The position numbers and the translations under genes are program-made. A stretch of DNA of 64,000 bases from Opitutia bacterium. Lineage in GTDB: Bacteria; Verrucomicrobiota; Verrucomicrobiia; Opitutales; Opitutaceae. The stretch is from contig CANFSZ010000004.1 in NCBI GenBank assembly GCA_947449835.1, forward strand, positions 33,885 through 97,884, given 5' to 3'. Positions 1 through 64,000 of this stretch are shown here, in pieces (positions within the stretch are counted from its first letter, which is position 1; every line of letters begins with the position of its first letter). Below the pieces are notes generated by a model. The model was given only the letters and a program-made list of their open reading frames with translations. It did no database searches and had not been told where the DNA came from.

Positions 1-89
1 GGCAGCTGCGGCATCTTGAATTTTGTATCCGCGATGTATTCGCGCGCGACTCGCCGGTCCTATGGCCTGAGCGAGGCGCGTTTGAAAAC

Positions 90-518
90 TTAAGCGAGGT
101 GCGGACGCAGCCGCGCGATAAGATCGGCGTAATCTACTGCGGAAAGAAGTTGTTTCGGCTCAGGCATCATGGCGAATGGCGCGCCCCAACTCGGGCCATC
201 GACGTACTTCGGCACGAGATGCATGTGCAGATGCGGCAGTTTATCAGAATAGGCGCCGTAGTTTATTTTAGCGGGATTGAAGGCGGCCTTCATCGCCTTG
301 GCGGCGCGGGCGACGTCTTGGGTGAAGAGCGTGAGTTCGGACGGCGGCAACTCGAAGAGCTCGTTGACGTGCGCGCGGTAGGCGACGACGCAGCGGCCGC
401 GGTACGTTTGCTCTTTGAAAAGATAAAGCGTGGAGACCTGCATCGGCCCGATCTCGATCATGAGATCTTGGAGGCGTTGATCTTTGCGGCAATAGAGGCA
501 GTCGGGGAGTTCGGTCAT
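90..518 (-). CDS. HIT (histidine triad) family protein
   Basis: Translation contains the histidine triad HLHMHLVPK and an N-terminal CxxC (CLYCRK). Confidence 0.9.
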   Translation of the reverse strand: MTELPDCLYCRKDQRLQDLMIEIGPMQVSTLYLFKEQTYRGRCVVAYRAHVNELFELPPSELTLFTQDVARAAKAMKAAFNPAKINYGAYSDKLPHLHMHLVPKYVDGPSWGAPFAMMPEPKQLLSAVDYADLIARLRPHLA

Positions 519-609
519 GGGTAAAATAGGCGGAGGCCTATGAGTTTTTATTTTTTGCGCGGGGGCAAGGGCTAGTTGCGGATCGACGAATGCCGCAGCC
601 CGAGTTTGG

Positions 610-1347
610 GTGGAGCACCCTATGAAGAAAAAAATGTTTTTTTGGCTCCTGTTGGTCGTCGAAACATGGGCCGTCGAGCCCAGTTCTCCGAGCTCTTCGG
701 CACCGGTCGATCCGGCAAACTATCTTGCGGATGTGGCCGCGGTGAGTCGCGTCGACTGGCCGAAAAATCGTGCGGTCATGATTGTCTGCCACGGGCACAG
801 CGTGCCAGCGGGTTATTTTAAAACGCCCGTGGTTAACTCGCTCGGGTCGTATCCGCATCTCCTTCGCGCTGGGCTTGCCGAAAAATATCCGCACGCGGTC
901 ATCAACGTCGTCGTGACGGCCATCGGCGGCGAGGATTCCGAAAAAGGGCTGCTGCGTTTTGAACGCGATGTTATGAGCCTGCGTCCTGATGTCGTCACGA
1001 TCGATTACGGTCTCAACGACCGCGGCATGGGCCTCGAGCGGGCGGCGCGCGCGTGGCGGGCGATGATCGAGCGCGCGAAGGCTGGCGGCGCTAAAGTCAT
1101 CTTGCTCACGCCCACGCCCGACACAGCCGCCAAATGGTCCGATCCCGCCGATAAATTGGCTTTGCACGCTGAGCAAATTCGCGGGCTCGCGCGGGAATAT
1201 CAGGTCGCGTTGGTGGATAGTTATGCCGCGTTTCAGCGGCACGCAGCGGCCGGCGGAGTCACGGAGACGCTAATGTCGCAACGCAACCATCCCAACGAAA
1301 AAGGCCACGCCTTGGTGAGCGCGGGGTTACTCGCGTGGTTTCCCTGA
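610..1347 (+). CDS. Secreted SGNH/GDSL-type hydrolase
   Basis: N-terminal signal-like segment; SGNH-like blocks GHSVPAGY, GLND and NHPNEKGH. Confidence 0.75.
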   Translation: MEHPMKKKMFFWLLLVVETWAVEPSSPSSSAPVDPANYLADVAAVSRVDWPKNRAVMIVCHGHSVPAGYFKTPVVNSLGSYPHLLRAGLAEKYPHAVINVVVTAIGGEDSEKGLLRFERDVMSLRPDVVTIDYGLNDRGMGLERAARAWRAMIERAKAGGAKVILLTPTPDTAAKWSDPADKLALHAEQIRGLAREYQVALVDSYAAFQRHAAAGGVTETLMSQRNHPNEKGHALVSAGLLAWFP

Positions 1348-1362
1348 TTTGCAGTGGGTTGA

Positions 1363-2229
1363 TCACCCGCCGGCGCGCACGAGCAGGGCTTTAAGGTGCG
1401 CGTGATCGGTGAGCGACGTTTTGGCTACGAAGCCTCGCGCGTGCGCGAAATGCACGCCCGGCGCGTCTGCGATGCGCGTGAAATCGAGCCGCGGATTATC
1501 TTGAAACCGGGATAAACCGTAGCCGGTGCTGCGGCGATCGGGGGCGACGGTGCCGACGATCTTGCCGGCGAGATTTTGGGCCTCAATGAAGCGTTCGAGT
1601 CCCATCGAAGGCTCGTCCGGCAGCGGATCGGTGCGCGGCAGAAAAAGAATCTGCGCAGGCTCGCCGCCCAGTACGAGTTCCCAGACTTGGGCGTGTTGCG
1701 CGATGAAATCGAGTCGCGTGCGTAGCGTGCGGACGTAGTCCAAAAGGTCCTCCCCGATCATGCGCATAATCGCCCAGAGCGGAGCGGTGGGTTCGATGCG
1801 ATCGGCGAGGGCGAAGCGGCGGAGCAAGGTGATGTCGATCGGGGAGTTGAGTTTGGGAAGGGCGTTGCGGTCGACGCCGAGAAACTTGGCCGTACTGATA
1901 GGGCCGCGGCAATCGAACCACTCGGCGGGCTCGAGCCATTCACAGAATTGGCGAGCGTCGGCGTAGATCCCGAGGTGTTGCAACACGAGCGAAAGGGAGC
2001 AGGTGGGCGCGTGATCTTTGGGGAGTTGGTGGTGATCGAAGTTATTTCGTGCGGGATCGTGTTCGTGGCCGACATCGACGACGGCGATCTTCGGATCGTT
2101 CAGATCGGCGGCGCTGGGTTCGCGCCGAACGATGGGCACGGGATGCAGAGCGAGCAGGACACAGCAGGCGAGGAACTCGTCTTTATGGGCGCTGCCGGGA
2201 TGGGTGAGTAAAGTCGTGAAAGGCGTCAT
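1363..2229 (-). CDS. MYG1 / UPF0160 family protein (DHH-like metal-dependent hydrolase)
   Basis: HPGSAHKDEFLACCVL N-terminus and DVGHEHDPARNNFDHHQ motif typical of the MYG1 family. Confidence 0.8.
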   Translation of the reverse strand: MTPFTTLLTHPGSAHKDEFLACCVLLALHPVPIVRREPSAADLNDPKIAVVDVGHEHDPARNNFDHHQLPKDHAPTCSLSLVLQHLGIYADARQFCEWLEPAEWFDCRGPISTAKFLGVDRNALPKLNSPIDITLLRRFALADRIEPTAPLWAIMRMIGEDLLDYVRTLRTRLDFIAQHAQVWELVLGGEPAQILFLPRTDPLPDEPSMGLERFIEAQNLAGKIVGTVAPDRRSTGYGLSRFQDNPRLDFTRIADAPGVHFAHARGFVAKTSLTDHAHLKALLVRAGG

Positions 2230-2297
2230 GATTAAAGCGCGGGCAACCGCGCCGCGCGCAACGACGTCGGCTGGAGCTGCGTTTGGCGACGCTGAAG

Positions 2298-3308
2298 TTA
2301 TAGGCCCCAGCTCCAGCGCTCGCCTTGCCAGCTAAAGCCGCGTTCGTTCTGAGCGATGCGCCCGAGGCCGGGCCAAGGAAGGTGGAAACCGTAGGCGCGT
2401 TCGTGCGTGTGGGCGAGCTCGGTAAAGAGTTTTTGGCGCGTGTGGATCGCTTGAGCCGGTTCGTGATCATAGGCAATGCCCCACGTCGGATCGGTGAACA
2501 TCAAGGTATGGTGGTGCGCGACATCCATGAAATGCAGGAGCGAGTCGCGGCCAGATTTAATACGAAAAATTGCATGGCCGGACGTGTGCCCGGGGGCGGC
2601 CAGCAAGGTGACGGCTCCGCGGAGGACGGAGTCGCCGTCACGGAGAAATTGCAGGTTGGGTTGAAGGACGTCGAATTTTTCACGCGCATCTTTGATCATG
2701 CCGGGGAGTGGACCCTTGGCTCGTTTGGAGCGGGAAAAATCGGGCGTAGGCGAGCGCCAGAAATCAACTTCTTCGCGTAAGCAATAGACCGCCGCATTTG
2801 GGAAGACGGCGCGGTTGCCGGTGACAAAGCCACCGATGTGATCGGCGTGCGCGTGGCTGAGAAAAGCGTGCGTGATCTGCGCCGGCGCCAAGCCCAGTTC
2901 GGCGAGCGCCGTCGCTACCCAGCCACGCTCAGGATTTTTTCCGGGGCCAAAACCGCCGTCGAAAATCACCAGCTCGCGGCCGATTTTGAGCAGCAGGATA
3001 TTGACGTAGAGCGGGAGCGCATCGGTGCGTTCCCCCCGAGCGATGAGATCGTCGCGCATCGTATGTCGGGCGGCTTCGGGCCACATGAGATCGAGGCCTT
3101 CTCGGAGGAGCATGCTACCGTCGCTGATGGAATAGGCCTCGATGTCACCGATGTTGAAACGGTAGCTGAAGGCATTGCGTGGCGCCGGCTTTTGAGGACC
3201 AGCTTCGACTCCGCGAAGCGATGGCGGCAAAAGCGCGGTACCTACGGTGGCGGCCGAGGCGCAAAGAAAATGCCGACGCGTGGAATTATTGGGTGGGGTA
3301 TTTGGCAT
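2298..3308 (-). CDS. Tat-exported MBL-fold metallo-hydrolase
   Basis: STRRHFL twin-arginine-like leader; HAHADH metal motif; later H and D ligands (APGHTSGH, HFMDVAHH). Confidence 0.88.
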   Translation of the reverse strand: MPNTPPNNSTRRHFLCASAATVGTALLPPSLRGVEAGPQKPAPRNAFSYRFNIGDIEAYSISDGSMLLREGLDLMWPEAARHTMRDDLIARGERTDALPLYVNILLLKIGRELVIFDGGFGPGKNPERGWVATALAELGLAPAQITHAFLSHAHADHIGGFVTGNRAVFPNAAVYCLREEVDFWRSPTPDFSRSKRAKGPLPGMIKDAREKFDVLQPNLQFLRDGDSVLRGAVTLLAAPGHTSGHAIFRIKSGRDSLLHFMDVAHHHTLMFTDPTWGIAYDHEPAQAIHTRQKLFTELAHTHERAYGFHLPWPGLGRIAQNERGFSWQGERWSWGL

Positions 3309-3326
3309 GATGAATATGGAACGATT

Positions 3327-4055
3327 TTAAAAAAGCAGAGCCTGCGAGGGAGAGAAGGTTGTGGCAGGTGCGGGCCGAGCGGCGCGCAGGGCGGCTTGTA
3401 AGGGGCAAAGTTTAACGTCAACGGGACGGCCTTCGCGGTAAAGTCGGAGTAGTTGGTGAGAACGTTGGGCGAGGAGGCGTCGGACCTCGCGGCGACGGCC
3501 CTTGATTAGGGGGATGCGCATCTGATCGTAGCCGGTCGTTTGATGACGGAGCCACGCGATGGTGGCGGCTTCGGCCCGCTCTGGGATGGGAATGCGCTCG
3601 GTGCGGGCGACCGTGCCGCTGCCTACGGGGGTGGCGTGCGCAGCGATAAGTTCGGAGAGAAGTTGGGCGTCGCCGACATGCGCGGGATGGAAGGCGAGAA
3701 ACGTTAATACGGCGGCGCGGAAGTCTTCGACGTAGTCAGTTTGGGCGACGGCGCGGCGAGCGCGGGCGGAGTCGAGTTTGCGTTGATGAGCCGGATCGGC
3801 GCGCTCGTCCAGGAGTTCGGCCCGCAGGGCTTCGATACGATGCGCCGGTGCCCAAATCCCACGGGAGAAGCGCTTGCGGCCTTTCAACTCGAACATGGTC
3901 CACGTGGGGCCGTCCGCCTTGATGCGGCGGCTGAGGGCGGAGTCGCCGGGTGGCAGTAGGATCCAACCGGCGGGCACGGGCTCGAGTACCGCGTGTTCGT
4001 TGATCACGTAACCGGGTTTTTGACTGGGACGGACTTCGCGGGAGGCGTTGGGCAC
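3327..4055 (-). CDS. DUF2293-like conserved protein
   Basis: C-terminal AWLRHQTTGYDQMRIPLIKGRRREVRRLLAQRS resembles DUF2293 as recalled. Confidence 0.5.
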   Translation of the reverse strand: MPNASREVRPSQKPGYVINEHAVLEPVPAGWILLPPGDSALSRRIKADGPTWTMFELKGRKRFSRGIWAPAHRIEALRAELLDERADPAHQRKLDSARARRAVAQTDYVEDFRAAVLTFLAFHPAHVGDAQLLSELIAAHATPVGSGTVARTERIPIPERAEAATIAWLRHQTTGYDQMRIPLIKGRRREVRRLLAQRSHQLLRLYREGRPVDVKLCPLQAALRAARPAPATTFSPSQALLF

Positions 4056-4174
4056 GGGCGAGGGGACAAAGGTCCGCGTGTAAGCTCAAGCCGCAACCTG
4101 AGTTCGCGGGACAGGATTAGAAATTTTTCGCTGCGCGCTGGCGTCGGGCGCGGACGTTCTGTTAAAGTGCGGGC

Positions 4175-5260
4175 ATGACTCTCGTTGAACTCGGCTGGCA
4201 CGATGCCCTAGCCCTCGCCTTTGCCCCGCACGGGGCGGCGGGGCTGGAGCCGGCGCGCGTGGTGTGCGAGTTGCGGCGGAATTTTTACGCGGTGCACACG
4301 GCGGACGGTGAAGTGCTGGGAGAATGTGGCGGTGGTTTTTTTCACGTGGCCAAGAAAGCGGAGCAATTTCCGGCGGTGGGCGATTGGGTCGCAGTTCGTC
4401 GGCGCCCCGGCGAGGCGCGCGCGGACATCCATGCGGTGTTGCCGCGGCGCACGAAGTTTTCGCGGCGTGCGTCAGGCTCAGAAGAAATCGAACAAATCGT
4501 GGCCGCGAATATCGACACGGTTTTTTTGGTGAGCGGGCTTGATCAAAATTTTAACCCGAAACGCATTCAGCGTTTTTTGGTGGCGGCGAAGGAAAGCGGA
4601 GCCGAGGCGGTGATTGTTTTGAATAAATCTGACGTGTGCGCTGATGCCGAAGTCGTGCGCCGCGAGATCGAAGCGCTGGTGCCCGGCGTGCCCGTGCTGA
4701 TCACGAGCTCGGAGACGCGGAAGGGCTTAAAGGCGCTGACCTCAGTCTACGCGCAGCCGGGGCGCACGTTGGCGTTCATCGGCTCCTCTGGCGTGGGAAA
4801 ATCGAGCCTCATTAATTTATTGGTGCGCGATCCGGAGGCTTTGCCGACCGGTGAAGTCCGCGAGAAAGACAGCAAAGGCCGGCATACTACGACGCGGCGC
4901 GAGCTTGTGCAGACGCCGACGGGCGCACTGGTGATCGACACGCCCGGTATGAGGGAATTGCAGCTTTGGGGCGTGGAGGACGGCGTGGAAGATGCCTTCG
5001 CTGATATCGCGGCTCTGGCTGCGCGATGTAAATTTGGTAATTGCAGCCACGGTAACGAACCGGGTTGCGCGGTGCGCGCGAGCATCGCCGCTGGTGATTT
5101 GGTACTACAACGTTTTGAGAGCTATCTTAAGTTGAAGGGCGAGAAGGCGGCGAGTGTGCCGGCGCGAAAAAAACCGAGTGCGCTCGCGAGCAAACCCGGT
5201 TGGAAAAACCGCACTCAGGGGCAGACGCCTTTCCGGCATCGGCATCACGTCGAGGATTAG
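4175..5260 (+). CDS. rsgA: Ribosome small subunit-dependent GTPase A
   Basis: Circularly permuted GTPase with NKSD (G4), GSSGVGKSSLINLL (G1), DTPGMREL (G3) and Zn motif CKFGNCSHGNEPGC. Confidence 0.95.
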   Translation: MTLVELGWHDALALAFAPHGAAGLEPARVVCELRRNFYAVHTADGEVLGECGGGFFHVAKKAEQFPAVGDWVAVRRRPGEARADIHAVLPRRTKFSRRASGSEEIEQIVAANIDTVFLVSGLDQNFNPKRIQRFLVAAKESGAEAVIVLNKSDVCADAEVVRREIEALVPGVPVLITSSETRKGLKALTSVYAQPGRTLAFIGSSGVGKSSLINLLVRDPEALPTGEVREKDSKGRHTTTRRELVQTPTGALVIDTPGMRELQLWGVEDGVEDAFADIAALAARCKFGNCSHGNEPGCAVRASIAAGDLVLQRFESYLKLKGEKAASVPARKKPSALASKPGWKNRTQGQTPFRHRHHVED

Positions 5261-5307
5261 CTGATAAGAAGGTTGGTGTTACGCGGCTGCGACGATAGTC
5301 TGGGATC

Positions 5308-5967
5308 ATGCCCCAAGACCCCCACGCTCATTTTGATCACACTGTCCTTGATTTGATCGAGCACAGTCCGACCGGCGCCGTGCCGGCTACGCCCTCTTAT
5401 ATGGATGCGTTGAAACGGTTGCTCGCGACGCATCAGGTTTATGCGAGTGCCAATCACAAAGGTGGCTACGTCACCACGCGATCGCTGGCGACGGTGCCGG
5501 TGTTTCACGCGCAGAATCTCGACGACGTGATCGCCGGTCGCGTCGAGCCGGCGGCGCTGGAAAATAATTTCAGTATCTTTGAGCGTTACGTGGCTGCGTT
5601 GCCTGCACCGCTGCGTGAACGGGCGGCCGAGCGCCGGACGGTGGTCGCGGGTAAACCTTCCCAGCATCGTGCGAAGCACATCGGCGATCACGTCGTGGTC
5701 GCCCAAGATCCGATTCATACGCTATTTTTGGTGCCCGGCACGGGCCCGCATCCAGGTTTGCCCGGAAATTATCTTTACGGATCCGTGTTCCAGCACCACG
5801 CCGAAGTTAACAGTCCTTGGTTAATCCACCTGCACGACAATGACGACGGACTCGCCCTCTGCGAATTGCCGACGATGTCCGCAGCGTGGGCGAAATTACA
5901 GGAAGTACTCGCGAGTGCGCCGTTTAATATGAAAGAACTCGATGCGCTCGGGTTCACGTTTAAATAA
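5308..5967 (+). CDS. Hypothetical protein
   Basis: Intact 219-aa ORF in intergenic space, no recognised domain. Confidence 0.6.
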   Translation: MPQDPHAHFDHTVLDLIEHSPTGAVPATPSYMDALKRLLATHQVYASANHKGGYVTTRSLATVPVFHAQNLDDVIAGRVEPAALENNFSIFERYVAALPAPLRERAAERRTVVAGKPSQHRAKHIGDHVVVAQDPIHTLFLVPGTGPHPGLPGNYLYGSVFQHHAEVNSPWLIHLHDNDDGLALCELPTMSAAWAKLQEVLASAPFNMKELDALGFTFK

Positions 5968-6049
5968 GCGAGCCGGCGTGGGGGTGCTAGATTAAGCCCG
6001 CGTGATTAAGATTCACGCGGAAGAAAACAGCCGTCAGTTTTTCGGTCCC

Positions 6050-6892
6050 ATGCTCGTTTCAACCGCCGAACTCGCGTCTCACCTCAACGACCCGACCTGG
6101 GTGATTTTCGATTGCCGACACGATCTCGTGGATCATGGCAAAGGCGCCAAACTCTACGCAGAAAGTCACCTCGTTGGAGCGCATTTTGCGCCGGTTGAAG
6201 CGGCTCTCGCCGGTACAAAAAACGGTCGGAATGGTCGTCACCCTTTGCCTGCGCCGGATCAATTTGCGGCTTTTCTCGCGGCGCATGGCGTGAATAAAAC
6301 GAGTCGGATCGTCGCCTATGATGACGCGGGAGGGCTCTACGCCGCGCGCTTGTGGTGGTTGGCGCGTTGGATCGGTTTCAAGCAGGTGGCGTTGCTCGAC
6401 GGGGGTTGGCAGAAGTGGATGAGTGAAGGCCGCGCCGTCACCGCCGAGATGCCGGTCGCGCAGCCGAACGTCACGACGAACGTGCCGACGGTAGATACGA
6501 GCCTGGTTTGGGGCGCGGGCGATGTGCTGCGTCGGCTCGAAAAGAGTGGTAGTTTATTGATCGATGCCCGAGCAGGGGAGCGTTTCCGCGGCGAGATCGA
6601 GCCTATGGATCCTGTGGCCGGACATATTCCTGGGGCGGTGAATCGTTTCTTTAAGGCTAATCTAAATTCTGATCTCACGCTGCGTCCCGTGGCGGAGTTG
6701 CAGCGGGAATTTATCGCGCTGATCGGAGATCGCGCGGTCGAAAATGTCGGACACTCCTGCGGCTCGGGCATCACCGCGTGCGCTAATATTTTCGCGATGG
6801 AATACGCGGGGCTCAAGGGTTCCAAATTGTACGCGGGCTCCTGGAGCGAATGGGTTTCCGATCCGACGCGGCCCGTTGCGCGCGGAGCTTGA
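6050..6892 (+). CDS. Thiosulfate/3-mercaptopyruvate-type sulfurtransferase (tandem rhodanese)
   Basis: Two rhodanese halves; active-site loop CGSGITA. Start placed at the ATG (6050); upstream GTG at 6002 is possible. Confidence 0.92.
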   Translation: MLVSTAELASHLNDPTWVIFDCRHDLVDHGKGAKLYAESHLVGAHFAPVEAALAGTKNGRNGRHPLPAPDQFAAFLAAHGVNKTSRIVAYDDAGGLYAARLWWLARWIGFKQVALLDGGWQKWMSEGRAVTAEMPVAQPNVTTNVPTVDTSLVWGAGDVLRRLEKSGSLLIDARAGERFRGEIEPMDPVAGHIPGAVNRFFKANLNSDLTLRPVAELQREFIALIGDRAVENVGHSCGSGITACANIFAMEYAGLKGSKLYAGSWSEWVSDPTRPVARGA

Positions 6893-6909
6893 ACCGAGTT
6901 TGGAAGTAT

Positions 6910-8721
6910 TTAACGCACTGGCGTCGCCACCACGTCATCGATCAAGAAAACTGCGACCGGAACTTTTTGGTCCGCGCCGATGAGTTCCTTGCCGGCGAGG
7001 CCGCGATTGCGATAGGCGCCGGTGCGGAATGAGACGCGTTCAACGGTGCGCACAGGTTCGTTGAACACGAGGGCGCGGGACAAAGCGGGTTTACCGTTGA
7101 TGCGTAATTCGGCGGTGTCGGCGGTGGCGCTCGGCTTGATCTCGAGGCTGAGATTCAACCATTGGTCGACTGGGTAAGGGCCGACATCTTGCCAGATGCC
7201 TTCGTGGCGCGCCCAGAGATGTCCGTCTTCGGCAAAGGCAAGCTGGACGGGGCGAGCGCCTTGCGCGTCGAGTAAATCTAATTCGAGGCGGGCCTGATTT
7301 TGGCGGGCAAGTAGCTTAACGGAAAATTTTAAACCGTGAGTCTCGGGAAACACGCGCACGGCGCGGGCGTAATCATAAGGGTCTTCATCGCGGAGTTCGA
7401 GGGCGTGATTGCCGGGTGCACCGATTGCGACGATGCGCACGGGCGCCCAGCGTGGGCTATAAATATTCCAATCATCTGGAAGGGTGGAGGCGGCGATAGC
7501 ATCAAACGTGTCGTTCACGTGCGCGGGATTCCGGCTGTGAATGGGAATAGGAATACGGCTGATCCAAATATCCTCTTTGTTGACGCTGTAGGTTACCCAA
7601 GTGGCTTGAGCTGAATCGGGCGGCGTGCCGTTGCCCTCGACGATGCCTCGGACGTATTGGGGACCGGGGTTTTTGAAGGCGCCAGGGAAACGTTGGTCGG
7701 GAAGTTCACCGTGCACGGCGAGCAGTTCATCAAAGCGCGCGGCATCGGGGCTCGTCATGACAGCGAGGGGATAGCGGAGCCGATTGGTTGGATTGAGAAA
7801 CAGCGCATAGCGCGAATCGTGGGTGCGTTGCAGCCAATATTTTGAGGCGTTGCTGGGGAGCTGAGGGGCAAATTGTTTTTCAGACCAGGTGCGTCCGGCA
7901 TCGCGGGTGGTGGCGACAAGGGCGTTTTTCCAGATGCCAAGCGTGGCGCCGTCGGGGCGCGTCACATAGGAGAGCGCCTTGCCGCGAACGGTGTAAAATT
8001 CAGTTTCATCGAGTTGATCCTCCTCCCACCATTGGGCGGTCATGAGTTTATCGGCGAGCAGGGCTTCGCAGGCGATGACGAATCCGCGATCCGGCGAGGT
8101 ATCGTAGCGGGCGTAGGGCGGAGTGAACTGGGGGTAGGGATTTTTGGCGTTGAGGCGTATGAAATAAATGGGACCGAAGGTGTCGTCGGGGTAAATCTCG
8201 CGCACGGCGCGACCGATACCTGTGCCGTCGTTGGGCGTGGGTGGTTTTCCGTAAAAGGCGAGGGCGAGTAGTCGGCCGTTGGGCGCGATGTAAAAGCCCA
8301 TGCGTTGGTGCGCTATGGTCGACGAACCGTCGGGCAGGGCGAAGGCTGGAAAGATCGTGCGCGTCGCATCCCACGTGCGCCCATCGACCGAAGTGGTGAG
8401 GGATGTGCTGGTGGGCGCATCGTGTTCGTTGCGCGGGGCGCTGAGGTACTCGAGGTAGAATTTGCCGTGGGCCCAAGCGAGCATCGGCTGGTGCAGGTAG
8501 GTGTCGGGCAAATGATCGCGATGCTCCGATGCGGTGCGATTGGCGCGGACAACTTGAAAATTATGCACTCCAATAGCGGGACGGAGCGCACCATCCGCAT
8601 CGCTGGTTGCGACGGTGGTGCCCACGTAACTCAAGGGTGCGGGTGTGGCGTCGGGCGTTGTCGCCGCGCAGCAAAGATTCGCTCCTAGGGTTATTAAGAT
8701 CGAATTAAAGGTGAGGCGCAT
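6910..8721 (-). CDS. Secreted sialidase-like (Asp-box/BNR propeller) protein with C-terminal concanavalin-like region
   Basis: Signal peptide; Asp-box-like SVDGRTWD and TRDAGRTWS; C-terminal beta-rich region (FSVKLLARQNQARLELDLLDAQ..LWARHEG). Confidence 0.7.
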   Translation of the reverse strand: MRLTFNSILITLGANLCCAATTPDATPAPLSYVGTTVATSDADGALRPAIGVHNFQVVRANRTASEHRDHLPDTYLHQPMLAWAHGKFYLEYLSAPRNEHDAPTSTSLTTSVDGRTWDATRTIFPAFALPDGSSTIAHQRMGFYIAPNGRLLALAFYGKPPTPNDGTGIGRAVREIYPDDTFGPIYFIRLNAKNPYPQFTPPYARYDTSPDRGFVIACEALLADKLMTAQWWEEDQLDETEFYTVRGKALSYVTRPDGATLGIWKNALVATTRDAGRTWSEKQFAPQLPSNASKYWLQRTHDSRYALFLNPTNRLRYPLAVMTSPDAARFDELLAVHGELPDQRFPGAFKNPGPQYVRGIVEGNGTPPDSAQATWVTYSVNKEDIWISRIPIPIHSRNPAHVNDTFDAIAASTLPDDWNIYSPRWAPVRIVAIGAPGNHALELRDEDPYDYARAVRVFPETHGLKFSVKLLARQNQARLELDLLDAQGARPVQLAFAEDGHLWARHEGIWQDVGPYPVDQWLNLSLEIKPSATADTAELRINGKPALSRALVFNEPVRTVERVSFRTGAYRNRGLAGKELIGADQKVPVAVFLIDDVVATPVR

Positions 8722-8922
8722 AGCAGGCGAGTTGGGTTTTTGAGTAGTCTAAGATCGAGCAATCCTAGAGCGCAATGGGCGTCGTGGTCTTACGAAGGAT
8801 TATGATTCAGGAAGTAACCGAGTTGAATCGAGTAGAATTATTTCTCGCCGTAGTTTAGGCTATGAAGCTTGTCTGAGTTATATCGCCTCCGGGTTTTCCT
8901 TTTCCTCATAATCATCGCATCT

Positions 8923-10482
8923 ATGGCTCGATTCAAAAAAAAGAACGCGGTCTTGAGCTGTTGGTATGCGTTTTTTTTGATGATCGGGACAGTGCGCGCC
9001 GAGGTCGAAGTCCATGAGTCGACGATGAATTTTGCTCCTTTGGATCGAGCGGTGGCGCGATTCAACGCGATGGAGAATGAGCCCGTGATCAATTTGGTGT
9101 CCAACGCTGAGTCGGGGGCATGGTTGCGAGCCGCGATCCCGTTGTTCGAGTGTCCCGATGCTGCGGTGGAGGAGATTTATTATTTTCGATGGTGGGCTTT
9201 TCGGAAGCATTTGCGACGCGGTCTAGACACCGGAGGACGGTATGTATTCACGGAGTTTATCACGAAGCCTAAGCCAGTGAGTAGCGCTTTGGGTCACCAT
9301 CTCGCGGAAGGTCGCTGGTTGAGAGATTCAAAATATCTGGATGACACGGTGCTTTATTGGCTTCGCGGTGGGGCGGCTGGGCAAAGCCAGGCGCATCTGC
9401 ACAAATACAGCCAGTGGCTGGCTCACGCTGTTTATACGCGGGCGTGCGTCACGGGGGATGAGCGTTTCGCGATCGGGCTGTTGGACGATTTGGTCCGCGA
9501 TTACCAACATTGGACACAAGAAAAACAGCGCCCGGACGGACTTTTTTGGCAACACGACGTTTGGGATGCGATGGAGGAATCCATCAGTGGATCGCGCACC
9601 AAAAAAAATATCCGCCCAACGATTAACAGCTATATGTTTGGTAATGCCCAAGCGATCGCGGCCATCGCGCGTTGGGCGGGGAGCAACGATCTAGCGACTG
9701 AGTTTACGGACAAGGCGGAGCGTATAAAAAGTCTGATGTTGGCGACGTTGTGGGACGCCAAAGCGCAGTTTTTTAAGGTGCGCTACGAAGACGGTTCTTT
9801 CAGCGATGCCCGCGAGGCGATTGGCTTTATCCCTTGGTATTTTGGGCTGCCTCGGCCGCAGGAAGGGTATGAAGCAGCTTGGGCTCAGCTGATCGATCCG
9901 CAGGGTTTTCATGGAGCGATGGGACTCACTACGGCCGAGCGGCGTCATGCGGGTTTTCGTACACATGGGACGGGTAAATGTGAATGGGATGGTCCGGTGT
10001 GGCCGTTTGCGACGACCCAAACGCTCGTCGCTTTGGGGAATGTCTTGCGCGATTACCCGACGGACGTGATCGCGCGGCGGGATTATTTTGAGGCGTTTCA
10101 AACTTACGTGCGCTCTCACCGCTATGATGGTTTGCCCTACATTGGTGAATATCATGACGAGACGACCGGAGCTTGGCTCAAGGGCCGGGACGAGAGAAGC
10201 CGGTACTACAATCACTCCACGTTTGCCGATTTGGTGATCACGGGAGTGGTGGGCCTTCGGCCGCGTTCCGATGATTGGGTGGAAGTCCATCCGCTGCTGC
10301 CTGAGGGGCAATGGAACTGGTTTAAGTTGGATCGCGTGAGGTATCATGGACGCGAATTGACGATCCTCTGGGACGCCGACGGGCAACATTTTGGTCGAGG
10401 TGCTGGGTTGCAGGTTTTTGCTGACGGAAAAGAGATCGCCCGCGCCGACCGACTGGGCCTCATTAAGGGACAACTGCCATGA
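8923..10482 (+). CDS. MGH1-like (GH63/trehalase-type alpha-toroid) glycoside hydrolase, exported
   Basis: GLFWQHDVWDAMEESISG, RPTINSYMFGNAQAIAAIA, KCEWDGPVWPFATTQTLVAL and YNHSTFADLVITGVVGLRPR motifs; ORF track starts at a TTG (8869), ATG at 8923 is an alternative. Confidence 0.75.
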   Translation: MARFKKKNAVLSCWYAFFLMIGTVRAEVEVHESTMNFAPLDRAVARFNAMENEPVINLVSNAESGAWLRAAIPLFECPDAAVEEIYYFRWWAFRKHLRRGLDTGGRYVFTEFITKPKPVSSALGHHLAEGRWLRDSKYLDDTVLYWLRGGAAGQSQAHLHKYSQWLAHAVYTRACVTGDERFAIGLLDDLVRDYQHWTQEKQRPDGLFWQHDVWDAMEESISGSRTKKNIRPTINSYMFGNAQAIAAIARWAGSNDLATEFTDKAERIKSLMLATLWDAKAQFFKVRYEDGSFSDAREAIGFIPWYFGLPRPQEGYEAAWAQLIDPQGFHGAMGLTTAERRHAGFRTHGTGKCEWDGPVWPFATTQTLVALGNVLRDYPTDVIARRDYFEAFQTYVRSHRYDGLPYIGEYHDETTGAWLKGRDERSRYYNHSTFADLVITGVVGLRPRSDDWVEVHPLLPEGQWNWFKLDRVRYHGRELTILWDADGQHFGRGAGLQVFADGKEIARADRLGLIKGQLP

Positions 10483-13160
10483 TTTTTATTAGCCGCATTA
10501 TAATCAGTCTGGTGCTGGGCTTGGGGGCCGTCTGGGCAAAGCAAGTGCCCTCGCCGGTAAATGTCGGGGCAGAGGGAAAACTCATTTACGCTTCGACTGA
10601 GCAAGGGGATCGTGTGCCGGATTTTTCCAGCGCTGGCTATGCGGGAGGGGGCGTGGCGTGGCCGCAGGTACCGGTGCGGGTGACGGTTGGGCCGGTGTCG
10701 GGGGATGCGGAGCGATGGGTGCAAGCGGCGATTGATTATGTCTCCAGCTTGCCGGCGGATGCGCGTGGATTTCGCGGTGCTGTTCAAATTACGGCGGGGC
10801 GTTACACGATTGCCGGCCAATTAAAAATTCGCGCGAGTGGCGTCGTTTTGCGTGGTGCGGGGTCAGGGCCGACTGGCACGGTGTTGGTGGCAGCCGGCAC
10901 GGGTCGCCGGGCTTTGATCGAACTCGGTGGTACTGATTCGCGAAAAAACGTCGGCGCGCAATTCACGGTGGCTGATAGTTACGTGCCGGTGGGTGCGTCC
11001 ACGTTAAGTTTAGTTCAAACGGACCACGGGTTGTCGCCGGGCATGAGCATCACTCTCGAACGTCCGAGTCCAGGGGAGTGGATTCAAGCCGTGGGTATGG
11101 ATGTTGCGCCGGGACGTCAGCCTTACACTTGGAAGCCGGGAGCGTTTAATGTGCGTTGGGATCGGGCGGTAGTGGCGGTGGACGGACGGAAGATCACCTT
11201 GGATGCGCCGCTCACGGTGGCGTTGGAGAGCCGATACGGTGGGGCAATCGTGCAGGCTTACACGCAGAGCGGTTACATTGAAAATGCGGGAATAGAAAAT
11301 CTCCGCTGCGAATCCACTTTTAACGCCGCAAATGTTCTCGATGAAGACCATGCATGGAATGCGATCGAACTCGATGCGGCTAAGGACGTGTGGGTGGCTG
11401 ATGTCACGACCGTGCATTTCGCTAGTAGCGCCGTGCAGGTGGGCGCTCATGTCGCGCGTGTCACCGTGCAAGATTGCGCCGCCCTCGCGCCTGTCGCGGA
11501 ACGCGGAGGATACCGCCGCATGGCGTTTCATACGCGCGGTCAGCAGACGCTTTTTCTGCGCTGCACGGCAGAGCGGGGCGGTAACGATTTTACCGTCGGC
11601 TACCTCGCCGCTGGGCCGAATGTTTTTTTGGACTGCGTAGCGCGTGAAACGCAGGGTTTCAGTGGGGCCATTGGGAGTTGGGCGTCCGGGGTTTTATACG
11701 ATGGGGCGCAGATCGACGGCGGATCGTTGCGGCTGGATAATCTTGAAACGTGGAACCAAGGCGTAGGCTGGGCCGCTGCGAATGCGATGTTATGGAATTC
11801 CTCGGCATCCGTCGTGATTGTGCGGCAACCTCCAGGAGCGCATAATTGGGCGGTGGGCGTCTGGGGGCAATTTCTCGGCGACGGCGCTTGGAGTCAGGTG
11901 AACGAATTCGCCAAGCTCGTGAGTCTTTACCGTGCGCAACTGCAAGAACGCCGTGGCAAAGCCGCGCTCTCGGCTTTGGCGTCGCGGCGATATTTTATCG
12001 ACGAAACGGCCCCGCGCATCGAGTCGGTGCAACCCCATCTCTCTTTGGCCCAATCGCCGAAAGCCTCAGGCTCTGCCGCACGGACTCTCGCATTGGTTGA
12101 TGGTTGGCTCACCGTGGGTGGCTCGCCGTTGCACGGGAAACAGGCGGAGACCGCCTGGTGGCTGGGCCGACTGGAACCAGCCCGCGCAGGAGGTTTCGGC
12201 GCGGCAATCACGCGATTTGCCCCTGGGCGAACCGGCACCGGACTCACCGATGAAATTGCCGCCGTTGCGACGGCGATGGAGCGCAACGGCCAAGTGGCTT
12301 TTCGTCACCACTATGGGCTCTGGTATGATCGCCGACGCATTGATCACCAGTTGATCCGTCGCCCAGACGCTGACGTTTATCCGCCATTTTATGAGCAACC
12401 CTTTGCCCGCAGTGGACAAGGGACGGCTTGGGATGGACTGAGTCGTTACGACCTTACAAAATATAATCTTTGGTATTTTAGCCGACTCCGTACGTTCGCG
12501 TCTGAAGCGCTCGCTCGCGGCCTAGTTCTGGTGAATGAAATGTATTTCCAGCATAATCTCATCGAGTCGGCTGCGCATTGGATGGATTCTCCCTGGCGGC
12601 CGGTGAATAACATCAATGCCACCGACTTCGTCGAACCGCCGCCGGTTACGGGCGACACGATCAAGATGGCCGACGCTTTTTACGACGTCACGCACCCCAT
12701 TCGCCGAGAGTTGCATCGGGCTTATATCCGACAATGCCTCTCGAATCTCTCGGATGAGCCCAACGTGATCCACACGCTCAGCGCAGAGAACAGTGGGCCG
12801 TTATCTTTCATGCAATTTTGGATCGACGTCGTCGCGGAATGGGAGCGAGAGACGGGGCTGCATCCGCTGATCGCGCTCAGCGCCCCCAAAGATGTGCAAG
12901 ACGCCATCTTGGCGGATCCGACGCGAGCAGCTACCATCGATGTGATCGATCTGACTTACTGGTGGCGAACCGAGCGCGGCGACGAATTTGCGCCGCGCGG
13001 CGGCCTGAGCCTCGCGCCACGTCAACACGAGCGCCTCTGGAAAGGTGGTAAACCCTCGGCCGCGTCTATCGCCCGCATGGCTCGCGAATATCGGGAAAAA
13101 TTTCCCGGCAAAGCAGTAACCTCCGGGCTTTCTGAAGCGGGTGATTTTCAACCGAGGTAA
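10479..13160 (+). CDS. Secreted two-domain protein: pectate-lyase-like right-handed beta-helix plus TIM-barrel-like C-terminal region
   Basis: Signal peptide; DFSSAGYAGGG and AIDYVSSLPADARGFRGAVQITAGRYTIAGQLKI region typical of pectate-lyase-superfamily helices; ATGA overlap with the upstream gene. Confidence 0.65.
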   Translation: MIFISRIIISLVLGLGAVWAKQVPSPVNVGAEGKLIYASTEQGDRVPDFSSAGYAGGGVAWPQVPVRVTVGPVSGDAERWVQAAIDYVSSLPADARGFRGAVQITAGRYTIAGQLKIRASGVVLRGAGSGPTGTVLVAAGTGRRALIELGGTDSRKNVGAQFTVADSYVPVGASTLSLVQTDHGLSPGMSITLERPSPGEWIQAVGMDVAPGRQPYTWKPGAFNVRWDRAVVAVDGRKITLDAPLTVALESRYGGAIVQAYTQSGYIENAGIENLRCESTFNAANVLDEDHAWNAIELDAAKDVWVADVTTVHFASSAVQVGAHVARVTVQDCAALAPVAERGGYRRMAFHTRGQQTLFLRCTAERGGNDFTVGYLAAGPNVFLDCVARETQGFSGAIGSWASGVLYDGAQIDGGSLRLDNLETWNQGVGWAAANAMLWNSSASVVIVRQPPGAHNWAVGVWGQFLGDGAWSQVNEFAKLVSLYRAQLQERRGKAALSALASRRYFIDETAPRIESVQPHLSLAQSPKASGSAARTLALVDGWLTVGGSPLHGKQAETAWWLGRLEPARAGGFGAAITRFAPGRTGTGLTDEIAAVATAMERNGQVAFRHHYGLWYDRRRIDHQLIRRPDADVYPPFYEQPFARSGQGTAWDGLSRYDLTKYNLWYFSRLRTFASEALARGLVLVNEMYFQHNLIESAAHWMDSPWRPVNNINATDFVEPPPVTGDTIKMADAFYDVTHPIRRELHRAYIRQCLSNLSDEPNVIHTLSAENSGPLSFMQFWIDVVAEWERETGLHPLIALSAPKDVQDAILADPTRAATIDVIDLTYWWRTERGDEFAPRGGLSLAPRQHERLWKGGKPSAASIARMAREYREKFPGKAVTSGLSEAGDFQPR

Positions 13161-13252
13161 TTTCGTTTCTGCTGTTTAAATTTCCCCGTCATCGTGTTGA
13201 TCCTCTCAGGCCGTGCCGACTTAAGTCCGTTTTCTCCGTTACTCCCTTCATC

Positions 13253-14299
13253 ATGAAATTTTTTGATTTGGTTTTTTTGTGTCTGTCCCTCGGTTTGTTG
13301 CGCGCCGCTGATGCTCCCTCGGCCGTCATCTCAAGTGAGTTTCTCAACGAGCGAGCCCCTTATCCTTCGTGTCACGCCTCGACGATAGTAGAGATTTCGC
13401 CGGGGCAACTGGTCGCCGCGTGGTTCGGTGGCACGGCCGAGCGCAACCCTGATGTGGGTATCTGGGTCACCCGACAGGAAAATGGTATTTGGCAGCCGGC
13501 GCGCGAAGTCGCTAACGGTATTCAACCGATCGGACCGCGTCTGCCGACCTGGAATCCGGTCTTGTTTCAACCCAAGTCGGGTCCGCTGTTTTTGTTTTAT
13601 AAAGTCGGTCCTTCACCCAGCTCGTGGTGGGGCATGGTCATGACCTCGACCGACTCTGGGAAAACGTGGAGTCCGCCACGCCGTCTGCCAGAAGGAATTC
13701 TCGGACCGATTAAAAATAAACCACTGGAACTGGCCGACGGCACGTGGATCTCACCGAGCAGCACGGAAGGAAATAGTAACGGCTGGCTGGTGCATTTTGA
13801 ACTCTCACGTGATGCGGGCATTACATGGACACGGACTGCAGATTTGCACAAAGGCCCCAATCTTGATGCGATTCAGCCGAGCATCTTGGTTCACGTCCGT
13901 GGCGCGCTGCAGGCGGTCTGCCGCACCAAACAGGGCGTGGTCGCGCAGACGTGGTCAAAGGATCAAGGTCGAACGTGGAGCATGCTCACGGCTACTGATT
14001 TACCCAATCCTAATTCCGGGACGGACGCCATTACGCTGGCCGATGGCCGGCAGCTTTTAGTTTATAATCACAGCGGTCATCGCGCCAATGAAGCCAAGGG
14101 AAACCGTTATCCTTTGGATGTAGCAATCTCAGCCGATGGAATGAGCTGGAAACACGTTCTTACACTGGAGCATGAGCCGTGTTCAGCCGGTTATTCGTAT
14201 CCGGCCGTGATTCAAAGTCGGGATGGACTGATCCATGTCACTTACACGTGGGATCGTAAAATGATCAAACACGTCGTGCTAGATCCCGCGCGGTTGTAA
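13253..14299 (+). CDS. Secreted sialidase-family (BNR) protein
   Basis: Signal peptide; three Asp-box motifs STDSGKTWS, SRDAGITWT, SKDQGRTWS. Confidence 0.85.
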   Translation: MKFFDLVFLCLSLGLLRAADAPSAVISSEFLNERAPYPSCHASTIVEISPGQLVAAWFGGTAERNPDVGIWVTRQENGIWQPAREVANGIQPIGPRLPTWNPVLFQPKSGPLFLFYKVGPSPSSWWGMVMTSTDSGKTWSPPRRLPEGILGPIKNKPLELADGTWISPSSTEGNSNGWLVHFELSRDAGITWTRTADLHKGPNLDAIQPSILVHVRGALQAVCRTKQGVVAQTWSKDQGRTWSMLTATDLPNPNSGTDAITLADGRQLLVYNHSGHRANEAKGNRYPLDVAISADGMSWKHVLTLEHEPCSAGYSYPAVIQSRDGLIHVTYTWDRKMIKHVVLDPARL

Positions 14300-14431
14300 C
14301 CTCGGAAAACGGCTCGTCGGGCTGGGATTGGGGTGAGATACTTAGATTCTTGTTTATCGTAATCGGAGTAGTTGGGCGATGTTTCAGGGCGGTGGGTTGA
14401 CAGCGACGCTGGGCTTTGGCGGTTTGAAGTG

Positions 14432-15535
14432 ATGTCAGATTCAGCTCCAGATCCGTTTGATCGCATTGAGGACGCCATCCGCGATATCGCCGCTGGGCGA
14501 CTCGTGATTGTGACGGACGACGAAGATCGCGAAAATGAAGGCGATCTCATCATGGCGGCATCGTTAGCGACACCCGAGACGGTCAACATGATGATCCGTT
14601 ATGGCAGTGGCATCGTCTGCGTGCCTACGCTCGAGGCAAACCTGCGCCGACTCGGTCTTGGACCCATGGTGGCGCGTAACCGCGAGGTGCAACGTACGGA
14701 TTTTACGGTCAGCGTGGATGCGGCGGAAGGTATTTCTACCGGCATTAGTGCCTCCGATCGTACGCGGACGATCCGGTTACTGGCTGACCCCAATTCTACG
14801 GCGGATCAGTTAGTCCAGCCCGGCCATGTGTTTCCCTTGCGCTCGCGACCCGGTGGCGTGTTGGAGCGCGCTGGTCACACGGAAGCGGCCGTGGATTTAG
14901 CGGTGCTGGCGGGACTTCACCCCAGCGGGGTCTTGTGCGAACTTGTTAACGACGATGGCACGGTGCAACGTTTACCGCAGCTCACGGAATTTAAGCGCAA
15001 ATTCGGTCTGCGGATGGTGTCGATCAAGCAACTCATCGAGTATCGCGCCCAACGCGAGCAATTGATCGAGCCAGTATGTACGCAGCCGTTTCCCTCGGAA
15101 TTCGGGGAATTTACCGCCCAAGTTTTTCGTAGCCGATTGGATGGACGTCATCACCTCGCCTTAGTCATGGGCAACCTCACGAGCGAGCCCACGTTGGTGC
15201 GCGTGCACAGCGAGAATTTATTAAGTGATGTCTTTCAAGCCAAAGGCATGCGGAGTCATGCGGCGTTAGTGGCTTCGATGCGTGCGATCGCGCAAGCGGG
15301 CCGTGGGGTTGTAGTGTACATGGAGCCAGCCAACATGGGCGAAATCATGGTGCAGCGCCTCCAGGCCAAGGCCGGGGCTCAACCTTCCGCCATGGGGCTC
15401 CGTGATTATGGTACGGGTGCGCAGATATTACGCGCTTTGGGAGTGTCAAAAATTCGTTTGCTCTCGAGCAGCCAGCGCAAGGTCGTCGGCCTCGATGGTT
15501 ATGGTCTCGAAATCGTCGAGCAGGTCAGAGTCTGA
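14432..15535 (+). CDS. ribB: 3,4-dihydroxy-2-butanone-4-phosphate synthase with degenerate GTP cyclohydrolase II-like domain (RibBX-like)
   Basis: RibB motifs VTDDEDRENEGDLIMAA, ASDRTRTI, PGHVFPLRSRPGGVLERAGHTEAAVDLA; C-terminal RibA fold retained (LRDYGTGAQILRALGVSKIRLLSSS) but Zn Cys residues absent. Confidence 0.92.
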   Translation: MSDSAPDPFDRIEDAIRDIAAGRLVIVTDDEDRENEGDLIMAASLATPETVNMMIRYGSGIVCVPTLEANLRRLGLGPMVARNREVQRTDFTVSVDAAEGISTGISASDRTRTIRLLADPNSTADQLVQPGHVFPLRSRPGGVLERAGHTEAAVDLAVLAGLHPSGVLCELVNDDGTVQRLPQLTEFKRKFGLRMVSIKQLIEYRAQREQLIEPVCTQPFPSEFGEFTAQVFRSRLDGRHHLALVMGNLTSEPTLVRVHSENLLSDVFQAKGMRSHAALVASMRAIAQAGRGVVVYMEPANMGEIMVQRLQAKAGAQPSAMGLRDYGTGAQILRALGVSKIRLLSSSQRKVVGLDGYGLEIVEQVRV

Positions 15536-15891
15536 CTCAACGCAAACGCCATCGGGGCGCGAGTTGTTGGCCCTTTCAAGTGTGCCCCATCCAAGCGCAC
15601 AAGGCCGCTACACCCTTATGGCTTCAATGAAAAAATCGACTGATTGACCGTGTGCAACCACCCACACGGAATGATCACGATGAGGCAACTTGCTCCTACT
15701 AAATTTGACGCTTCCAAGCGGTAACGACTTATAAAATATGACCGTAGCGGATCGGTTCGAGCAGTTTGGCCACCTCACGAGGAGTTTGACTTCAACGTTC
15801 CTACTTCATGCGTTTAATTTCACGGACGACATGGCCTGTCCGCCTCGCCCACGAAATCGCGTAATTTATTTTATAAAAACCACGATTCTTA

Positions 15892-17970
15892 ATGGTTAAA
15901 ATCATCGATATACGTTTGTGCATTCGGATCCTTCTTTTGAGCGCATTATGGACGAGTGCATACGCGGGAAAAAACGCGCTGGTGGATACTTCGCAATCGC
16001 CCTCGGCCAAAATGTATATGCCTGATCTCGGCGATGTGAAATGGGCCGGTGGTTTATGGGGCGAGCGTTTTGAGGTGTGTCGCGACACGATGATTCCACA
16101 CCTTTGGACTATTTTTAACGATCAAAATGAAAGTCATGCATGGGCCAACTTTCTGATGGCCGCTGGTCTCAGTCAGGGGCGCGACGGAAAACCGCACGGA
16201 CCATCCTTTAATGATGGAGATTTTCTAAAATGGGTCGAGGCGCTCGCACAAATTTACGCCGTCACGCGTGATCCCAAAATCGACGCTCAGCTTGATCAAA
16301 TTATCTCCGTGATCGCACAGGCGCAGCGAGGCGATGGTTATCTGCACACGCCCAAAATCATCCTCCAGCGTCAGGCCAGCAACAACTCAACGAACGCGCA
16401 AGAATTTGAGGATCGCGAGCATTTTGAGACTTACAATATGGGGCATTTGATGACGACGGCCTGTATCCATTATCGAGCTACGGGAAAGCCTTCACTTTTA
16501 GCCTGTGCGATTAAAGCGGCCGATTACATGGATCGACTCTGCGCCACGGTGCCAGCCGAATTGGCCCGAAACGCCATCTGTCCCTCGCACTACATGGGCG
16601 TGATCGAACTTTACCGAGTCACACGTGAGCCGAGATATCTCAAACTCGCACAACAACTCATTGAGATTCGTAGCTTCGTCACGGCCGATTATGGCAGTGA
16701 TCAAAATCAAGACCGGGTGCCTTTTCGCGTCATGACGAAAGCCGTGGGGCACGCCGTTCGCGCGAATTATCTCTATGCAGGGGTCGCTGACGTTTACGCC
16801 GAAAATGGCGATCATACGCTTTTAGACACCGTCGAAAAAATCTCCGCCGACATCGCGGCACATAAATTATATATCACCGGCATGACGGGTGCGCTTTATG
16901 ATGGGGCTTCGCCAGACGGTTACTCGAAACACGCCGCCATCAAAACGGTTCACCAAGCCTACGGCCGCGACTACCAACTCCCCAATCTCACGGCCTACAA
17001 CGAAACCTGCGCCACCATTGGGTACGCGATGTGGATGTGGCGCATGCTCAGCGTTACGGCTGACGCACGTTACGCGGATTTGTTAGAGCAATCCCTCTAC
17101 AATGGCGTGCTTGCGGGCATTAGTCTGGATGGGAAGGATTATTTTTACGTCAACCCGTTGCGCAAAGATCGGGATTTCGATTGGCCGTTGCGCTGGTCCC
17201 GCACGCGGACACCTAACATCAAATCTAGTTTTTGTTGCCCACCCAACGTCGTAAGGACCATCGCCGAGGCGCATAATTACGTTTATGCGCTATCGGCGGA
17301 TAAGGTTTGGGTTCATCTTTATGCCGCGAGCAAACTCGACACCACGTGGCTCGATGGCGCGCGTATCACGCTGCGCCAAGAGACTGATTATCCTTGGAAC
17401 GGTAGTGTAAAATTTATCGTTGATGCCGCGCCAGATCGAGCGATCGGACTCAAGCTGCGTGTGCCCGAGTGGCTACGACCGGGCGCGGCTGCTTTGCGAG
17501 TCAATGGCTTGCCGGTGGTGATCAATCTGACTCCCGGCACCTATGCGGAGATTGCCCGTATATGGCGGGCCGGTGATATTATTGAATTCAATATGGATTT
17601 TCGCCCCACGCTTTGGGAAGCCAATGCATTGGTTGAGGAGGCGCTTAATCAGGTGGCGATTAAAAGCGGTCCGCTCGTTTATTGCATCGAAGCCAATGAT
17701 CTTCCCTCGGGAGTACGCGTGCGCGATCTCATGCTTTCCTTACTCAAGCCCATGGAGTTTCTCGCGCAGCGTGAAAAAATAAGTTCTGCGCATTTACAGA
17801 CTTTGTCCTTTTCCGCGCACAACCGAGAGCGGCAAACAGGTGAGGCGGGAGCGCTTTATGTTGAAGCGGCTTTTCGTCAGCCTTGTCCAGTCAGCCTTAA
17901 AGCCATTCCCTACTTCGCTTGGGGTAACCGTGGCGACACGGATATGAGCGTTTGGTTGCCAGCACGCTAA
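15892..17970 (+). CDS. GH127-family (DUF1680) beta-L-arabinofuranosidase, exported
   Basis: Signal peptide; YNETCATIGYAMW and FCCPPNVVRTIAE, matching GH127 Zn/catalytic Cys motifs. Confidence 0.88.
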   Translation: MVKIIDIRLCIRILLLSALWTSAYAGKNALVDTSQSPSAKMYMPDLGDVKWAGGLWGERFEVCRDTMIPHLWTIFNDQNESHAWANFLMAAGLSQGRDGKPHGPSFNDGDFLKWVEALAQIYAVTRDPKIDAQLDQIISVIAQAQRGDGYLHTPKIILQRQASNNSTNAQEFEDREHFETYNMGHLMTTACIHYRATGKPSLLACAIKAADYMDRLCATVPAELARNAICPSHYMGVIELYRVTREPRYLKLAQQLIEIRSFVTADYGSDQNQDRVPFRVMTKAVGHAVRANYLYAGVADVYAENGDHTLLDTVEKISADIAAHKLYITGMTGALYDGASPDGYSKHAAIKTVHQAYGRDYQLPNLTAYNETCATIGYAMWMWRMLSVTADARYADLLEQSLYNGVLAGISLDGKDYFYVNPLRKDRDFDWPLRWSRTRTPNIKSSFCCPPNVVRTIAEAHNYVYALSADKVWVHLYAASKLDTTWLDGARITLRQETDYPWNGSVKFIVDAAPDRAIGLKLRVPEWLRPGAAALRVNGLPVVINLTPGTYAEIARIWRAGDIIEFNMDFRPTLWEANALVEEALNQVAIKSGPLVYCIEANDLPSGVRVRDLMLSLLKPMEFLAQREKISSAHLQTLSFSAHNRERQTGEAGALYVEAAFRQPCPVSLKAIPYFAWGNRGDTDMSVWLPAR

Positions 17971-18007
17971 GCACCATGGTTTTCGATTACACGGCCAATA
18001 GGCTCTT

Positions 18008-19258
18008 ATGATGGTGTCATTTTATTCAGCGTGTTTAGCCGATGCTGGTAAAGTTATGTTTCGTTGGGCGGCCCCAATTTTGATTTTTACCGCAGGATGG
18101 GTCACCAACGCGCATGCGGAGCGCTGGTCGAGTTTGGTCGCAGGAGTTCCTCTGGAACTAACGTTGCTTGAACCTGCGTGGAGAGCAGGCGAAGCGCCTG
18201 TTTCTGTGGTTTTTTATTTAAAAAATATAGCCGCTCCGCGCATTGGATCGGAGAGCGATGAAGTGTTGATAGCTGAATCACGGGCCGCCGGCAGTCTCGT
18301 CGTGGTCGTCGATTATGCCTTTCATCCGCAAGCGAGGGTGCCGTGGATTAACCAGGATTTGGGTAAGCTAAGGGACGATTTAAGGGCAAAAAAAATACTC
18401 GGTAATCGTACGATCGATGGAGCGCACGTTTTTATCGTGCCGTCTGGTTGTCGGCTCTGGCGGGATGTTATATTTTATCAAGATCAAGCGAGGGTTCTGG
18501 CCATGGACATCATCGCGCCGGCCAAGCCTAATCAGCCTGTTGGTGCTTTAATTGAGTTTTCGTGCGATAATCAAAATCGGATGGGTAATGCTTCACTTTC
18601 GGTTTGTAGCGATACGATTTTGGACGGGGCTGCGACCGACGGCATTGCCGTAGCGATGGCCGATCATCCCGTCGCAGCTCCCTATAAAGGGCTGGACGCT
18701 ATGCCGGAGAGTGCTTGGAAAATCAAAGCTGCGGTGCGGGCGCTCCGGGCCCAAAGTGAGAAACTTGATTTAAACGGTCGCATAGTCTCGGTGGGTTTTT
18801 CTCGGGGCAGCGGCATGGCGCTGATGTTGGTATCAACGAACGGCCGATCGGAGTTTGAAGGTCGCGGCCAACCGGAATATCTGAGTGTGAGCAGTGCCGT
18901 GCAAGGGGCGGTGGTCATGTCGGGACGATTTACTTATTTAAATCTGCGACCTGAGGACCCGATGTTGACCAGATATACCCAAGCTTGGGGGACGCGTTTG
19001 GCTGAGACTAATAATTGGAGGGGCAAAGGGGCGCTTGATTATTTTGTCCGGCCGGGGGTGCCTCTATTTCTGACGATTAATGTCTCCGAGTCTCTTGATG
19101 CTCTGCATCAAATGGACGTCCTGCAGCATCGCCTGTGCGATCTAGGTAATGAATATCGTTTCGTTTTAGATCAAGAAGCTCGTGGTCATAAAGTTCCGAC
19201 CTCTGCGCTGATTATAAAATCAATGCATGAATATTTTGCTCAGCGCCTAAAACCCTAG
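18008..19258 (+). CDS. Secreted alpha/beta-hydrolase-fold protein
   Basis: Nucleophile-elbow-like VGFSRGSG and C-terminal EARGHKVP His region. Confidence 0.55.
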   Translation: MMVSFYSACLADAGKVMFRWAAPILIFTAGWVTNAHAERWSSLVAGVPLELTLLEPAWRAGEAPVSVVFYLKNIAAPRIGSESDEVLIAESRAAGSLVVVVDYAFHPQARVPWINQDLGKLRDDLRAKKILGNRTIDGAHVFIVPSGCRLWRDVIFYQDQARVLAMDIIAPAKPNQPVGALIEFSCDNQNRMGNASLSVCSDTILDGAATDGIAVAMADHPVAAPYKGLDAMPESAWKIKAAVRALRAQSEKLDLNGRIVSVGFSRGSGMALMLVSTNGRSEFEGRGQPEYLSVSSAVQGAVVMSGRFTYLNLRPEDPMLTRYTQAWGTRLAETNNWRGKGALDYFVRPGVPLFLTINVSESLDALHQMDVLQHRLCDLGNEYRFVLDQEARGHKVPTSALIIKSMHEYFAQRLKP

Positions 19259-19269
19259 AAGTAGCCGGG

Positions 19270-19286
19270 CCAAGCAGTTCGCTTGG
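19270..19286. terminator. Weak hairpin downstream of the hydrolase gene
   Basis: ccaagc-agttc-gcttgg inverted repeat, no T tract. Confidence 0.25.
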
Positions 19287-19380
19287 TTCGGACTGTCATA
19301 CACATTAGCCGCTAGTGCCTTCATGGTTTTGAATTCAGGTTTTCATTTGTCTAGTTATCGCTTACACACTTACCTCACCT

Positions 19381-22300
19381 ATGTATTGGTTAAACTCACC
19401 CCGTCATGGCTATAAAACGTTGTTTGTAATATTTATAAATAAACTGATTCACGGACTTCCTGGGGTATTAGCGGCCGGGCTTTTGACTTTACCGATATTG
19501 CTTAACGCTGAGACCAAACTTACGGGTACGATTGAGGGCCGGATCTCAAATTCCGCCAATGGATCGTACCTCAGTAAAGCCAAAGTAGTGGTTGAAGGTA
19601 CGGGATTGTCAGCTTATACTAACGATTTCGGGGAATACACCTTGCTCGATGTGCCGGCCGGATCTGCACAATTGCGTGCTACTTTTACCGGACAGGCTCC
19701 AGAAATTTTACCCGTCAACGTTGCAGCCGGAAAAATCACGACGCAGGATGTAGTTTTTGGCGGCTCGAGTGTGCGGCTGAATCCTTTTGTGGTCGAGAGT
19801 GAGCGGTTCAAGACCGCGCAACAATTGGCAATCCAGGAAGAGCGTACCTCGGTTAACATCAAGAATGTCGTCTCAGCCGATGCCTTTGGCGATATTCCGG
19901 AAGGTAACATCGGCGAATTTATTAAATTTTTGCCCGGCGTAGAAATCAATTACGGTGGGACGTACACCTCGGAGGCTGACGCGTCGGGTATATCGGTGCG
20001 TGGTTTTGGTGCAGAGGACACGGCGATTTACATCGATGGCGTGCCCGTTTCCAGCGCATCACCGGCTAGTTTAAGTCGGGCGATTGGGCTGGACCAACTC
20101 TCGATCAACAACGCCTCACGCGTGGAGTTAGTAAAAGTTCCGACCCCGGATATGCCGGCGAATTCCGTCGGTGGCTCAATTAACCTTATCTCAAAGTCGG
20201 CGTTTGAGTACACTCGACCCAGTCTCAACTGGCGGGTCTACGGTAGCATGAATACGGATGACCCCCAGTTGTTCAAAAAAGTAGGCGGTCCTCGAAACAA
20301 AAAAGAATGGGCGACTCAGCCCGGCTTTGATTTCACTTACGCGCTGCCGGTTAACAAAACCTTGGGCGTCACGTTTACGGTAGCATCATCGAACCAGTTT
20401 AATGAGAGTCGCCGTTATCGTCCCGAATTCGCCACGACCTCGGTTACGGGCGTCGATTTACGGCCATTAGGTGGAGCGCAAAGCGTGATTCTCACCAATG
20501 CGCAGGGCGCGGCGAGCTTGATTAATCCTTACATGACGCGCATCTCCGTTACGGACGCCCCGCGATTCTCAGATCGTCTTTCGGCAGCAGTAAAAGTCGA
20601 TTGGCGCCCAATTCCTAGCCTAACTCTGGCGGCGAATTACACTGGCTCGCTTTACAACTCCGCAGATGCAGCGCGACGTTTGCAGTTTCGTATTCAGCGC
20701 CCCCAGAGTTGGGATGCGACTAGCACAATTAGTTATCCGTATGTTTTGGCGACTCAGTCGCAAAACGGCGCGGTTTTTACGCCAAATAGCACGCTCGATA
20801 TGAACATTGATTCGCGCGATAAAATCGGCAACTCACATACCGGCTATCTGAGCGCCGTTTTTCGCAAAAACCGTTGGGATATCAAAGCTTTGGCCAGTGC
20901 ATCCAGTTCGCGTGGCTCCTACAAAGATTTGGAACATGGTCATTTTTCAACGGTGGATGTGACTTCCACCGTTGGTAAAATGTCCTTTGAAAAAATATCC
21001 GACGGTGTCGCCGGCAAAATTACGGTTTTGGATCGCAACGGTAATAATTTTGATTGGACCAAGCTGGGTAACTGGGTCCCACCGACTCTGCAGGCGCGCT
21101 CCGGCAAGGCGGAGTCGCTTAACGATGAGTTTAGCTACAAGCTCGATATCCGCCGTGAAATTGGTTCGTTTTTTGATGGCAGGCTGGATTTAGCCGCTAA
21201 AGTCGGCGGTCAACATTCAATCAGCGTGCAAAAAAAATGGGGTGTCGGCACTGGCTATCGTCAGACCTACGTCGGCCCGAGTCTGAGCACGACTGATTAT
21301 CAAGATACTGTTTATACCGGATATGAACCCGGTTTCGGTTTTCCGGCGCAGCAATGGGCGAGTACGTATCGTCTTTATCAAATTTACGCCGCAAATCCTG
21401 CGCTTTTTAGCTCCAGCAGCGACAGTGACCAGGTTAATAATTACACCAGCTACGTAAATCAGAACAAAAAAATCACGGATATTAAAGACGCAGGTTATGC
21501 TTTGATTGAAGGTCATGCGCTCCGTGGTCGGCTGACCTTCGTGGCGGGTGTTCGAAATGAAGAATCTCGCCGTACCGGCCGAGGGCCTTTGACCGACAGC
21601 AAATGGAATTTCCTGAAGCTCTCGAGCGGTGAAATTTATCGCGATGTCGCTCATCCTAACGGCGTGCAAATCGACACCGCCACCAGCGATGTCTTCGCGC
21701 AAACTGCGGCCGGCACGGCCCTGCGCTCAGCGTTAAATGCCGCGAAGGTAGCTTATCCTGATCACGTTGTCTTGCTCACCACACTCGAAGGGAAGCGTCT
21801 ACAATTAAAGCCGTTGCAAGAAGTGCGCGCCAAGAGCAGCGGACGTCCGTCGGAGAGTATCAATACGTCGTTTAACGTGACGGAAAACTTGGTCTTCAAG
21901 TTGGCTTATTCTAAGACCTTCGGTCAGATCAGCCTCGAGGATGGCACGAGTGGTTTACTATCCGGTAACGGTTCTTACGTTGTTAATGAAAACACGGCCG
22001 CCGGATCGGTTCCCGCTGGTAACATCACGGTCGCCAATCCTAATTTGAAACCAAAAATTTCCGATAATTGGGATACTGCGATCTATTATTATACCCAAAA
22101 TGGGGGTAAAATCGGCGTTTCTTATTTCACCAAAAGAATTAAAAATTTCCAAGAGAACATCATTACGAATAACTCCGATCCGCAATTTGCTGAGATCCTC
22201 ACTTCATTGGGTTTAAGCCCGGTCGACTATCAAGATTGGACTCTCACGACCTCGGAAAACGGTATCGGAACGGGTAAAGAATATGGCTACGAGGCCGACA

Positions 22301-22773
22301 TCGCGCAGGACCTGCGTTTTATTCCGTTCCTAGGTACGTGGGGCAAGCGATTCAATATATTCACTACCTATTCGGAGAAGCGTCGCAGCCAAGCCAACAC
22401 CACGCGGATGACTGCAGTGCCGGCCGCGAGTCGTACGGCTTCTGCTGGACTTCAATTTGCAACCGGTCGAGTCAGCTTGTTACTGAAAGGAACTTGGACC
22501 GATCTCAAACTGAACAGCACGACCAACGTGACCTACAACAGCGTGGTATATGCCTTAGGAAATTATACGCCATCACTCACAAAATTGGACGCTACCTTTA
22601 ATTGGCAATTCTCGCGCCGCTACGGTTTTTTTGTGAGCGGCCGTGACGTGCTCAATAATGGCAGTCGGTCCGAGCGCTTTGATCCCACCGGTTTGTATCC
22701 TGCATACGCACATTGGGACGATCTACGTCAATTCGGTGTCCAGGTCACCTTCGGCATAAAGGGCAGTTTTTAA
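19381..22773 (+). CDS. TonB-dependent receptor with N-terminal carboxypeptidase-regulatory-like domain
   Basis: GTIEGRI..AKVVVEGTGLSAYTNDFGEYTLLDVPAG domain, TonB-box-like FVVESE, plug (DGVPVSSASPASLSRAIGLDQLSINNASRVELVKVPTPDMPANSVGGSINLISKSA), beta-barrel ending in aromatic residue. Confidence 0.95.
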   Translation: MYWLNSPRHGYKTLFVIFINKLIHGLPGVLAAGLLTLPILLNAETKLTGTIEGRISNSANGSYLSKAKVVVEGTGLSAYTNDFGEYTLLDVPAGSAQLRATFTGQAPEILPVNVAAGKITTQDVVFGGSSVRLNPFVVESERFKTAQQLAIQEERTSVNIKNVVSADAFGDIPEGNIGEFIKFLPGVEINYGGTYTSEADASGISVRGFGAEDTAIYIDGVPVSSASPASLSRAIGLDQLSINNASRVELVKVPTPDMPANSVGGSINLISKSAFEYTRPSLNWRVYGSMNTDDPQLFKKVGGPRNKKEWATQPGFDFTYALPVNKTLGVTFTVASSNQFNESRRYRPEFATTSVTGVDLRPLGGAQSVILTNAQGAASLINPYMTRISVTDAPRFSDRLSAAVKVDWRPIPSLTLAANYTGSLYNSADAARRLQFRIQRPQSWDATSTISYPYVLATQSQNGAVFTPNSTLDMNIDSRDKIGNSHTGYLSAVFRKNRWDIKALASASSSRGSYKDLEHGHFSTVDVTSTVGKMSFEKISDGVAGKITVLDRNGNNFDWTKLGNWVPPTLQARSGKAESLNDEFSYKLDIRREIGSFFDGRLDLAAKVGGQHSISVQKKWGVGTGYRQTYVGPSLSTTDYQDTVYTGYEPGFGFPAQQWASTYRLYQIYAANPALFSSSSDSDQVNNYTSYVNQNKKITDIKDAGYALIEGHALRGRLTFVAGVRNEESRRTGRGPLTDSKWNFLKLSSGEIYRDVAHPNGVQIDTATSDVFAQTAAGTALRSALNAAKVAYPDHVVLLTTLEGKRLQLKPLQEVRAKSSGRPSESINTSFNVTENLVFKLAYSKTFGQISLEDGTSGLLSGNGSYVVNENTAAGSVPAGNITVANPNLKPKISDNWDTAIYYYTQNGGKIGVSYFTKRIKNFQENIITNNSDPQFAEILTSLGLSPVDYQDWTLTTSENGIGTGKEYGYEADIAQDLRFIPFLGTWGKRFNIFTTYSEKRRSQANTTRMTAVPAASRTASAGLQFATGRVSLLLKGTWTDLKLNSTTNVTYNSVVYALGNYTPSLTKLDATFNWQFSRRYGFFVSGRDVLNNGSRSERFDPTGLYPAYAHWDDLRQFGVQVTFGIKGSF

Positions 22774-22783
22774 GTCCGTTTAG

Positions 22784-22824
22784 GCATAGCAGCCGGTCGA
22801 ACGATTTTCCGACCGGTGATATGC
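22784..22824. promoter_or_regulatory. Imperfect inverted repeat / stem-loop between TonB receptor and DUF3826 genes
   Basis: gcata-gcag-ccggtcg-(10 nt loop)-cgaccgg-tga-tatgc; 7-bp GC stem plus 5-bp outer stem, no T tract. Confidence 0.55.
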
Positions 22825-22912
22825 TAATACGGGGTGAAAATATCGGAAATTTAAACCGGCCTCTTTTAGGACGAATATCTCTTACACTTATTAAGTCTCT
22901 GATACGTATGCG

Positions 22913-23560
22913 ATGATGTGTTTTTTATATAAAAACCTTAGGGGGTTTTGTCTAAGTACCATGCTCATAGGTGTGGCAATCACAGCGGCTGAACAAAACC
23001 CGGATGTCTATGCAGCGACGGCGGAGCAACGCGCGCTCAAAATCAGCGCCATGCTTGCTTTAACCGATCCAGCGCAATCGACCCGCGTGCGAGCTTTTAT
23101 CTCGCGGCACTATGTTGATCTGCACGAGTTGCAGGCTTGGCGGGACAGCGGCATGGCTGCGGCTAAAGCACACGCGGATAAGGCAACCGTCGCCGCTGCT
23201 TTGGCCGATTGCAAAGCAACGTACGACGCCAAGCTCGCCAGCTTGCACCGCTCCTACCTCGCGCGTCTAGCGTTGGAACTCACTCCGGAGCAAATTAATC
23301 TCGTCAAAGATGGTCACACTTATGGCGTGCTGCCACTCACGTTTCGCGTTTATCAGCAGATGTTGCCGCAACTTACGTCCGATCAGAAAGCTAAAATATT
23401 GACTCTACTCACCGAGGCCCGCGAGCAGGCCATGGATGCAGGTTCCTCGACAGAAAAACATGCTTGGTTTGGAAAATATAAAGGTAAGATAAATAATTAT
23501 CTCTCAAGCGAAGGTTATAATATGAAGCAAGCGGAGAAAAATCTCGTAGCCCCGCACTAA
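22913..23560 (+). CDS. DUF3826-like exported protein (LTXXQ-like helical protein)
   Basis: Signal peptide; helical repeats with LTPEQ and LTSDQ; located next to PL1 and TonB receptor. Confidence 0.7.
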   Translation: MMCFLYKNLRGFCLSTMLIGVAITAAEQNPDVYAATAEQRALKISAMLALTDPAQSTRVRAFISRHYVDLHELQAWRDSGMAAAKAHADKATVAAALADCKATYDAKLASLHRSYLARLALELTPEQINLVKDGHTYGVLPLTFRVYQQMLPQLTSDQKAKILTLLTEAREQAMDAGSSTEKHAWFGKYKGKINNYLSSEGYNMKQAEKNLVAPH

Positions 23561-23580
23561 TCCAGCACTTCCCCGCTATT

Positions 23581-25296
23581 ATGAAATTATCCCGCCTGTT
23601 TTGTTGCATCGCCCTGAGCGTGCTCGGCAGCACCTTGTGTTTAGGGCAAGGTTACCCGCGCGTACCGGCGCCTGTTCAAGCTGAGGCCAAGCTACGCATG
23701 GCCGCCGCGGATCGTCTTTCTGACGAGATTTTTGAGCAGGCGCTGCCTGAGATTAAAGACGGGTCGACGAGAGGTAAACCCTACCTGCCCGGTGCTGCTA
23801 CGCCAAGCGATCTGCCCCAAGCGAAAATTCCGGCTTTTCCCGGTGCCTGGGGCGGCGGGATGTACGCGTTCGGTGGCCGAGGCGGTCGGGTCATTGTCGT
23901 GACTAATCTCAATGATCGCGGCCCAGGCAGTTTCCGTGCGGCCTGTGAAACCGCAGGGCCGCGGATCGTGGTGTTTAACGTTGCGGGAATCATCCGACTC
24001 AAGGACCGAATTCGCGTGCGAGCTCCGTACATCACGATTGTCGGCAACACCGCTCCAGGCGATGGCGTTTGCATCGCCGGCAACACCGTAGAGCTCGAGA
24101 CGCACGACATCATTGTGCGCCACATGCGATTTCGTCGCGGCGCCACGGATGCTTCTGATCGCAACGATTCTTTTGGCGGAAACCCCGTTGGTAATCTGAT
24201 CATTGACCACGTCTCGGCCTCTTGGGGGCTGGATGAAAACATGTCGATGTATCGGCACATGTATCAACCCCCTGAGGGTGGCAAAGAACTCAAGTTACCC
24301 ACGGTCAACGTTACAATCCAGTACTCGATTTTTTCTGAAGCGCTTAATATCTACCACCACGCCTTTGGCAGCACGATTGGCGGCTTGAATAGTACTTTTC
24401 ACCACAACCTTTGGGCCTGTAACACCGGGCGCAATCCGAGTGTGGGCATGTACGGAGATTTCACGTTCGTGAATAACGTGCTCTTTAATTACCGCCATCG
24501 CACCATCGACGGCGGTGATCACCGGAGCTTTTTCAACATCATTAATAACACTTTTAAACCCGGACCCGGCACGCCCAACACCGAGATTGCTTACCGCATT
24601 CTCAAACCCGAATCCGAGCGCAGCAAAACAGTCATCAATAATTTCGGGAAGGCCTATGTTGCCGGCAACGTGACCGAGGGGAATCCGCGCGTGACCCAGA
24701 ACAACTGGGACGGCGGCGTGCAACCTTCGCCCGTAAAAGCCACCGTCGCAACGGTCTTGCCGGCAATTCGGGTGGACCAACCCTTCGCGCATGCTCTGTT
24801 GGACGTGGTTTCAGCGATTGAGTCTTACCCGATTGTCCTTAACCACGCGGGTGCGACCCTGCCCAAACGAGATGCTGTGGACGCGCGAGTGGTGTCGATG
24901 GTCCGCTCGGGTGTGGTCACACCGGCAACCATTGCCGAAAGCTCCAAAGCTAAAGCGGCTCAAGTTGGTTATGCTCAAAAATGGATCGATGAAATGGCCG
25001 ACTTGGTCCCGCGGGGATTTATCACCCATCCGGATGAAGTCGGTGGGTATCCTTTGTATTCGGGTGAGCCCTACGCTGACGCCGATGGCGACGGCATGCC
25101 CGATGACTGGGAAATCAAAAACGGGCTTGATCCGAAAAACCCCGCCGATGCGGCGGGTGACCTTAACGGTGATGGGTATACGAATATCGAAAAATTTATC
25201 TACGGCCTGAACCCTCGGAGCCCCAAGATTGATTGGAGTGATTTAAAGAATAACCGTGACCCACTGATTTCGGCTTCGGCTGTTGGACGGCCATAA
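23581..25296 (+). CDS. Secreted pectate lyase (PL1-like) with C-terminal Ca-binding thrombospondin-type-3-like repeat
   Basis: FPGAWGGGMYAFGGRGGRVIVVTNLNDRGPGSFRAA, IIVRHMRFRRG, IIDHVSASWGLDENMSMY; C-terminal DADGDGMPDDWEIKNGLDP and DLNGDGYTNIEKFIYGLNP. Confidence 0.92.
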   Translation: MKLSRLFCCIALSVLGSTLCLGQGYPRVPAPVQAEAKLRMAAADRLSDEIFEQALPEIKDGSTRGKPYLPGAATPSDLPQAKIPAFPGAWGGGMYAFGGRGGRVIVVTNLNDRGPGSFRAACETAGPRIVVFNVAGIIRLKDRIRVRAPYITIVGNTAPGDGVCIAGNTVELETHDIIVRHMRFRRGATDASDRNDSFGGNPVGNLIIDHVSASWGLDENMSMYRHMYQPPEGGKELKLPTVNVTIQYSIFSEALNIYHHAFGSTIGGLNSTFHHNLWACNTGRNPSVGMYGDFTFVNNVLFNYRHRTIDGGDHRSFFNIINNTFKPGPGTPNTEIAYRILKPESERSKTVINNFGKAYVAGNVTEGNPRVTQNNWDGGVQPSPVKATVATVLPAIRVDQPFAHALLDVVSAIESYPIVLNHAGATLPKRDAVDARVVSMVRSGVVTPATIAESSKAKAAQVGYAQKWIDEMADLVPRGFITHPDEVGGYPLYSGEPYADADGDGMPDDWEIKNGLDPKNPADAAGDLNGDGYTNIEKFIYGLNPRSPKIDWSDLKNNRDPLISASAVGRP

Positions 25297-25318
25297 ATAA
25301 GTCCGTCTCGCGCTCGAG

Positions 25319-27526
25319 TTATCGCGGGCTGAGGTGGCGGGTGAAAAACTCCATCACGCGTTGTTGCTGGCGGAGTTTCACCATGGGGTCGCTGCTGCCC
25401 GCCATGTGCGTGCCGAGCATGGGCATGAATTCGTAATTTTTTCCCGCCATGAACAACGCATCGCATAGCTGAAGCGTGTGTTGGGCGTAAACGTTATCAT
25501 CGGTAAGTCCGTGAATGAGCAGCAGCGGGCGCTCCAGTTTGGACGCGTAGCTGAGGACGCTGCTGACTTGGTAAGCCTCAGAGGCGGTCTGCGGCAGGCC
25601 GAGGTAGCGCTCGGTGTAAAACGTGTCGTAGTTTTCCCAAGTAATCACGGGCGCGCCGGCGACGCCGCAGCGAAAAATATCCGGACGGCGCAGAGTAGCC
25701 ATGGCGGAAAAATAACCGCCGAAGGACCAACCGGTCACGCCGACGCGACTGAGGTCCATCTCGGGAAACTGTGCGCCCAAGGCGCGGAGTCCGGCGACCT
25801 GGTCGGCGAGTGCGAGATCGATTAAGTTGCCACGAATGGCGCGTTCCCAATCGCGACCGCGGAACGGCGTGCCCCGTCCATCGAGACGGGCCACGATGTA
25901 ACCTTGGTCCGCCATCCATTGATCGTTGAGATAGGCGCGGGCGGTGGCGGTGACAACGGTGGTATGTGGGCCGGCGTAGGCGTATAGGATGACCGGATAT
26001 TTTTTCTTGGCGTCGAAATCGCGGGGGCGCACGACCGCCGCGAAAAACGAAGGTTCGCTCGCGGTGCGGGTGAGCTCGACGCGGGGAAGGATGGGAAGTT
26101 TTTCAGCGCGACTGGGCAGAACGGCGAGGAGCTGTCCGTCGGTGGCGAGAACGTCAGTACCCGAGGTGCTGTTGAAGAGATCGTAGCTGTGAATGAAAGC
26201 GGAAGCGTTTTCCGAGAACGTGGCGGCGTGCTGCCCTTGTCCAGCGGTGAGAGCGACGCCCGGGCCGCCGCTGAGCGGGAAGCGCCAGACTTGGGTTTCA
26301 CGCGGGTCTTGGCTGCCGGCGAGGTAAACGGCTCCGCGCCCGGAATCGAGTTTCGCGAATCCTTTATAGATAAAATCAGGCGGGGTGACGGTGCGTATGA
26401 ATTTGCCGTCGGCAGCGCGGAGTTCGATTTGCCACGCGCCGCGGCTCTCGGAGGACCAGAGGAATTCTTTGGCGCCCGGAAGCCAGCGTGGAAAGCCGCC
26501 GCGTTCGTCGAGATTGACCCATGCTGGGTCGGTATCGCGGAGGAGTTCGGTGGTGCTGCCGGTGGCAGGATCGGCGCGGAAGAGGAGCGCGGTTTGTTGA
26601 GCGCGGTCCATGACGGTGAAGGCGAGGGGCGCGTCGGTCTCGCGCCAGACCACGCGCGTGAGGTAGGGAAATTTGGCGGCATCCCAGTCGAGCCAGCGAG
26701 TGGCGCCGCCGCTGCGGGCGATGACGCCGAGGCGCACGGTGGCGTTGGTCGTGCCGGCGGCGGGGTAAGCGAATCGGCTGGGAGTGGCTTCGGGATGGAG
26801 CGGATCGGCGATGTGGCGAACCTCTACGCCGGACTCATCCGTTTGTTGATAGGCGATGAAACGGGAATCGGGTGACCACCAGTAACCTTCGCTGCGGGCC
26901 ATCTCTTCTTGAGCGACAAATTCGGCGGTGCCGTGGGTGAGCGTGGCTGTTGCGCCACTGGTTAAGGCGCGGGCGGCGAGGGGTGCGAGATTGAGTTCGA
27001 TGACGTGGAGTTCGCCGGCGGAGACGGCAGCGATGGCGGTCGCATCGGGCGAAAAGCGCGGATCGATCCAGTTTTTCCCGGGAAGCGCGGTGACCTTGAG
27101 ATCGGCGCGGTTTACGACGTAGAGTTGACCCGAAAGGGTGACCAAGAGGCGCGAGCCGTCGGGGGAGAGATCGAATTTGGTGAAGCCGCGGGTGCTGATG
27201 CGGGCGCGTTCGCGGCGGGCTTTTTCCTCGGCGGTCAGCGTTTCTGGGCTGGAGCCGAGCAGTTGGGCGGGGGTGAGTAGTTCGCGTTCGGGACCGGCTG
27301 GTAACGGGAATTCGTAGAGCCGAAGAACGGGATCGCGGGGGCCACCGCGAAGGTAGATGACGGATCGGCCGTCGGGGGTGAGTTTGGCGGCGACGGGTCG
27401 GCCGAGGGTGTAGTTGCGGGTCTCGGCGATGTCGCGGAAGTAGGCGAGCGGATCGGTGGGCGTGGACGCGAGTGCGACCAGATTGAGCGATTGTAGAGCG
27501 AAGAGAAAATGAAACGGTGCGCGCAT
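25319..27526 (-). CDS. S9 family peptidase, dipeptidyl-peptidase IV type
   Basis: Catalytic GWSFGGYFSAM; HGLTDDNVYAQHT; propeller with RSEGYWWSPDSRFIAYQQTDES. Start at MRAPFHF (27526). Confidence 0.93.
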   Translation of the reverse strand: MRAPFHFLFALQSLNLVALASTPTDPLAYFRDIAETRNYTLGRPVAAKLTPDGRSVIYLRGGPRDPVLRLYEFPLPAGPERELLTPAQLLGSSPETLTAEEKARRERARISTRGFTKFDLSPDGSRLLVTLSGQLYVVNRADLKVTALPGKNWIDPRFSPDATAIAAVSAGELHVIELNLAPLAARALTSGATATLTHGTAEFVAQEEMARSEGYWWSPDSRFIAYQQTDESGVEVRHIADPLHPEATPSRFAYPAAGTTNATVRLGVIARSGGATRWLDWDAAKFPYLTRVVWRETDAPLAFTVMDRAQQTALLFRADPATGSTTELLRDTDPAWVNLDERGGFPRWLPGAKEFLWSSESRGAWQIELRAADGKFIRTVTPPDFIYKGFAKLDSGRGAVYLAGSQDPRETQVWRFPLSGGPGVALTAGQGQHAATFSENASAFIHSYDLFNSTSGTDVLATDGQLLAVLPSRAEKLPILPRVELTRTASEPSFFAAVVRPRDFDAKKKYPVILYAYAGPHTTVVTATARAYLNDQWMADQGYIVARLDGRGTPFRGRDWERAIRGNLIDLALADQVAGLRALGAQFPEMDLSRVGVTGWSFGGYFSAMATLRRPDIFRCGVAGAPVITWENYDTFYTERYLGLPQTASEAYQVSSVLSYASKLERPLLLIHGLTDDNVYAQHTLQLCDALFMAGKNYEFMPMLGTHMAGSSDPMVKLRQQQRVMEFFTRHLSPR

Positions 27527-27545
27527 TTTTAAAAAAGGGAGGTGG

Positions 27546-27998
27546 TTAATCGCGTTGGTGTGAGTCGAGCAGCAAGGTGATAGGACCGTCATTCACGAGC
27601 GACACGTGCATATCGGCGCCAAAGCGACCGGAGGCAACGGGGCGGCCTAGGGCGGAGGCGGAAGCGCGTAAAAACGTCTCGTAAAGCGGGAGCGCGACCT
27701 CGGGACGCGCGGCGCCATCCCACGAGGGGCGGGTGCCTTTGCGGGTGCGCGCGTAGAGCGTGAATTGGCTGATGATGAGGAGTTCGCCGGCGATGTCGCG
27801 GACGGAGAGGTTCATCGTGCCCGTGGCATCATCAAAGATGCGGAGCGTGGTGATTTTCGTGGCGAGCCAGTCGGCATCGGTTGCCGTGTCGTGCGGCGCG
27901 ATGCCGAGAAAAACGAGGAGGCCTCGATCTATGGCGCCAACGCGTTCGCCAGCGATGTCGACGTGCGCGGTGGAGACGCGTTGCATGAGGGCGCGCAT
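27546..27998 (-). CDS. dtd: D-aminoacyl-tRNA deacylase
   Basis: MRALMQRVSTAHVDI start, SQFTLYA, FGADMHVSLVNDGPITLLLDS. Confidence 0.95.
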   Translation of the reverse strand: MRALMQRVSTAHVDIAGERVGAIDRGLLVFLGIAPHDTATDADWLATKITTLRIFDDATGTMNLSVRDIAGELLIISQFTLYARTRKGTRPSWDGAARPEVALPLYETFLRASASALGRPVASGRFGADMHVSLVNDGPITLLLDSHQRD

Positions 27999-28032
27999 GT
28001 AAACGAGATGTGAAAAGTGAGCTTATGAGCAG

Positions 28033-28062
28033 AAAAAAACCGCGGGCCAAGGCTCGCGGTTT
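28033..28062 (-). terminator. Rho-independent terminator downstream of fabV
   Basis: On minus strand aaaccgcgagccttggcccgcggttttttt: stem plus T tract. Confidence 0.85.
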
Positions 28063-28080
28063 CAAGGAATGAGTCCGTGT

Positions 28081-29265
28081 TCAGAGCATCGGTAGATGCG
28101 GCTCGATCTCGGCTTCGTAGTTGATGCCGGGTAGACCAAAGCCGAAGAGCTTCATGAATTCGCTGCGGTAGCCCGCGATGTCGGTCAGCGTGGCAAGATT
28201 TTCGGTCGTGGTTTGCGGCCAGATTTCTTTGACCGCGGCTTGGATCTCGGGGCGCATTTCCCAGTCGTCGATCCGGATCCGGCCCGCTTCGTCAAAGGTG
28301 GGGCCGTTGCTCGAGTATAGCTGGGTGGCGAAGAGTCGGGCGATTTGTTCGATGCAGCCCTCGTGCGTGCCGTGGGCTTTCATGATCTTGTAGAGAATCG
28401 AAATGTAGAGCGGGACGACGGGAATGGCGGAGCTGGCTTGGGTGACAAGCGCCTTGTTGACCGAGATGCAGGCGCGGCCGCCGCTGAGTTTGAGGAGCGC
28501 GTCGATGCTGCGGGCGGCGCGTTCGAGGTCGTTTTTGGCGAGGCCGATGGTGCCGTTTTTGTAAATGGCCCACGTGACTTCCGGACCGATGTAAGAGTAG
28601 GCGACGGACTGCGCGCCGGGAGCGAGGAGTTTGGCCTCGGACAGGGCTTGCATCCACATTTCCCAATCTTCGCCGCCCATGACGGCGGTCGTGTCGGCGA
28701 TCTCGGCTTCGTTGGCCGGCTCGATCGTGACCGTGCTGACGATGCCTTTATCGGTATCGACGGTTTTATTCGTGTAAGATTGGCCGACGGGTTTGAGAAC
28801 CGATTTGTGGACGACGCCGGTCGTGGGATGGGTGCGGCGGGGAGACGCGAGCGAATAGATGACGAGATCAACTTGGCCGAGATCGGCACGGATGAGATCG
28901 AGGGCTTGGCGCTTGATGTCGGCGGAGAACGCGTCGCCGTTGATGTTTTTCGCGTAGTGGCCCGCGGCGTGCGCGGCTTTGGTGAAGGCGATGGTGTTGT
29001 ACCAACCGGGAGTCGCTGGGCGACCTTCTTCAGAGGGACGTTCGAAGAAAACGCCGAGGGTCGCGGCGCCGGAACCGAAGGCGGCGGTGACGCGTGAGGC
29101 GAGGCCGTAGCCCGTGGAGGAACCGATCACGAGGACCTTTTTCGGACCTTTCGCGAGTGCGGGTTGGGCTTTGACGTGGGCGATCCACTCTTGGACATGG
29201 GCTGCGCAACCGGCCGGGTGCGCAGTGACGCACACGAAGCCACGGACTTTGGGTTTGATAACCAT
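28081..29265 (-). CDS. fabV: Trans-2-enoyl-ACP/CoA reductase, FabV type
   Basis: MVIKPKVRGFVCVTAHPAGC; VIGSSTGYGLASR; YKNGTIGLAK (Y-x8-K). Confidence 0.95.
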   Translation of the reverse strand: MVIKPKVRGFVCVTAHPAGCAAHVQEWIAHVKAQPALAKGPKKVLVIGSSTGYGLASRVTAAFGSGAATLGVFFERPSEEGRPATPGWYNTIAFTKAAHAAGHYAKNINGDAFSADIKRQALDLIRADLGQVDLVIYSLASPRRTHPTTGVVHKSVLKPVGQSYTNKTVDTDKGIVSTVTIEPANEAEIADTTAVMGGEDWEMWMQALSEAKLLAPGAQSVAYSYIGPEVTWAIYKNGTIGLAKNDLERAARSIDALLKLSGGRACISVNKALVTQASSAIPVVPLYISILYKIMKAHGTHEGCIEQIARLFATQLYSSNGPTFDEAGRIRIDDWEMRPEIQAAVKEIWPQTTTENLATLTDIAGYRSEFMKLFGFGLPGINYEAEIEPHLPML

Positions 29266-29370
29266 AAGAGTTGAAGGGTTTGCGGCAGGCGCGGTCGGGG
29301 CAAGTTTCAATTGGCATCATCGAGTCGTGATGGGGTCGTCGTAAACGCCCATGTTGGACTGAGCGATGGA

Positions 29371-30276
29371 TCAGGGGCCGATGAGCACCATCGGGCCCTC
29401 GGCCTTGGGCACGCCGCCCTTGCGCTCGAGGCTTACCGCAAATTTCGCCACGGTTTGAACGGGGCGATTGGGATGGAAAATCAATCGGCCCTCGCCAGTC
29501 GTGGGGTCGACTTTGAAAACACCGCCGTCCACGGGGATGGAATACTGCGGGTCAACGACCCAGAGTTGATAATCTTTATCCGCCGCCAGCGCGGGGAGTT
29601 TTTGGACGGTGAGTACGCCTTCTTGGCTCGAGGGATTCCAGACGGCGACCGCCACGGCTTGGGGGCTGTTGCCGAGGAGCGAGGCGAGGGTGGCGATTTT
29701 GTAATCGGCGAGCGTGCCCTGGGTGATGAGTTGTTGTTTTGTCTCAGCGAGTCGGGATTCCAACGTGGTGACGAGTGCAGCGGAATCGCTAGCGCGCTTC
29801 GCGGCATCAGCGAGCTCGCGTTGCGCGATGAGGCGCTCGGCGGCGAGTTGGTTTTTCGTGCTGCGGAGAGAAAGATCGGCGAGGCTTTGTTGGTCGCGGA
29901 AGGCGGAGTTCAGGGCGCTTTGGTTAAAATAAGCCTGCGCAAAATAAGCCGCGAGGCAGGCAAAACAGGCCGCCGTGGCGAAACCGATCCACGTCGGAAA
30001 CGGCAGAATCGTAGAGCGGGAGGCTGTGACTATGGGAGCGCGCGCGGCGCTCGCATCGCCAGCGATCGTCTTAAGCAGGCGGATTTTTAGAGCCGCGGGC
30101 GGTTCGGCTGCGGGGGCGGCATGCGCGAGTTCGGCCGCCGTGGATCGGAGGGAGCCGGCGAGGGTCGCTAACTCAGGATGCTGGGCGAGAGCGGCGGTGA
30201 ATTCGGCCTGCTCGGCGGGATTGAGCAAGTCGAGGGCGGCGAGCGCGGCGAGATCTTCGTGGCGTTCGGCGTTCAT
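29371..30276 (-). CDS. Anti-sigma factor, RskA-like, single TM
   Basis: N-terminal helical anti-sigma region, TM helix, C-terminal AVAVWNPSSQEGVLTVQKLPALAADKDYQLWVVDPQ; 4-nt overlap with the sigma gene. Confidence 0.85.
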   Translation of the reverse strand: MNAERHEDLAALAALDLLNPAEQAEFTAALAQHPELATLAGSLRSTAAELAHAAPAAEPPAALKIRLLKTIAGDASAARAPIVTASRSTILPFPTWIGFATAACFACLAAYFAQAYFNQSALNSAFRDQQSLADLSLRSTKNQLAAERLIAQRELADAAKRASDSAALVTTLESRLAETKQQLITQGTLADYKIATLASLLGNSPQAVAVAVWNPSSQEGVLTVQKLPALAADKDYQLWVVDPQYSIPVDGGVFKVDPTTGEGRLIFHPNRPVQTVAKFAVSLERKGGVPKAEGPMVLIGP

Positions 30277-30869
30277 AAACGATTCGCGAGTTGATCGCGT
30301 AATTTTAGTAGGCCGCGACGGATGCGGGCTTTGATCGTGCCTAGGGGCGTTTCGAGACGAGCGGCGATTTCTTCCTGCGTGAGGCCGCTGAAAAAGGCGA
30401 GTTTGAGCGCGCGTTGTTGATCCGCGGGTAAAGCGGCGACGGCGGCGCGAAGGGTGGTGGCTTGATCCGAGCTCGAGGCTGCGGAGTCGGCCCCGGGGCC
30501 GGAGGAATTTTCGTCAAGGCCGAGATCGGAGAGGGCGGAGGTTTCGAGCAACTCGTGGCGGCGGCGGCGGGAGCGCAGGCGATCAATGGCGCGGTTACGC
30601 GTGAGGGTGAGCACCCAGGAAAACGCGGTCCCTCGAGCGGTTTCAAAGCTCGCGGCTTTTTCCCAGACCGCGACGAAGGCATCGTGGACAATATCTTGGG
30701 CTTCGCCGGGGTCGTTGAGGATGCGCAGGGCGGTAGCGTAAAGCGGCCGAGAGAAACGATCGTAGAGCTCCCCCAAAGCCGCGCTGTCGCCTGCGGCCAC
30801 CAAGCCGAGCAAACGCGCGTCGGCTGCGTGACGCGCATCGGACAAATCGGCGGTGGGCTCCGTTTTCAT
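30273..30869 (-). CDS. ECF-type RNA polymerase sigma factor (SigK-like)
   Basis: LYDRFSRPLYATALRILNDPGEAQDIVHDAFVAVWE (sigma2), LTQEEIAARLETPLGTIKARIRRGLLKLR (sigma4). Confidence 0.93.
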   Translation of the reverse strand: MKTEPTADLSDARHAADARLLGLVAAGDSAALGELYDRFSRPLYATALRILNDPGEAQDIVHDAFVAVWEKAASFETARGTAFSWVLTLTRNRAIDRLRSRRRRHELLETSALSDLGLDENSSGPGADSAASSSDQATTLRAAVAALPADQQRALKLAFFSGLTQEEIAARLETPLGTIKARIRRGLLKLRDQLANRL

Positions 30870-31054
30870 GCGGCGGATGGTCCGAGCGGGTTCAAATCCG
30901 TGGACACGGTTGGTCCACAAAATATAACCCGAGAGATGCGTCGACAGCAGAAGCGGCATAATGCTGTGAGTTAATACGCATGAGATAAGCGAAGAGATGC
31001 CGCGAGTTGCGCGGGTGCGAGTCGAAAGTTGGGCGGCGAGGCGGCGAGCGGACC

Positions 31055-31147
31055 TCAGAGGATCGCTAGGCCCAAAAGCCCCAACGCGAACAGCAGCGCG
31101 ATGACGGCGAGGGCTAGACGTTCACGTTGGGTCGTGGCCAAAGGCAT
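31055..31147 (-). CDS. Putative 30-aa single-pass membrane peptide MPLATTQRERLALAVIALLFALGLLGLAIL
   Basis: Not in ORF track (too short). ATG...TGA read by hand on minus strand; charged N-terminus then about 20 hydrophobic residues; 36 nt after the dapF stop. No strong Shine-Dalgarno. Confidence 0.35.
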   Translation of the reverse strand: MPLATTQRERLALAVIALLFALGLLGLAIL

Positions 31148-31183
31148 CGGGAGTAACCGCGCGTTGATCGGAGTTTTTGCGGG

Positions 31184-32038
31184 CTAGACTTTGACCGCAA
31201 AGAGTTCGGGATGCATGTGACCCTCGGCGACTTTGTTAACGGTGCCAGTCATCATGATGGAAAACGCGTCGCCGATTTCGATGCCGATTTTTCCGCCAGG
31301 CATGTGCACGGTGAGGCTGCGATCGACGAGTCCGAGGCGATGGGCCACGGCCGCGCTGGCGCTGCTGCTGCTGCCGGACGCGAGGGTGTAACCGGCACCA
31401 CGTTCCCAGATTTCGATCTGAATATTGGCGCGGTCTAGGACTTTGAGAAATTGGACGTTGGTCTTGCGCGGGAAATGGGCGTGGGTCTCGAGGTGCGGAC
31501 CGTACTTGTGGGCCATGTCGGCGGAGATTTCCGTGAGCGGGAGCACGCAATGCGGATTTCCGATCGTGGCGGCGCAATACGTGAATTCGCGGTCGAGGAT
31601 CTTGATTTTCTCGTTGAGCACCTCACGGGGCGCGCCGACGACCGGGATTTTTTCGGACGAAAAACTCACGTGACCCATCGCGATGGAAATCAACTGCGCG
31701 TTATCCTTGAGCGCCACGGCGACTTGGCCGCCGGGAACTTCAACGGTGAAGTTTGGCTCTTTGACGAGGCCTTGGTCGTAAAGGAAGCGCGAGAAAATGC
31801 GTAGGCCGTTGCCGGATTTTTCGGCCTCAGAGCCATCGGGGTTAAATATGCGCAGGCCGAATTGACTCGTTTGCGAGGGTAACGGACCCCAAAGAATTCC
31901 GTCGGAGCCGACGCCGAAGTTGCGATGACAAACGACGCGGATCTGCTCGATCGTCGGTGCTGGCTGCCACGAAGGAAAATCGCGGGGATCGAGCACAATG
32001 TAGTCGTTGCCGAGGGCGTGGTATTTATGAAAGCGCAT
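31184..32038 (-). CDS. dapF: Diaminopimelate epimerase family protein (both catalytic Cys replaced by Ser)
   Basis: GNDY, CHRNFGVGSDGI, NPDGSEAEKSGNGLR, TIGNPHCV, FPRKTNVQF, WERGAGYTLASGSSSS; canonical CGNG and ACGTG read SGNG and ASGSS. Confidence 0.85.
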   Translation of the reverse strand: MRFHKYHALGNDYIVLDPRDFPSWQPAPTIEQIRVVCHRNFGVGSDGILWGPLPSQTSQFGLRIFNPDGSEAEKSGNGLRIFSRFLYDQGLVKEPNFTVEVPGGQVAVALKDNAQLISIAMGHVSFSSEKIPVVGAPREVLNEKIKILDREFTYCAATIGNPHCVLPLTEISADMAHKYGPHLETHAHFPRKTNVQFLKVLDRANIQIEIWERGAGYTLASGSSSSASAAVAHRLGLVDRSLTVHMPGGKIGIEIGDAFSIMMTGTVNKVAEGHMHPELFAVKV

Positions 32039-32178
32039 GGTAGGAATCGCCGAGCTAGGAGAAAAATCGGTCGCTAAACACGCGCAAAGTTTCGCCGCAC
32101 GGAACTTATTGTTGGCGACCTGAGCACGTTGCGGCGGGCGCAGGCGCGATGCTGAGGCGCAATACCTCCGCGCGGGAC

Positions 32179-33666
32179 TCAGTTTTTGGCCGTGGTGCAG
32201 CCGAAGAGCTCGCGGCGTTTAATCGCGGCGACCACGGCTTCGGGCACCATTTTTTCCCACGTGGCGTCGCCTTCTTTAATGCGGCGCAAGACATCACGAG
32301 AGAAAATATGCAGAATCGAGGGGTCGAATCCGACGATGCAGTCGATGTAGTGCGCTTCGAGCAAGTGGGCGTAAAGGTTGCGCAGGTGATCGGCGATCTG
32401 GACGTTTTTTGCGTTGATGAGCACGCTGGAGGCGAAGGCATGACTCGTCGTGCGGCCTGAAGTGTTCGGGACGGGTTGCCCCGTAGCGGTGTAAACATCG
32501 AAACCATCCTGCCGCATCGGATAAATATAAAGTTTAACCGAATTGCGGAAGAGGCGGCCGAAGGATTCCAAGATGCCGCCTTCAAGATTCTCGTAATACT
32601 TTTCGTTGAAAATTTCGATGAGGTTATTGATCCCCATCGTGACGCCAATCATCTCCTTAGTGTAGCGCCGGAAGTAAGATGTGAGGCGGTAGTATTCGGA
32701 GTAATTTGAGATCAGGACGTTGAAGCCGATGTCGCCCAGGAGATCGACGCGCGCGAGGAAGTCTTTGGGGTCGAGTTCACCGGCGGCGAGCAGGTTGTGC
32801 ATGGTGATTTCCATGAGCACGACGACTTGTTTGCCCTTAACTAGCGGCTCCTGGACGAATTGGGCGGTCGCGCAGTTGAGCATGTCGACGTTGACGTGTG
32901 TGACCGGGCGGAAGGATCCACGTTCGACGAGGATGGGTTTGCGGTAAAGAACTTCGGAGGGTTGGAGCACGTCACCGCCCGGACCGAACATGACGGCGTT
33001 GGTGAGGCCAAATTCGACGAGCATGAGCGACATGAGGCGGTTATCCACGTTATGAAACGCGGGGCCGTTTAATTTCAACATATCGACTTCGATGCGGTCG
33101 GCAGAGAGATTATCCAGAAGTGATTCGACGAGTTTGCGCGGGTCGGTGTGATAATAAAACGCGCCATAGATCAGGTTGACGCCGATGATGCCGAGCGCCT
33201 GTTGCTGGAGGATATTTTCTTTGTCCCACATACGCACGTGGAGGACGACTTCGCTCGGTGGGCCGCCGGGCTCGGTCTGGAAACGGATACCCATCCAGCC
33301 GTGAGCCTCGTTGGTACCTTTGAAATTACGCGCGGAAACGGTGTCGGCGAAGGCGAAGAACATGGTGCGTTCGCCGCGTTGCGTGGCGAGGCGCTCGTTG
33401 AGCAGTTGATACTCGTGATCGAGCATGAGGCCGAGACGTTCGCGCGAGACGTAGCGCGGGGCTTTGCCGTAGATGGCATCACTAAACGTCATGTCGTAGG
33501 CGGAGATCGTTTTGGCGATGGTGCCGGAAGCGCCGCCGGCTTGGAAGAATACGCGCGCTACTTCCTGGCCGGCGCCGATTTCTGCGAAGGTGCCGTATTT
33601 CGGCTCGTCCAGATTGATCGTGAGAGCTTTGCGGTTGGTCGTGAGTAATTCTTTTTGCTCGCTCAT
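32179..33666 (-). CDS. Conserved protein of unresolved function (495 aa, cytoplasmic-looking)
   Basis: Intact ORF; KYGTFAEIGAGQEVARVFFQAGGASGTIAKTISAYDMTFSDAIYGK recalled as a conserved family with inconsistent database annotations. Confidence 0.75.
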   Translation of the reverse strand: MSEQKELLTTNRKALTINLDEPKYGTFAEIGAGQEVARVFFQAGGASGTIAKTISAYDMTFSDAIYGKAPRYVSRERLGLMLDHEYQLLNERLATQRGERTMFFAFADTVSARNFKGTNEAHGWMGIRFQTEPGGPPSEVVLHVRMWDKENILQQQALGIIGVNLIYGAFYYHTDPRKLVESLLDNLSADRIEVDMLKLNGPAFHNVDNRLMSLMLVEFGLTNAVMFGPGGDVLQPSEVLYRKPILVERGSFRPVTHVNVDMLNCATAQFVQEPLVKGKQVVVLMEITMHNLLAAGELDPKDFLARVDLLGDIGFNVLISNYSEYYRLTSYFRRYTKEMIGVTMGINNLIEIFNEKYYENLEGGILESFGRLFRNSVKLYIYPMRQDGFDVYTATGQPVPNTSGRTTSHAFASSVLINAKNVQIADHLRNLYAHLLEAHYIDCIVGFDPSILHIFSRDVLRRIKEGDATWEKMVPEAVVAAIKRRELFGCTTAKN

Positions 33667-33834
33667 GCCGTACTTCTGCAGAACGCCGCTGTAGGATGCA
33701 ACCTTGCTGTACCTCCCTTTGTAACAGGTGCGTTACGAATCCCGCTCCGCGCGGAAAGGCTTTGAGGTGTTTTGGTTGGCAGAGGCGACGTTTCTACTGG
33801 CTGCGCTGCGCGCGGCTGTTAGGTTCGCGACCGC

Positions 33835-35673
33835 ATGAAAAATTTCTTCACCTCTATGCTGGGCGCGCTGGTGGCGCTCGTGGTCTTTTCCGGTGGCGCG
33901 ATCCTTTTGTTTATCGGCTTGTTGGGTGCGATCGTCTCCCTGAGCGGCGATAAAAAAGCCCCGACCATCGATCGCGGCTCTTACCTCGTTTTCGATCTGG
34001 CCGCCAACATCACCGATGCGCCTGCGCAGGTGGATTTCAGTCAGTTCACCGGCGGTCATGCTTCGACGCTGCAACTTCGTGCGGTGACTCGGGCCATCCG
34101 AGCCGCCAAGACGGATGATCGCGTGGCGGGGATTTTACTCAAAGGCGCGCTCACGCCGGCGGGTTACGGCTCGGGTTATGCGGCGTTGAAAGAAGTGCGC
34201 AACGCGCTCCTTGATTTCAAGGCCAGCGGCAAACCCGTCCGGGCTTATCTCGAAGCTGTCACGACGAAGGACTACTATCTCGCCTCGGTCGCCAGTGACA
34301 TCACGCTGGATCCTTACGGTATGATCATCATGCCCGGGCTCGCGAGTGAACCGATGTTTTACACGGGCGCTTTCGAGAAATTCGGCATCGGGGTGCAAGT
34401 CACCCGCGTAGGCAAATACAAGTCTTTCGTCGAACCTTACACGCGCAAAGACATGAGCCCCGAAAACCGTGAGCAAACTCTGAAGCTGCTCAACGATCTC
34501 TGGGGCTCGATGCTCGACGACATGGCGCAGGGCCGCAGCCTGAATCGCGAAAAAATCCAATCCGTCGTCGACGCCGAAGGCATCATTCGACCCGAAAAAG
34601 CCAAGGCCGCTAAACTCGTCGATCGCATCGCCTATCGCGATGAAGTCATTGCCGAACTGCGCACCAAGACCGGCCCAGCGGCGAACGATAAGATTACTTT
34701 CAAACAAATTGAAATCGCGGCTTACGCAAAAATGACTAAAGACATCGCCGCTACATCAAAAAAACCTGCGACGGATGAGGCCAAGTCGGCCGGCACCGGC
34801 CGCGGTAAAGTCGCGATCATTTACGCCGAAGGCAGCATCGTAGACGGCAACGGTGAACGCGGTGAAATCGGCGGCGTGAAATTCGCGCGTGAAATTCGCA
34901 GCCTCCGCCAAGATGATTCCGTCAAGGCCATCGTGCTCCGGGTCAATAGCCCCGGCGGCAGCGCCTCAGCCTCGGAAAATATCGCCCGCGAAGTGCGCCT
35001 CGCGCGCAAGGTCAAACCGGTCATTATTTCGATGGGCACCTACGCGGCCTCGGGCGGTTATTGGATCGCGGCGGATGGCGATCGCATTTTCGCGGAGCCC
35101 ACGACCATCACGGGATCGATCGGTGTTTTTGGTCTGCAATTCGACGTGCAGAAACTGGCGAACAACGTCGGTCTCACGTTTGATTCCGTCAAAACCGGTA
35201 AATATGCCGACGCCATCACCATCACGCGGCCCAAGACTGAAGACGAACTCGCAATTTTCCAAAATATGGTCGACTGGATTTATGGTGAATTCGTCGGCAA
35301 AGTGGCGACGGCGCGAAAACTTAAAAAAGAAGACGTGCAAGAAATCGCCCAAGGCCGCGTGTGGTCGGGAGCCGAAGCTAAGAAGCTCGGTTTGGTCGAT
35401 GAGCTCGGCGGACTTGAGGATGCAATCCAGTTCGCTGCGACCAAGGCGGGACTCGCGAAAAATTACCGACTGATCGAGTATCCCCAGAAGAAAGAATTAG
35501 CCGAGACGATCGGCGAACTCGTGGAGCGATTTAATCCCGACACCCAAGCTCAAGCCCGAGGCGTCATCGGCCAAATCACCGCGCGCCTGCAACACGATCT
35601 CGCCACCCTTAAGACGTTCAACGATCCTCAAGGCATCTACGCGCGCATGCCGCTGGAGCTCTCGCTGCGTTAA
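33835..35673 (+). CDS. sppA: Signal peptide peptidase SppA, 67K (long) type
   Basis: N-terminal TM; tandem S49 domains; VGKYKSFVEPYTR (Lys) and YAASGGYWIAADGDRI (Ser); TGSIGVFG. Confidence 0.95.
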   Translation: MKNFFTSMLGALVALVVFSGGAILLFIGLLGAIVSLSGDKKAPTIDRGSYLVFDLAANITDAPAQVDFSQFTGGHASTLQLRAVTRAIRAAKTDDRVAGILLKGALTPAGYGSGYAALKEVRNALLDFKASGKPVRAYLEAVTTKDYYLASVASDITLDPYGMIIMPGLASEPMFYTGAFEKFGIGVQVTRVGKYKSFVEPYTRKDMSPENREQTLKLLNDLWGSMLDDMAQGRSLNREKIQSVVDAEGIIRPEKAKAAKLVDRIAYRDEVIAELRTKTGPAANDKITFKQIEIAAYAKMTKDIAATSKKPATDEAKSAGTGRGKVAIIYAEGSIVDGNGERGEIGGVKFAREIRSLRQDDSVKAIVLRVNSPGGSASASENIAREVRLARKVKPVIISMGTYAASGGYWIAADGDRIFAEPTTITGSIGVFGLQFDVQKLANNVGLTFDSVKTGKYADAITITRPKTEDELAIFQNMVDWIYGEFVGKVATARKLKKEDVQEIAQGRVWSGAEAKKLGLVDELGGLEDAIQFAATKAGLAKNYRLIEYPQKKELAETIGELVERFNPDTQAQARGVIGQITARLQHDLATLKTFNDPQGIYARMPLELSLR

Positions 35674-35683
35674 CTCAAAATTC

Positions 35684-36214
35684 ATGGATACCACGCTGAC
35701 TCACGACACACCGGCCACCGCTATTCCCTCGGGCGAGGCGCTCACGTTGAGCGCGGGCGCCAGCGTGTACATCACCCAGACCCTCGGCGGTAATGTCACC
35801 GTACGCACGGACCGCGGCCTATTTCGCATCGCGGCCGAACATACCGGCGCCTTGGCGGGTTACACACCTGTCGTCGAAGCTGTAAACGTCGTAGCCGGCA
35901 CCTTGAGTGAACAAGCGATTTGGGCGGCGCTGAAAACGTGTTTCGATCCCGAGATCCCCGTGAATATCTTGGATCTCGGCTTGGTGTATGATTTGGCGAT
36001 TGATGTGCTGCCGGATGGCACTCACTCCGTCGAAGCGAAGATGACGCTCACCGCGCAAGGTTGCGGTATGGGGCCGGTGATCGCCGAAGATGCGCGGCAA
36101 AAAATCGCGGCCTTACCCACGGTGAGCGCGGCCAAAGTTCACATCGTATGGGATCCGATCTGGACGCCACAGATGATTTCGCCGGAGGGGCGCAAGACTT
36201 TGGGCTTAGAATAA
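35684..36214 (+). CDS. sufT: SufT-like iron-sulfur assembly protein (MIP18/DUF59)
   Basis: WAALKTCFDPEIPVNILDLGLVYDLAI and LTAQGCGMGPVIAEDARQKI. Confidence 0.88.
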   Translation: MDTTLTHDTPATAIPSGEALTLSAGASVYITQTLGGNVTVRTDRGLFRIAAEHTGALAGYTPVVEAVNVVAGTLSEQAIWAALKTCFDPEIPVNILDLGLVYDLAIDVLPDGTHSVEAKMTLTAQGCGMGPVIAEDARQKIAALPTVSAAKVHIVWDPIWTPQMISPEGRKTLGLE

Positions 36215-36292
36215 CCTGCCGCAGCTTTTGCTGTGCGTTAGATTTCTCCAGCTTAGCTTCGTAGGCTCGGCGGAGTAATATCAGCCCCAATT

Positions 36293-36739
36293 TCAGGGCC
36301 GAGCGGCGAGGGGCGGAGTCTTCGCCGTGACAAAACGAAACACGTAGTAAGTGGCCGGGGTTGAGCCGACGTTGCGCATGCCGTGCAGATCGTTGGACGC
36401 GTAGAAGAAAATCGAACCCGCGCTGGCGCGCTGCGTCTCGCCATTGATGGTGACTTCGAGGGTGCCTTCTTTGATGAGGATCATCTCCTCGTCGGGATGG
36501 CGGTGCGGCGGATGCGGCACTTCACCTGGGCGGATCGTGGTCACGTGCCCCTCGAAATTATTAAGCGTGAGGGTGGGCGCATCAAAGAGTTCGCGCCGCT
36601 CGCCGGTTTTGGTCGGTTTGACGGCCAATTTGGCCCAATCAATCACCGTGGATGCGGTCACAGCCTTCGATGTTTCCGCAGCATTTAGACTCCAGACAAC
36701 TGGGATTACAAAGCACCAGATAAGGGGTAGAATTTTCAT
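36293..36739 (-). CDS. Exported cupin-domain protein
   Basis: MKILPLIWCFVIPVVWSLNAAE signal peptide; PGEVPHPPHRHPDEEMILIKEGTLEV cupin motif. Confidence 0.88.
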   Translation of the reverse strand: MKILPLIWCFVIPVVWSLNAAETSKAVTASTVIDWAKLAVKPTKTGERRELFDAPTLTLNNFEGHVTTIRPGEVPHPPHRHPDEEMILIKEGTLEVTINGETQRASAGSIFFYASNDLHGMRNVGSTPATYYVFRFVTAKTPPLAARP

Positions 36740-36813
36740 AGCAAAAGGGCGGGGATGGGAAATTAAGCTGACACGGGTAGGACGATGAATCGTGCTGCTT
36801 GTTGAAAACATCC

Positions 36814-38127
36814 ATGAAATCACTCCTTCGTCACTCCTTGTTTGGTTGCGTCGCGGCTTTACTGAGCTCGACTTCGATTTTATCAGCTGCGGTCGAACCG
36901 GCTACGCTGCTCAACGACCCGACCGTGAAAGCCGCCCTATCCGCCGTAGAGCGCAACGAGCCAGAAACGCTCAACCTGCAAGCCCGGCTCACGGAAATTC
37001 CAGCGCCCCCATTCAACGAGACCGCGCGCGGTCTGGAAGTGAAACGCCTCTTTGAACAACTCGGCCTCAAAGACGTACGCGTGGATAAAATCGGCAACGT
37101 CATCGGCGTGCGCCCCGGCGCGCTGGCCAAGCCCAACGTCGTGGTAGCGGCCCATCTCGACACCGTTTTTCCCGAGGGAACGGATGTGCGCGTCAAACGC
37201 GACGGCAAGTTTTTGCGCGCTCCCGGAATCGGTGACGACGGTCGCGGCCTCGCGGCGATGTTGAGCGTCATCCGCGCGCTCGATGAAGGCGGCGTAAAGA
37301 CCACCGGCTCGATCACCTTCGTGGCCAACGTCGGCGAAGAAGGTCTCGGCGATCTCCGAGGGGTTAAGGAATTATTTAACGTAACGCTCAAAGGAAAAAT
37401 CGATTCTTTCATCTCCATCGAGCCCGGCAGCCAAAACCGCATCACCAATGCTGGCGTCGGCAGCTATCGTTATCGCGTCACGTTCAAAGGCCCGGGTGGA
37501 CATAGCTACGGCGCCTTCGGGATGGCCAATCCGATTCATGCGCTCGGCCGCGCCATCGCCAAGATCGGCGATATTACCGTGCCGGCTACCCCCAAGACCA
37601 CTTTCAACGTCGGCCGCATCAGCGGCGGCACATCGGTCAACTCGATCGCGTTTGAAACCTGGTTCGAAGTCGACATGCGCTCCGAGACGATGGCCGCGCT
37701 CGACGCCGTCCGCGATCAATTCAATGCCGCCGTCGCCGATTCCGTGAAAGCGGAAAACGCCCGCTGGAAAAATCGCGGAGCGGTTTCCGTCGACATCGAA
37801 TTAGTTGGTCTACGTCCCGCGGGTCAGACGCCGGAGGATTCCTCCATTGTTAAAATCGCGAGCGCATCGGTTACGGCGATCGGCAGCCTGCCTGCTTCGA
37901 ACGCGGGCACGGCTGATTCCAATCTCACCAAGCAAGTTGTCATTCCTACCTTAGGCGCGGGTTCGACGGATTCGAATGTGCCGATGCAGCTAGGGATTCC
38001 GGCCGTCACGCTTGGCGGCGGTGGTGAAGCCACTCGCGCGCATTCGCTGGACGAATCGTTTGATTCGACGAACTCCCACCTCGGTCCCCAAGCCGTATTG
38101 CTCACGGTCGTCGCATTGGTGCGTTAA
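36814..38127 (+). CDS. M20/M25/M40 family metallopeptidase, exported
   Basis: VVVAAHLDTVFPEG, GIGDDGRGLAAML, VANVGEEGLGDLRG; signal peptide. Confidence 0.9.
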   Translation: MKSLLRHSLFGCVAALLSSTSILSAAVEPATLLNDPTVKAALSAVERNEPETLNLQARLTEIPAPPFNETARGLEVKRLFEQLGLKDVRVDKIGNVIGVRPGALAKPNVVVAAHLDTVFPEGTDVRVKRDGKFLRAPGIGDDGRGLAAMLSVIRALDEGGVKTTGSITFVANVGEEGLGDLRGVKELFNVTLKGKIDSFISIEPGSQNRITNAGVGSYRYRVTFKGPGGHSYGAFGMANPIHALGRAIAKIGDITVPATPKTTFNVGRISGGTSVNSIAFETWFEVDMRSETMAALDAVRDQFNAAVADSVKAENARWKNRGAVSVDIELVGLRPAGQTPEDSSIVKIASASVTAIGSLPASNAGTADSNLTKQVVIPTLGAGSTDSNVPMQLGIPAVTLGGGGEATRAHSLDESFDSTNSHLGPQAVLLTVVALVR

Positions 38128-38146
38128 ACGGGGTTTTGCTTATCCG

Positions 38147-38176
38147 CCCGCCGGTTTAAAGCCGGCGGGTTTTTTT
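38147..38176 (+). terminator. Rho-independent terminator after the M20 peptidase gene
   Basis: cccgccgg-tttaaag-ccggcggg followed by ttttttt. Confidence 0.9.
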
Positions 38177-38249
38177 GCGCCGATTCGGGTGTTTATCGTT
38201 TCAAAATATTGCGCTCGCCAGCGGTCGCTTCAATACGCCGAATCCCGCT

Positions 38250-38864
38250 GTGCCCCTCGTCTTTTTTTACACTCTGGTGGTGTTGCTGGGAATTCTGAGT
38301 ATGGGTTTCCAGCTGCTCGCCTCGCGCCTGCTCAACCCGTTTTTTGGCTCATCGTTGATCGTGTGGGCTTGGTTGATTTCGACGTTCCTAGCGGCTTTCA
38401 GTCTCGGTTCGATTATCGGCGGCTGGATTAGTAATGCGCCCCCGCGCCAACGCCAGCGCGCCCAATGGATCGTGGGCGCGATCGCGGTGGGTTCGCTCGG
38501 ATTCACGGCATTTTTTGGGCGCGCGATGCTCGGTCAGATTGAGATCGCATTTGCCGAAATCACGACGGGTCTGCTCGTTGCTTGTCTGGCTTTGTTCTTT
38601 TTGCCGGTCACGACGCTGTCTTCGTTTGGGCCGCAATGCGTTCAATACTTGGCCTCGCGCGGTACGCCCCCGGGACAAGCCTCGGGCCTGATCTATGGCG
38701 TGAGCACGTTGGGCAACATCGCTGGCGTCATGCTGACGGCCTTCGTGCTGATTCCGCATTTGCCCGTTTCGACTTTGCTTTATTTGTGGCTCGGTGTGGC
38801 GCTGGTTAATCTGACCGCTTTGATTTTGCTATTGCGTTCATCCCCGACGAATTCTGCTCCATGA
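38250..38864 (+). CDS. Membrane half of a fused MFS/spermidine-synthase-like system
   Basis: Multi-TM ORF; QLLASRLLNPFFGSSLIVWAWLIS typical of the membrane region of spermidine synthase-like fusions; GTG start at 38250 chosen because the ORF-track start (38175) lies in the terminator T tract. Confidence 0.7.
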   Translation: MPLVFFYTLVVLLGILSMGFQLLASRLLNPFFGSSLIVWAWLISTFLAAFSLGSIIGGWISNAPPRQRQRAQWIVGAIAVGSLGFTAFFGRAMLGQIEIAFAEITTGLLVACLALFFLPVTTLSSFGPQCVQYLASRGTPPGQASGLIYGVSTLGNIAGVMLTAFVLIPHLPVSTLLYLWLGVALVNLTALILLLRSSPTNSAP

Positions 38865-39787
38865 AACTGCGCCGATATCTGATTTGCTGCTTTGTTTTAT
38901 TTTTAAGCAGCGGGTTCAGCTCCCACGCCGCCGAAGCGCCCGATTACGTCGAAAATCACGACACGCTTTATAACAACCTAACAGTCGAAAAGCGTGGCAC
39001 GGTAGTTGAGCTTCGGGCGCGTTCCCGAGCTGGCGAATACCTCGAGTCCGCCGTCGATTTGGCGGATCCGTTACGTCTGGTCGTGCCGTATACGCGTTCG
39101 TTGTTCGCTGCGGCTTTCTTTGAGCCCAAGCCGACGAATGTGCTCATGATTGGACTCGGGGGCGCGGGCTTTCACCGAGTGTTTATGCATGCGTTTCCCT
39201 CGGCGCGGCTGCAATCGGTTGAGCTCGATCCCAAAGTCTGGGAGCTTTGCCAAGATAAGCTCGCCTTCAATCCGACGGCGCAAACGCCCGTCGCGGTGAT
39301 GGACGGGCGTCTTTTTGTGAAACGTAATCGCGAGCGTTGGGACTGGCTCATCTTGGACGCCTTTCGCGGAGGTTTCGTGCCGCCGCACTTGAAGACCCAG
39401 GAATTTTATCGCGAGTGCGCTGCCCGTCTTGGCGAACGCGGGGTCTTCGTCACCAATCTCCATCAAGATACGGAGCTTTTTGCCGCAGACCTGCGGACGA
39501 TTCAGAGTGTGTTCCCACACGTGTTTCTTTTTCAAACCCACGGTCGCGGTAACGTGATCGTCTGCGCTCTGAAATCTGCCGCGAGCGATCTTACGCGGAC
39601 GCCTGATATCGCGGCGTTAGAAAAATTAAACTCGAAGCTCGCTTCGAAACTGGACCTCGATGCCTTAGCCGCCGAGCTCTTGCCGTTTCCAGCCGAACTT
39701 GCGTCCAAAGCCCGCATCCTGACGGATGATTTTTCGCCCGTTGAGTTTCTTGATGCGCTCAAGACCAACAACACTAAGGCCCGCTAA
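38861..39787 (+). CDS. Spermidine-synthase-like methyltransferase-fold protein
   Basis: VLMIGLGGAGFHRVFMHAFPSARLQSVELDPKVWELC, WDWLILDAFRGGFVPPHLKTQEFYRECAARL; 4-nt overlap with the membrane partner. Confidence 0.82.
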   Translation: MKLRRYLICCFVLFLSSGFSSHAAEAPDYVENHDTLYNNLTVEKRGTVVELRARSRAGEYLESAVDLADPLRLVVPYTRSLFAAAFFEPKPTNVLMIGLGGAGFHRVFMHAFPSARLQSVELDPKVWELCQDKLAFNPTAQTPVAVMDGRLFVKRNRERWDWLILDAFRGGFVPPHLKTQEFYRECAARLGERGVFVTNLHQDTELFAADLRTIQSVFPHVFLFQTHGRGNVIVCALKSAASDLTRTPDIAALEKLNSKLASKLDLDALAAELLPFPAELASKARILTDDFSPVEFLDALKTNNTKAR

Positions 39788-39805
39788 ACTTACTTTATTT
39801 TCACC

Positions 39806-41338
39806 ATGTCACTTACCATCGGCATCGATTCTGGCACCCAAAGCGTCAAAGCCATCGTCCTCGATCTCGTGACGCGCAAGGTCATCGCTGAAGCGCGCGC
39901 CCCGCATAAATTAATCGAAGGCTTGCCCCTCGGCCACATGGAGCAACACCCGCAAGATTGGACTTCGGCCCTCGATTTCGTGCTCTCTGACGTCGCAGCA
40001 CAAATCGGCTCCGCGCAAGCCCAACGTGTATGCGCCATCGGCGTTTCAGGTCAGCAACACGGTTTTGTGGCCTTGGACGAAAATGGTGACGTGATCCGTC
40101 CCGCCAAATTGTGGTGTGACACGAGCACGACTGCCGAATGCGCGATCCTCACCAAAAAACTCGGCGGTCCTAAAGCCGCGATCCGTCTCACCGGCAACCT
40201 GATCCTCCCTGGATTCACCGCGCCGAAAATTTTGTGGCTCAAGCGGCACGAGCCGGAGAATTACAAATTCCTGCGACACGTGCTGCTCCCGCACGATTAC
40301 CTGAATTATTTTCTCACGGGTAATTTTTCCATGGAGTACGGTGACGCGTCGGGCTCGGCGTTGATGGACGTGCGTACCCGCACGTGGTCCAAAGCGGTCA
40401 TCAAAGCGATTGATCCGAAACTCGCCGGTTATCTCCCCAAAATTTCCGCCTCGCACGAAGCCGCTGGCACGTTGCGCCCCGAGTTGGCGGCGAAGTACGG
40501 ATTTCCCGAAAACACCGTCATCTCGGCCGGTGGTGGCGACAATATGATGGGCGCGATCGGCACCGGCAACGTAGTCCCCGGAGTGATCACCGCCAGCTTT
40601 GGCACCAGCGGCACCATCTACGCTCACGCGAACAAACCGGTGATTGATCCGCAGGGTGAAATCGCGGCGTTTTGTTCCTCGACCGGCGGTTGGTTGCCGC
40701 TGCTCTGCACGATGAACGTCACGACGGTGACCGAGCAGGTGCGGGCGCTATTTGGGCAGGATCATGATGCGCTCAACGCGGCCATCGCCGCCGCACCGGC
40801 GGGGGCGGGTGGCTTGCTCTTGTTGCCGTATTTGGCGGGCGAACGTACGCCCAACGTCCCGATGGGTTCTGGCGTGTTGCTCGGCCTAAACGCGCAAACC
40901 TTTAATTCTGGCCACATCGCTCGTGCGGCCATGGAAGGCGTCACGCTCGGGATGAATTACGGACTCCGTCGTCTCGCTGCGCTTGGAGTGAAAGCGAAAG
41001 AAATCCGCGTGACAGGCGGCGGGGCCAAGTCGCCGGTGTGGCGTCAGATCATGGCGGATATTTTTGGCGTGCCCGTTGTCGCAATGGTTGAAGATGAGGG
41101 CGCGGCTCTGGGCGGTGCGCTCCAAGCGGCGTGGTGCGCCGCACTACGTGATGGAAATAAAAAAGCCCGACTCACCGACTTCACTACCGGCACGGTGGCA
41201 CTCGATGAATCCACGCGTTGCCAACCAAATCCGGCCAACGTCGCACGTTATCGCGCGATGCAGGCGGTACAGGACAAACTGAGTCTCGCGCTCCGCCAAG
41301 CCTTCGAGCTGCAACGTGCGCTGGTGGCGGCGACGTGA
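39806..41338 (+). CDS. xylB: Xylulokinase
   Basis: FGGY kinase: IGIDSGTQSVKAIVLD, GVSGQQHGFVALD, GGDNMMGAIGTGN, VTGGGAKSPVWRQIMADIFGVPV. Confidence 0.92.
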   Translation: MSLTIGIDSGTQSVKAIVLDLVTRKVIAEARAPHKLIEGLPLGHMEQHPQDWTSALDFVLSDVAAQIGSAQAQRVCAIGVSGQQHGFVALDENGDVIRPAKLWCDTSTTAECAILTKKLGGPKAAIRLTGNLILPGFTAPKILWLKRHEPENYKFLRHVLLPHDYLNYFLTGNFSMEYGDASGSALMDVRTRTWSKAVIKAIDPKLAGYLPKISASHEAAGTLRPELAAKYGFPENTVISAGGGDNMMGAIGTGNVVPGVITASFGTSGTIYAHANKPVIDPQGEIAAFCSSTGGWLPLLCTMNVTTVTEQVRALFGQDHDALNAAIAAAPAGAGGLLLLPYLAGERTPNVPMGSGVLLGLNAQTFNSGHIARAAMEGVTLGMNYGLRRLAALGVKAKEIRVTGGGAKSPVWRQIMADIFGVPVVAMVEDEGAALGGALQAAWCAALRDGNKKARLTDFTTGTVALDESTRCQPNPANVARYRAMQAVQDKLSLALRQAFELQRALVAAT

Positions 41339-41360
41339 TGCGCGCGAGGGTGCGCGCGAA

Positions 41361-43493
41361 TTATTTAGCGACAGCTACGTCGTTGAGTCCCAGTGAACCG
41401 AGCGCGAAAGCGAAGCGATAGGCCGTCTCGCGCAACGCATCGTAACGCCCACTCGCACCGCCGTGACCCGCGGCGAGATTTGTGTGCAGGAGCAACGCGT
41501 TTTTTCCCGTGTTCAGTTCGCGGATTTTGGCGACGAGTTTGGCGCCCTCCCAATATGGCACTTGTGAGTCGTTGAGCGAGACGTTCATCAGAATATTGGG
41601 ATGAGCGACGGCGCGCACGTTGTCGTAGGGCGAATAGGCGCGCATCCACGCGTATTCGGCTGCGATCGTAGGATTGCCCCATTCGATGTACTCGCTGGTC
41701 GTCAGCGGCAACGAAGCGTCGAGCATGGTGTTGAGCACATCGACGAATGGCACGTCATAGATCGCGGCATGAAACAGGTCGGGCCGCAGATTCACGACAA
41801 CGCCCATGAGCAAACCACCGGCGCTGCCGCCGTTGATGACGAGTTGGTTTGCGCGCGTGAACTTTTCCGCGATGAGGTGCTCGGCGCAGGCGATGAAATC
41901 GGTAAAAGTAGTCATCTTGTGCGCCATGCGTCCGGCTTCGCGCCAAGGTTCGCCGAATTCACCGCCGCCGCGGATGTGCGCGATGGCGAAGATGACGCCG
42001 CGATCCAACAAACTCAGGCGCGAGGTGTTAAAAGAAACCGGCATGCTGATGCCGTAGCTGCCGTAGGCGTAGAGATAGAGCGGTTGCGCGCCGGGTAGAC
42101 GCAGGTCTTTGCGGTAAACGATGCTCATCGGCACCCGCGTGCCGTCCGCGGCTCGTGCCCAGATGCGTTCACTCGCGTAGCGTGAGGCATCGTAGCCGCT
42201 GGGGATTTCTTGTTGTTTTAGGACGGTATGCGCTTTCGTAGTGAGATGATAGCTGATGATTGAGCGCGGCGTGACGAGCGATTGATAAGTGAAACGAATT
42301 TCTTCGGTCGCAGGCTCAGGGTTACTCTCGAGAGAAATCTCGTAGACGGGCTCCGGCGTGCTAATGCGATGGCTCGCGTGGCTGCGATCGTCGATGACGC
42401 GGAGGTGCGGTAATCCATCTTCGCGCTCGCTCAGAACCGTGTGCGTCGCGAACAGGTCAAAGTCATCGAGCTTCACGGCGGCTTGGTGCGGCACGTAATC
42501 GACCCAATGCGTGGGGTCTGGCGTCGCGACAGGAGCGGTGACGATGCGGAAGTTTTGCGCGTGATCGTTGGTGCGAAAATAGAAAAGTCCGTCGCGATAA
42601 TCGGCCCGAGTTTCGATGTCGTTGCGACGAGCGGCGATGATACGCCAGTCGAGGTTGGGCGTAGCAGCGGATAAGGCGCGGATCTCCGTCGTGGTCTTGC
42701 TTTCGCTGGTGGCGAAGAGCCAAGCGCCTTCACGCGAGCGGCTGAGGCCGAGGTCAAAGAGTTCATCTTTTTCTTCGTAGAGCCACGTGACGGTTCCCGA
42801 TTTCAGCTCAAGTCGACCGAGTCGGTAAGAGCGTTTGGAAACGGCGTCTTCTTGCGTAAAAAAGAGGGCTTGATAATTGGCGGCCCACTCCAGCGAGGTG
42901 ATGCGTTCCACGCCGAGTGCGCGCGTCTCGCCGGTGTTTAGGTTTTTAACATGGAGCGAGTATTGGCGGTAGCCGGTGGGATCGATGGTGTAAGCCAGAA
43001 ACTGGGAGTCATCGCTAATTTTATACGCACCGACGGCCATGTAAGGCTGGCCCACGGCGAGAAGGTTGACGTCGAGCGTGATTTGCTCGGGTGCATCGAG
43101 GTTGCCCGCGCGGCGCGCATAGAGCGGGTATTGTTTCCCCTGTTCAGTGCGGGTGTAATACCAGTAACCACGGCGCAAAACAGGCGGGGCGGAGTCGGTC
43201 TCCTTGATCCGTCCCAGCATCTCCGCATAGAGTTTTTCCTGCAGGGGTTTAGTCGGTGCCATCACGGTATCGGTGTAAATATTTTCGGCTTCGAGGTGCT
43301 TGCGCACGGCGGGATTTTCTTTTTCGCGAAGCCAAAAGTAATCATCGATACGCCGATCCTCGTGCACCGTGACGTCTTTGGGTTTTTTCTCAGCGATGGG
43401 CGGTTGGGCCGAATTGAGTGCGAATTGGGCCAGTGCGGTAAGGGCGGTCATGCTAAGAAGTGGAAGGAATAGGAAACTGCGGTGAAGTCTCAT
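41361..43493 (-). CDS. Oligopeptidase B / prolyl oligopeptidase family (S9A), exported
   Basis: NGGSAGGLLMGVVVNLRPDLFHAAIYDVPFVDVLNTM; GHGGASGRY; N-terminal YFWLREKENP. Confidence 0.93.
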   Translation of the reverse strand: MRLHRSFLFLPLLSMTALTALAQFALNSAQPPIAEKKPKDVTVHEDRRIDDYFWLREKENPAVRKHLEAENIYTDTVMAPTKPLQEKLYAEMLGRIKETDSAPPVLRRGYWYYTRTEQGKQYPLYARRAGNLDAPEQITLDVNLLAVGQPYMAVGAYKISDDSQFLAYTIDPTGYRQYSLHVKNLNTGETRALGVERITSLEWAANYQALFFTQEDAVSKRSYRLGRLELKSGTVTWLYEEKDELFDLGLSRSREGAWLFATSESKTTTEIRALSAATPNLDWRIIAARRNDIETRADYRDGLFYFRTNDHAQNFRIVTAPVATPDPTHWVDYVPHQAAVKLDDFDLFATHTVLSEREDGLPHLRVIDDRSHASHRISTPEPVYEISLESNPEPATEEIRFTYQSLVTPRSIISYHLTTKAHTVLKQQEIPSGYDASRYASERIWARAADGTRVPMSIVYRKDLRLPGAQPLYLYAYGSYGISMPVSFNTSRLSLLDRGVIFAIAHIRGGGEFGEPWREAGRMAHKMTTFTDFIACAEHLIAEKFTRANQLVINGGSAGGLLMGVVVNLRPDLFHAAIYDVPFVDVLNTMLDASLPLTTSEYIEWGNPTIAAEYAWMRAYSPYDNVRAVAHPNILMNVSLNDSQVPYWEGAKLVAKIRELNTGKNALLLHTNLAAGHGGASGRYDALRETAYRFAFALGSLGLNDVAVAK

Positions 43494-43668
43494 GGGCCGA
43501 TCGTGTGGCGCGGATTACTGAGGGGCAAGGCGTAGTCGGTCGGATTACGGACTGTCTGAGAATAGGGCCGTGGGATGCTTCGTGTGCCGCTTGCACTTGG
43601 GACTGATCTCGTGCGCTGTCTTAATCTACCCTGTTTTGCTTCCCCTTTTTTATACTCATCGATTTTTT

Positions 43669-46407
43669 ATGAATACGTCGCGACGGCTTTTTCTGGTTGC
43701 TTGGATTTTTTTCATCGCGGAATTGGGCGCGGCCGAACTGTCGGTCCAGTGGCTTGAGCGCACGCCACCTGCGGTTAATGTCGGCGTGAGTTTTGGGGTG
43801 CCATTTAAACAAGGAGAATGGCAACGCACCGATGGATTGTCGGCTCAGGCGAGTCAGGGACAAGGTGTGCCGGCTCAAACCTGGCCCCTGGCGTTTTGGC
43901 CGGATGGCTCAATAAAATGGCTCGGGGTGGCCGTGAGTGGCGGGCCTTCGCTCGGCGGGCCGTTGCGTTTCACGAAAGGCGTGGGAGCTATTCCGGCGGT
44001 GGTGTTGACCGCGATCCAAGACACGAACGGTGTGACCGTGGATACCGGCGTGATCCAGTGTCGTCTGGCGGCCCACGGCGCGGTGTTCATGGAGTCTTTA
44101 AAAATCGCGGGCCGTGAAGTCGCCCGTGGCGGACGCTTGGTTGCGCTCACGGAAGACCGCGCCGATTATGCGAGCTCGGGCACGGTACGAGAGGAACATT
44201 TTGAGAGTGAAATAAATAAGGTGACACTCGAACAAGTCGGCCCCGTGCGCGCGGTGGTTAAAATTGAAGGTCTACACCGTGCTTTGCGGGGTGGTCGCGG
44301 TTGGTTGCCGTTTACCGTGCGGCTATATTTTTCAGCAGGCGTCGAAGCGGTGCGCATGGTGCACACGTTTATTTTTGATGGGGATCAGGAAAAAGATTTT
44401 ATCCGAGGCCTTGGTGTTCGTTTCACGGTGCCGCTGCGTGAGGAAGCGCAGAATCGGCACGTGCGTTTTTCCGGTGAAGGCACGGGCCTTTGGTCGGAGC
44501 CGGTGCAACCCGCGGTGGGTCGACAGGGTAGATTCGCGGCTAAGGCTGATGGCTCCGATATTTATCCAGATCAACTCGCGGGCAAACGTGTGCCGAACCG
44601 TGATCAATTAAATTCACGCGGTACAAATCTCCTCGAGCAATGGGCGGTTTGGGATTCCTTCCGACTCGTGCAACCTAATGCGGATGGTTTCACTGTCGAG
44701 AAGCGCACGAATCCGTCGAGCGCATGGATTCCTGCGGGCGCGGGGAAACGCGCTTCGGGATTGGTTTTCGTCGGTGATGTGAGCGGGGGATTGGCCGTGA
44801 GTTTAAAGAACTTTTGGCAATCTTATCCCGCCGCGCTCGAAGTGCAGCACGCTTCGACGTCGGCAGCGGAATTGACCGTATGGCTCTGGACGCCGGCTGC
44901 GCCCAGCATGGATTTACGGCACTACGATATTAAAGCGCATGGACTCGAGGCGGTTTATGAGGACGTGCAGCCCGGGTTCAGCACGGCGACCGGAGTCGCG
45001 CGCACGAGCGAACTCACGCTTTTTCCCAGTGCCGCCGTTCCGACCAAGTCCGAGACCGTCGCTCAGGCGGAAGTAGGGCGCGCGCCTCCGGTCTTGGTGT
45101 GCCCACCGGAAGTGTTGCATCAAGCGCAAGCCTTCGGATTGTGGAGTTTGCCTGATCGTTCGACTCCGTTTAAGAAGTCCATCGAAGACGGCCTCGATGA
45201 GACGTTGGCTTTTTATCAGAAGGCCGTGGAACAACATCGTTGGTATGGCTTCTGGGATTTCGGCGATTTTATGCACAGTTATGATGCAGATCGTCATATG
45301 TGGCGTTACGACCTGGGCGGGATGGCTTGGGACAACTCCGAATTGGGGACGGATATGTGGCTATGGTATTCGTTTTTGCGCTCGGGGCGTGCCGATATTT
45401 TCCGACTCGCCGAGGCCATGACGCGACATACGGGCGAAGTGGATTGCTATCACCTCGGACGCTTCGCCGGACTCGGCTCTCGCCACAATGTTCGTCACTG
45501 GGGTTGCGGCGCGAAAGAAGCGCGAATCAGCCAAGCGGCGTACCGGCGTTTTTATTATTACCTGACGACGGATGAACGCGTGGGTGATCTCATGCGCGAA
45601 ATGACTATCGCCGACTACGCGGCGACGGAGTTTGACCCCATGCGGTTGGCGCAACCGGCGACGGAAGCGGAGAAGAAAATCGCGCCGGGTCGCGTAAGAC
45701 TTGGGCCTGATTGGCTGGCCTTTGTGGGTAATTGGATGACGGAGTGGGAACGCACGGGCGACACGAAGTGGCGCGACAAAATCCTCGCCGGCGTCGATAG
45801 TCTCAGAGCCATGCCGCTGGGGATGAAGAACGGCAAAAATCTAGTTTTTGGTTATGATCCCAAAACCAGCCAGCTCTTCCCGCTCTCCGACGTGGCGGGA
45901 GATTACAATCTGGCCACCATTATGGGCGGCGGCGAAGTAGCGATCGAACTCGGCGCGATGCTCAATGATCCGCGTTGGGACAAACTTTGGCTCCAATTTT
46001 GTCGCCTCACCACAGCCTCCGCCGACGTTATCCGCCAAGACATGATCACCAACAAAGAAGGCGATGAGGATGCGCGCTACGCACGTCCGGACCGCCTAGC
46101 GGCTTACGTTTATTACAAAACCAAAAATCCCGCCTTCGCTAAGCGGGCGCTCGGTGGCGGCGGTTTCGGCGGCGGCTTTCGCGCGAGTGGAGCGCCGACG
46201 CGACGCATCGATGGGCCCGAAGTGCTCAATCCCCTCGATGAATCTCCGCGCGTCAGCACCAACAGCGCAGCTCAGGCGGGGTTGCTGGCGATCGAGATTT
46301 TGGAGCTTTGCGCCGACCAATTACCCATCGAGGCGCCAGCTCCGCGTCGGGATGAGACCGAATCGGCTGCAGGAGCGCGTCCGCGGCGGGCCCCGCGAAC
46401 GCCTTAA
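43669..46407 (+). CDS. Exo-rhamnogalacturonan lyase-like protein (PL26-like)
   Basis: Signal peptide; VSFGVPFKQGEW..VPAQTWPLAFWPDGSIKWLGVAV RIFT-barrel-like N-terminus; HRWYGFWDFGDFMHSYDADRHMWRYDLGGMAWDNSELGTDMWLWYSFLRSG. Confidence 0.75.
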   Translation: MNTSRRLFLVAWIFFIAELGAAELSVQWLERTPPAVNVGVSFGVPFKQGEWQRTDGLSAQASQGQGVPAQTWPLAFWPDGSIKWLGVAVSGGPSLGGPLRFTKGVGAIPAVVLTAIQDTNGVTVDTGVIQCRLAAHGAVFMESLKIAGREVARGGRLVALTEDRADYASSGTVREEHFESEINKVTLEQVGPVRAVVKIEGLHRALRGGRGWLPFTVRLYFSAGVEAVRMVHTFIFDGDQEKDFIRGLGVRFTVPLREEAQNRHVRFSGEGTGLWSEPVQPAVGRQGRFAAKADGSDIYPDQLAGKRVPNRDQLNSRGTNLLEQWAVWDSFRLVQPNADGFTVEKRTNPSSAWIPAGAGKRASGLVFVGDVSGGLAVSLKNFWQSYPAALEVQHASTSAAELTVWLWTPAAPSMDLRHYDIKAHGLEAVYEDVQPGFSTATGVARTSELTLFPSAAVPTKSETVAQAEVGRAPPVLVCPPEVLHQAQAFGLWSLPDRSTPFKKSIEDGLDETLAFYQKAVEQHRWYGFWDFGDFMHSYDADRHMWRYDLGGMAWDNSELGTDMWLWYSFLRSGRADIFRLAEAMTRHTGEVDCYHLGRFAGLGSRHNVRHWGCGAKEARISQAAYRRFYYYLTTDERVGDLMREMTIADYAATEFDPMRLAQPATEAEKKIAPGRVRLGPDWLAFVGNWMTEWERTGDTKWRDKILAGVDSLRAMPLGMKNGKNLVFGYDPKTSQLFPLSDVAGDYNLATIMGGGEVAIELGAMLNDPRWDKLWLQFCRLTTASADVIRQDMITNKEGDEDARYARPDRLAAYVYYKTKNPAFAKRALGGGGFGGGFRASGAPTRRIDGPEVLNPLDESPRVSTNSAAQAGLLAIEILELCADQLPIEAPAPRRDETESAAGARPRRAPRTP

Positions 46408-46922
46408 GCGATTACGCGACGACCGAGGATAATCAGATCGCGTTCCACGCCGTCGAGCACCGCGACGCAGGGTAAATGTGCCCACTGGCTGAAACCATGG
46501 CGCTTGAACAAACGCAGGCTCGGTTCGTTATGGCCAAAAATATAACCGGTGAGCGAATGAATCCCCATGGCGGGGGCGCGAGCGATCAGTTCCTCAAGGA
46601 GCCAGCCGCCAATACCAAGACCGCGATGCGATTCAGCGAGATAGAGTGCGACCATGACCGTACCATCGTACGCCGCGCGCAGATAAAAAGAATCAAAGCT
46701 GGCCCAGCCACACACCGCGTCGTTGGCGTTGGAATCGACGAGAACCCATAGCGGCCGGGTCGGCGTCTGGTGCGTGGCGAACCAGGCGCGCCGGCTCTCG
46801 ACCGTCACTGGTTCAAGATCGGCGGTCACCCTGCGGCCCGGGATGATGCTGTTGTAAATTTCGACGATGGCGGGGAGATCGTGTTCGGTCGCCAAACGGA
46901 GATGAAGCGATGAGTGATTCAT
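46404..46922 (-). CDS. GNAT N-acetyltransferase (phosphinothricin acetyltransferase-like)
   Basis: ATEHDLPAIVEIYNSIIPGRRVTADLEPVT; ESHRGLGIGGWLLEELI. Confidence 0.9.
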   Translation of the reverse strand: MNHSSLHLRLATEHDLPAIVEIYNSIIPGRRVTADLEPVTVESRRAWFATHQTPTRPLWVLVDSNANDAVCGWASFDSFYLRAAYDGTVMVALYLAESHRGLGIGGWLLEELIARAPAMGIHSLTGYIFGHNEPSLRLFKRHGFSQWAHLPCVAVLDGVERDLIILGRRVIA

Positions 46923-47167
46923 TTTTTAATGAATCGCAGCAGCCAGGCGAGCAATAGGGCCCCAGCGGTCGCAAATAGGAATTGGGCGAGTAGGCCGTTG
47001 GCGGAAATCCCGATTGCGTTGAACAAGAAGCCACCAAGAAAGGCGCCGATCACGCCCACGATGATATTACCCAAGGCGCCGAATCCTCGGCCTTTTATGA
47101 TGATCCCACTCAGCCAACCGGCGAGGGCACCGATCAATAAAAACGTAATGAAACCGCCGAGCGACAT
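46919..47167 (-). CDS. GlsB/YeaQ/YmgE family small membrane protein
   Basis: 82-aa Gly-rich multi-TM protein GALAGWLSGIIIKGRGFGALGNIIVGVIGAFLGGFLF. Confidence 0.9.
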   Translation of the reverse strand: MSLGGFITFLLIGALAGWLSGIIIKGRGFGALGNIIVGVIGAFLGGFLFNAIGISANGLLAQFLFATAGALLLAWLLRFIKK

Positions 47168-47189
47168 GCGTGAGGCGGTGCGTGATGGC

Positions 47190-47879
47190 TTACTTGGTCA
47201 GAGCGGCGGCCTTCGGGAATTGAAGGCGCACGATCACTTCGTTGAGACGTTGACGGAGGATTTCATCTTCCTCGGTCGTCGTCTTTTTGTACGTCGTGCG
47301 CTCGAGGACGCGTTCTGTGAGCTCGATACTGATGACGAAGATGTGGCCGTTTTTAACGAAGAGTTGATTGCCGCGTTTCGCCACGGGCACGGGGCCGCCG
47401 GCGATCATAGGAATCTTATCCATGAACATGGAGCCGCCGGGCAGCAAAATGTAGGTCACGAGGGAACCGTCGACGGCGCCGGGGACAAATTTCGCGCTTT
47501 CGATGGTGGTTTCTGGAAATGTCTGTCGGAAGTCGCCGAGCACGTAATTGCTGAAAAAGTAAACCAGGTAATCTTTCAAGCCACGCGTGGACATTTCCCA
47601 GCGCTGGGTAGCATCTTGGGGGAATGCGGCGATGCTGATGTGCGTGTTAAAATCGTCCTGAAAGGTGACGACGTTTTCTGTGTCAGTAATGTTGCCGCCG
47701 AGTTCCGGCAGGACGGGAATGGAGACCTTGAAGGCGCCGGTCGGTGAAATGTACGTGCGGCCATCGACGCGGCCGAGCAGCGGTATGGGATCGGAGGCGG
47801 GTTCGCCTTGGGCGCGAAGGGTGACGCTACCGAGAACAGCGAGGAGAGCGGTGAGGAGGACGCGGGAGAAGCAAAACAT
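47190..47879 (-). CDS. Exported hypothetical protein
   Basis: Signal peptide MFCFSRVLLTALLAVLGSVTLRAQ; start set at 47879. Confidence 0.7.
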   Translation of the reverse strand: MFCFSRVLLTALLAVLGSVTLRAQGEPASDPIPLLGRVDGRTYISPTGAFKVSIPVLPELGGNITDTENVVTFQDDFNTHISIAAFPQDATQRWEMSTRGLKDYLVYFFSNYVLGDFRQTFPETTIESAKFVPGAVDGSLVTYILLPGGSMFMDKIPMIAGGPVPVAKRGNQLFVKNGHIFVISIELTERVLERTTYKKTTTEEDEILRQRLNEVIVRLQFPKAAALTK

Positions 47880-47919
47880 GGGATTAAGATTAAAGTGATG
47901 AGGATGAGCCGCGGACCTT

Positions 47920-48768
47920 TCAAGCAGCACTTGCAGGTGGAACTACGAGGTGTTGCCAGACCGAGACCGGAATATCTTCAGGTCGACTGAGGGCTGAGAG
48001 TCCGGCGGCCGTGAGTTGTTCCAACCATGCGGCGGCGACGGCTGGGGGCACAAGGTGCCGCAGTAGGGAACCAATCTGTTTGCGGCGTTGTTGAAAACAG
48101 CCGCGGATGACGGACTTGGTTGGTCGATCAAAAATGAAGGGCGCGGGCCGGCGCACGAGGTTGAGGAGATACGACTCGACGTCGGGGCGCGGGTGAAAGC
48201 AGGCGGCGGGCACTTTATGACCGGGCGCAATGGCGTAGGCGGCTTGGAGGAAAATCGAGATAGCGCCGAAGGATTTACTGCCCGGCGTCGCGGCGTAGCG
48301 TTGCGCGGCTTCTTGTTGCAGCATCAGTACGAGTGTGGAGGGCAACGGGCCGGTGAGAATCCCGTCGAGCCAAGGCGTGGCGATGGCGTACGGAAGATTA
48401 GCGACGATTTTGAAATTAACGTCAGAAGGTGAAGGCGCGTAACCAGCAAGCGGGTGCTCGACCGCATCGCCAAAGAGCAAATGCAGTCGCTCGGGAAACT
48501 GGGGCAGCAACGTCGCGGTGAGGTGCGCGAAAAGGCGTTCGTCACGTTCGACGGCATAGACCGTGGTGCCCACGGCGAGCAGCGCTTCGGTCAGAGTTCC
48601 TAGACCGGGGCCGATCTCAATCACTGTGTCGCCAGGGGCGACGCCGGCGAGGGCGAGGGATTTGTGGACGATGTTGCCGTCGACGAGAAAATTTTGGCCG
48701 AGGGCCCGTTTCGGGTGATGACCAAGAGTAACGAGCAGATCGCGGGTGGCGGTGGGAGAAAGCGGCAT
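47920..48768 (-). CDS. rsmA: 16S rRNA (adenine1518-N6/adenine1519-N6)-dimethyltransferase
   Basis: HHPKRALGQNFLVD, VIEIGPGLGTLTEALL, NLPYAIATPWL. Confidence 0.95.
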   Translation of the reverse strand: MPLSPTATRDLLVTLGHHPKRALGQNFLVDGNIVHKSLALAGVAPGDTVIEIGPGLGTLTEALLAVGTTVYAVERDERLFAHLTATLLPQFPERLHLLFGDAVEHPLAGYAPSPSDVNFKIVANLPYAIATPWLDGILTGPLPSTLVLMLQQEAAQRYAATPGSKSFGAISIFLQAAYAIAPGHKVPAACFHPRPDVESYLLNLVRRPAPFIFDRPTKSVIRGCFQQRRKQIGSLLRHLVPPAVAAAWLEQLTAAGLSALSRPEDIPVSVWQHLVVPPASAA

Positions 48769-48771
48769 GAA

Positions 48772-49131
48772 TTAGTCGTTGGTATCGTCCTCGAGGTGAA
48801 ACTTGTGGAGGTAGCGATGAATCAAAGGTGCTAACATGATACCTGCGGTGCTGATGAGGGCGATACCGCAATAGATGGCGTAGAATCCCGCGAACAGTTT
48901 GACTCCATCGGAGTGGAGTTGGGACAGCGGGCCCATGCCGGAAAGAATCATCGCGGCGTCGAGAAACGCATCAATCCAAGCCAAGCCTCCAAGCCAGTGA
49001 TAACCCGCCATCCCGATCAGCAGCGAAACCGTGATCAGCGCAAAGCCGACGGCGAGGCTGCGGCTGAGACGACGAATAAATTCGCGGCGCGGGAGCAATC
49101 CTGCGGCGGTGAGTCGGCTCATTTTGGGCAT
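48772..49131 (-). CDS. Small hypothetical membrane protein
   Basis: 119-aa ORF with hydrophobic segments. Confidence 0.6.
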   Translation of the reverse strand: MPKMSRLTAAGLLPRREFIRRLSRSLAVGFALITVSLLIGMAGYHWLGGLAWIDAFLDAAMILSGMGPLSQLHSDGVKLFAGFYAIYCGIALISTAGIMLAPLIHRYLHKFHLEDDTND

Positions 49132-49152
49132 AAAACCGGTTGGCAGCGGTTA

Positions 49153-49953
49153 TCAGACGGCGCGAAATGACTTAATTAAAGCGCCAGGATCGAGCGCTTT
49201 CATTAGCGCTTCACCGACGAGTACGGCGTGGGCGCCGCAAGCACGGGCCCGAGTCGCATCGGCGGCGGTGTGGATGCCGCTCTCGCTGACGGCGGTAATG
49301 TGTTTGGGGAAAAGCGGGATCAGGCGCTCGCTGAGACCGAGGTCGGTTTTGAAAACGGCGAGATCGCGGTTATTAACTCCGATGATTTTCGCGCCGTGGG
49401 CGAGTGCGCGAGTGAGTTCGCTCTCGTTGTGAATTTCAAAAAGCGAATCCAGTCCGGCGGCTTGCGCGGCGGCGTGAAGCGCGGCGATTTCCTCGTCGTT
49501 GAGCGCCCGCACGATTATAAGAATGGCACTGGCTCCGGCTTGGCGCGCTTGCAGCACCTGAATGGGGTGAACGAAAAAATCTTTCCGAATGCAGGGCAGC
49601 GCCGGCGGGTATTTTCGGAAGTGCGTAGTAACCGCGACAAGGTCGTCGAGAGTGCCGCCGAAATATTTTTCGTCGGTGAGCACGGACAAGGCGCTGGCGG
49701 CGGCCGCGCGGTATTTGACGGCTTGGTCGGGCGCGGCGATGCCCGTGGCAATGGCACCAGCCGAGGGCGAGCGACGCTTGATTTCGGCAATGACGGCGAG
49801 TTGCCCGTCGGACCGGCGGAGCGCGCCGGCAAAAGACGGCACCGCAGGCAATGCAGCGTGCAACGCCTGCAACTCTTCGAGCGGCACGGGGCGCACTAGA
49901 CGCGCGATTTCCTGGCGCTTACAGGCCATGATTTCAGTGAGCTTGTCAGACAT
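49153..49953 (-). CDS. trpC: Indole-3-glycerol phosphate synthase
   Basis: VIAEIKRRSPSAG, CIRKDFFVHPIQVLQARQAGASAILII, GVNNRDLAVFKTDL, SESGIHTAAD. Confidence 0.96.
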   Translation of the reverse strand: MSDKLTEIMACKRQEIARLVRPVPLEELQALHAALPAVPSFAGALRRSDGQLAVIAEIKRRSPSAGAIATGIAAPDQAVKYRAAAASALSVLTDEKYFGGTLDDLVAVTTHFRKYPPALPCIRKDFFVHPIQVLQARQAGASAILIIVRALNDEEIAALHAAAQAAGLDSLFEIHNESELTRALAHGAKIIGVNNRDLAVFKTDLGLSERLIPLFPKHITAVSESGIHTAADATRARACGAHAVLVGEALMKALDPGALIKSFRAV

Positions 49954-50044
49954 CGAACGTTCAAGAAACACACGGAACCGACGGAAGACAAAGCGGAAAA
50001 ATTTCCGTGTGTTCGTCGCGGGCTGTGGCCTAACTCAAGAAACG

Positions 50045-50707
50045 ATGAACGCGATGGACGAATTAAAGGCGACGATTGCGCGGCTCCGCGCGCCCGATGG
50101 TTGCCCTTGGGACCAAGAGCAAACGCATGCCTCGCTCGTGCGTTGCTTGATCGATGAAGTGAGCGAGTTGATCGACACGATTGATCGCGGCGACCTCCCG
50201 CATATGCGCGAAGAACTAGGCGATGTGTTGATCCAAGTCGTTTTTCACGCGCAGCTGGCCGCGGAAAAAGGCGCGTTTACGCTTGAAGATGTCGCCCGCG
50301 AGGTGAACGAGAAACTCGTGCGCCGCCATCCGCATGTATTTGGCGCGGGTAAACTCGGGACATCCGAGCAAGTCCTCGTCCAATGGGAACTAATCAAGGC
50401 GCAGGAAAAAAAACACGGTCCCGTCGCTACCGGAGTTTTTAAAGACCTGCCGGCGCGGTTGCCGGCGTTAATGTTTGCCGAGGCGGTCTGGAAACAAATT
50501 GAGAAAAAAACATTGCCGGTGGCCGGCGTGGTGGACGTCGCGCAGGTGCGAGCGCTCGGTGCCCAATTAACCGAAGCGGAGCTGGGTAAAATGTTGTTTG
50601 AAGTGACCGCCGCGGCACGCAGCAACGGGCTCGATCCCGAAGGCGCGCTCAGGTTGCACGCCACGAAGGTGATGCGCGATGTCGAAGCCCAAATCTCCCG
50701 CGCTTAA
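50045..50707 (+). CDS. mazG: Nucleoside triphosphate pyrophosphohydrolase MazG
   Basis: LRAPDGCPWDQEQTHASL, EELGDVLIQVVFHAQLA, VNEKLVRRHPHVFG. Confidence 0.95.
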   Translation: MNAMDELKATIARLRAPDGCPWDQEQTHASLVRCLIDEVSELIDTIDRGDLPHMREELGDVLIQVVFHAQLAAEKGAFTLEDVAREVNEKLVRRHPHVFGAGKLGTSEQVLVQWELIKAQEKKHGPVATGVFKDLPARLPALMFAEAVWKQIEKKTLPVAGVVDVAQVRALGAQLTEAELGKMLFEVTAAARSNGLDPEGALRLHATKVMRDVEAQISRA

Positions 50708-51629
50708 GCTACCACCAGCTGATACCGTGGCGGAGTGGTGGACGCCTTTTGCGGAGCACTTGGCCCTAGAGCGCCGCTGCTCCGCTTACACCGTGCGCAA
50801 CTATCGGCAGGCGTTCGAGGATTTCTGGCGCTGGGCGCAGACGGCGGGAGTTTGGGCGCGCGGCGTCGACGCGCTCGAATCGCGGGAAGTGCGTGATTTT
50901 GTGATCGAAGCGCGCAGCCGGTTTGATCGGCGGACGCTGCATAATCATGTCTCGGGCTTGCGGACTTGGGCCAAGTTTTGGCAGCGCCGAGGGACGTTGA
51001 AACGAAATCCTTTTGTCGGCGTACCGTTGCCAAAACTGGAGAAGCGATTGCCGCAATTTCTGACCGAGGAACAAATGAAGCGTTTGCTCTTGGGCCCGCA
51101 GCGCTTGATGGAAAATCTAAGCGCAGCGCCCGAGATCGCTTGGCGGGATCGGCTCGTAATGGAGTTGCTGTACGGCGGCGGTTTGCGCGTGAGTGAAGTC
51201 GCCGGATTGAACTTTGGCGCCGTGGATTTCTCCAACGGCGTCGCTCGGGTCGTCGGCAAGGGCCGCAAGGAGCGATTGTGTCCGCTGGGACGTGTGGCCA
51301 TCGCCGTGTTGATCAAAGTCCGCGACGAAATCACGCGGCAGGCCGGACCGGATGATCCCGTCGTATCCAATCCTGATGGCACCCGGATGACGGTGCGGGC
51401 GATTCAGTTGATGTTGAAGCGATATTTAGCCTTGGCCGAATTACCGCTGGAGCTCACTCCGCATAAACTGCGGCATTCTTATGCGACGCATTTGTTGAAT
51501 GCAGGGGCGGATTTGCGGCTGGTGCAGGAGCTATTGGGCCACGCGCAACTCACGACGACGCAAGTTTACACGCATGTGAGCGTGGCTCGCTTGCGGGAGA
51601 TTTACGCGAAAGCGCACCCGCGCGCGTGA
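50679..51629 (+). CDS. Tyrosine recombinase, XerC/XerD type
   Basis: LLYGGGLRVSEVAGL, VVGKGRKER, TPHKLRHSYATHLLNAGADLRLVQELLGHAQLTTTQVYTHV. Confidence 0.92.
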   Translation: MSKPKSPALKLPPADTVAEWWTPFAEHLALERRCSAYTVRNYRQAFEDFWRWAQTAGVWARGVDALESREVRDFVIEARSRFDRRTLHNHVSGLRTWAKFWQRRGTLKRNPFVGVPLPKLEKRLPQFLTEEQMKRLLLGPQRLMENLSAAPEIAWRDRLVMELLYGGGLRVSEVAGLNFGAVDFSNGVARVVGKGRKERLCPLGRVAIAVLIKVRDEITRQAGPDDPVVSNPDGTRMTVRAIQLMLKRYLALAELPLELTPHKLRHSYATHLLNAGADLRLVQELLGHAQLTTTQVYTHVSVARLREIYAKAHPRA

Positions 51630-51646
51630 GGTTGGGTGGCCCTCGC

Positions 51647-53992
51647 TTAGAGGGTGATGCGGCGCGTGGTGGCGTTGCCCGCGGCGTCGTAAAGAGTGAC
51701 CTCTGCGGCGGTGGCACTGGCGGTGCGGGCGAGTGGGATTTCAACGGTGAAGGTTTCATCGCGACCGTCACGGATGCCATCGGCGGGCTGCTCGACGGTT
51801 TCATGGGTCCCGTTGTTGAGGACGATTTCAACGCCATCGAGCAACGAGAGCGCATCGCTGCCGTGGATCGTGAATTTAACACCCACGGTCGTGCGAGTTG
51901 CTGTGGCCTCAAGTATGGCAGGCGAGGTGTGATCGACCACGAGTTGATCTGTTTCGAAGGTGAGACTCAGGCGGTCGGCGCTCGCGCGAGGTGCGGTTTC
52001 GGTGGCGACCAACCGGCTGAAATAGATGCCGTCCGCGAGCCGGGCCGTGTCGAAAACGATGTAGGGCTCGCGGCTGGACACGGCGAGATCGGTCCAAGTG
52101 GATTCATTTTCGCGGCGAATTGAGAACGTCGCGGTGAGGTTATCGCCATCGGGATCGGCGAGCGTCCAGAGTGCGATTTGGCTGCCGGGCGAGGGGATAA
52201 TTTGACTGGCGAGGAAGGCGGCTTTGCTGCGTTTAGCGGCACCGGAGTCCTCGTCTTTCCCGCTAGAGTTTAAAATTTGGCTGATCGAAGTGGTTAAACT
52301 CGGGGTGGATTCGGCTGCGGGAACTAGGGCGAAGTTGGGGGCAAGAAAGCGAAACTCTTGGAGCGTGGGGCGGCGGTTCTGGGGCAGCAAGAAGAGTGCG
52401 GGTTTTTCGATTTCGAGAGTGGTGGCGTGGGCGGGTAATTTGAGGCGGAGTTTGGCGTAGCGGCCGCGCAAGGCCGCGCTACGCCAGGCGGGGTCGGCGG
52501 GGTCAGGCGCGCTGAGCGGCGTCCAGTCCGTCCAGCCCTCAATCTCGTCACTGCCGAAGCTGGTTTTGATTTCGAGGGTGAGTTCTGCGGGCGTGAGATT
52601 GCGCAAGCGATCAAAGCGAAACGCGCCGAGTAGCGCAGGCGTGCCGAGATCGAGACGACGGGTCTCGGCGGAACGTTCTGCAGTGGCGTTAAAATCAAGG
52701 ACGGCGAGGCCGGTAGCGTTGTTGCGGAGCAGCAGAAAGCGGCCGGAGGCACCGGGGAGCGGAGCGAGGGCGTTGAGTTGGCTAGAGGTGCTGCCGGCAA
52801 ACGTGAGCGGGAGGCGATTTTTTAAATCGTAGCCGAGGAGTTCGCCGAGTTCGCCGCCAGCGATGAGCAATGTGTCGCCCGTGCGCGCGAGTTGGTAGAA
52901 GGCGAGATTGCTGCGGGTGACGAGATTTTCGGGGAAGCCTTGGGCAGGAATGAAAACGAGGGTACTACGGCCGGAAAATTTTTCGACCGTCGGAGTAAAT
53001 GCTACGGGCGGCGGTGGGATCGTAGTGTCGGTTTTTTCTTTAGCTTTGGCCGGCGCGACGTTGATGCGGGCATCGCCGGCGGTGGAGGCGAAGACGAGCG
53101 TCGCGTATAGATCGCCGTTGGCTTGAGGCAGCAGGTCGGTGACTTCGGCATCGCGGTTTTCCTGGAGGATTAGAGGGCTCGCGAGTGCGGTAGGGGCGAG
53201 AGTGGCGGGGGCGGGGAAAACGTAGAGATTGCCTTTGGGTGAGGAGCCGACGGCGATGCGGCCATCAGCAAAGCGAGCGAGACGGCGGACGTTGCGGTCG
53301 CGGATTTCGCCGAAGAGCGTCAGGCCTCTGGCGGCGAGTTGCGCGGCATCGGAGATTTTGTCGGCAGTGATTCCGCTGGCGGCAAATGTGGTGGGGTTAA
53401 GTCGATAGATGCGGGCGGGATTGCCGGTGGCGACGAGCACGAACCCGGCGTCGGTGGGCGTGGCCGGAACGACGAGGAGGTCGAATATCGAGTCGACCGG
53501 GAGACCAAGGCGCGCGTAGATTTTTCCGTCGCGCACGAGCACCAGTCCGCCATGCGGCGAAGTGCCGGCGAGCAGATCGCCGTTGGCAAGACGGCGCAGG
53601 GCGAAGAGGTGGGGTTCGCCGATTTTGAGGAGCTCGCGCGAGGTGACGGTCTCCTGCGTGAGATCGAGCGTGGCTTCGATGATGCCGCCGTCGGGGCCGG
53701 TGCCAATCAGCCATTGGGTTTCGGAAAGGGGCGTGAAACACCAGAGCAGATCGGCGGAGACTGCGCCCTTGAGTTCGGTTAACACGGGGCCGGCAACGAG
53801 ACGTCCATCGGAGCGAGTGGCGAGCCCGTGGAGGTTGCGGCTGGGAAGGTCACGAAAGAAATCGAGATCGAATTTTTTGGACAGCGGTTCGGCGTGGGCC
53901 GAAGTGACGCTCGACGCGTTGAAGACGGTGAGCGCTAACGCGATGGCCAGAAGTCGGAGCGAAAATTGAAACAGCAGCGTTGGCGTGGACAT
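51647..53992 (-). CDS. Large secreted beta-propeller-like protein of unknown function
   Basis: Signal peptide; WD/kelch-like spaced repeats; C-terminal Ig-like region ending VTLYDAAGNATTRRITL. Confidence 0.6.
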   Translation of the reverse strand: MSTPTLLFQFSLRLLAIALALTVFNASSVTSAHAEPLSKKFDLDFFRDLPSRNLHGLATRSDGRLVAGPVLTELKGAVSADLLWCFTPLSETQWLIGTGPDGGIIEATLDLTQETVTSRELLKIGEPHLFALRRLANGDLLAGTSPHGGLVLVRDGKIYARLGLPVDSIFDLLVVPATPTDAGFVLVATGNPARIYRLNPTTFAASGITADKISDAAQLAARGLTLFGEIRDRNVRRLARFADGRIAVGSSPKGNLYVFPAPATLAPTALASPLILQENRDAEVTDLLPQANGDLYATLVFASTAGDARINVAPAKAKEKTDTTIPPPPVAFTPTVEKFSGRSTLVFIPAQGFPENLVTRSNLAFYQLARTGDTLLIAGGELGELLGYDLKNRLPLTFAGSTSSQLNALAPLPGASGRFLLLRNNATGLAVLDFNATAERSAETRRLDLGTPALLGAFRFDRLRNLTPAELTLEIKTSFGSDEIEGWTDWTPLSAPDPADPAWRSAALRGRYAKLRLKLPAHATTLEIEKPALFLLPQNRRPTLQEFRFLAPNFALVPAAESTPSLTTSISQILNSSGKDEDSGAAKRSKAAFLASQIIPSPGSQIALWTLADPDGDNLTATFSIRRENESTWTDLAVSSREPYIVFDTARLADGIYFSRLVATETAPRASADRLSLTFETDQLVVDHTSPAILEATATRTTVGVKFTIHGSDALSLLDGVEIVLNNGTHETVEQPADGIRDGRDETFTVEIPLARTASATAAEVTLYDAAGNATTRRITL

Positions 53993-54019
53993 TTGTGGGG
54001 AAATTAAAATTCGGCGGAC

Positions 54020-55813
54020 TCAGTCTACGACGCGCAGCGGGCGGCGGATCATGACGTTGACCAATTTGCCGGGGAGGATGTGACGTTCGAAGAGCGGCAG
54101 CACGGCGTCGCGTTTTTGAAAACGAGCTTCGTCGGCGGCGCGCGCGATGCGCTCGATCGAGCCGGGAATTTCCGGAGTTGAAGCGGTTTCGTCGCTGAAG
54201 AGCGTGGATTTTTCGACGATCGCAAGACACAGGCCATCGCGTGGACGGTCGTCACGCATCGCCGCGAGGTAGGCATCGAAACTACGCAAGGTAGCCGCGG
54301 CGATCACGGCAGGGCGACCGGTGAGCTCGTCGAGTGCGGGGCCGGGGGCGAGAATGATTTCTAAGGTTTTGCCGGCCCAAGTGGGATCGATGGACAACGT
54401 GATGATATCGCGGTGGGCGTCGCCTTGAAAATCACGCCAAGCGAGGGCGGCGGTGATCGTCTCGCCGGCGAGCACGGTGGCGCGGGAGAGCTGGAAGAGA
54501 TCGATATTAACCGCGGGATGGGAGGTAAGAGCTTCGACGGTGAAGCGGATCGAGCTGGGGAAAATTTTCTCGTAGGGATTTTGCAGGTCTTGGGCGAGGC
54601 TGCGGACGAATTGGTTGAGACCTTGGGCGAAGGCCTGGGGGCCGGCATGGAGCGTACGAGCCGTGAGGGTTTGAGTCGGGGAAAAGGCGATGTTGCTAGT
54701 GATGCGGAAACCCTGCGCGAGCGCGCCGTCGTTTGAGCCGACGATCGCTTGCGTGAGTCCGGCCGCGATTAAGGCCGGCGTGAGTTGGGTGTGGCGGGCG
54801 ACTTGAAAACGGAGCGTGTGAGAAGCGGGACTCGTGGGTGAGACCGTCACTTCGACGGCGGTCATCGCGGGCCCGGGGCCAAGCGTACCCGAGACGGCGG
54901 AGAGACGATCTTGGGTGATCATACCGATTATCGCACCGGTGTTGGCGATTTTAACGGAGGTGAGATTCGACGGCAGGATCGTGACGATCTCGGCGGCGCA
55001 CAGCGGAAGTTCGACGTCGCCGAGGGCAAGCATCGGATGGCCGAAGGCCGTGATGCGTCGCCCATCGACACGAGAAACGGTGCCCGTGCCCGCGATCGTG
55101 ATGTCCCCGGTCGCCAAAGCGACGGCAATGGCAGAACCTGCGCGCAACGGTGCGGCTGGCGTGCTCGCGGTCGCGCCAGAGGCCGCGGCAAGAGTGCTGC
55201 CGCCGAGCGCGGTCGCGTTAAGACCAAAGGCGGCAAAATGGGGTGCGATGAGATCGACCACCGCCGGCGAAAGTCCGCTCAAAGTGAAGGCCGGTTGGAG
55301 CGGCGTGTAAGTCGAGTTAACCGAATTGTCGGCCGAAGCTGGATTGTGCGCAGTGACGGGGTTGACTCGTATTTTGGCGGGCGTGAGATCGGGTTTATCT
55401 CGTACTTCGGCGAGGTCGGCGGCTGGCGTGAAGCCGGCGTAGCGCACCGTTTCAAAGCGTTGAATTTGGTAGCTGAGCGCGCCAGCGAGTTTGCCGTCGA
55501 TATATAGCGGACTCCCGCTCATGCCGGCTACAGCGCCCATGTTTTGAACGCGAGGATCGGTGAGTTGGCAGAGAATGAGCGATTTGCCGGGACCAAGGGC
55601 GTTGCGAACCACGCCCGTCACTTCGACATCAAAGGGTTCAGGCTCGGTGCCGCGGAAGACGGTCCAGACCTGGCCGCGTTGGCCGAGACGGAGTTCGTCG
55701 AGGGACACTGTTGCGACAGCGGGCATAGCCGCGAAGGTCGAGACGGATAGAAACGCCAAAAAAACGAGCAACCAGCGTTGGCGCAGAATAAAATGCGGAA
55801 TACGAAGAAACAT
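54020..55813 (-). CDS. Secreted SpoIVB-type (S55 family) peptidase-domain protein
   Basis: GAVAGMSGSPLYIDGKLAGALSYQ (Ser site) and RITAFGHPMLALGDVELP; start reset to MFLRIPHF at 55813, since the ORF track runs into hemL. Confidence 0.75.
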   Translation of the reverse strand: MFLRIPHFILRQRWLLVFLAFLSVSTFAAMPAVATVSLDELRLGQRGQVWTVFRGTEPEPFDVEVTGVVRNALGPGKSLILCQLTDPRVQNMGAVAGMSGSPLYIDGKLAGALSYQIQRFETVRYAGFTPAADLAEVRDKPDLTPAKIRVNPVTAHNPASADNSVNSTYTPLQPAFTLSGLSPAVVDLIAPHFAAFGLNATALGGSTLAAASGATASTPAAPLRAGSAIAVALATGDITIAGTGTVSRVDGRRITAFGHPMLALGDVELPLCAAEIVTILPSNLTSVKIANTGAIIGMITQDRLSAVSGTLGPGPAMTAVEVTVSPTSPASHTLRFQVARHTQLTPALIAAGLTQAIVGSNDGALAQGFRITSNIAFSPTQTLTARTLHAGPQAFAQGLNQFVRSLAQDLQNPYEKIFPSSIRFTVEALTSHPAVNIDLFQLSRATVLAGETITAALAWRDFQGDAHRDIITLSIDPTWAGKTLEIILAPGPALDELTGRPAVIAAATLRSFDAYLAAMRDDRPRDGLCLAIVEKSTLFSDETASTPEIPGSIERIARAADEARFQKRDAVLPLFERHILPGKLVNVMIRRPLRVVD

Positions 55814-55814
55814 G

Positions 55815-57098
55815 TTATAGGCTACGCAGGGCCGCACTGATGACATCGCAGGCGCGGTCGATGGCGGCACCTTCATGAGCGGTGCTGAGGAAGTAAGCTT
55901 CGTAGGCGCTGGGCGGCAGATAAACGCCGCCGTCGAGACAAGCGCGGAAGAACCGACCAAAGAGCGCAGCGTCGGAGGTGAGCGCGCTGTCGTAATCGCG
56001 GATAGGGGTCGCAGTAAAAAACACGCTGAACATGGAGCCGCGTTGCGGGACTTGGACAGGAATACCTTTGGCTTTTGCGGCGGAGAGCACGGCTTCCCGG
56101 ACTTGCTGGCCGAGCGCATCGAGACGGGCGTAAGGATTCAATTCTTCCAAGAGCCGCAGGCTCGCGATGCCAGCGGAAAGAGCGAGAGGGTTGCCCGAAA
56201 GCGTGCCGGCTTGGTAAACGGGACCCAAGGGCGCGAGGTGATCCATGATGTCGGCGCGGCCGCCAAATGCGCCCACGGGCAAACCACCACCGATGATTTT
56301 GCCGAGGGTCGTGAGGTCGGGCGTGATGCCTTCGAGTTGTTGCACGCCGCCGAGAGCGAGGCGGAATCCCGTCATGACTTCGTCAAAGATGAGGAGCGCG
56401 CCGTGTTGAGTGCAGAGCTGGCGAACGGCGGCGAGATAGCCGGGGTCGGCGGGGATGAAGCCGACGTTGCCGATGTAGGGTTCGAGGATGACGCCGGCGA
56501 TTTGATCGGGATGGGCGGTAAACGCGGCGGCGAGCGCGGCGGCGTTGTTAAAAGGTAGAACGATGGTTTCGCGGGCAAAACTGGCGGGGATGCCGGCGCT
56601 ATCAGGGTGACCGTGCGTCAAGGCGCCGGAGCCGGCTTTGATGAGCAACGAATCCGAATGACCGTGGTAACAGCCGGAAAACTTGATGATTTTATCGCGT
56701 CGCGTGAATCCACGGGCGAGCCGCACAGCGGACATCGTGGCCTCGGTGCCGCTGCTGGTCATGCGGACTTTTTGAATCGAGGGCACGAGCCGCGTGATGA
56801 GCTCGGCCATTTCGACCTCGTAGGGATTGGGCGTGCCAAACGAGGTCCCGCTTTCGAGCGCGGTGGCGATGGCAGCTTTAATGCGCGGGTGATTGTGGCC
56901 GTGGATCGCAGGCCCCCAAGTGCAGACAAAGTCGATGAGTTCGCGGTCGTCGGCGGTGATGAGCGTCGCGCCCCGCGCGGCCTTCACGAAAAAGGGCGAA
57001 CCTCCAACCGAGCGGAAGGCGCGGACTGGCGAGTTGACGCCGCCGGGGATGAGTTGGAGCGCGCGGGCGAAAAGTTGATCAGATGTTTGGGACGACAT
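55815..57098 (-). CDS. hemL: Glutamate-1-semialdehyde 2,1-aminomutase
   Basis: [57 protein letters not shown]. Confidence 0.96.
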
Positions 57099-57125
57099 GA
57101 CGTGGCGCGGGCAGCAGGTGAACGC

Positions 57126-58766
57126 TTAGCTGACGTATTTCTGCACGATGGGGATGCGGCGGCCGACGCCGAAGGCGAGGGGCGTGATCTTGAGGCCGGG
57201 AGCGGACTGCTTGCGCTTGTATTCGTTGAGATCGACTTTGCGGGCGATGTCGTTGATCACAGTTTCCGCGAAACCGTGCGCGATGAGGTCGCGGCGGGAC
57301 AGGCCTTCTTCAACGTAGCCGCGCAAGATGGCGTCGAGTTGTTCGTAGGGCGGGAGGCTGTCTTGATCGACTTGGCCGGGCCGAAGTTCGGCGGAGGGCG
57401 GCTTCTCGATGGTGTTGACGGGGATGATCTCGCGGTCGCGGTTGATCCAGCGCGAGAGGGCGTAGACCTGCATCTTAAACACGTCGCTGATGACGGCGAG
57501 GCCGCCACACATGTCGCCGTAGAGCGTGCAGTAGCCGACGGCCATTTCACTTTTGTTGCCGGTCGTCAGAAGCAAGGCGCCAAATTTATTCGAGAGCGCC
57601 ATCATAAGGACGCCGCGGGTGCGGGCCTGGATGTTTTCCTCGGTCACGTCACGAGCGAGTCCCTTGAAGACGGGTTCCAAGGAGTGTTCGGTCGCGGCGA
57701 CGGCGTCGGCGATCGCGATAGTCTCGAAGCGGATGCCGAGGTTGTCGGCGAGGATGCGGGCGTCGTCGCGCGAGTGTTGCGAGGAAATTGAGGAGGGGAG
57801 CGAAACACCGATGACGTTTTGCGGGCCGAAAGCTTCTGCGGCGATCACGGCGACGAGCGCAGAGTCGATGCCGCCACTGAGCGCGATGAGCGCTTTTTTG
57901 AAACCGGATTTTTGCGCGTAATCCCGTAGCCCCAAGACGAGAGCTGCGTAAATATCAGCGAGTTCGGCTTGTTGAAAGCTGGGCGCGGGCACGGTACGAA
58001 TGTTGGTGTCAATGACGCGGATTTCTTCTGTGAACGCGGCTAGGCCCGCGGTGATGCTACCGTCGGATTGAGCCACGAGACTACGACCGTCGAAGATGAG
58101 TTCGTCGTTGCCGCCGACGGCGTTCACGTAGGCGACGGGGCAACCGAGGGCGCGGGCGGAGTCGGTGACAATTTTTGTGCGAACATCGCCTTTGCCGTGG
58201 TGCCAAGGACTGGCCGAGAGATTGACCATGAGGTCGCACTTCATCGCGGCGAGTTGGGCCACGGGATCGAGGCCGTGATAAAGGCGGCGCGTGCTGACCA
58301 TCGGGTGCGTCCAAATGTCTTCGCAGAGCGTGATGCCGATTTTTTTACCCTCATGAATTACGACGGTGGGCGCGGTGGCGGGCTCGAAGTAGCGATCTTC
58401 GTCAAAGACGTCATATGTCGGCAAGAGGCACTTGTGTGCGGTGGTGACGATGTGGCCGCGGTGGCAGAAGGCGGCAGAGTTGTAGAACGCGCGGCCTTGT
58501 CCGGAGGTATTGAGTGTGACGGTGCCGACGATGGCCGGTACGTCGCCGATGGCGGAGGCGATTTCAGCCATGGAATCCACGACGTCGGGCACGAAGCGCC
58601 GTTTCAAAAGCAAGTCGCGGGGCGGATAACCGCAGACGATGAGCTCGGGGAAAACGACGAGCTCAGCGCCTTGGGCGACGAGCGCGGCGTAAGCAGCGAG
58701 AATTTTACGGCGATTGCCGGCGAGGTCACCGACGGTCGGATTAAGCTGGGCGAGGCCGAGACGCAT
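57126..58766 (-). CDS. nadE: Glutamine-dependent NAD+ synthase
   Basis: [18 protein letters not shown] nitrilase domain with [45 protein letters not shown]. Confidence 0.96.
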
Positions 58767-58858
58767 GGAAGTTACGAGAGGAAAAGCCTGCGGAGCATTT
58801 GGCGAGGCGCAACTCGCAAGGCTTGCAGGTTTCGCGGAAGGCGCGCTTTGTTGCGGAC

Positions 58859-60169
58859 ATGCATGTGTTTCGATTTTTCCTCGTTTTCGCCGCTGTGGTC
58901 CTGGCAAATCACGTCTCCGCTCAAACGGAACCGCTTTCTCTGGCGCAGGCCTTGGGCGCAGTCGAAGGCGTTAACGTCACGGTGCTTTTAAGTCGCGAGT
59001 CTGCGGCTCAGGTCTTGGAGGCTTCGAATCAGCAGCGGGTCGGGCTCATGCCAATCGTGGGATTGAGCGGTAATCAAAAACGCACCGAAGCAGTTTCAGT
59101 TACGAGCAGCGGCGCTCTTACGCAGACTCCTGCGACCAACCGCTTCGACGGAAAGCTCACGGGCAACCTCGCGGTTTTGAATCCGCAGCAACTCTCGGCC
59201 TACAAAGCCTCGCGCGTCGGTATCGCGGTAGCGCAGGCTGATTATCAATCGACGTTGCAAACCGCACTGACTTCCGTGGCGCAGACGTTTTTCACGCATT
59301 TGCGAAATCTCCGGCGCATCGAAGTTTTAGACGCCAACACTGCGCGCGCCAAAGCCCTCGTGGATCTTGCGCTCAACCAATTGAGCGCCGGCGTGGCGAC
59401 GCAGATCGATGTGACCCGAGCGGAATCTCTCCTCGCGCAAGCCGAGCAAGCCCGTTTACAACAAGACACCGTCGTTTACCAAAGCGCGTTATTGTTGCAG
59501 CGTTTATTGGATTTAGATCCCGCGCGCCGTTTGGCTTTGGCCGATTTCGAGGTGCGGCGCGTTAACGCCGGCAACTTTGCCGACGGCTTCGAGCAGACGA
59601 CGTTTGCCAAACGCGCCGATTGGCTCCGCGCGCAAAAGGCCGTCGAACAGGCGAAAGTCGATGTTCAAACCGCCAAGTTCCAACGTCTCCCTGCGCTCGG
59701 TCTCAGCGGCGAATACGGCTACGCGGCTGCCGAGGTTCTAGACAATACCAACAAGCAAGCCTGGTTCGCCGGCGCGACGGTGACGGTTCCGATTTTCGAT
59801 GGTTTTAAAAGCGGCGCCGACCGGCGCGCCGCGCTTTCGCGGCAACGTGCCCAAGCCGTACGTTTGCATAATCTCGAGCTGCAAATCTCCGCTGAACTCC
59901 GACTCGCGCAACAAGACGCGAGCTCACGTTTCGCCCAAATCGCAGTTGCGGAAAAAAGTCTGCACCTCGCTGAGCAAGAATTGGAGCTCGCGCAAAAACG
60001 TTTCCAACAAGGCGTCGCCGATAATCGCGAAATCATCGAAGCGCAGAATCGTCTCGCGATCGCCAGCGACGGCCGCGTCGAAGCGGTTTACCAATATAAT
60101 CTCAGCCGCGTCGAACTCGCCCGCGCCAAGGGCGACGTGCGCGGCATCCTCGCGGAGCGCGTGGAATGA
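58859..60169 (+). CDS. TolC-family outer membrane efflux protein
   Basis: Signal peptide; coiled-coil OEP repeats ([31 protein letters not shown]). Confidence 0.9.
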
Positions 60170-60747
60170 GCGCAGCGCCGATGTTGATCCTCGCTTCGGC
60201 TTCGCCGCGTCGGCGGGAGTTGCTCGCGCAACTCGGGGTGAGTTTTACCGTCGTGACGGCCGCGGTGACCGAGCACGAAGATCCCGCGACCGATCCGCGC
60301 ATCATGGTCGCGCACAATGCCGCGCTTAAAGCCGATTGGGTCGCGGCGCGGCATCCTGAGGCGCTCGTGCTTGGGGCCGATACGACGGTTTTTCTGGAAG
60401 GCGCGGCGTTGAATAAACCCGCCGACGCTGTCGAAGCGCGCTCGATGTTGCGGCGTTTGAGTGGTCGCACGCACACGGTGTTTACCGGTTTGGCGTTGCG
60501 GCGCGTCTGCGATGGACTGCGCATCGATGAAGGCGAGTCGAGCGAAGTGACGTTTAAGTCTTTCGGTGACGACGTGATCGAAGCCTATCTCGCCCGCGTG
60601 CATACACTTGATAAGGCCGGCGGCTACGGCATTCAAGATCAGGCCGACTTGATCGTGGAGCGTTACGCAGGGTCGTTGTCGAATATCATCGGACTGCCCT
60701 CAGAAACTACGAAACAAATTTTGACCCGGTGCGGTCTGCTGCGCTGA
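60166..60747 (+). CDS. maf: Maf family nucleoside triphosphate pyrophosphatase
   Basis: LILASASPRRRELLAQLG, LGADTTV, GYGIQDQADLIVERYAGSLSNIIGLP; ATGA overlap with tolC-like gene. Confidence 0.95.
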   Translation: MSAAPMLILASASPRRRELLAQLGVSFTVVTAAVTEHEDPATDPRIMVAHNAALKADWVAARHPEALVLGADTTVFLEGAALNKPADAVEARSMLRRLSGRTHTVFTGLALRRVCDGLRIDEGESSEVTFKSFGDDVIEAYLARVHTLDKAGGYGIQDQADLIVERYAGSLSNIIGLPSETTKQILTRCGLLR

Positions 60748-60779
60748 ATGATTCTCGTCCCTCCCGAAGCCCAGCGTCC

Positions 60780-61892
60780 ATGAGCATCCTTTTAAGCGAG
60801 CCGCCACCCTCCCGATCACGCCGGGCTTTGCCGCGGTTGTCGACGAACCCCGAGGTGCGCTCGATCCAAATCGGAGTCATCGGCACGCTCGTGTTGCACC
60901 TGCTGCTCTTTGTGGCTGCTCCATATTTGTTGAAAGTCGCACCAGAGTCCTTGGTGCCGCGCACGCCGCCGCCCCAGACCTTCAGCATCGAAATGGCGCC
61001 AGAGGAATTTGAAGCGCCGAAGCCGCCACCCAAGCCGCTGCCCTCGAAGTTCGTGGAGGCCAATCCTGACGCGCCGGATAATCCGCCCGATAAGACGAAT
61101 AATTTCAGTTTCATGAACCAGCAGGTCGCGCAGGAGAAGCCGACGCCCAATGGCAAGAACGACATGCCTGCGCTCGATGGGAAAAAAGACATTCAATCCA
61201 CGCAGATCGTCGACGGCCAACTCACCAAGCCGCAGGAATCGGTGCCGATGGCGCCACCGGTCGAAGTCGCCGCCAAAGACGCGCCGCAGGAAGCGCCGAA
61301 GCAGGAACAGAATCCGCTCTCGGGTTTTGAGAAGAAAGAAGGGGACAACGCCGATGCCTTTGGCAGCAACATCGCTAAATTTGTCGAGGGCGCCAAGGCA
61401 GTGCCCGAGCGCGTTGAAGGCATCAAGAATGCGCCTTTGCTTCAAGGCGCGCAGGCGAGCACGCCCAAGATCGATCGCCAGAAACCGCAGCCCCGTCCCG
61501 TGCTACAAAAGCAGCAGGTGCGTCCCGGCATTTTTTCGGATAATAAATTCGGCACGATGAACATCGGCCCAACCGCGGTCGATGCGCGATGGAGTAACTA
61601 CGGCGTTTATTTGCAGCGCATGATTGAGACGGTGCAGATCCAGTGGGATCGCATCTTGCTTTCTAGCTCACTGTATCCGCCCTCGGGTACGACTGTGACC
61701 GTGAGTTTCCGCATGGATTCCGACGGAAAGATCACGACGATTATCGACGTCAAAAATACCTCCAGCGACCAAGGCAAAGAAGCGTGCATCAGCGCGATTA
61801 CCGCGCGTTCGCCTTACGGAAAATGGTCCGACGACATGGTGGCGATGTTGGGCAACTCGCAGGACATGACGTTCACTTTTTATTATCAGTGA
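60780..61892 (+). CDS. tonB: TonB-like energy transducer
   Basis: N-terminal TM, Pro-rich periplasmic region APKPPPKPLP, C-terminal TonB-like domain. Confidence 0.75.
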   Translation: MSILLSEPPPSRSRRALPRLSTNPEVRSIQIGVIGTLVLHLLLFVAAPYLLKVAPESLVPRTPPPQTFSIEMAPEEFEAPKPPPKPLPSKFVEANPDAPDNPPDKTNNFSFMNQQVAQEKPTPNGKNDMPALDGKKDIQSTQIVDGQLTKPQESVPMAPPVEVAAKDAPQEAPKQEQNPLSGFEKKEGDNADAFGSNIAKFVEGAKAVPERVEGIKNAPLLQGAQASTPKIDRQKPQPRPVLQKQQVRPGIFSDNKFGTMNIGPTAVDARWSNYGVYLQRMIETVQIQWDRILLSSSLYPPSGTTVTVSFRMDSDGKITTIIDVKNTSSDQGKEACISAITARSPYGKWSDDMVAMLGNSQDMTFTFYYQ

Positions 61893-62650
61893 GCGGCGTG
61901 CCGGAGAGTTTTTGGACGGGCGTCCCTATGGGCCGCGATGTGACGCGCATCGTGAGCGACGCGAATGGTCTGGCGGCTTTCGTGAAACCCGCCGGCGTGT
62001 TGTCGCATCCCAATCAATCGTCGGATCAACCCAAGGCCTTGGTCGATGCGCGCTACACGCTCGACGGGGAATTTTACGAATGGCGCGATGCAGCTGGCGC
62101 CGTGCGGCGGTTGTGGTTATTGAACCGGCTTGATTCGGCGACTTCGGGCGTTATGCTTGTCGCTGCTAGCGAGGAATTAGCGCAGGAGATTCGGGCGCAA
62201 TTTAAACGGAAACAGGTGCGAAAGATTTATCACGCGCTGGTGTTTGGTGCTCCGGCGAAGTCGGTGGAACTCTGGCGCGATCTGCTCGCAGTGGAAAAAA
62301 AGGGCGGCCAAATCCGCACCGCAGCCCACGCCGGTCACATGCCTTCGGAAAGTCGCATGAGCGTCGTACGCGTCGGCCGCAAGCAACCGAAGCTCACGTT
62401 GATCCGCCTCGAGCCGCAGACCGGGCGCAGCCATCAACTCCGCGTACAATGCGCCAAGCGTCATCTCCCAATCGTGGGTGATCAGACGTATGGCGATTTC
62501 ACGCGCAATCGCGCCTTCGCCAAACAGGCGGAAACGAAACGGCTGTTTTTGCATTCGTTGGAGACGAGTTTTGCCTACACGTGGCACGGCAAGGAGTTTG
62601 ATTTCGCCGCGAAGGCACCGCTGCCAGCGGAATTCGAAGCGTGGCTTTGA
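61889..62650 (+). CDS. RluA-family pseudouridine synthase
   Basis: LLNRLDSATSGVMLVA, LEPQTGRSHQLRVQCAKRHLPIVGDQTYGD; GTG start overlaps tonB stop (GTGA). Confidence 0.88.
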   Translation: MSGVPESFWTGVPMGRDVTRIVSDANGLAAFVKPAGVLSHPNQSSDQPKALVDARYTLDGEFYEWRDAAGAVRRLWLLNRLDSATSGVMLVAASEELAQEIRAQFKRKQVRKIYHALVFGAPAKSVELWRDLLAVEKKGGQIRTAAHAGHMPSESRMSVVRVGRKQPKLTLIRLEPQTGRSHQLRVQCAKRHLPIVGDQTYGDFTRNRAFAKQAETKRLFLHSLETSFAYTWHGKEFDFAAKAPLPAEFEAWL

Positions 62651-62735
62651 GTCCGCGCTGACTTTGGCGGCGGAGCGGTATTACCGCAGACTTCCCTCGA
62701 CGCGTCGTTTGTGTTTCTTTGCTCCGCTTAACGTC

Positions 62736-63767
62736 ATGATTCTGCCGAAATCCCATCGCCTCAGCCCTGAGCAACTCGCCGAGATCACCGCCATCGTCGC
62801 GGAGTTTGGTTGCAAGATTCAGCCGATCATTGGCGCGGTGCGGACCATTTACGCGATTGTCGGCGATGAGCGCGAAGACCTCATGATCAACCGGCTCGAG
62901 GGGCTGGAGTATATCGATCGCATCGACCGCATACAGTCACCGTTCAAGCTCATGGACAAACGCTCGGACTTGGCCAGTCACCGCATCAAAATCGGTGGGG
63001 TCACGCTCGGTGAGGAACTGTTCGTCATCGCGGGCGCGTGCACCATCGACCCGAAGAATCCTAATTATTTCTACGAAACGGCCGCGGCGGTAAAAGAAGC
63101 CGGCGCCAATGCTCTGCGCGGCGGCGTGTGGAAGCCGCGCACCAATCCGTACTCGTTTCAGGGCGATGTGAAGTCGCTCGATATTCTGATGGAGGCTTCG
63201 CGTCGGACGGGTTTGCCCGTCGATACCGAGGTGATGGAAGAAGCCCACATCGCGCTCGCCCTCAATGCGGGCGTGACGACGTTGCAAGTCGGCGCCCGCA
63301 ACGCTCTCAACTATTCGCTCCTTCGCGCGATTGGCAAAGCGATCGGCGAGCGCGACACCGCGGTCTTGCTCAAGCGGAGTATTCACATGGGCCCTCTCAA
63401 CGAGTTTATCTCGGCGGCGGAATACATTGCGGCGTTCGGCAATCCCAATGTCATTCTCTGCCCGCGCGGCACCACGCCTACGCTCGATGGTTATCGGAAT
63501 CACCCCGATGAAAGCATCACGCCGCTCTTAAAGGAAAAAACCTGGGCGCCGGTCGTCGTCGATCCTTCGCACTCGGTCGGTAAGGCCAGTTACGTCCCTG
63601 CGGCCGCGCTTGCCGCTGTCGCTTACGGCGCGGATGGCCTTTGCATCGAGGCGCACGTCGAACCGACGAAGGGCATCGGCGATGATCCGAAACAATCGCT
63701 TACGCCAGAGGTGCTCAAGAAAACGATTACCCAGGCTAAACAACTCTGGGCCCTCCGCCGCAGTTAA
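62736..63767 (+). CDS. aroF: 3-deoxy-7-phosphoheptulonate synthase, type I-beta
   Basis: GACTIDPKNPNYFYETAAAVKEAGANALRGGVWKPRTNPYSFQG; VDPSHSVGKASYVPAAALAAVAYGADGLCIEAH. Confidence 0.94.
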   Translation: MILPKSHRLSPEQLAEITAIVAEFGCKIQPIIGAVRTIYAIVGDEREDLMINRLEGLEYIDRIDRIQSPFKLMDKRSDLASHRIKIGGVTLGEELFVIAGACTIDPKNPNYFYETAAAVKEAGANALRGGVWKPRTNPYSFQGDVKSLDILMEASRRTGLPVDTEVMEEAHIALALNAGVTTLQVGARNALNYSLLRAIGKAIGERDTAVLLKRSIHMGPLNEFISAAEYIAAFGNPNVILCPRGTTPTLDGYRNHPDESITPLLKEKTWAPVVVDPSHSVGKASYVPAAALAAVAYGADGLCIEAHVEPTKGIGDDPKQSLTPEVLKKTITQAKQLWALRRS

Positions 63768-63776
63768 AAGTCCCGT

Positions 63777-64000
63777 TCACAGTAAGCTCAGTTGCGAGTT
63801 ATCTGTCGGCGTGACGGTGATTTTCCGCTTGGGTTTCGCCGTCAGCGTCGGTGCGGGCAAAGCCACGGTGGCGTCGTCGCTTTCGAGTTTCGCGAGGATG
63901 GTTTTCGCGCGGTCGATCACGCTCAAGGGCAAGCCCGCGAGTCGGGCGACTTGGATGCCGTAGCTGCGATCGGCGGCGCCGGGGACGACGCGACGCATGA
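63777..64000 (-). CDS. mutS: DNA mismatch repair protein MutS, C-terminal fragment (cut by window edge)
   Basis: [38 protein letters not shown], typical MutS C-terminus; frame is open to the window end. Confidence 0.9.

Follow-up and report, generated by a model that had tools for sequence, protein, structure and literature searches.

A gene in the window (the whole 64,000 nt stretch of Opitutia bacterium DNA that was analysed) encodes a DapF homologue with serine at both catalytic positions, and its product is probably an active DAP epimerase that uses Ser75 and Ser221 as an acid/base pair (probability about 0.7), activity, substrate and the role of the serines being inferred from sequence and genome context. 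That the Ser/Ser gene specifies an active DAP epimerase, whichever groups carry the proton, is very likely, judging by its status as the sole copy, the pathway context, the replacement pattern and its conservation. DapF is essential for cell-wall and lysine synthesis, and in many Verrucomicrobiota the Ser/Ser form is its sole copy. Textbook DapF has two catalytic cysteines, which act as a thiol/thiolate pair and remove a proton of pKa ~29 without a cofactor. Both catalytic cysteines (Cys73 and Cys217 in E. coli) are missing from the window protein, and DapF enzymes probably do not all follow the standard two-cysteine mechanism.

The product of the gene (Table 1) contains both of the motifs quoted earlier, NPDGSEAEKSGNGLRIF and WERGAGYTLASGSSSSASA, and is assigned to DapF by profile matches and by comparison with solved structures. 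It matches the TIGR00652 equivalog profile of NCBIfam over residues 1-275 with 232.1 bits (cut-off 114.65). The comparison with PF01678 and DapF structures that the sequence-only reading had proposed bore out this assignment, with 183.9 bits to PF01678, no other matching Pfam family, and solved DapF structures as the best PDB sequence matches. An AlphaFold model (mean pLDDT 92.9) has the two-domain DAP-epimerase fold, and its top fold matches are PDB DapF structures, with TM scores up to 0.92. The Pfam profile of the proline racemase superfamily gave no match, hydroxyproline epimerases being distant fold matches only, and the score against NF038284, the profile for bifunctional DapF/glutamate racemase, was 59.6 bits (cut-off 350). 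The ORF directly upstream is found repeatedly next to Ser/Ser dapF in Opitutaceae; a Pfam search with its product returned zero matches, and clustering of the genes around Ser/Ser dapF revealed no recognisable lysine-pathway family alongside.

Table 1. Window positions of the Ser/Ser dapF gene, its upstream neighbour, and the codons of catalytic, substrate-contacting and clade-signature residues.
Feature	Position	Strand	Remarks
dapF, Ser/Ser type	31184..32038	minus	ORF, 284 aa; coordinates include the stop codon
Upstream ORF, 495 aa	32179..33666	minus	Same strand as dapF, directly upstream; context, outside the enzyme
Tyr6 (Met6 in E. coli)	32021..32023	minus	Clade signature beside the Asn11 loop
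Asn11	32006..32008	minus	Substrate alpha-amine contact, retained
Gly51-Pro52	31883..31888	minus	One-residue insertion plus Pro; 52/52 Ser/Ser rows, 0/40 Cys/Cys rows
Asn66	31841..31843	minus	Distal DAP contact, retained 123/123
Lys74	31817..31819	minus	123/123 in the Verrucomicrobiota Ser/Ser clade; Cys/Cys enzymes almost always have Met or Gln here
Ser75	31814..31816	minus	Codon TCC; aligns with catalytic Cys73 of E. coli DapF
Asn161	31556..31558	minus	Distal carboxylate contact, retained 123/123
His163 (His159 in E. coli)	31550..31552	minus	Catalytic-partner histidine, retained 123/123
Asn194	31457..31459	minus	Distal carboxylate contact, retained 123/123
Glu212-Arg213 (Glu208-Arg209 in E. 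coli)	31400..31405	minus	Distal amine/carboxylate contacts, retained 123/123
Tyr217 (Glu213 in E. coli)	31388..31390	minus	122/123 in the Verrucomicrobiota Ser/Ser clade
Ser221	31376..31378	minus	Codon TCC; aligns with catalytic Cys217 of E. coli DapF
Ser224 (Gly220 in E. coli)	31367..31369	minus	123/123 in the Verrucomicrobiota Ser/Ser clade

The sequence-only reading had claimed that serine replaces both catalytic cysteines, and this is borne out by the TCC codons at the two sites and by an alignment that sets 123 distinct relatives from Verrucomicrobiota beside E. coli DapF and 38 Cys/Cys homologues. In this alignment Ser75 and Ser221 are invariant among the relatives (123/123) and both cysteines are found throughout the Cys/Cys set. 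Ser75 is spelled by six codons among the relatives, drawn from both the TCN and the AGY sets. Going from one set to the other takes either two simultaneous substitutions or a passage through Cys or Thr, and the occurrence of both sets indicates that the residue itself is selected and is not a frozen error. Pairwise comparison of the window gene with eight relatives gave dN/dS values of 0.03-0.15, and strong purifying selection evidently acts on Ser/Ser dapF. A sequencing error or a pseudogene is ruled out by the 123 orthologues with both serines together with the low dN/dS. In one divergent member (L165) the first motif reads SVNG in place of SGNG.

Only one PF01678 gene is present in the assembled part of the source genome (3.0 Mb in 156 contigs, 86.7% complete). 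A sample of 150 genomes of the same family included 141 with a DapF match, of which 123 are of the serine type, 18 of the cysteine type and none of both, the motifs having been read in most, not all, of the 123 serine-type genes and the remainder classed by identity. The suggestion of a paralogue alongside a canonical DapF is ruled out for the assembled part of this genome (~87% complete) by its single PF01678 gene and, by comparison, for the family, where 0/123 serine-type genomes carry both. The 18 cysteine-type genes are divergent (~25-45% identity) and form one clade in the tree; all 18 encode CGNG, and ACGTG is found in every one for which the second motif was recovered. Among the other Opitutales families, 16 genomes carry the Ser/Ser gene alone, and in a phylum-wide sample it is the sole DapF in families f22 (2 genomes) and f32 (14 genomes). 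Since the cysteine genes are one clade and the other sampled Opitutales families are of the serine type, the simplest history is a single replacement of Ser/Ser by Cys/Cys. Within the family each Cys/Cys gene seems to stand in for one Ser/Ser gene, as functional equivalence predicts. Five genomes (families f38, f48, f53 and f62) have a Ser/Ser gene together with a second DapF-family member, and these second members keep both cysteines and have lost N66, N161 and R213, all of which are present in the Ser/Ser copy. The distal DAP-binding set is therefore intact only in the serine copy of these two-copy genomes, which makes it the DAP-shaped one. Second DapF-family genes from six genomes of other Verrucomicrobiota families (L231-L236) have D/E66, V161 and F213 and keep the cysteines, and probably encode racemases for another substrate.

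The source genome encodes DapL (561 bits), LysA (451 bits) and MurE (483 bits), and no DAP dehydrogenase (Ddh) was found over the cut-off. The product of DapL is LL-DAP and the substrate of LysA is meso-DAP, so that an epimerase is required (PMC4176475). With DapL, LysA and MurE present and no Ddh over the cut-off, the organism has to convert LL-DAP to meso-DAP, and the search turned up no enzyme but DapF that might do so; a bypass through Ddh is rejected for this genome. The closed genome of a relative, G051, has Ddh, no DapF, and retained LysA and MurE, a pattern that fits DapF being dispensable when bypassed. LysA is divergent and scores below the cut-off (236-269 bits) in the genomes with cysteine-type DapF (G008, G013, G019, G029, G042, G048 and others) and is over the cut-off in serine-type genomes, G020 excepted, a pattern suggestive of an exchange of several lysine-pathway genes in the cysteine-type lineage. 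MurE of genus g1 (L227 of the source genome and L225 of G088) has DNPK where the other Opitutaceae MurE sequences read have DNPR, the meso-DAP-type motif. In the same genus, an alanine racemase over the cut-off was found in 2/13 genomes, the source genome not among them.

A possible further function, compatible with DAP epimerization, is that of a broad-specificity enzyme that would also make D-glutamate. MurI is over the cut-off in only 7/32 Opitutaceae genomes tested and is absent from the source genome, and this role has been proposed for PVC members that lack MurI, Chlamydia included (PMC5885031). However, MurI is missing from serine-type and cysteine-type genomes alike, so that there is no link between its loss and the serines; the DAP pocket shows none of the remodelling found in Chlamydia; and the source genome has another gene of the Asp/Glu-racemase family (70 bits). 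A D-glutamate role is, on these grounds, rather unlikely.

The substrate contacts of DapF have been described for the Anabaena enzyme, where Asn13 contacts the alpha-amine, Asn66, Glu215, Arg216, Asn164 and Asn197 contact the distal amino acid, and the backbone NH groups of residues 76, 77, 225 and 226 contact the carboxylate (PMC12039745). Asn13, Asn66, Asn164, Asn197, Glu215 and Arg216 are all retained in the window protein, as N11, N66, N161, N194, E212 and R213 (N11, N64, N157, N190, E208 and R209 in E. coli numbering). The equivalents of H163 and E212 have been termed essential in DapF (PMC5885031), and this pair (His159 and Glu208 in E. coli) is present in 123/123 relatives. The earlier statement that the protein retains every other DapF hallmark is nearly right: it holds for the DAP contacts and the His/Glu pair, but overlooks near-invariant changes specific to the clade, namely Y6, G51-P52, K74, I81, Q196, E209, Y217 and S224. 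Y6 and the G51-P52 insertion occur in essentially all Ser/Ser members, distant ones included; K74, Q196, E209, Y217 and S224 are a signature of the Verrucomicrobiota branch, and of these K74, Y217 and S224 are rare or absent among Cys/Cys enzymes. In Anabaena DapF, the glycine backbone NH at the site equivalent to Ser224 hydrogen-bonds the catalytic sulphur (PMC12039745). The signature residues are candidates for tuning the serines.

In the proposed mechanism, LL-DAP would bind in the interdomain pocket typical of DapF, where Ser75 and Ser221 are predicted to replace Cys73 and Cys217, each at the N-terminus of the corresponding helix, with His163 and Glu212 still alongside. One serine, ionised or aided by the helix dipole and neighbouring residues, would take the alpha-proton, and the other would give a proton to the opposite face, inverting the proximal alpha-carbon to yield meso-DAP for MurE and LysA. 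A clade-specific neighbour (Lys74, Tyr217 or Ser224) may share the acid/base role. The pKa of serine exceeds that of cysteine and its desolvation is more difficult, which is the reason given for the use of cysteine in such racemases (PMC8142540), and in histidine racemase, a canonical-type relative, C67S/C209S changes abolish most of the activity (PMC11602996). Natural serine enzymes, unlike engineered Cys-to-Ser ones, have presumably had time to tune the neighbours. Catalytic serine occurs naturally in the same fold, in the Ser93/Cys236 pair of a 4-hydroxyproline epimerase and the Ser90/Thr256 pair of a dehydratase (PMC4113996). Among the options listed in the sequence-only reading, the evidence favours a two-Ser variant with altered mechanism.

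An unlikely alternative is an active DAP epimerase that does not use the serines as acid and base; the base would then be a clade-specific residue, for example Lys74 or Tyr217, or a cofactor such as PLP would take part. It draws on the conservation of K74, Y217 and S224 across the Verrucomicrobiota clade (Table 1), set against their rarity or absence in Cys/Cys enzymes. Basic residues are missing from the surroundings of the catalytic sulphurs in Anabaena DapF (PMC12039745), which would make a lysine next to the serine a novelty, and glutamate racemization by Chlamydia DapF is reported to be PLP-dependent (PMC5885031). However, the distant Ser/Ser members vary at position 74 (Gln, Arg or Met) and at position 217 (Tyr, Leu or Ser) and yet keep both serines, leaving Ser75 and Ser221 as the sole groups able to transfer protons that are invariant at the two catalytic points. 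The lack of K74 in these distant members speaks against it as the only new base.

It is very unlikely that epimerase activity has been lost, the protein taking on another role and meso-DAP coming from an unrecognised enzyme. Cys-to-Ser changes do cripple a related racemase (PMC11602996), and a non-homologous DAP epimerase has been proposed in Staphylococcus, the PLP-dependent alanine-racemase homologue DapF2 (PMC9026213). In addition, three fairly complete Opitutaceae genomes (G021, G052 and G123, 93-97% complete) have neither DapF nor Ddh, and may have an alternative route or assembly gaps. Against a loss of activity stand the full retention of the DAP-contact residues, the low dN/dS, and the cysteine-type DapF that takes the place of the Ser/Ser gene with no co-occurrence in 141 genomes. 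Alr numbers one in nearly all serine-type and cysteine-type genomes and zero in the source genome; with no surplus Alr-family gene in the serine-type genomes, an Alr-type DapF2 is rejected as a substitute. The inactive enzyme considered earlier is unsupported, given strong purifying selection on a sole copy in a pathway that needs the step.

The guess that the protein belongs to a distinct subfamily proved correct, as the Ser/Ser sequences form one well-supported clade. In a tree built without the trait columns, a branch with an SH-aLRT support of 99 sets all of them apart, and the full tree gives the same split at 100/100, the placement of the distant members being less certain because of their long branches. 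Inside the clade is the dapF of an IMG/VR viral contig (L196), where a serine recombinase lies beside a truncated sigG (180-3768) and the Ser/Ser dapF is downstream; the sigG fragment suggests that the host is probably a spore-forming member of the Bacillota, and the arrangement is reminiscent of a skin-like element. Two further scans of viral contigs recovered only L196 again, and a tblastn search of phage records gave no match above 40% identity. A single scan of genome contigs yielded close relatives only. Also inside the clade are plasmid-borne genes of Agrobacterium vitis and Streptomyces, which share a cluster (L229, 10225-16161 and L230, 10317-16015) containing the Ser/Ser DapF homologue, a haem-oxygenase-like iron enzyme, a PF10014 2OG-Fe dioxygenase, a molybdopterin oxidoreductase and an aldo/keto reductase, with an EamA transporter nearby. 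This cluster looks like a specialised amino-acid-modifying pathway common to distant phyla, and its Ser/Ser members may act on another amino acid. For the window protein, re-purposing as a racemase for a different amino acid is highly improbable despite the substrate diversity of DapF-fold enzymes and these clustered relatives, as the gene is the only DapF of its genome, its distal DAP-binding set is intact, and the members without that set are Cys/Cys paralogues; the earlier suggestion of re-purposing is disfavoured here and may apply to the plasmid members.

The family profiles name Ser/Ser DapF simply DapF, and annotation pipelines apply the label while the missing residues go unnoticed. 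No description of it was found in the open-access papers searched, and a prior characterisation in subscription papers is possible; nor did the open-access literature searched describe any Ser/Ser enzyme of 1,1-proton transfer. The balance tips slightly towards an ancient, multi-phylum clade of housekeeping DAP epimerases performing cofactor-independent, thiol-free 1,1-proton transfer, with a Ser/Ser pair tuned by clade-specific neighbours. A single-copy, naturally selected, thiol-free DapF, if active, would open the reason for the use of cysteine to direct experiment, and natural Ser/Ser and Cys/Cys enzymes that replace each other in one bacterial family provide a comparison system. If the thiol-free reading is true, the clade would be insensitive to thiol-directed DapF inhibitors, and aziridine and thiol-alkylating agents should fail.

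The window protein shares with the DapF enzymes of TIGR00652 (E. coli, H. influenzae and Anabaena) the fold, length, DAP contacts, partner His and Glu, the placing of both catalytic residues on the helices and, probably, the pathway role, but differs in having serine for both cysteines and its own Y6, G51-P52, K74, Q196, E209, Y217 and S224. The Ser/Cys 4-hydroxyproline 2-epimerase B9JQV3 (PMC4113996) has the same fold and is a naturally occurring, active epimerase in which serine is the catalytic residue of one face, although only one of its two catalytic residues is serine, and both its substrate and its family (the proline racemase superfamily) are different. The Ser/Thr trans-3-hydroxyproline dehydratase B9K4G4 (PMC4113996) likewise has no catalytic cysteine and takes the alpha-proton with a serine, but it catalyses a one-base elimination and no 1,1-proton transfer. 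The bifunctional DapF of Chlamydia trachomatis (NF038284; PMC5885031) is a DapF homologue from the wider PVC group, but keeps both cysteines. DapF2 (PMC9026213) is, similarly, a proposed substitute for two-cysteine DapF, but belongs to the unrelated alanine-racemase family and is PLP-dependent.
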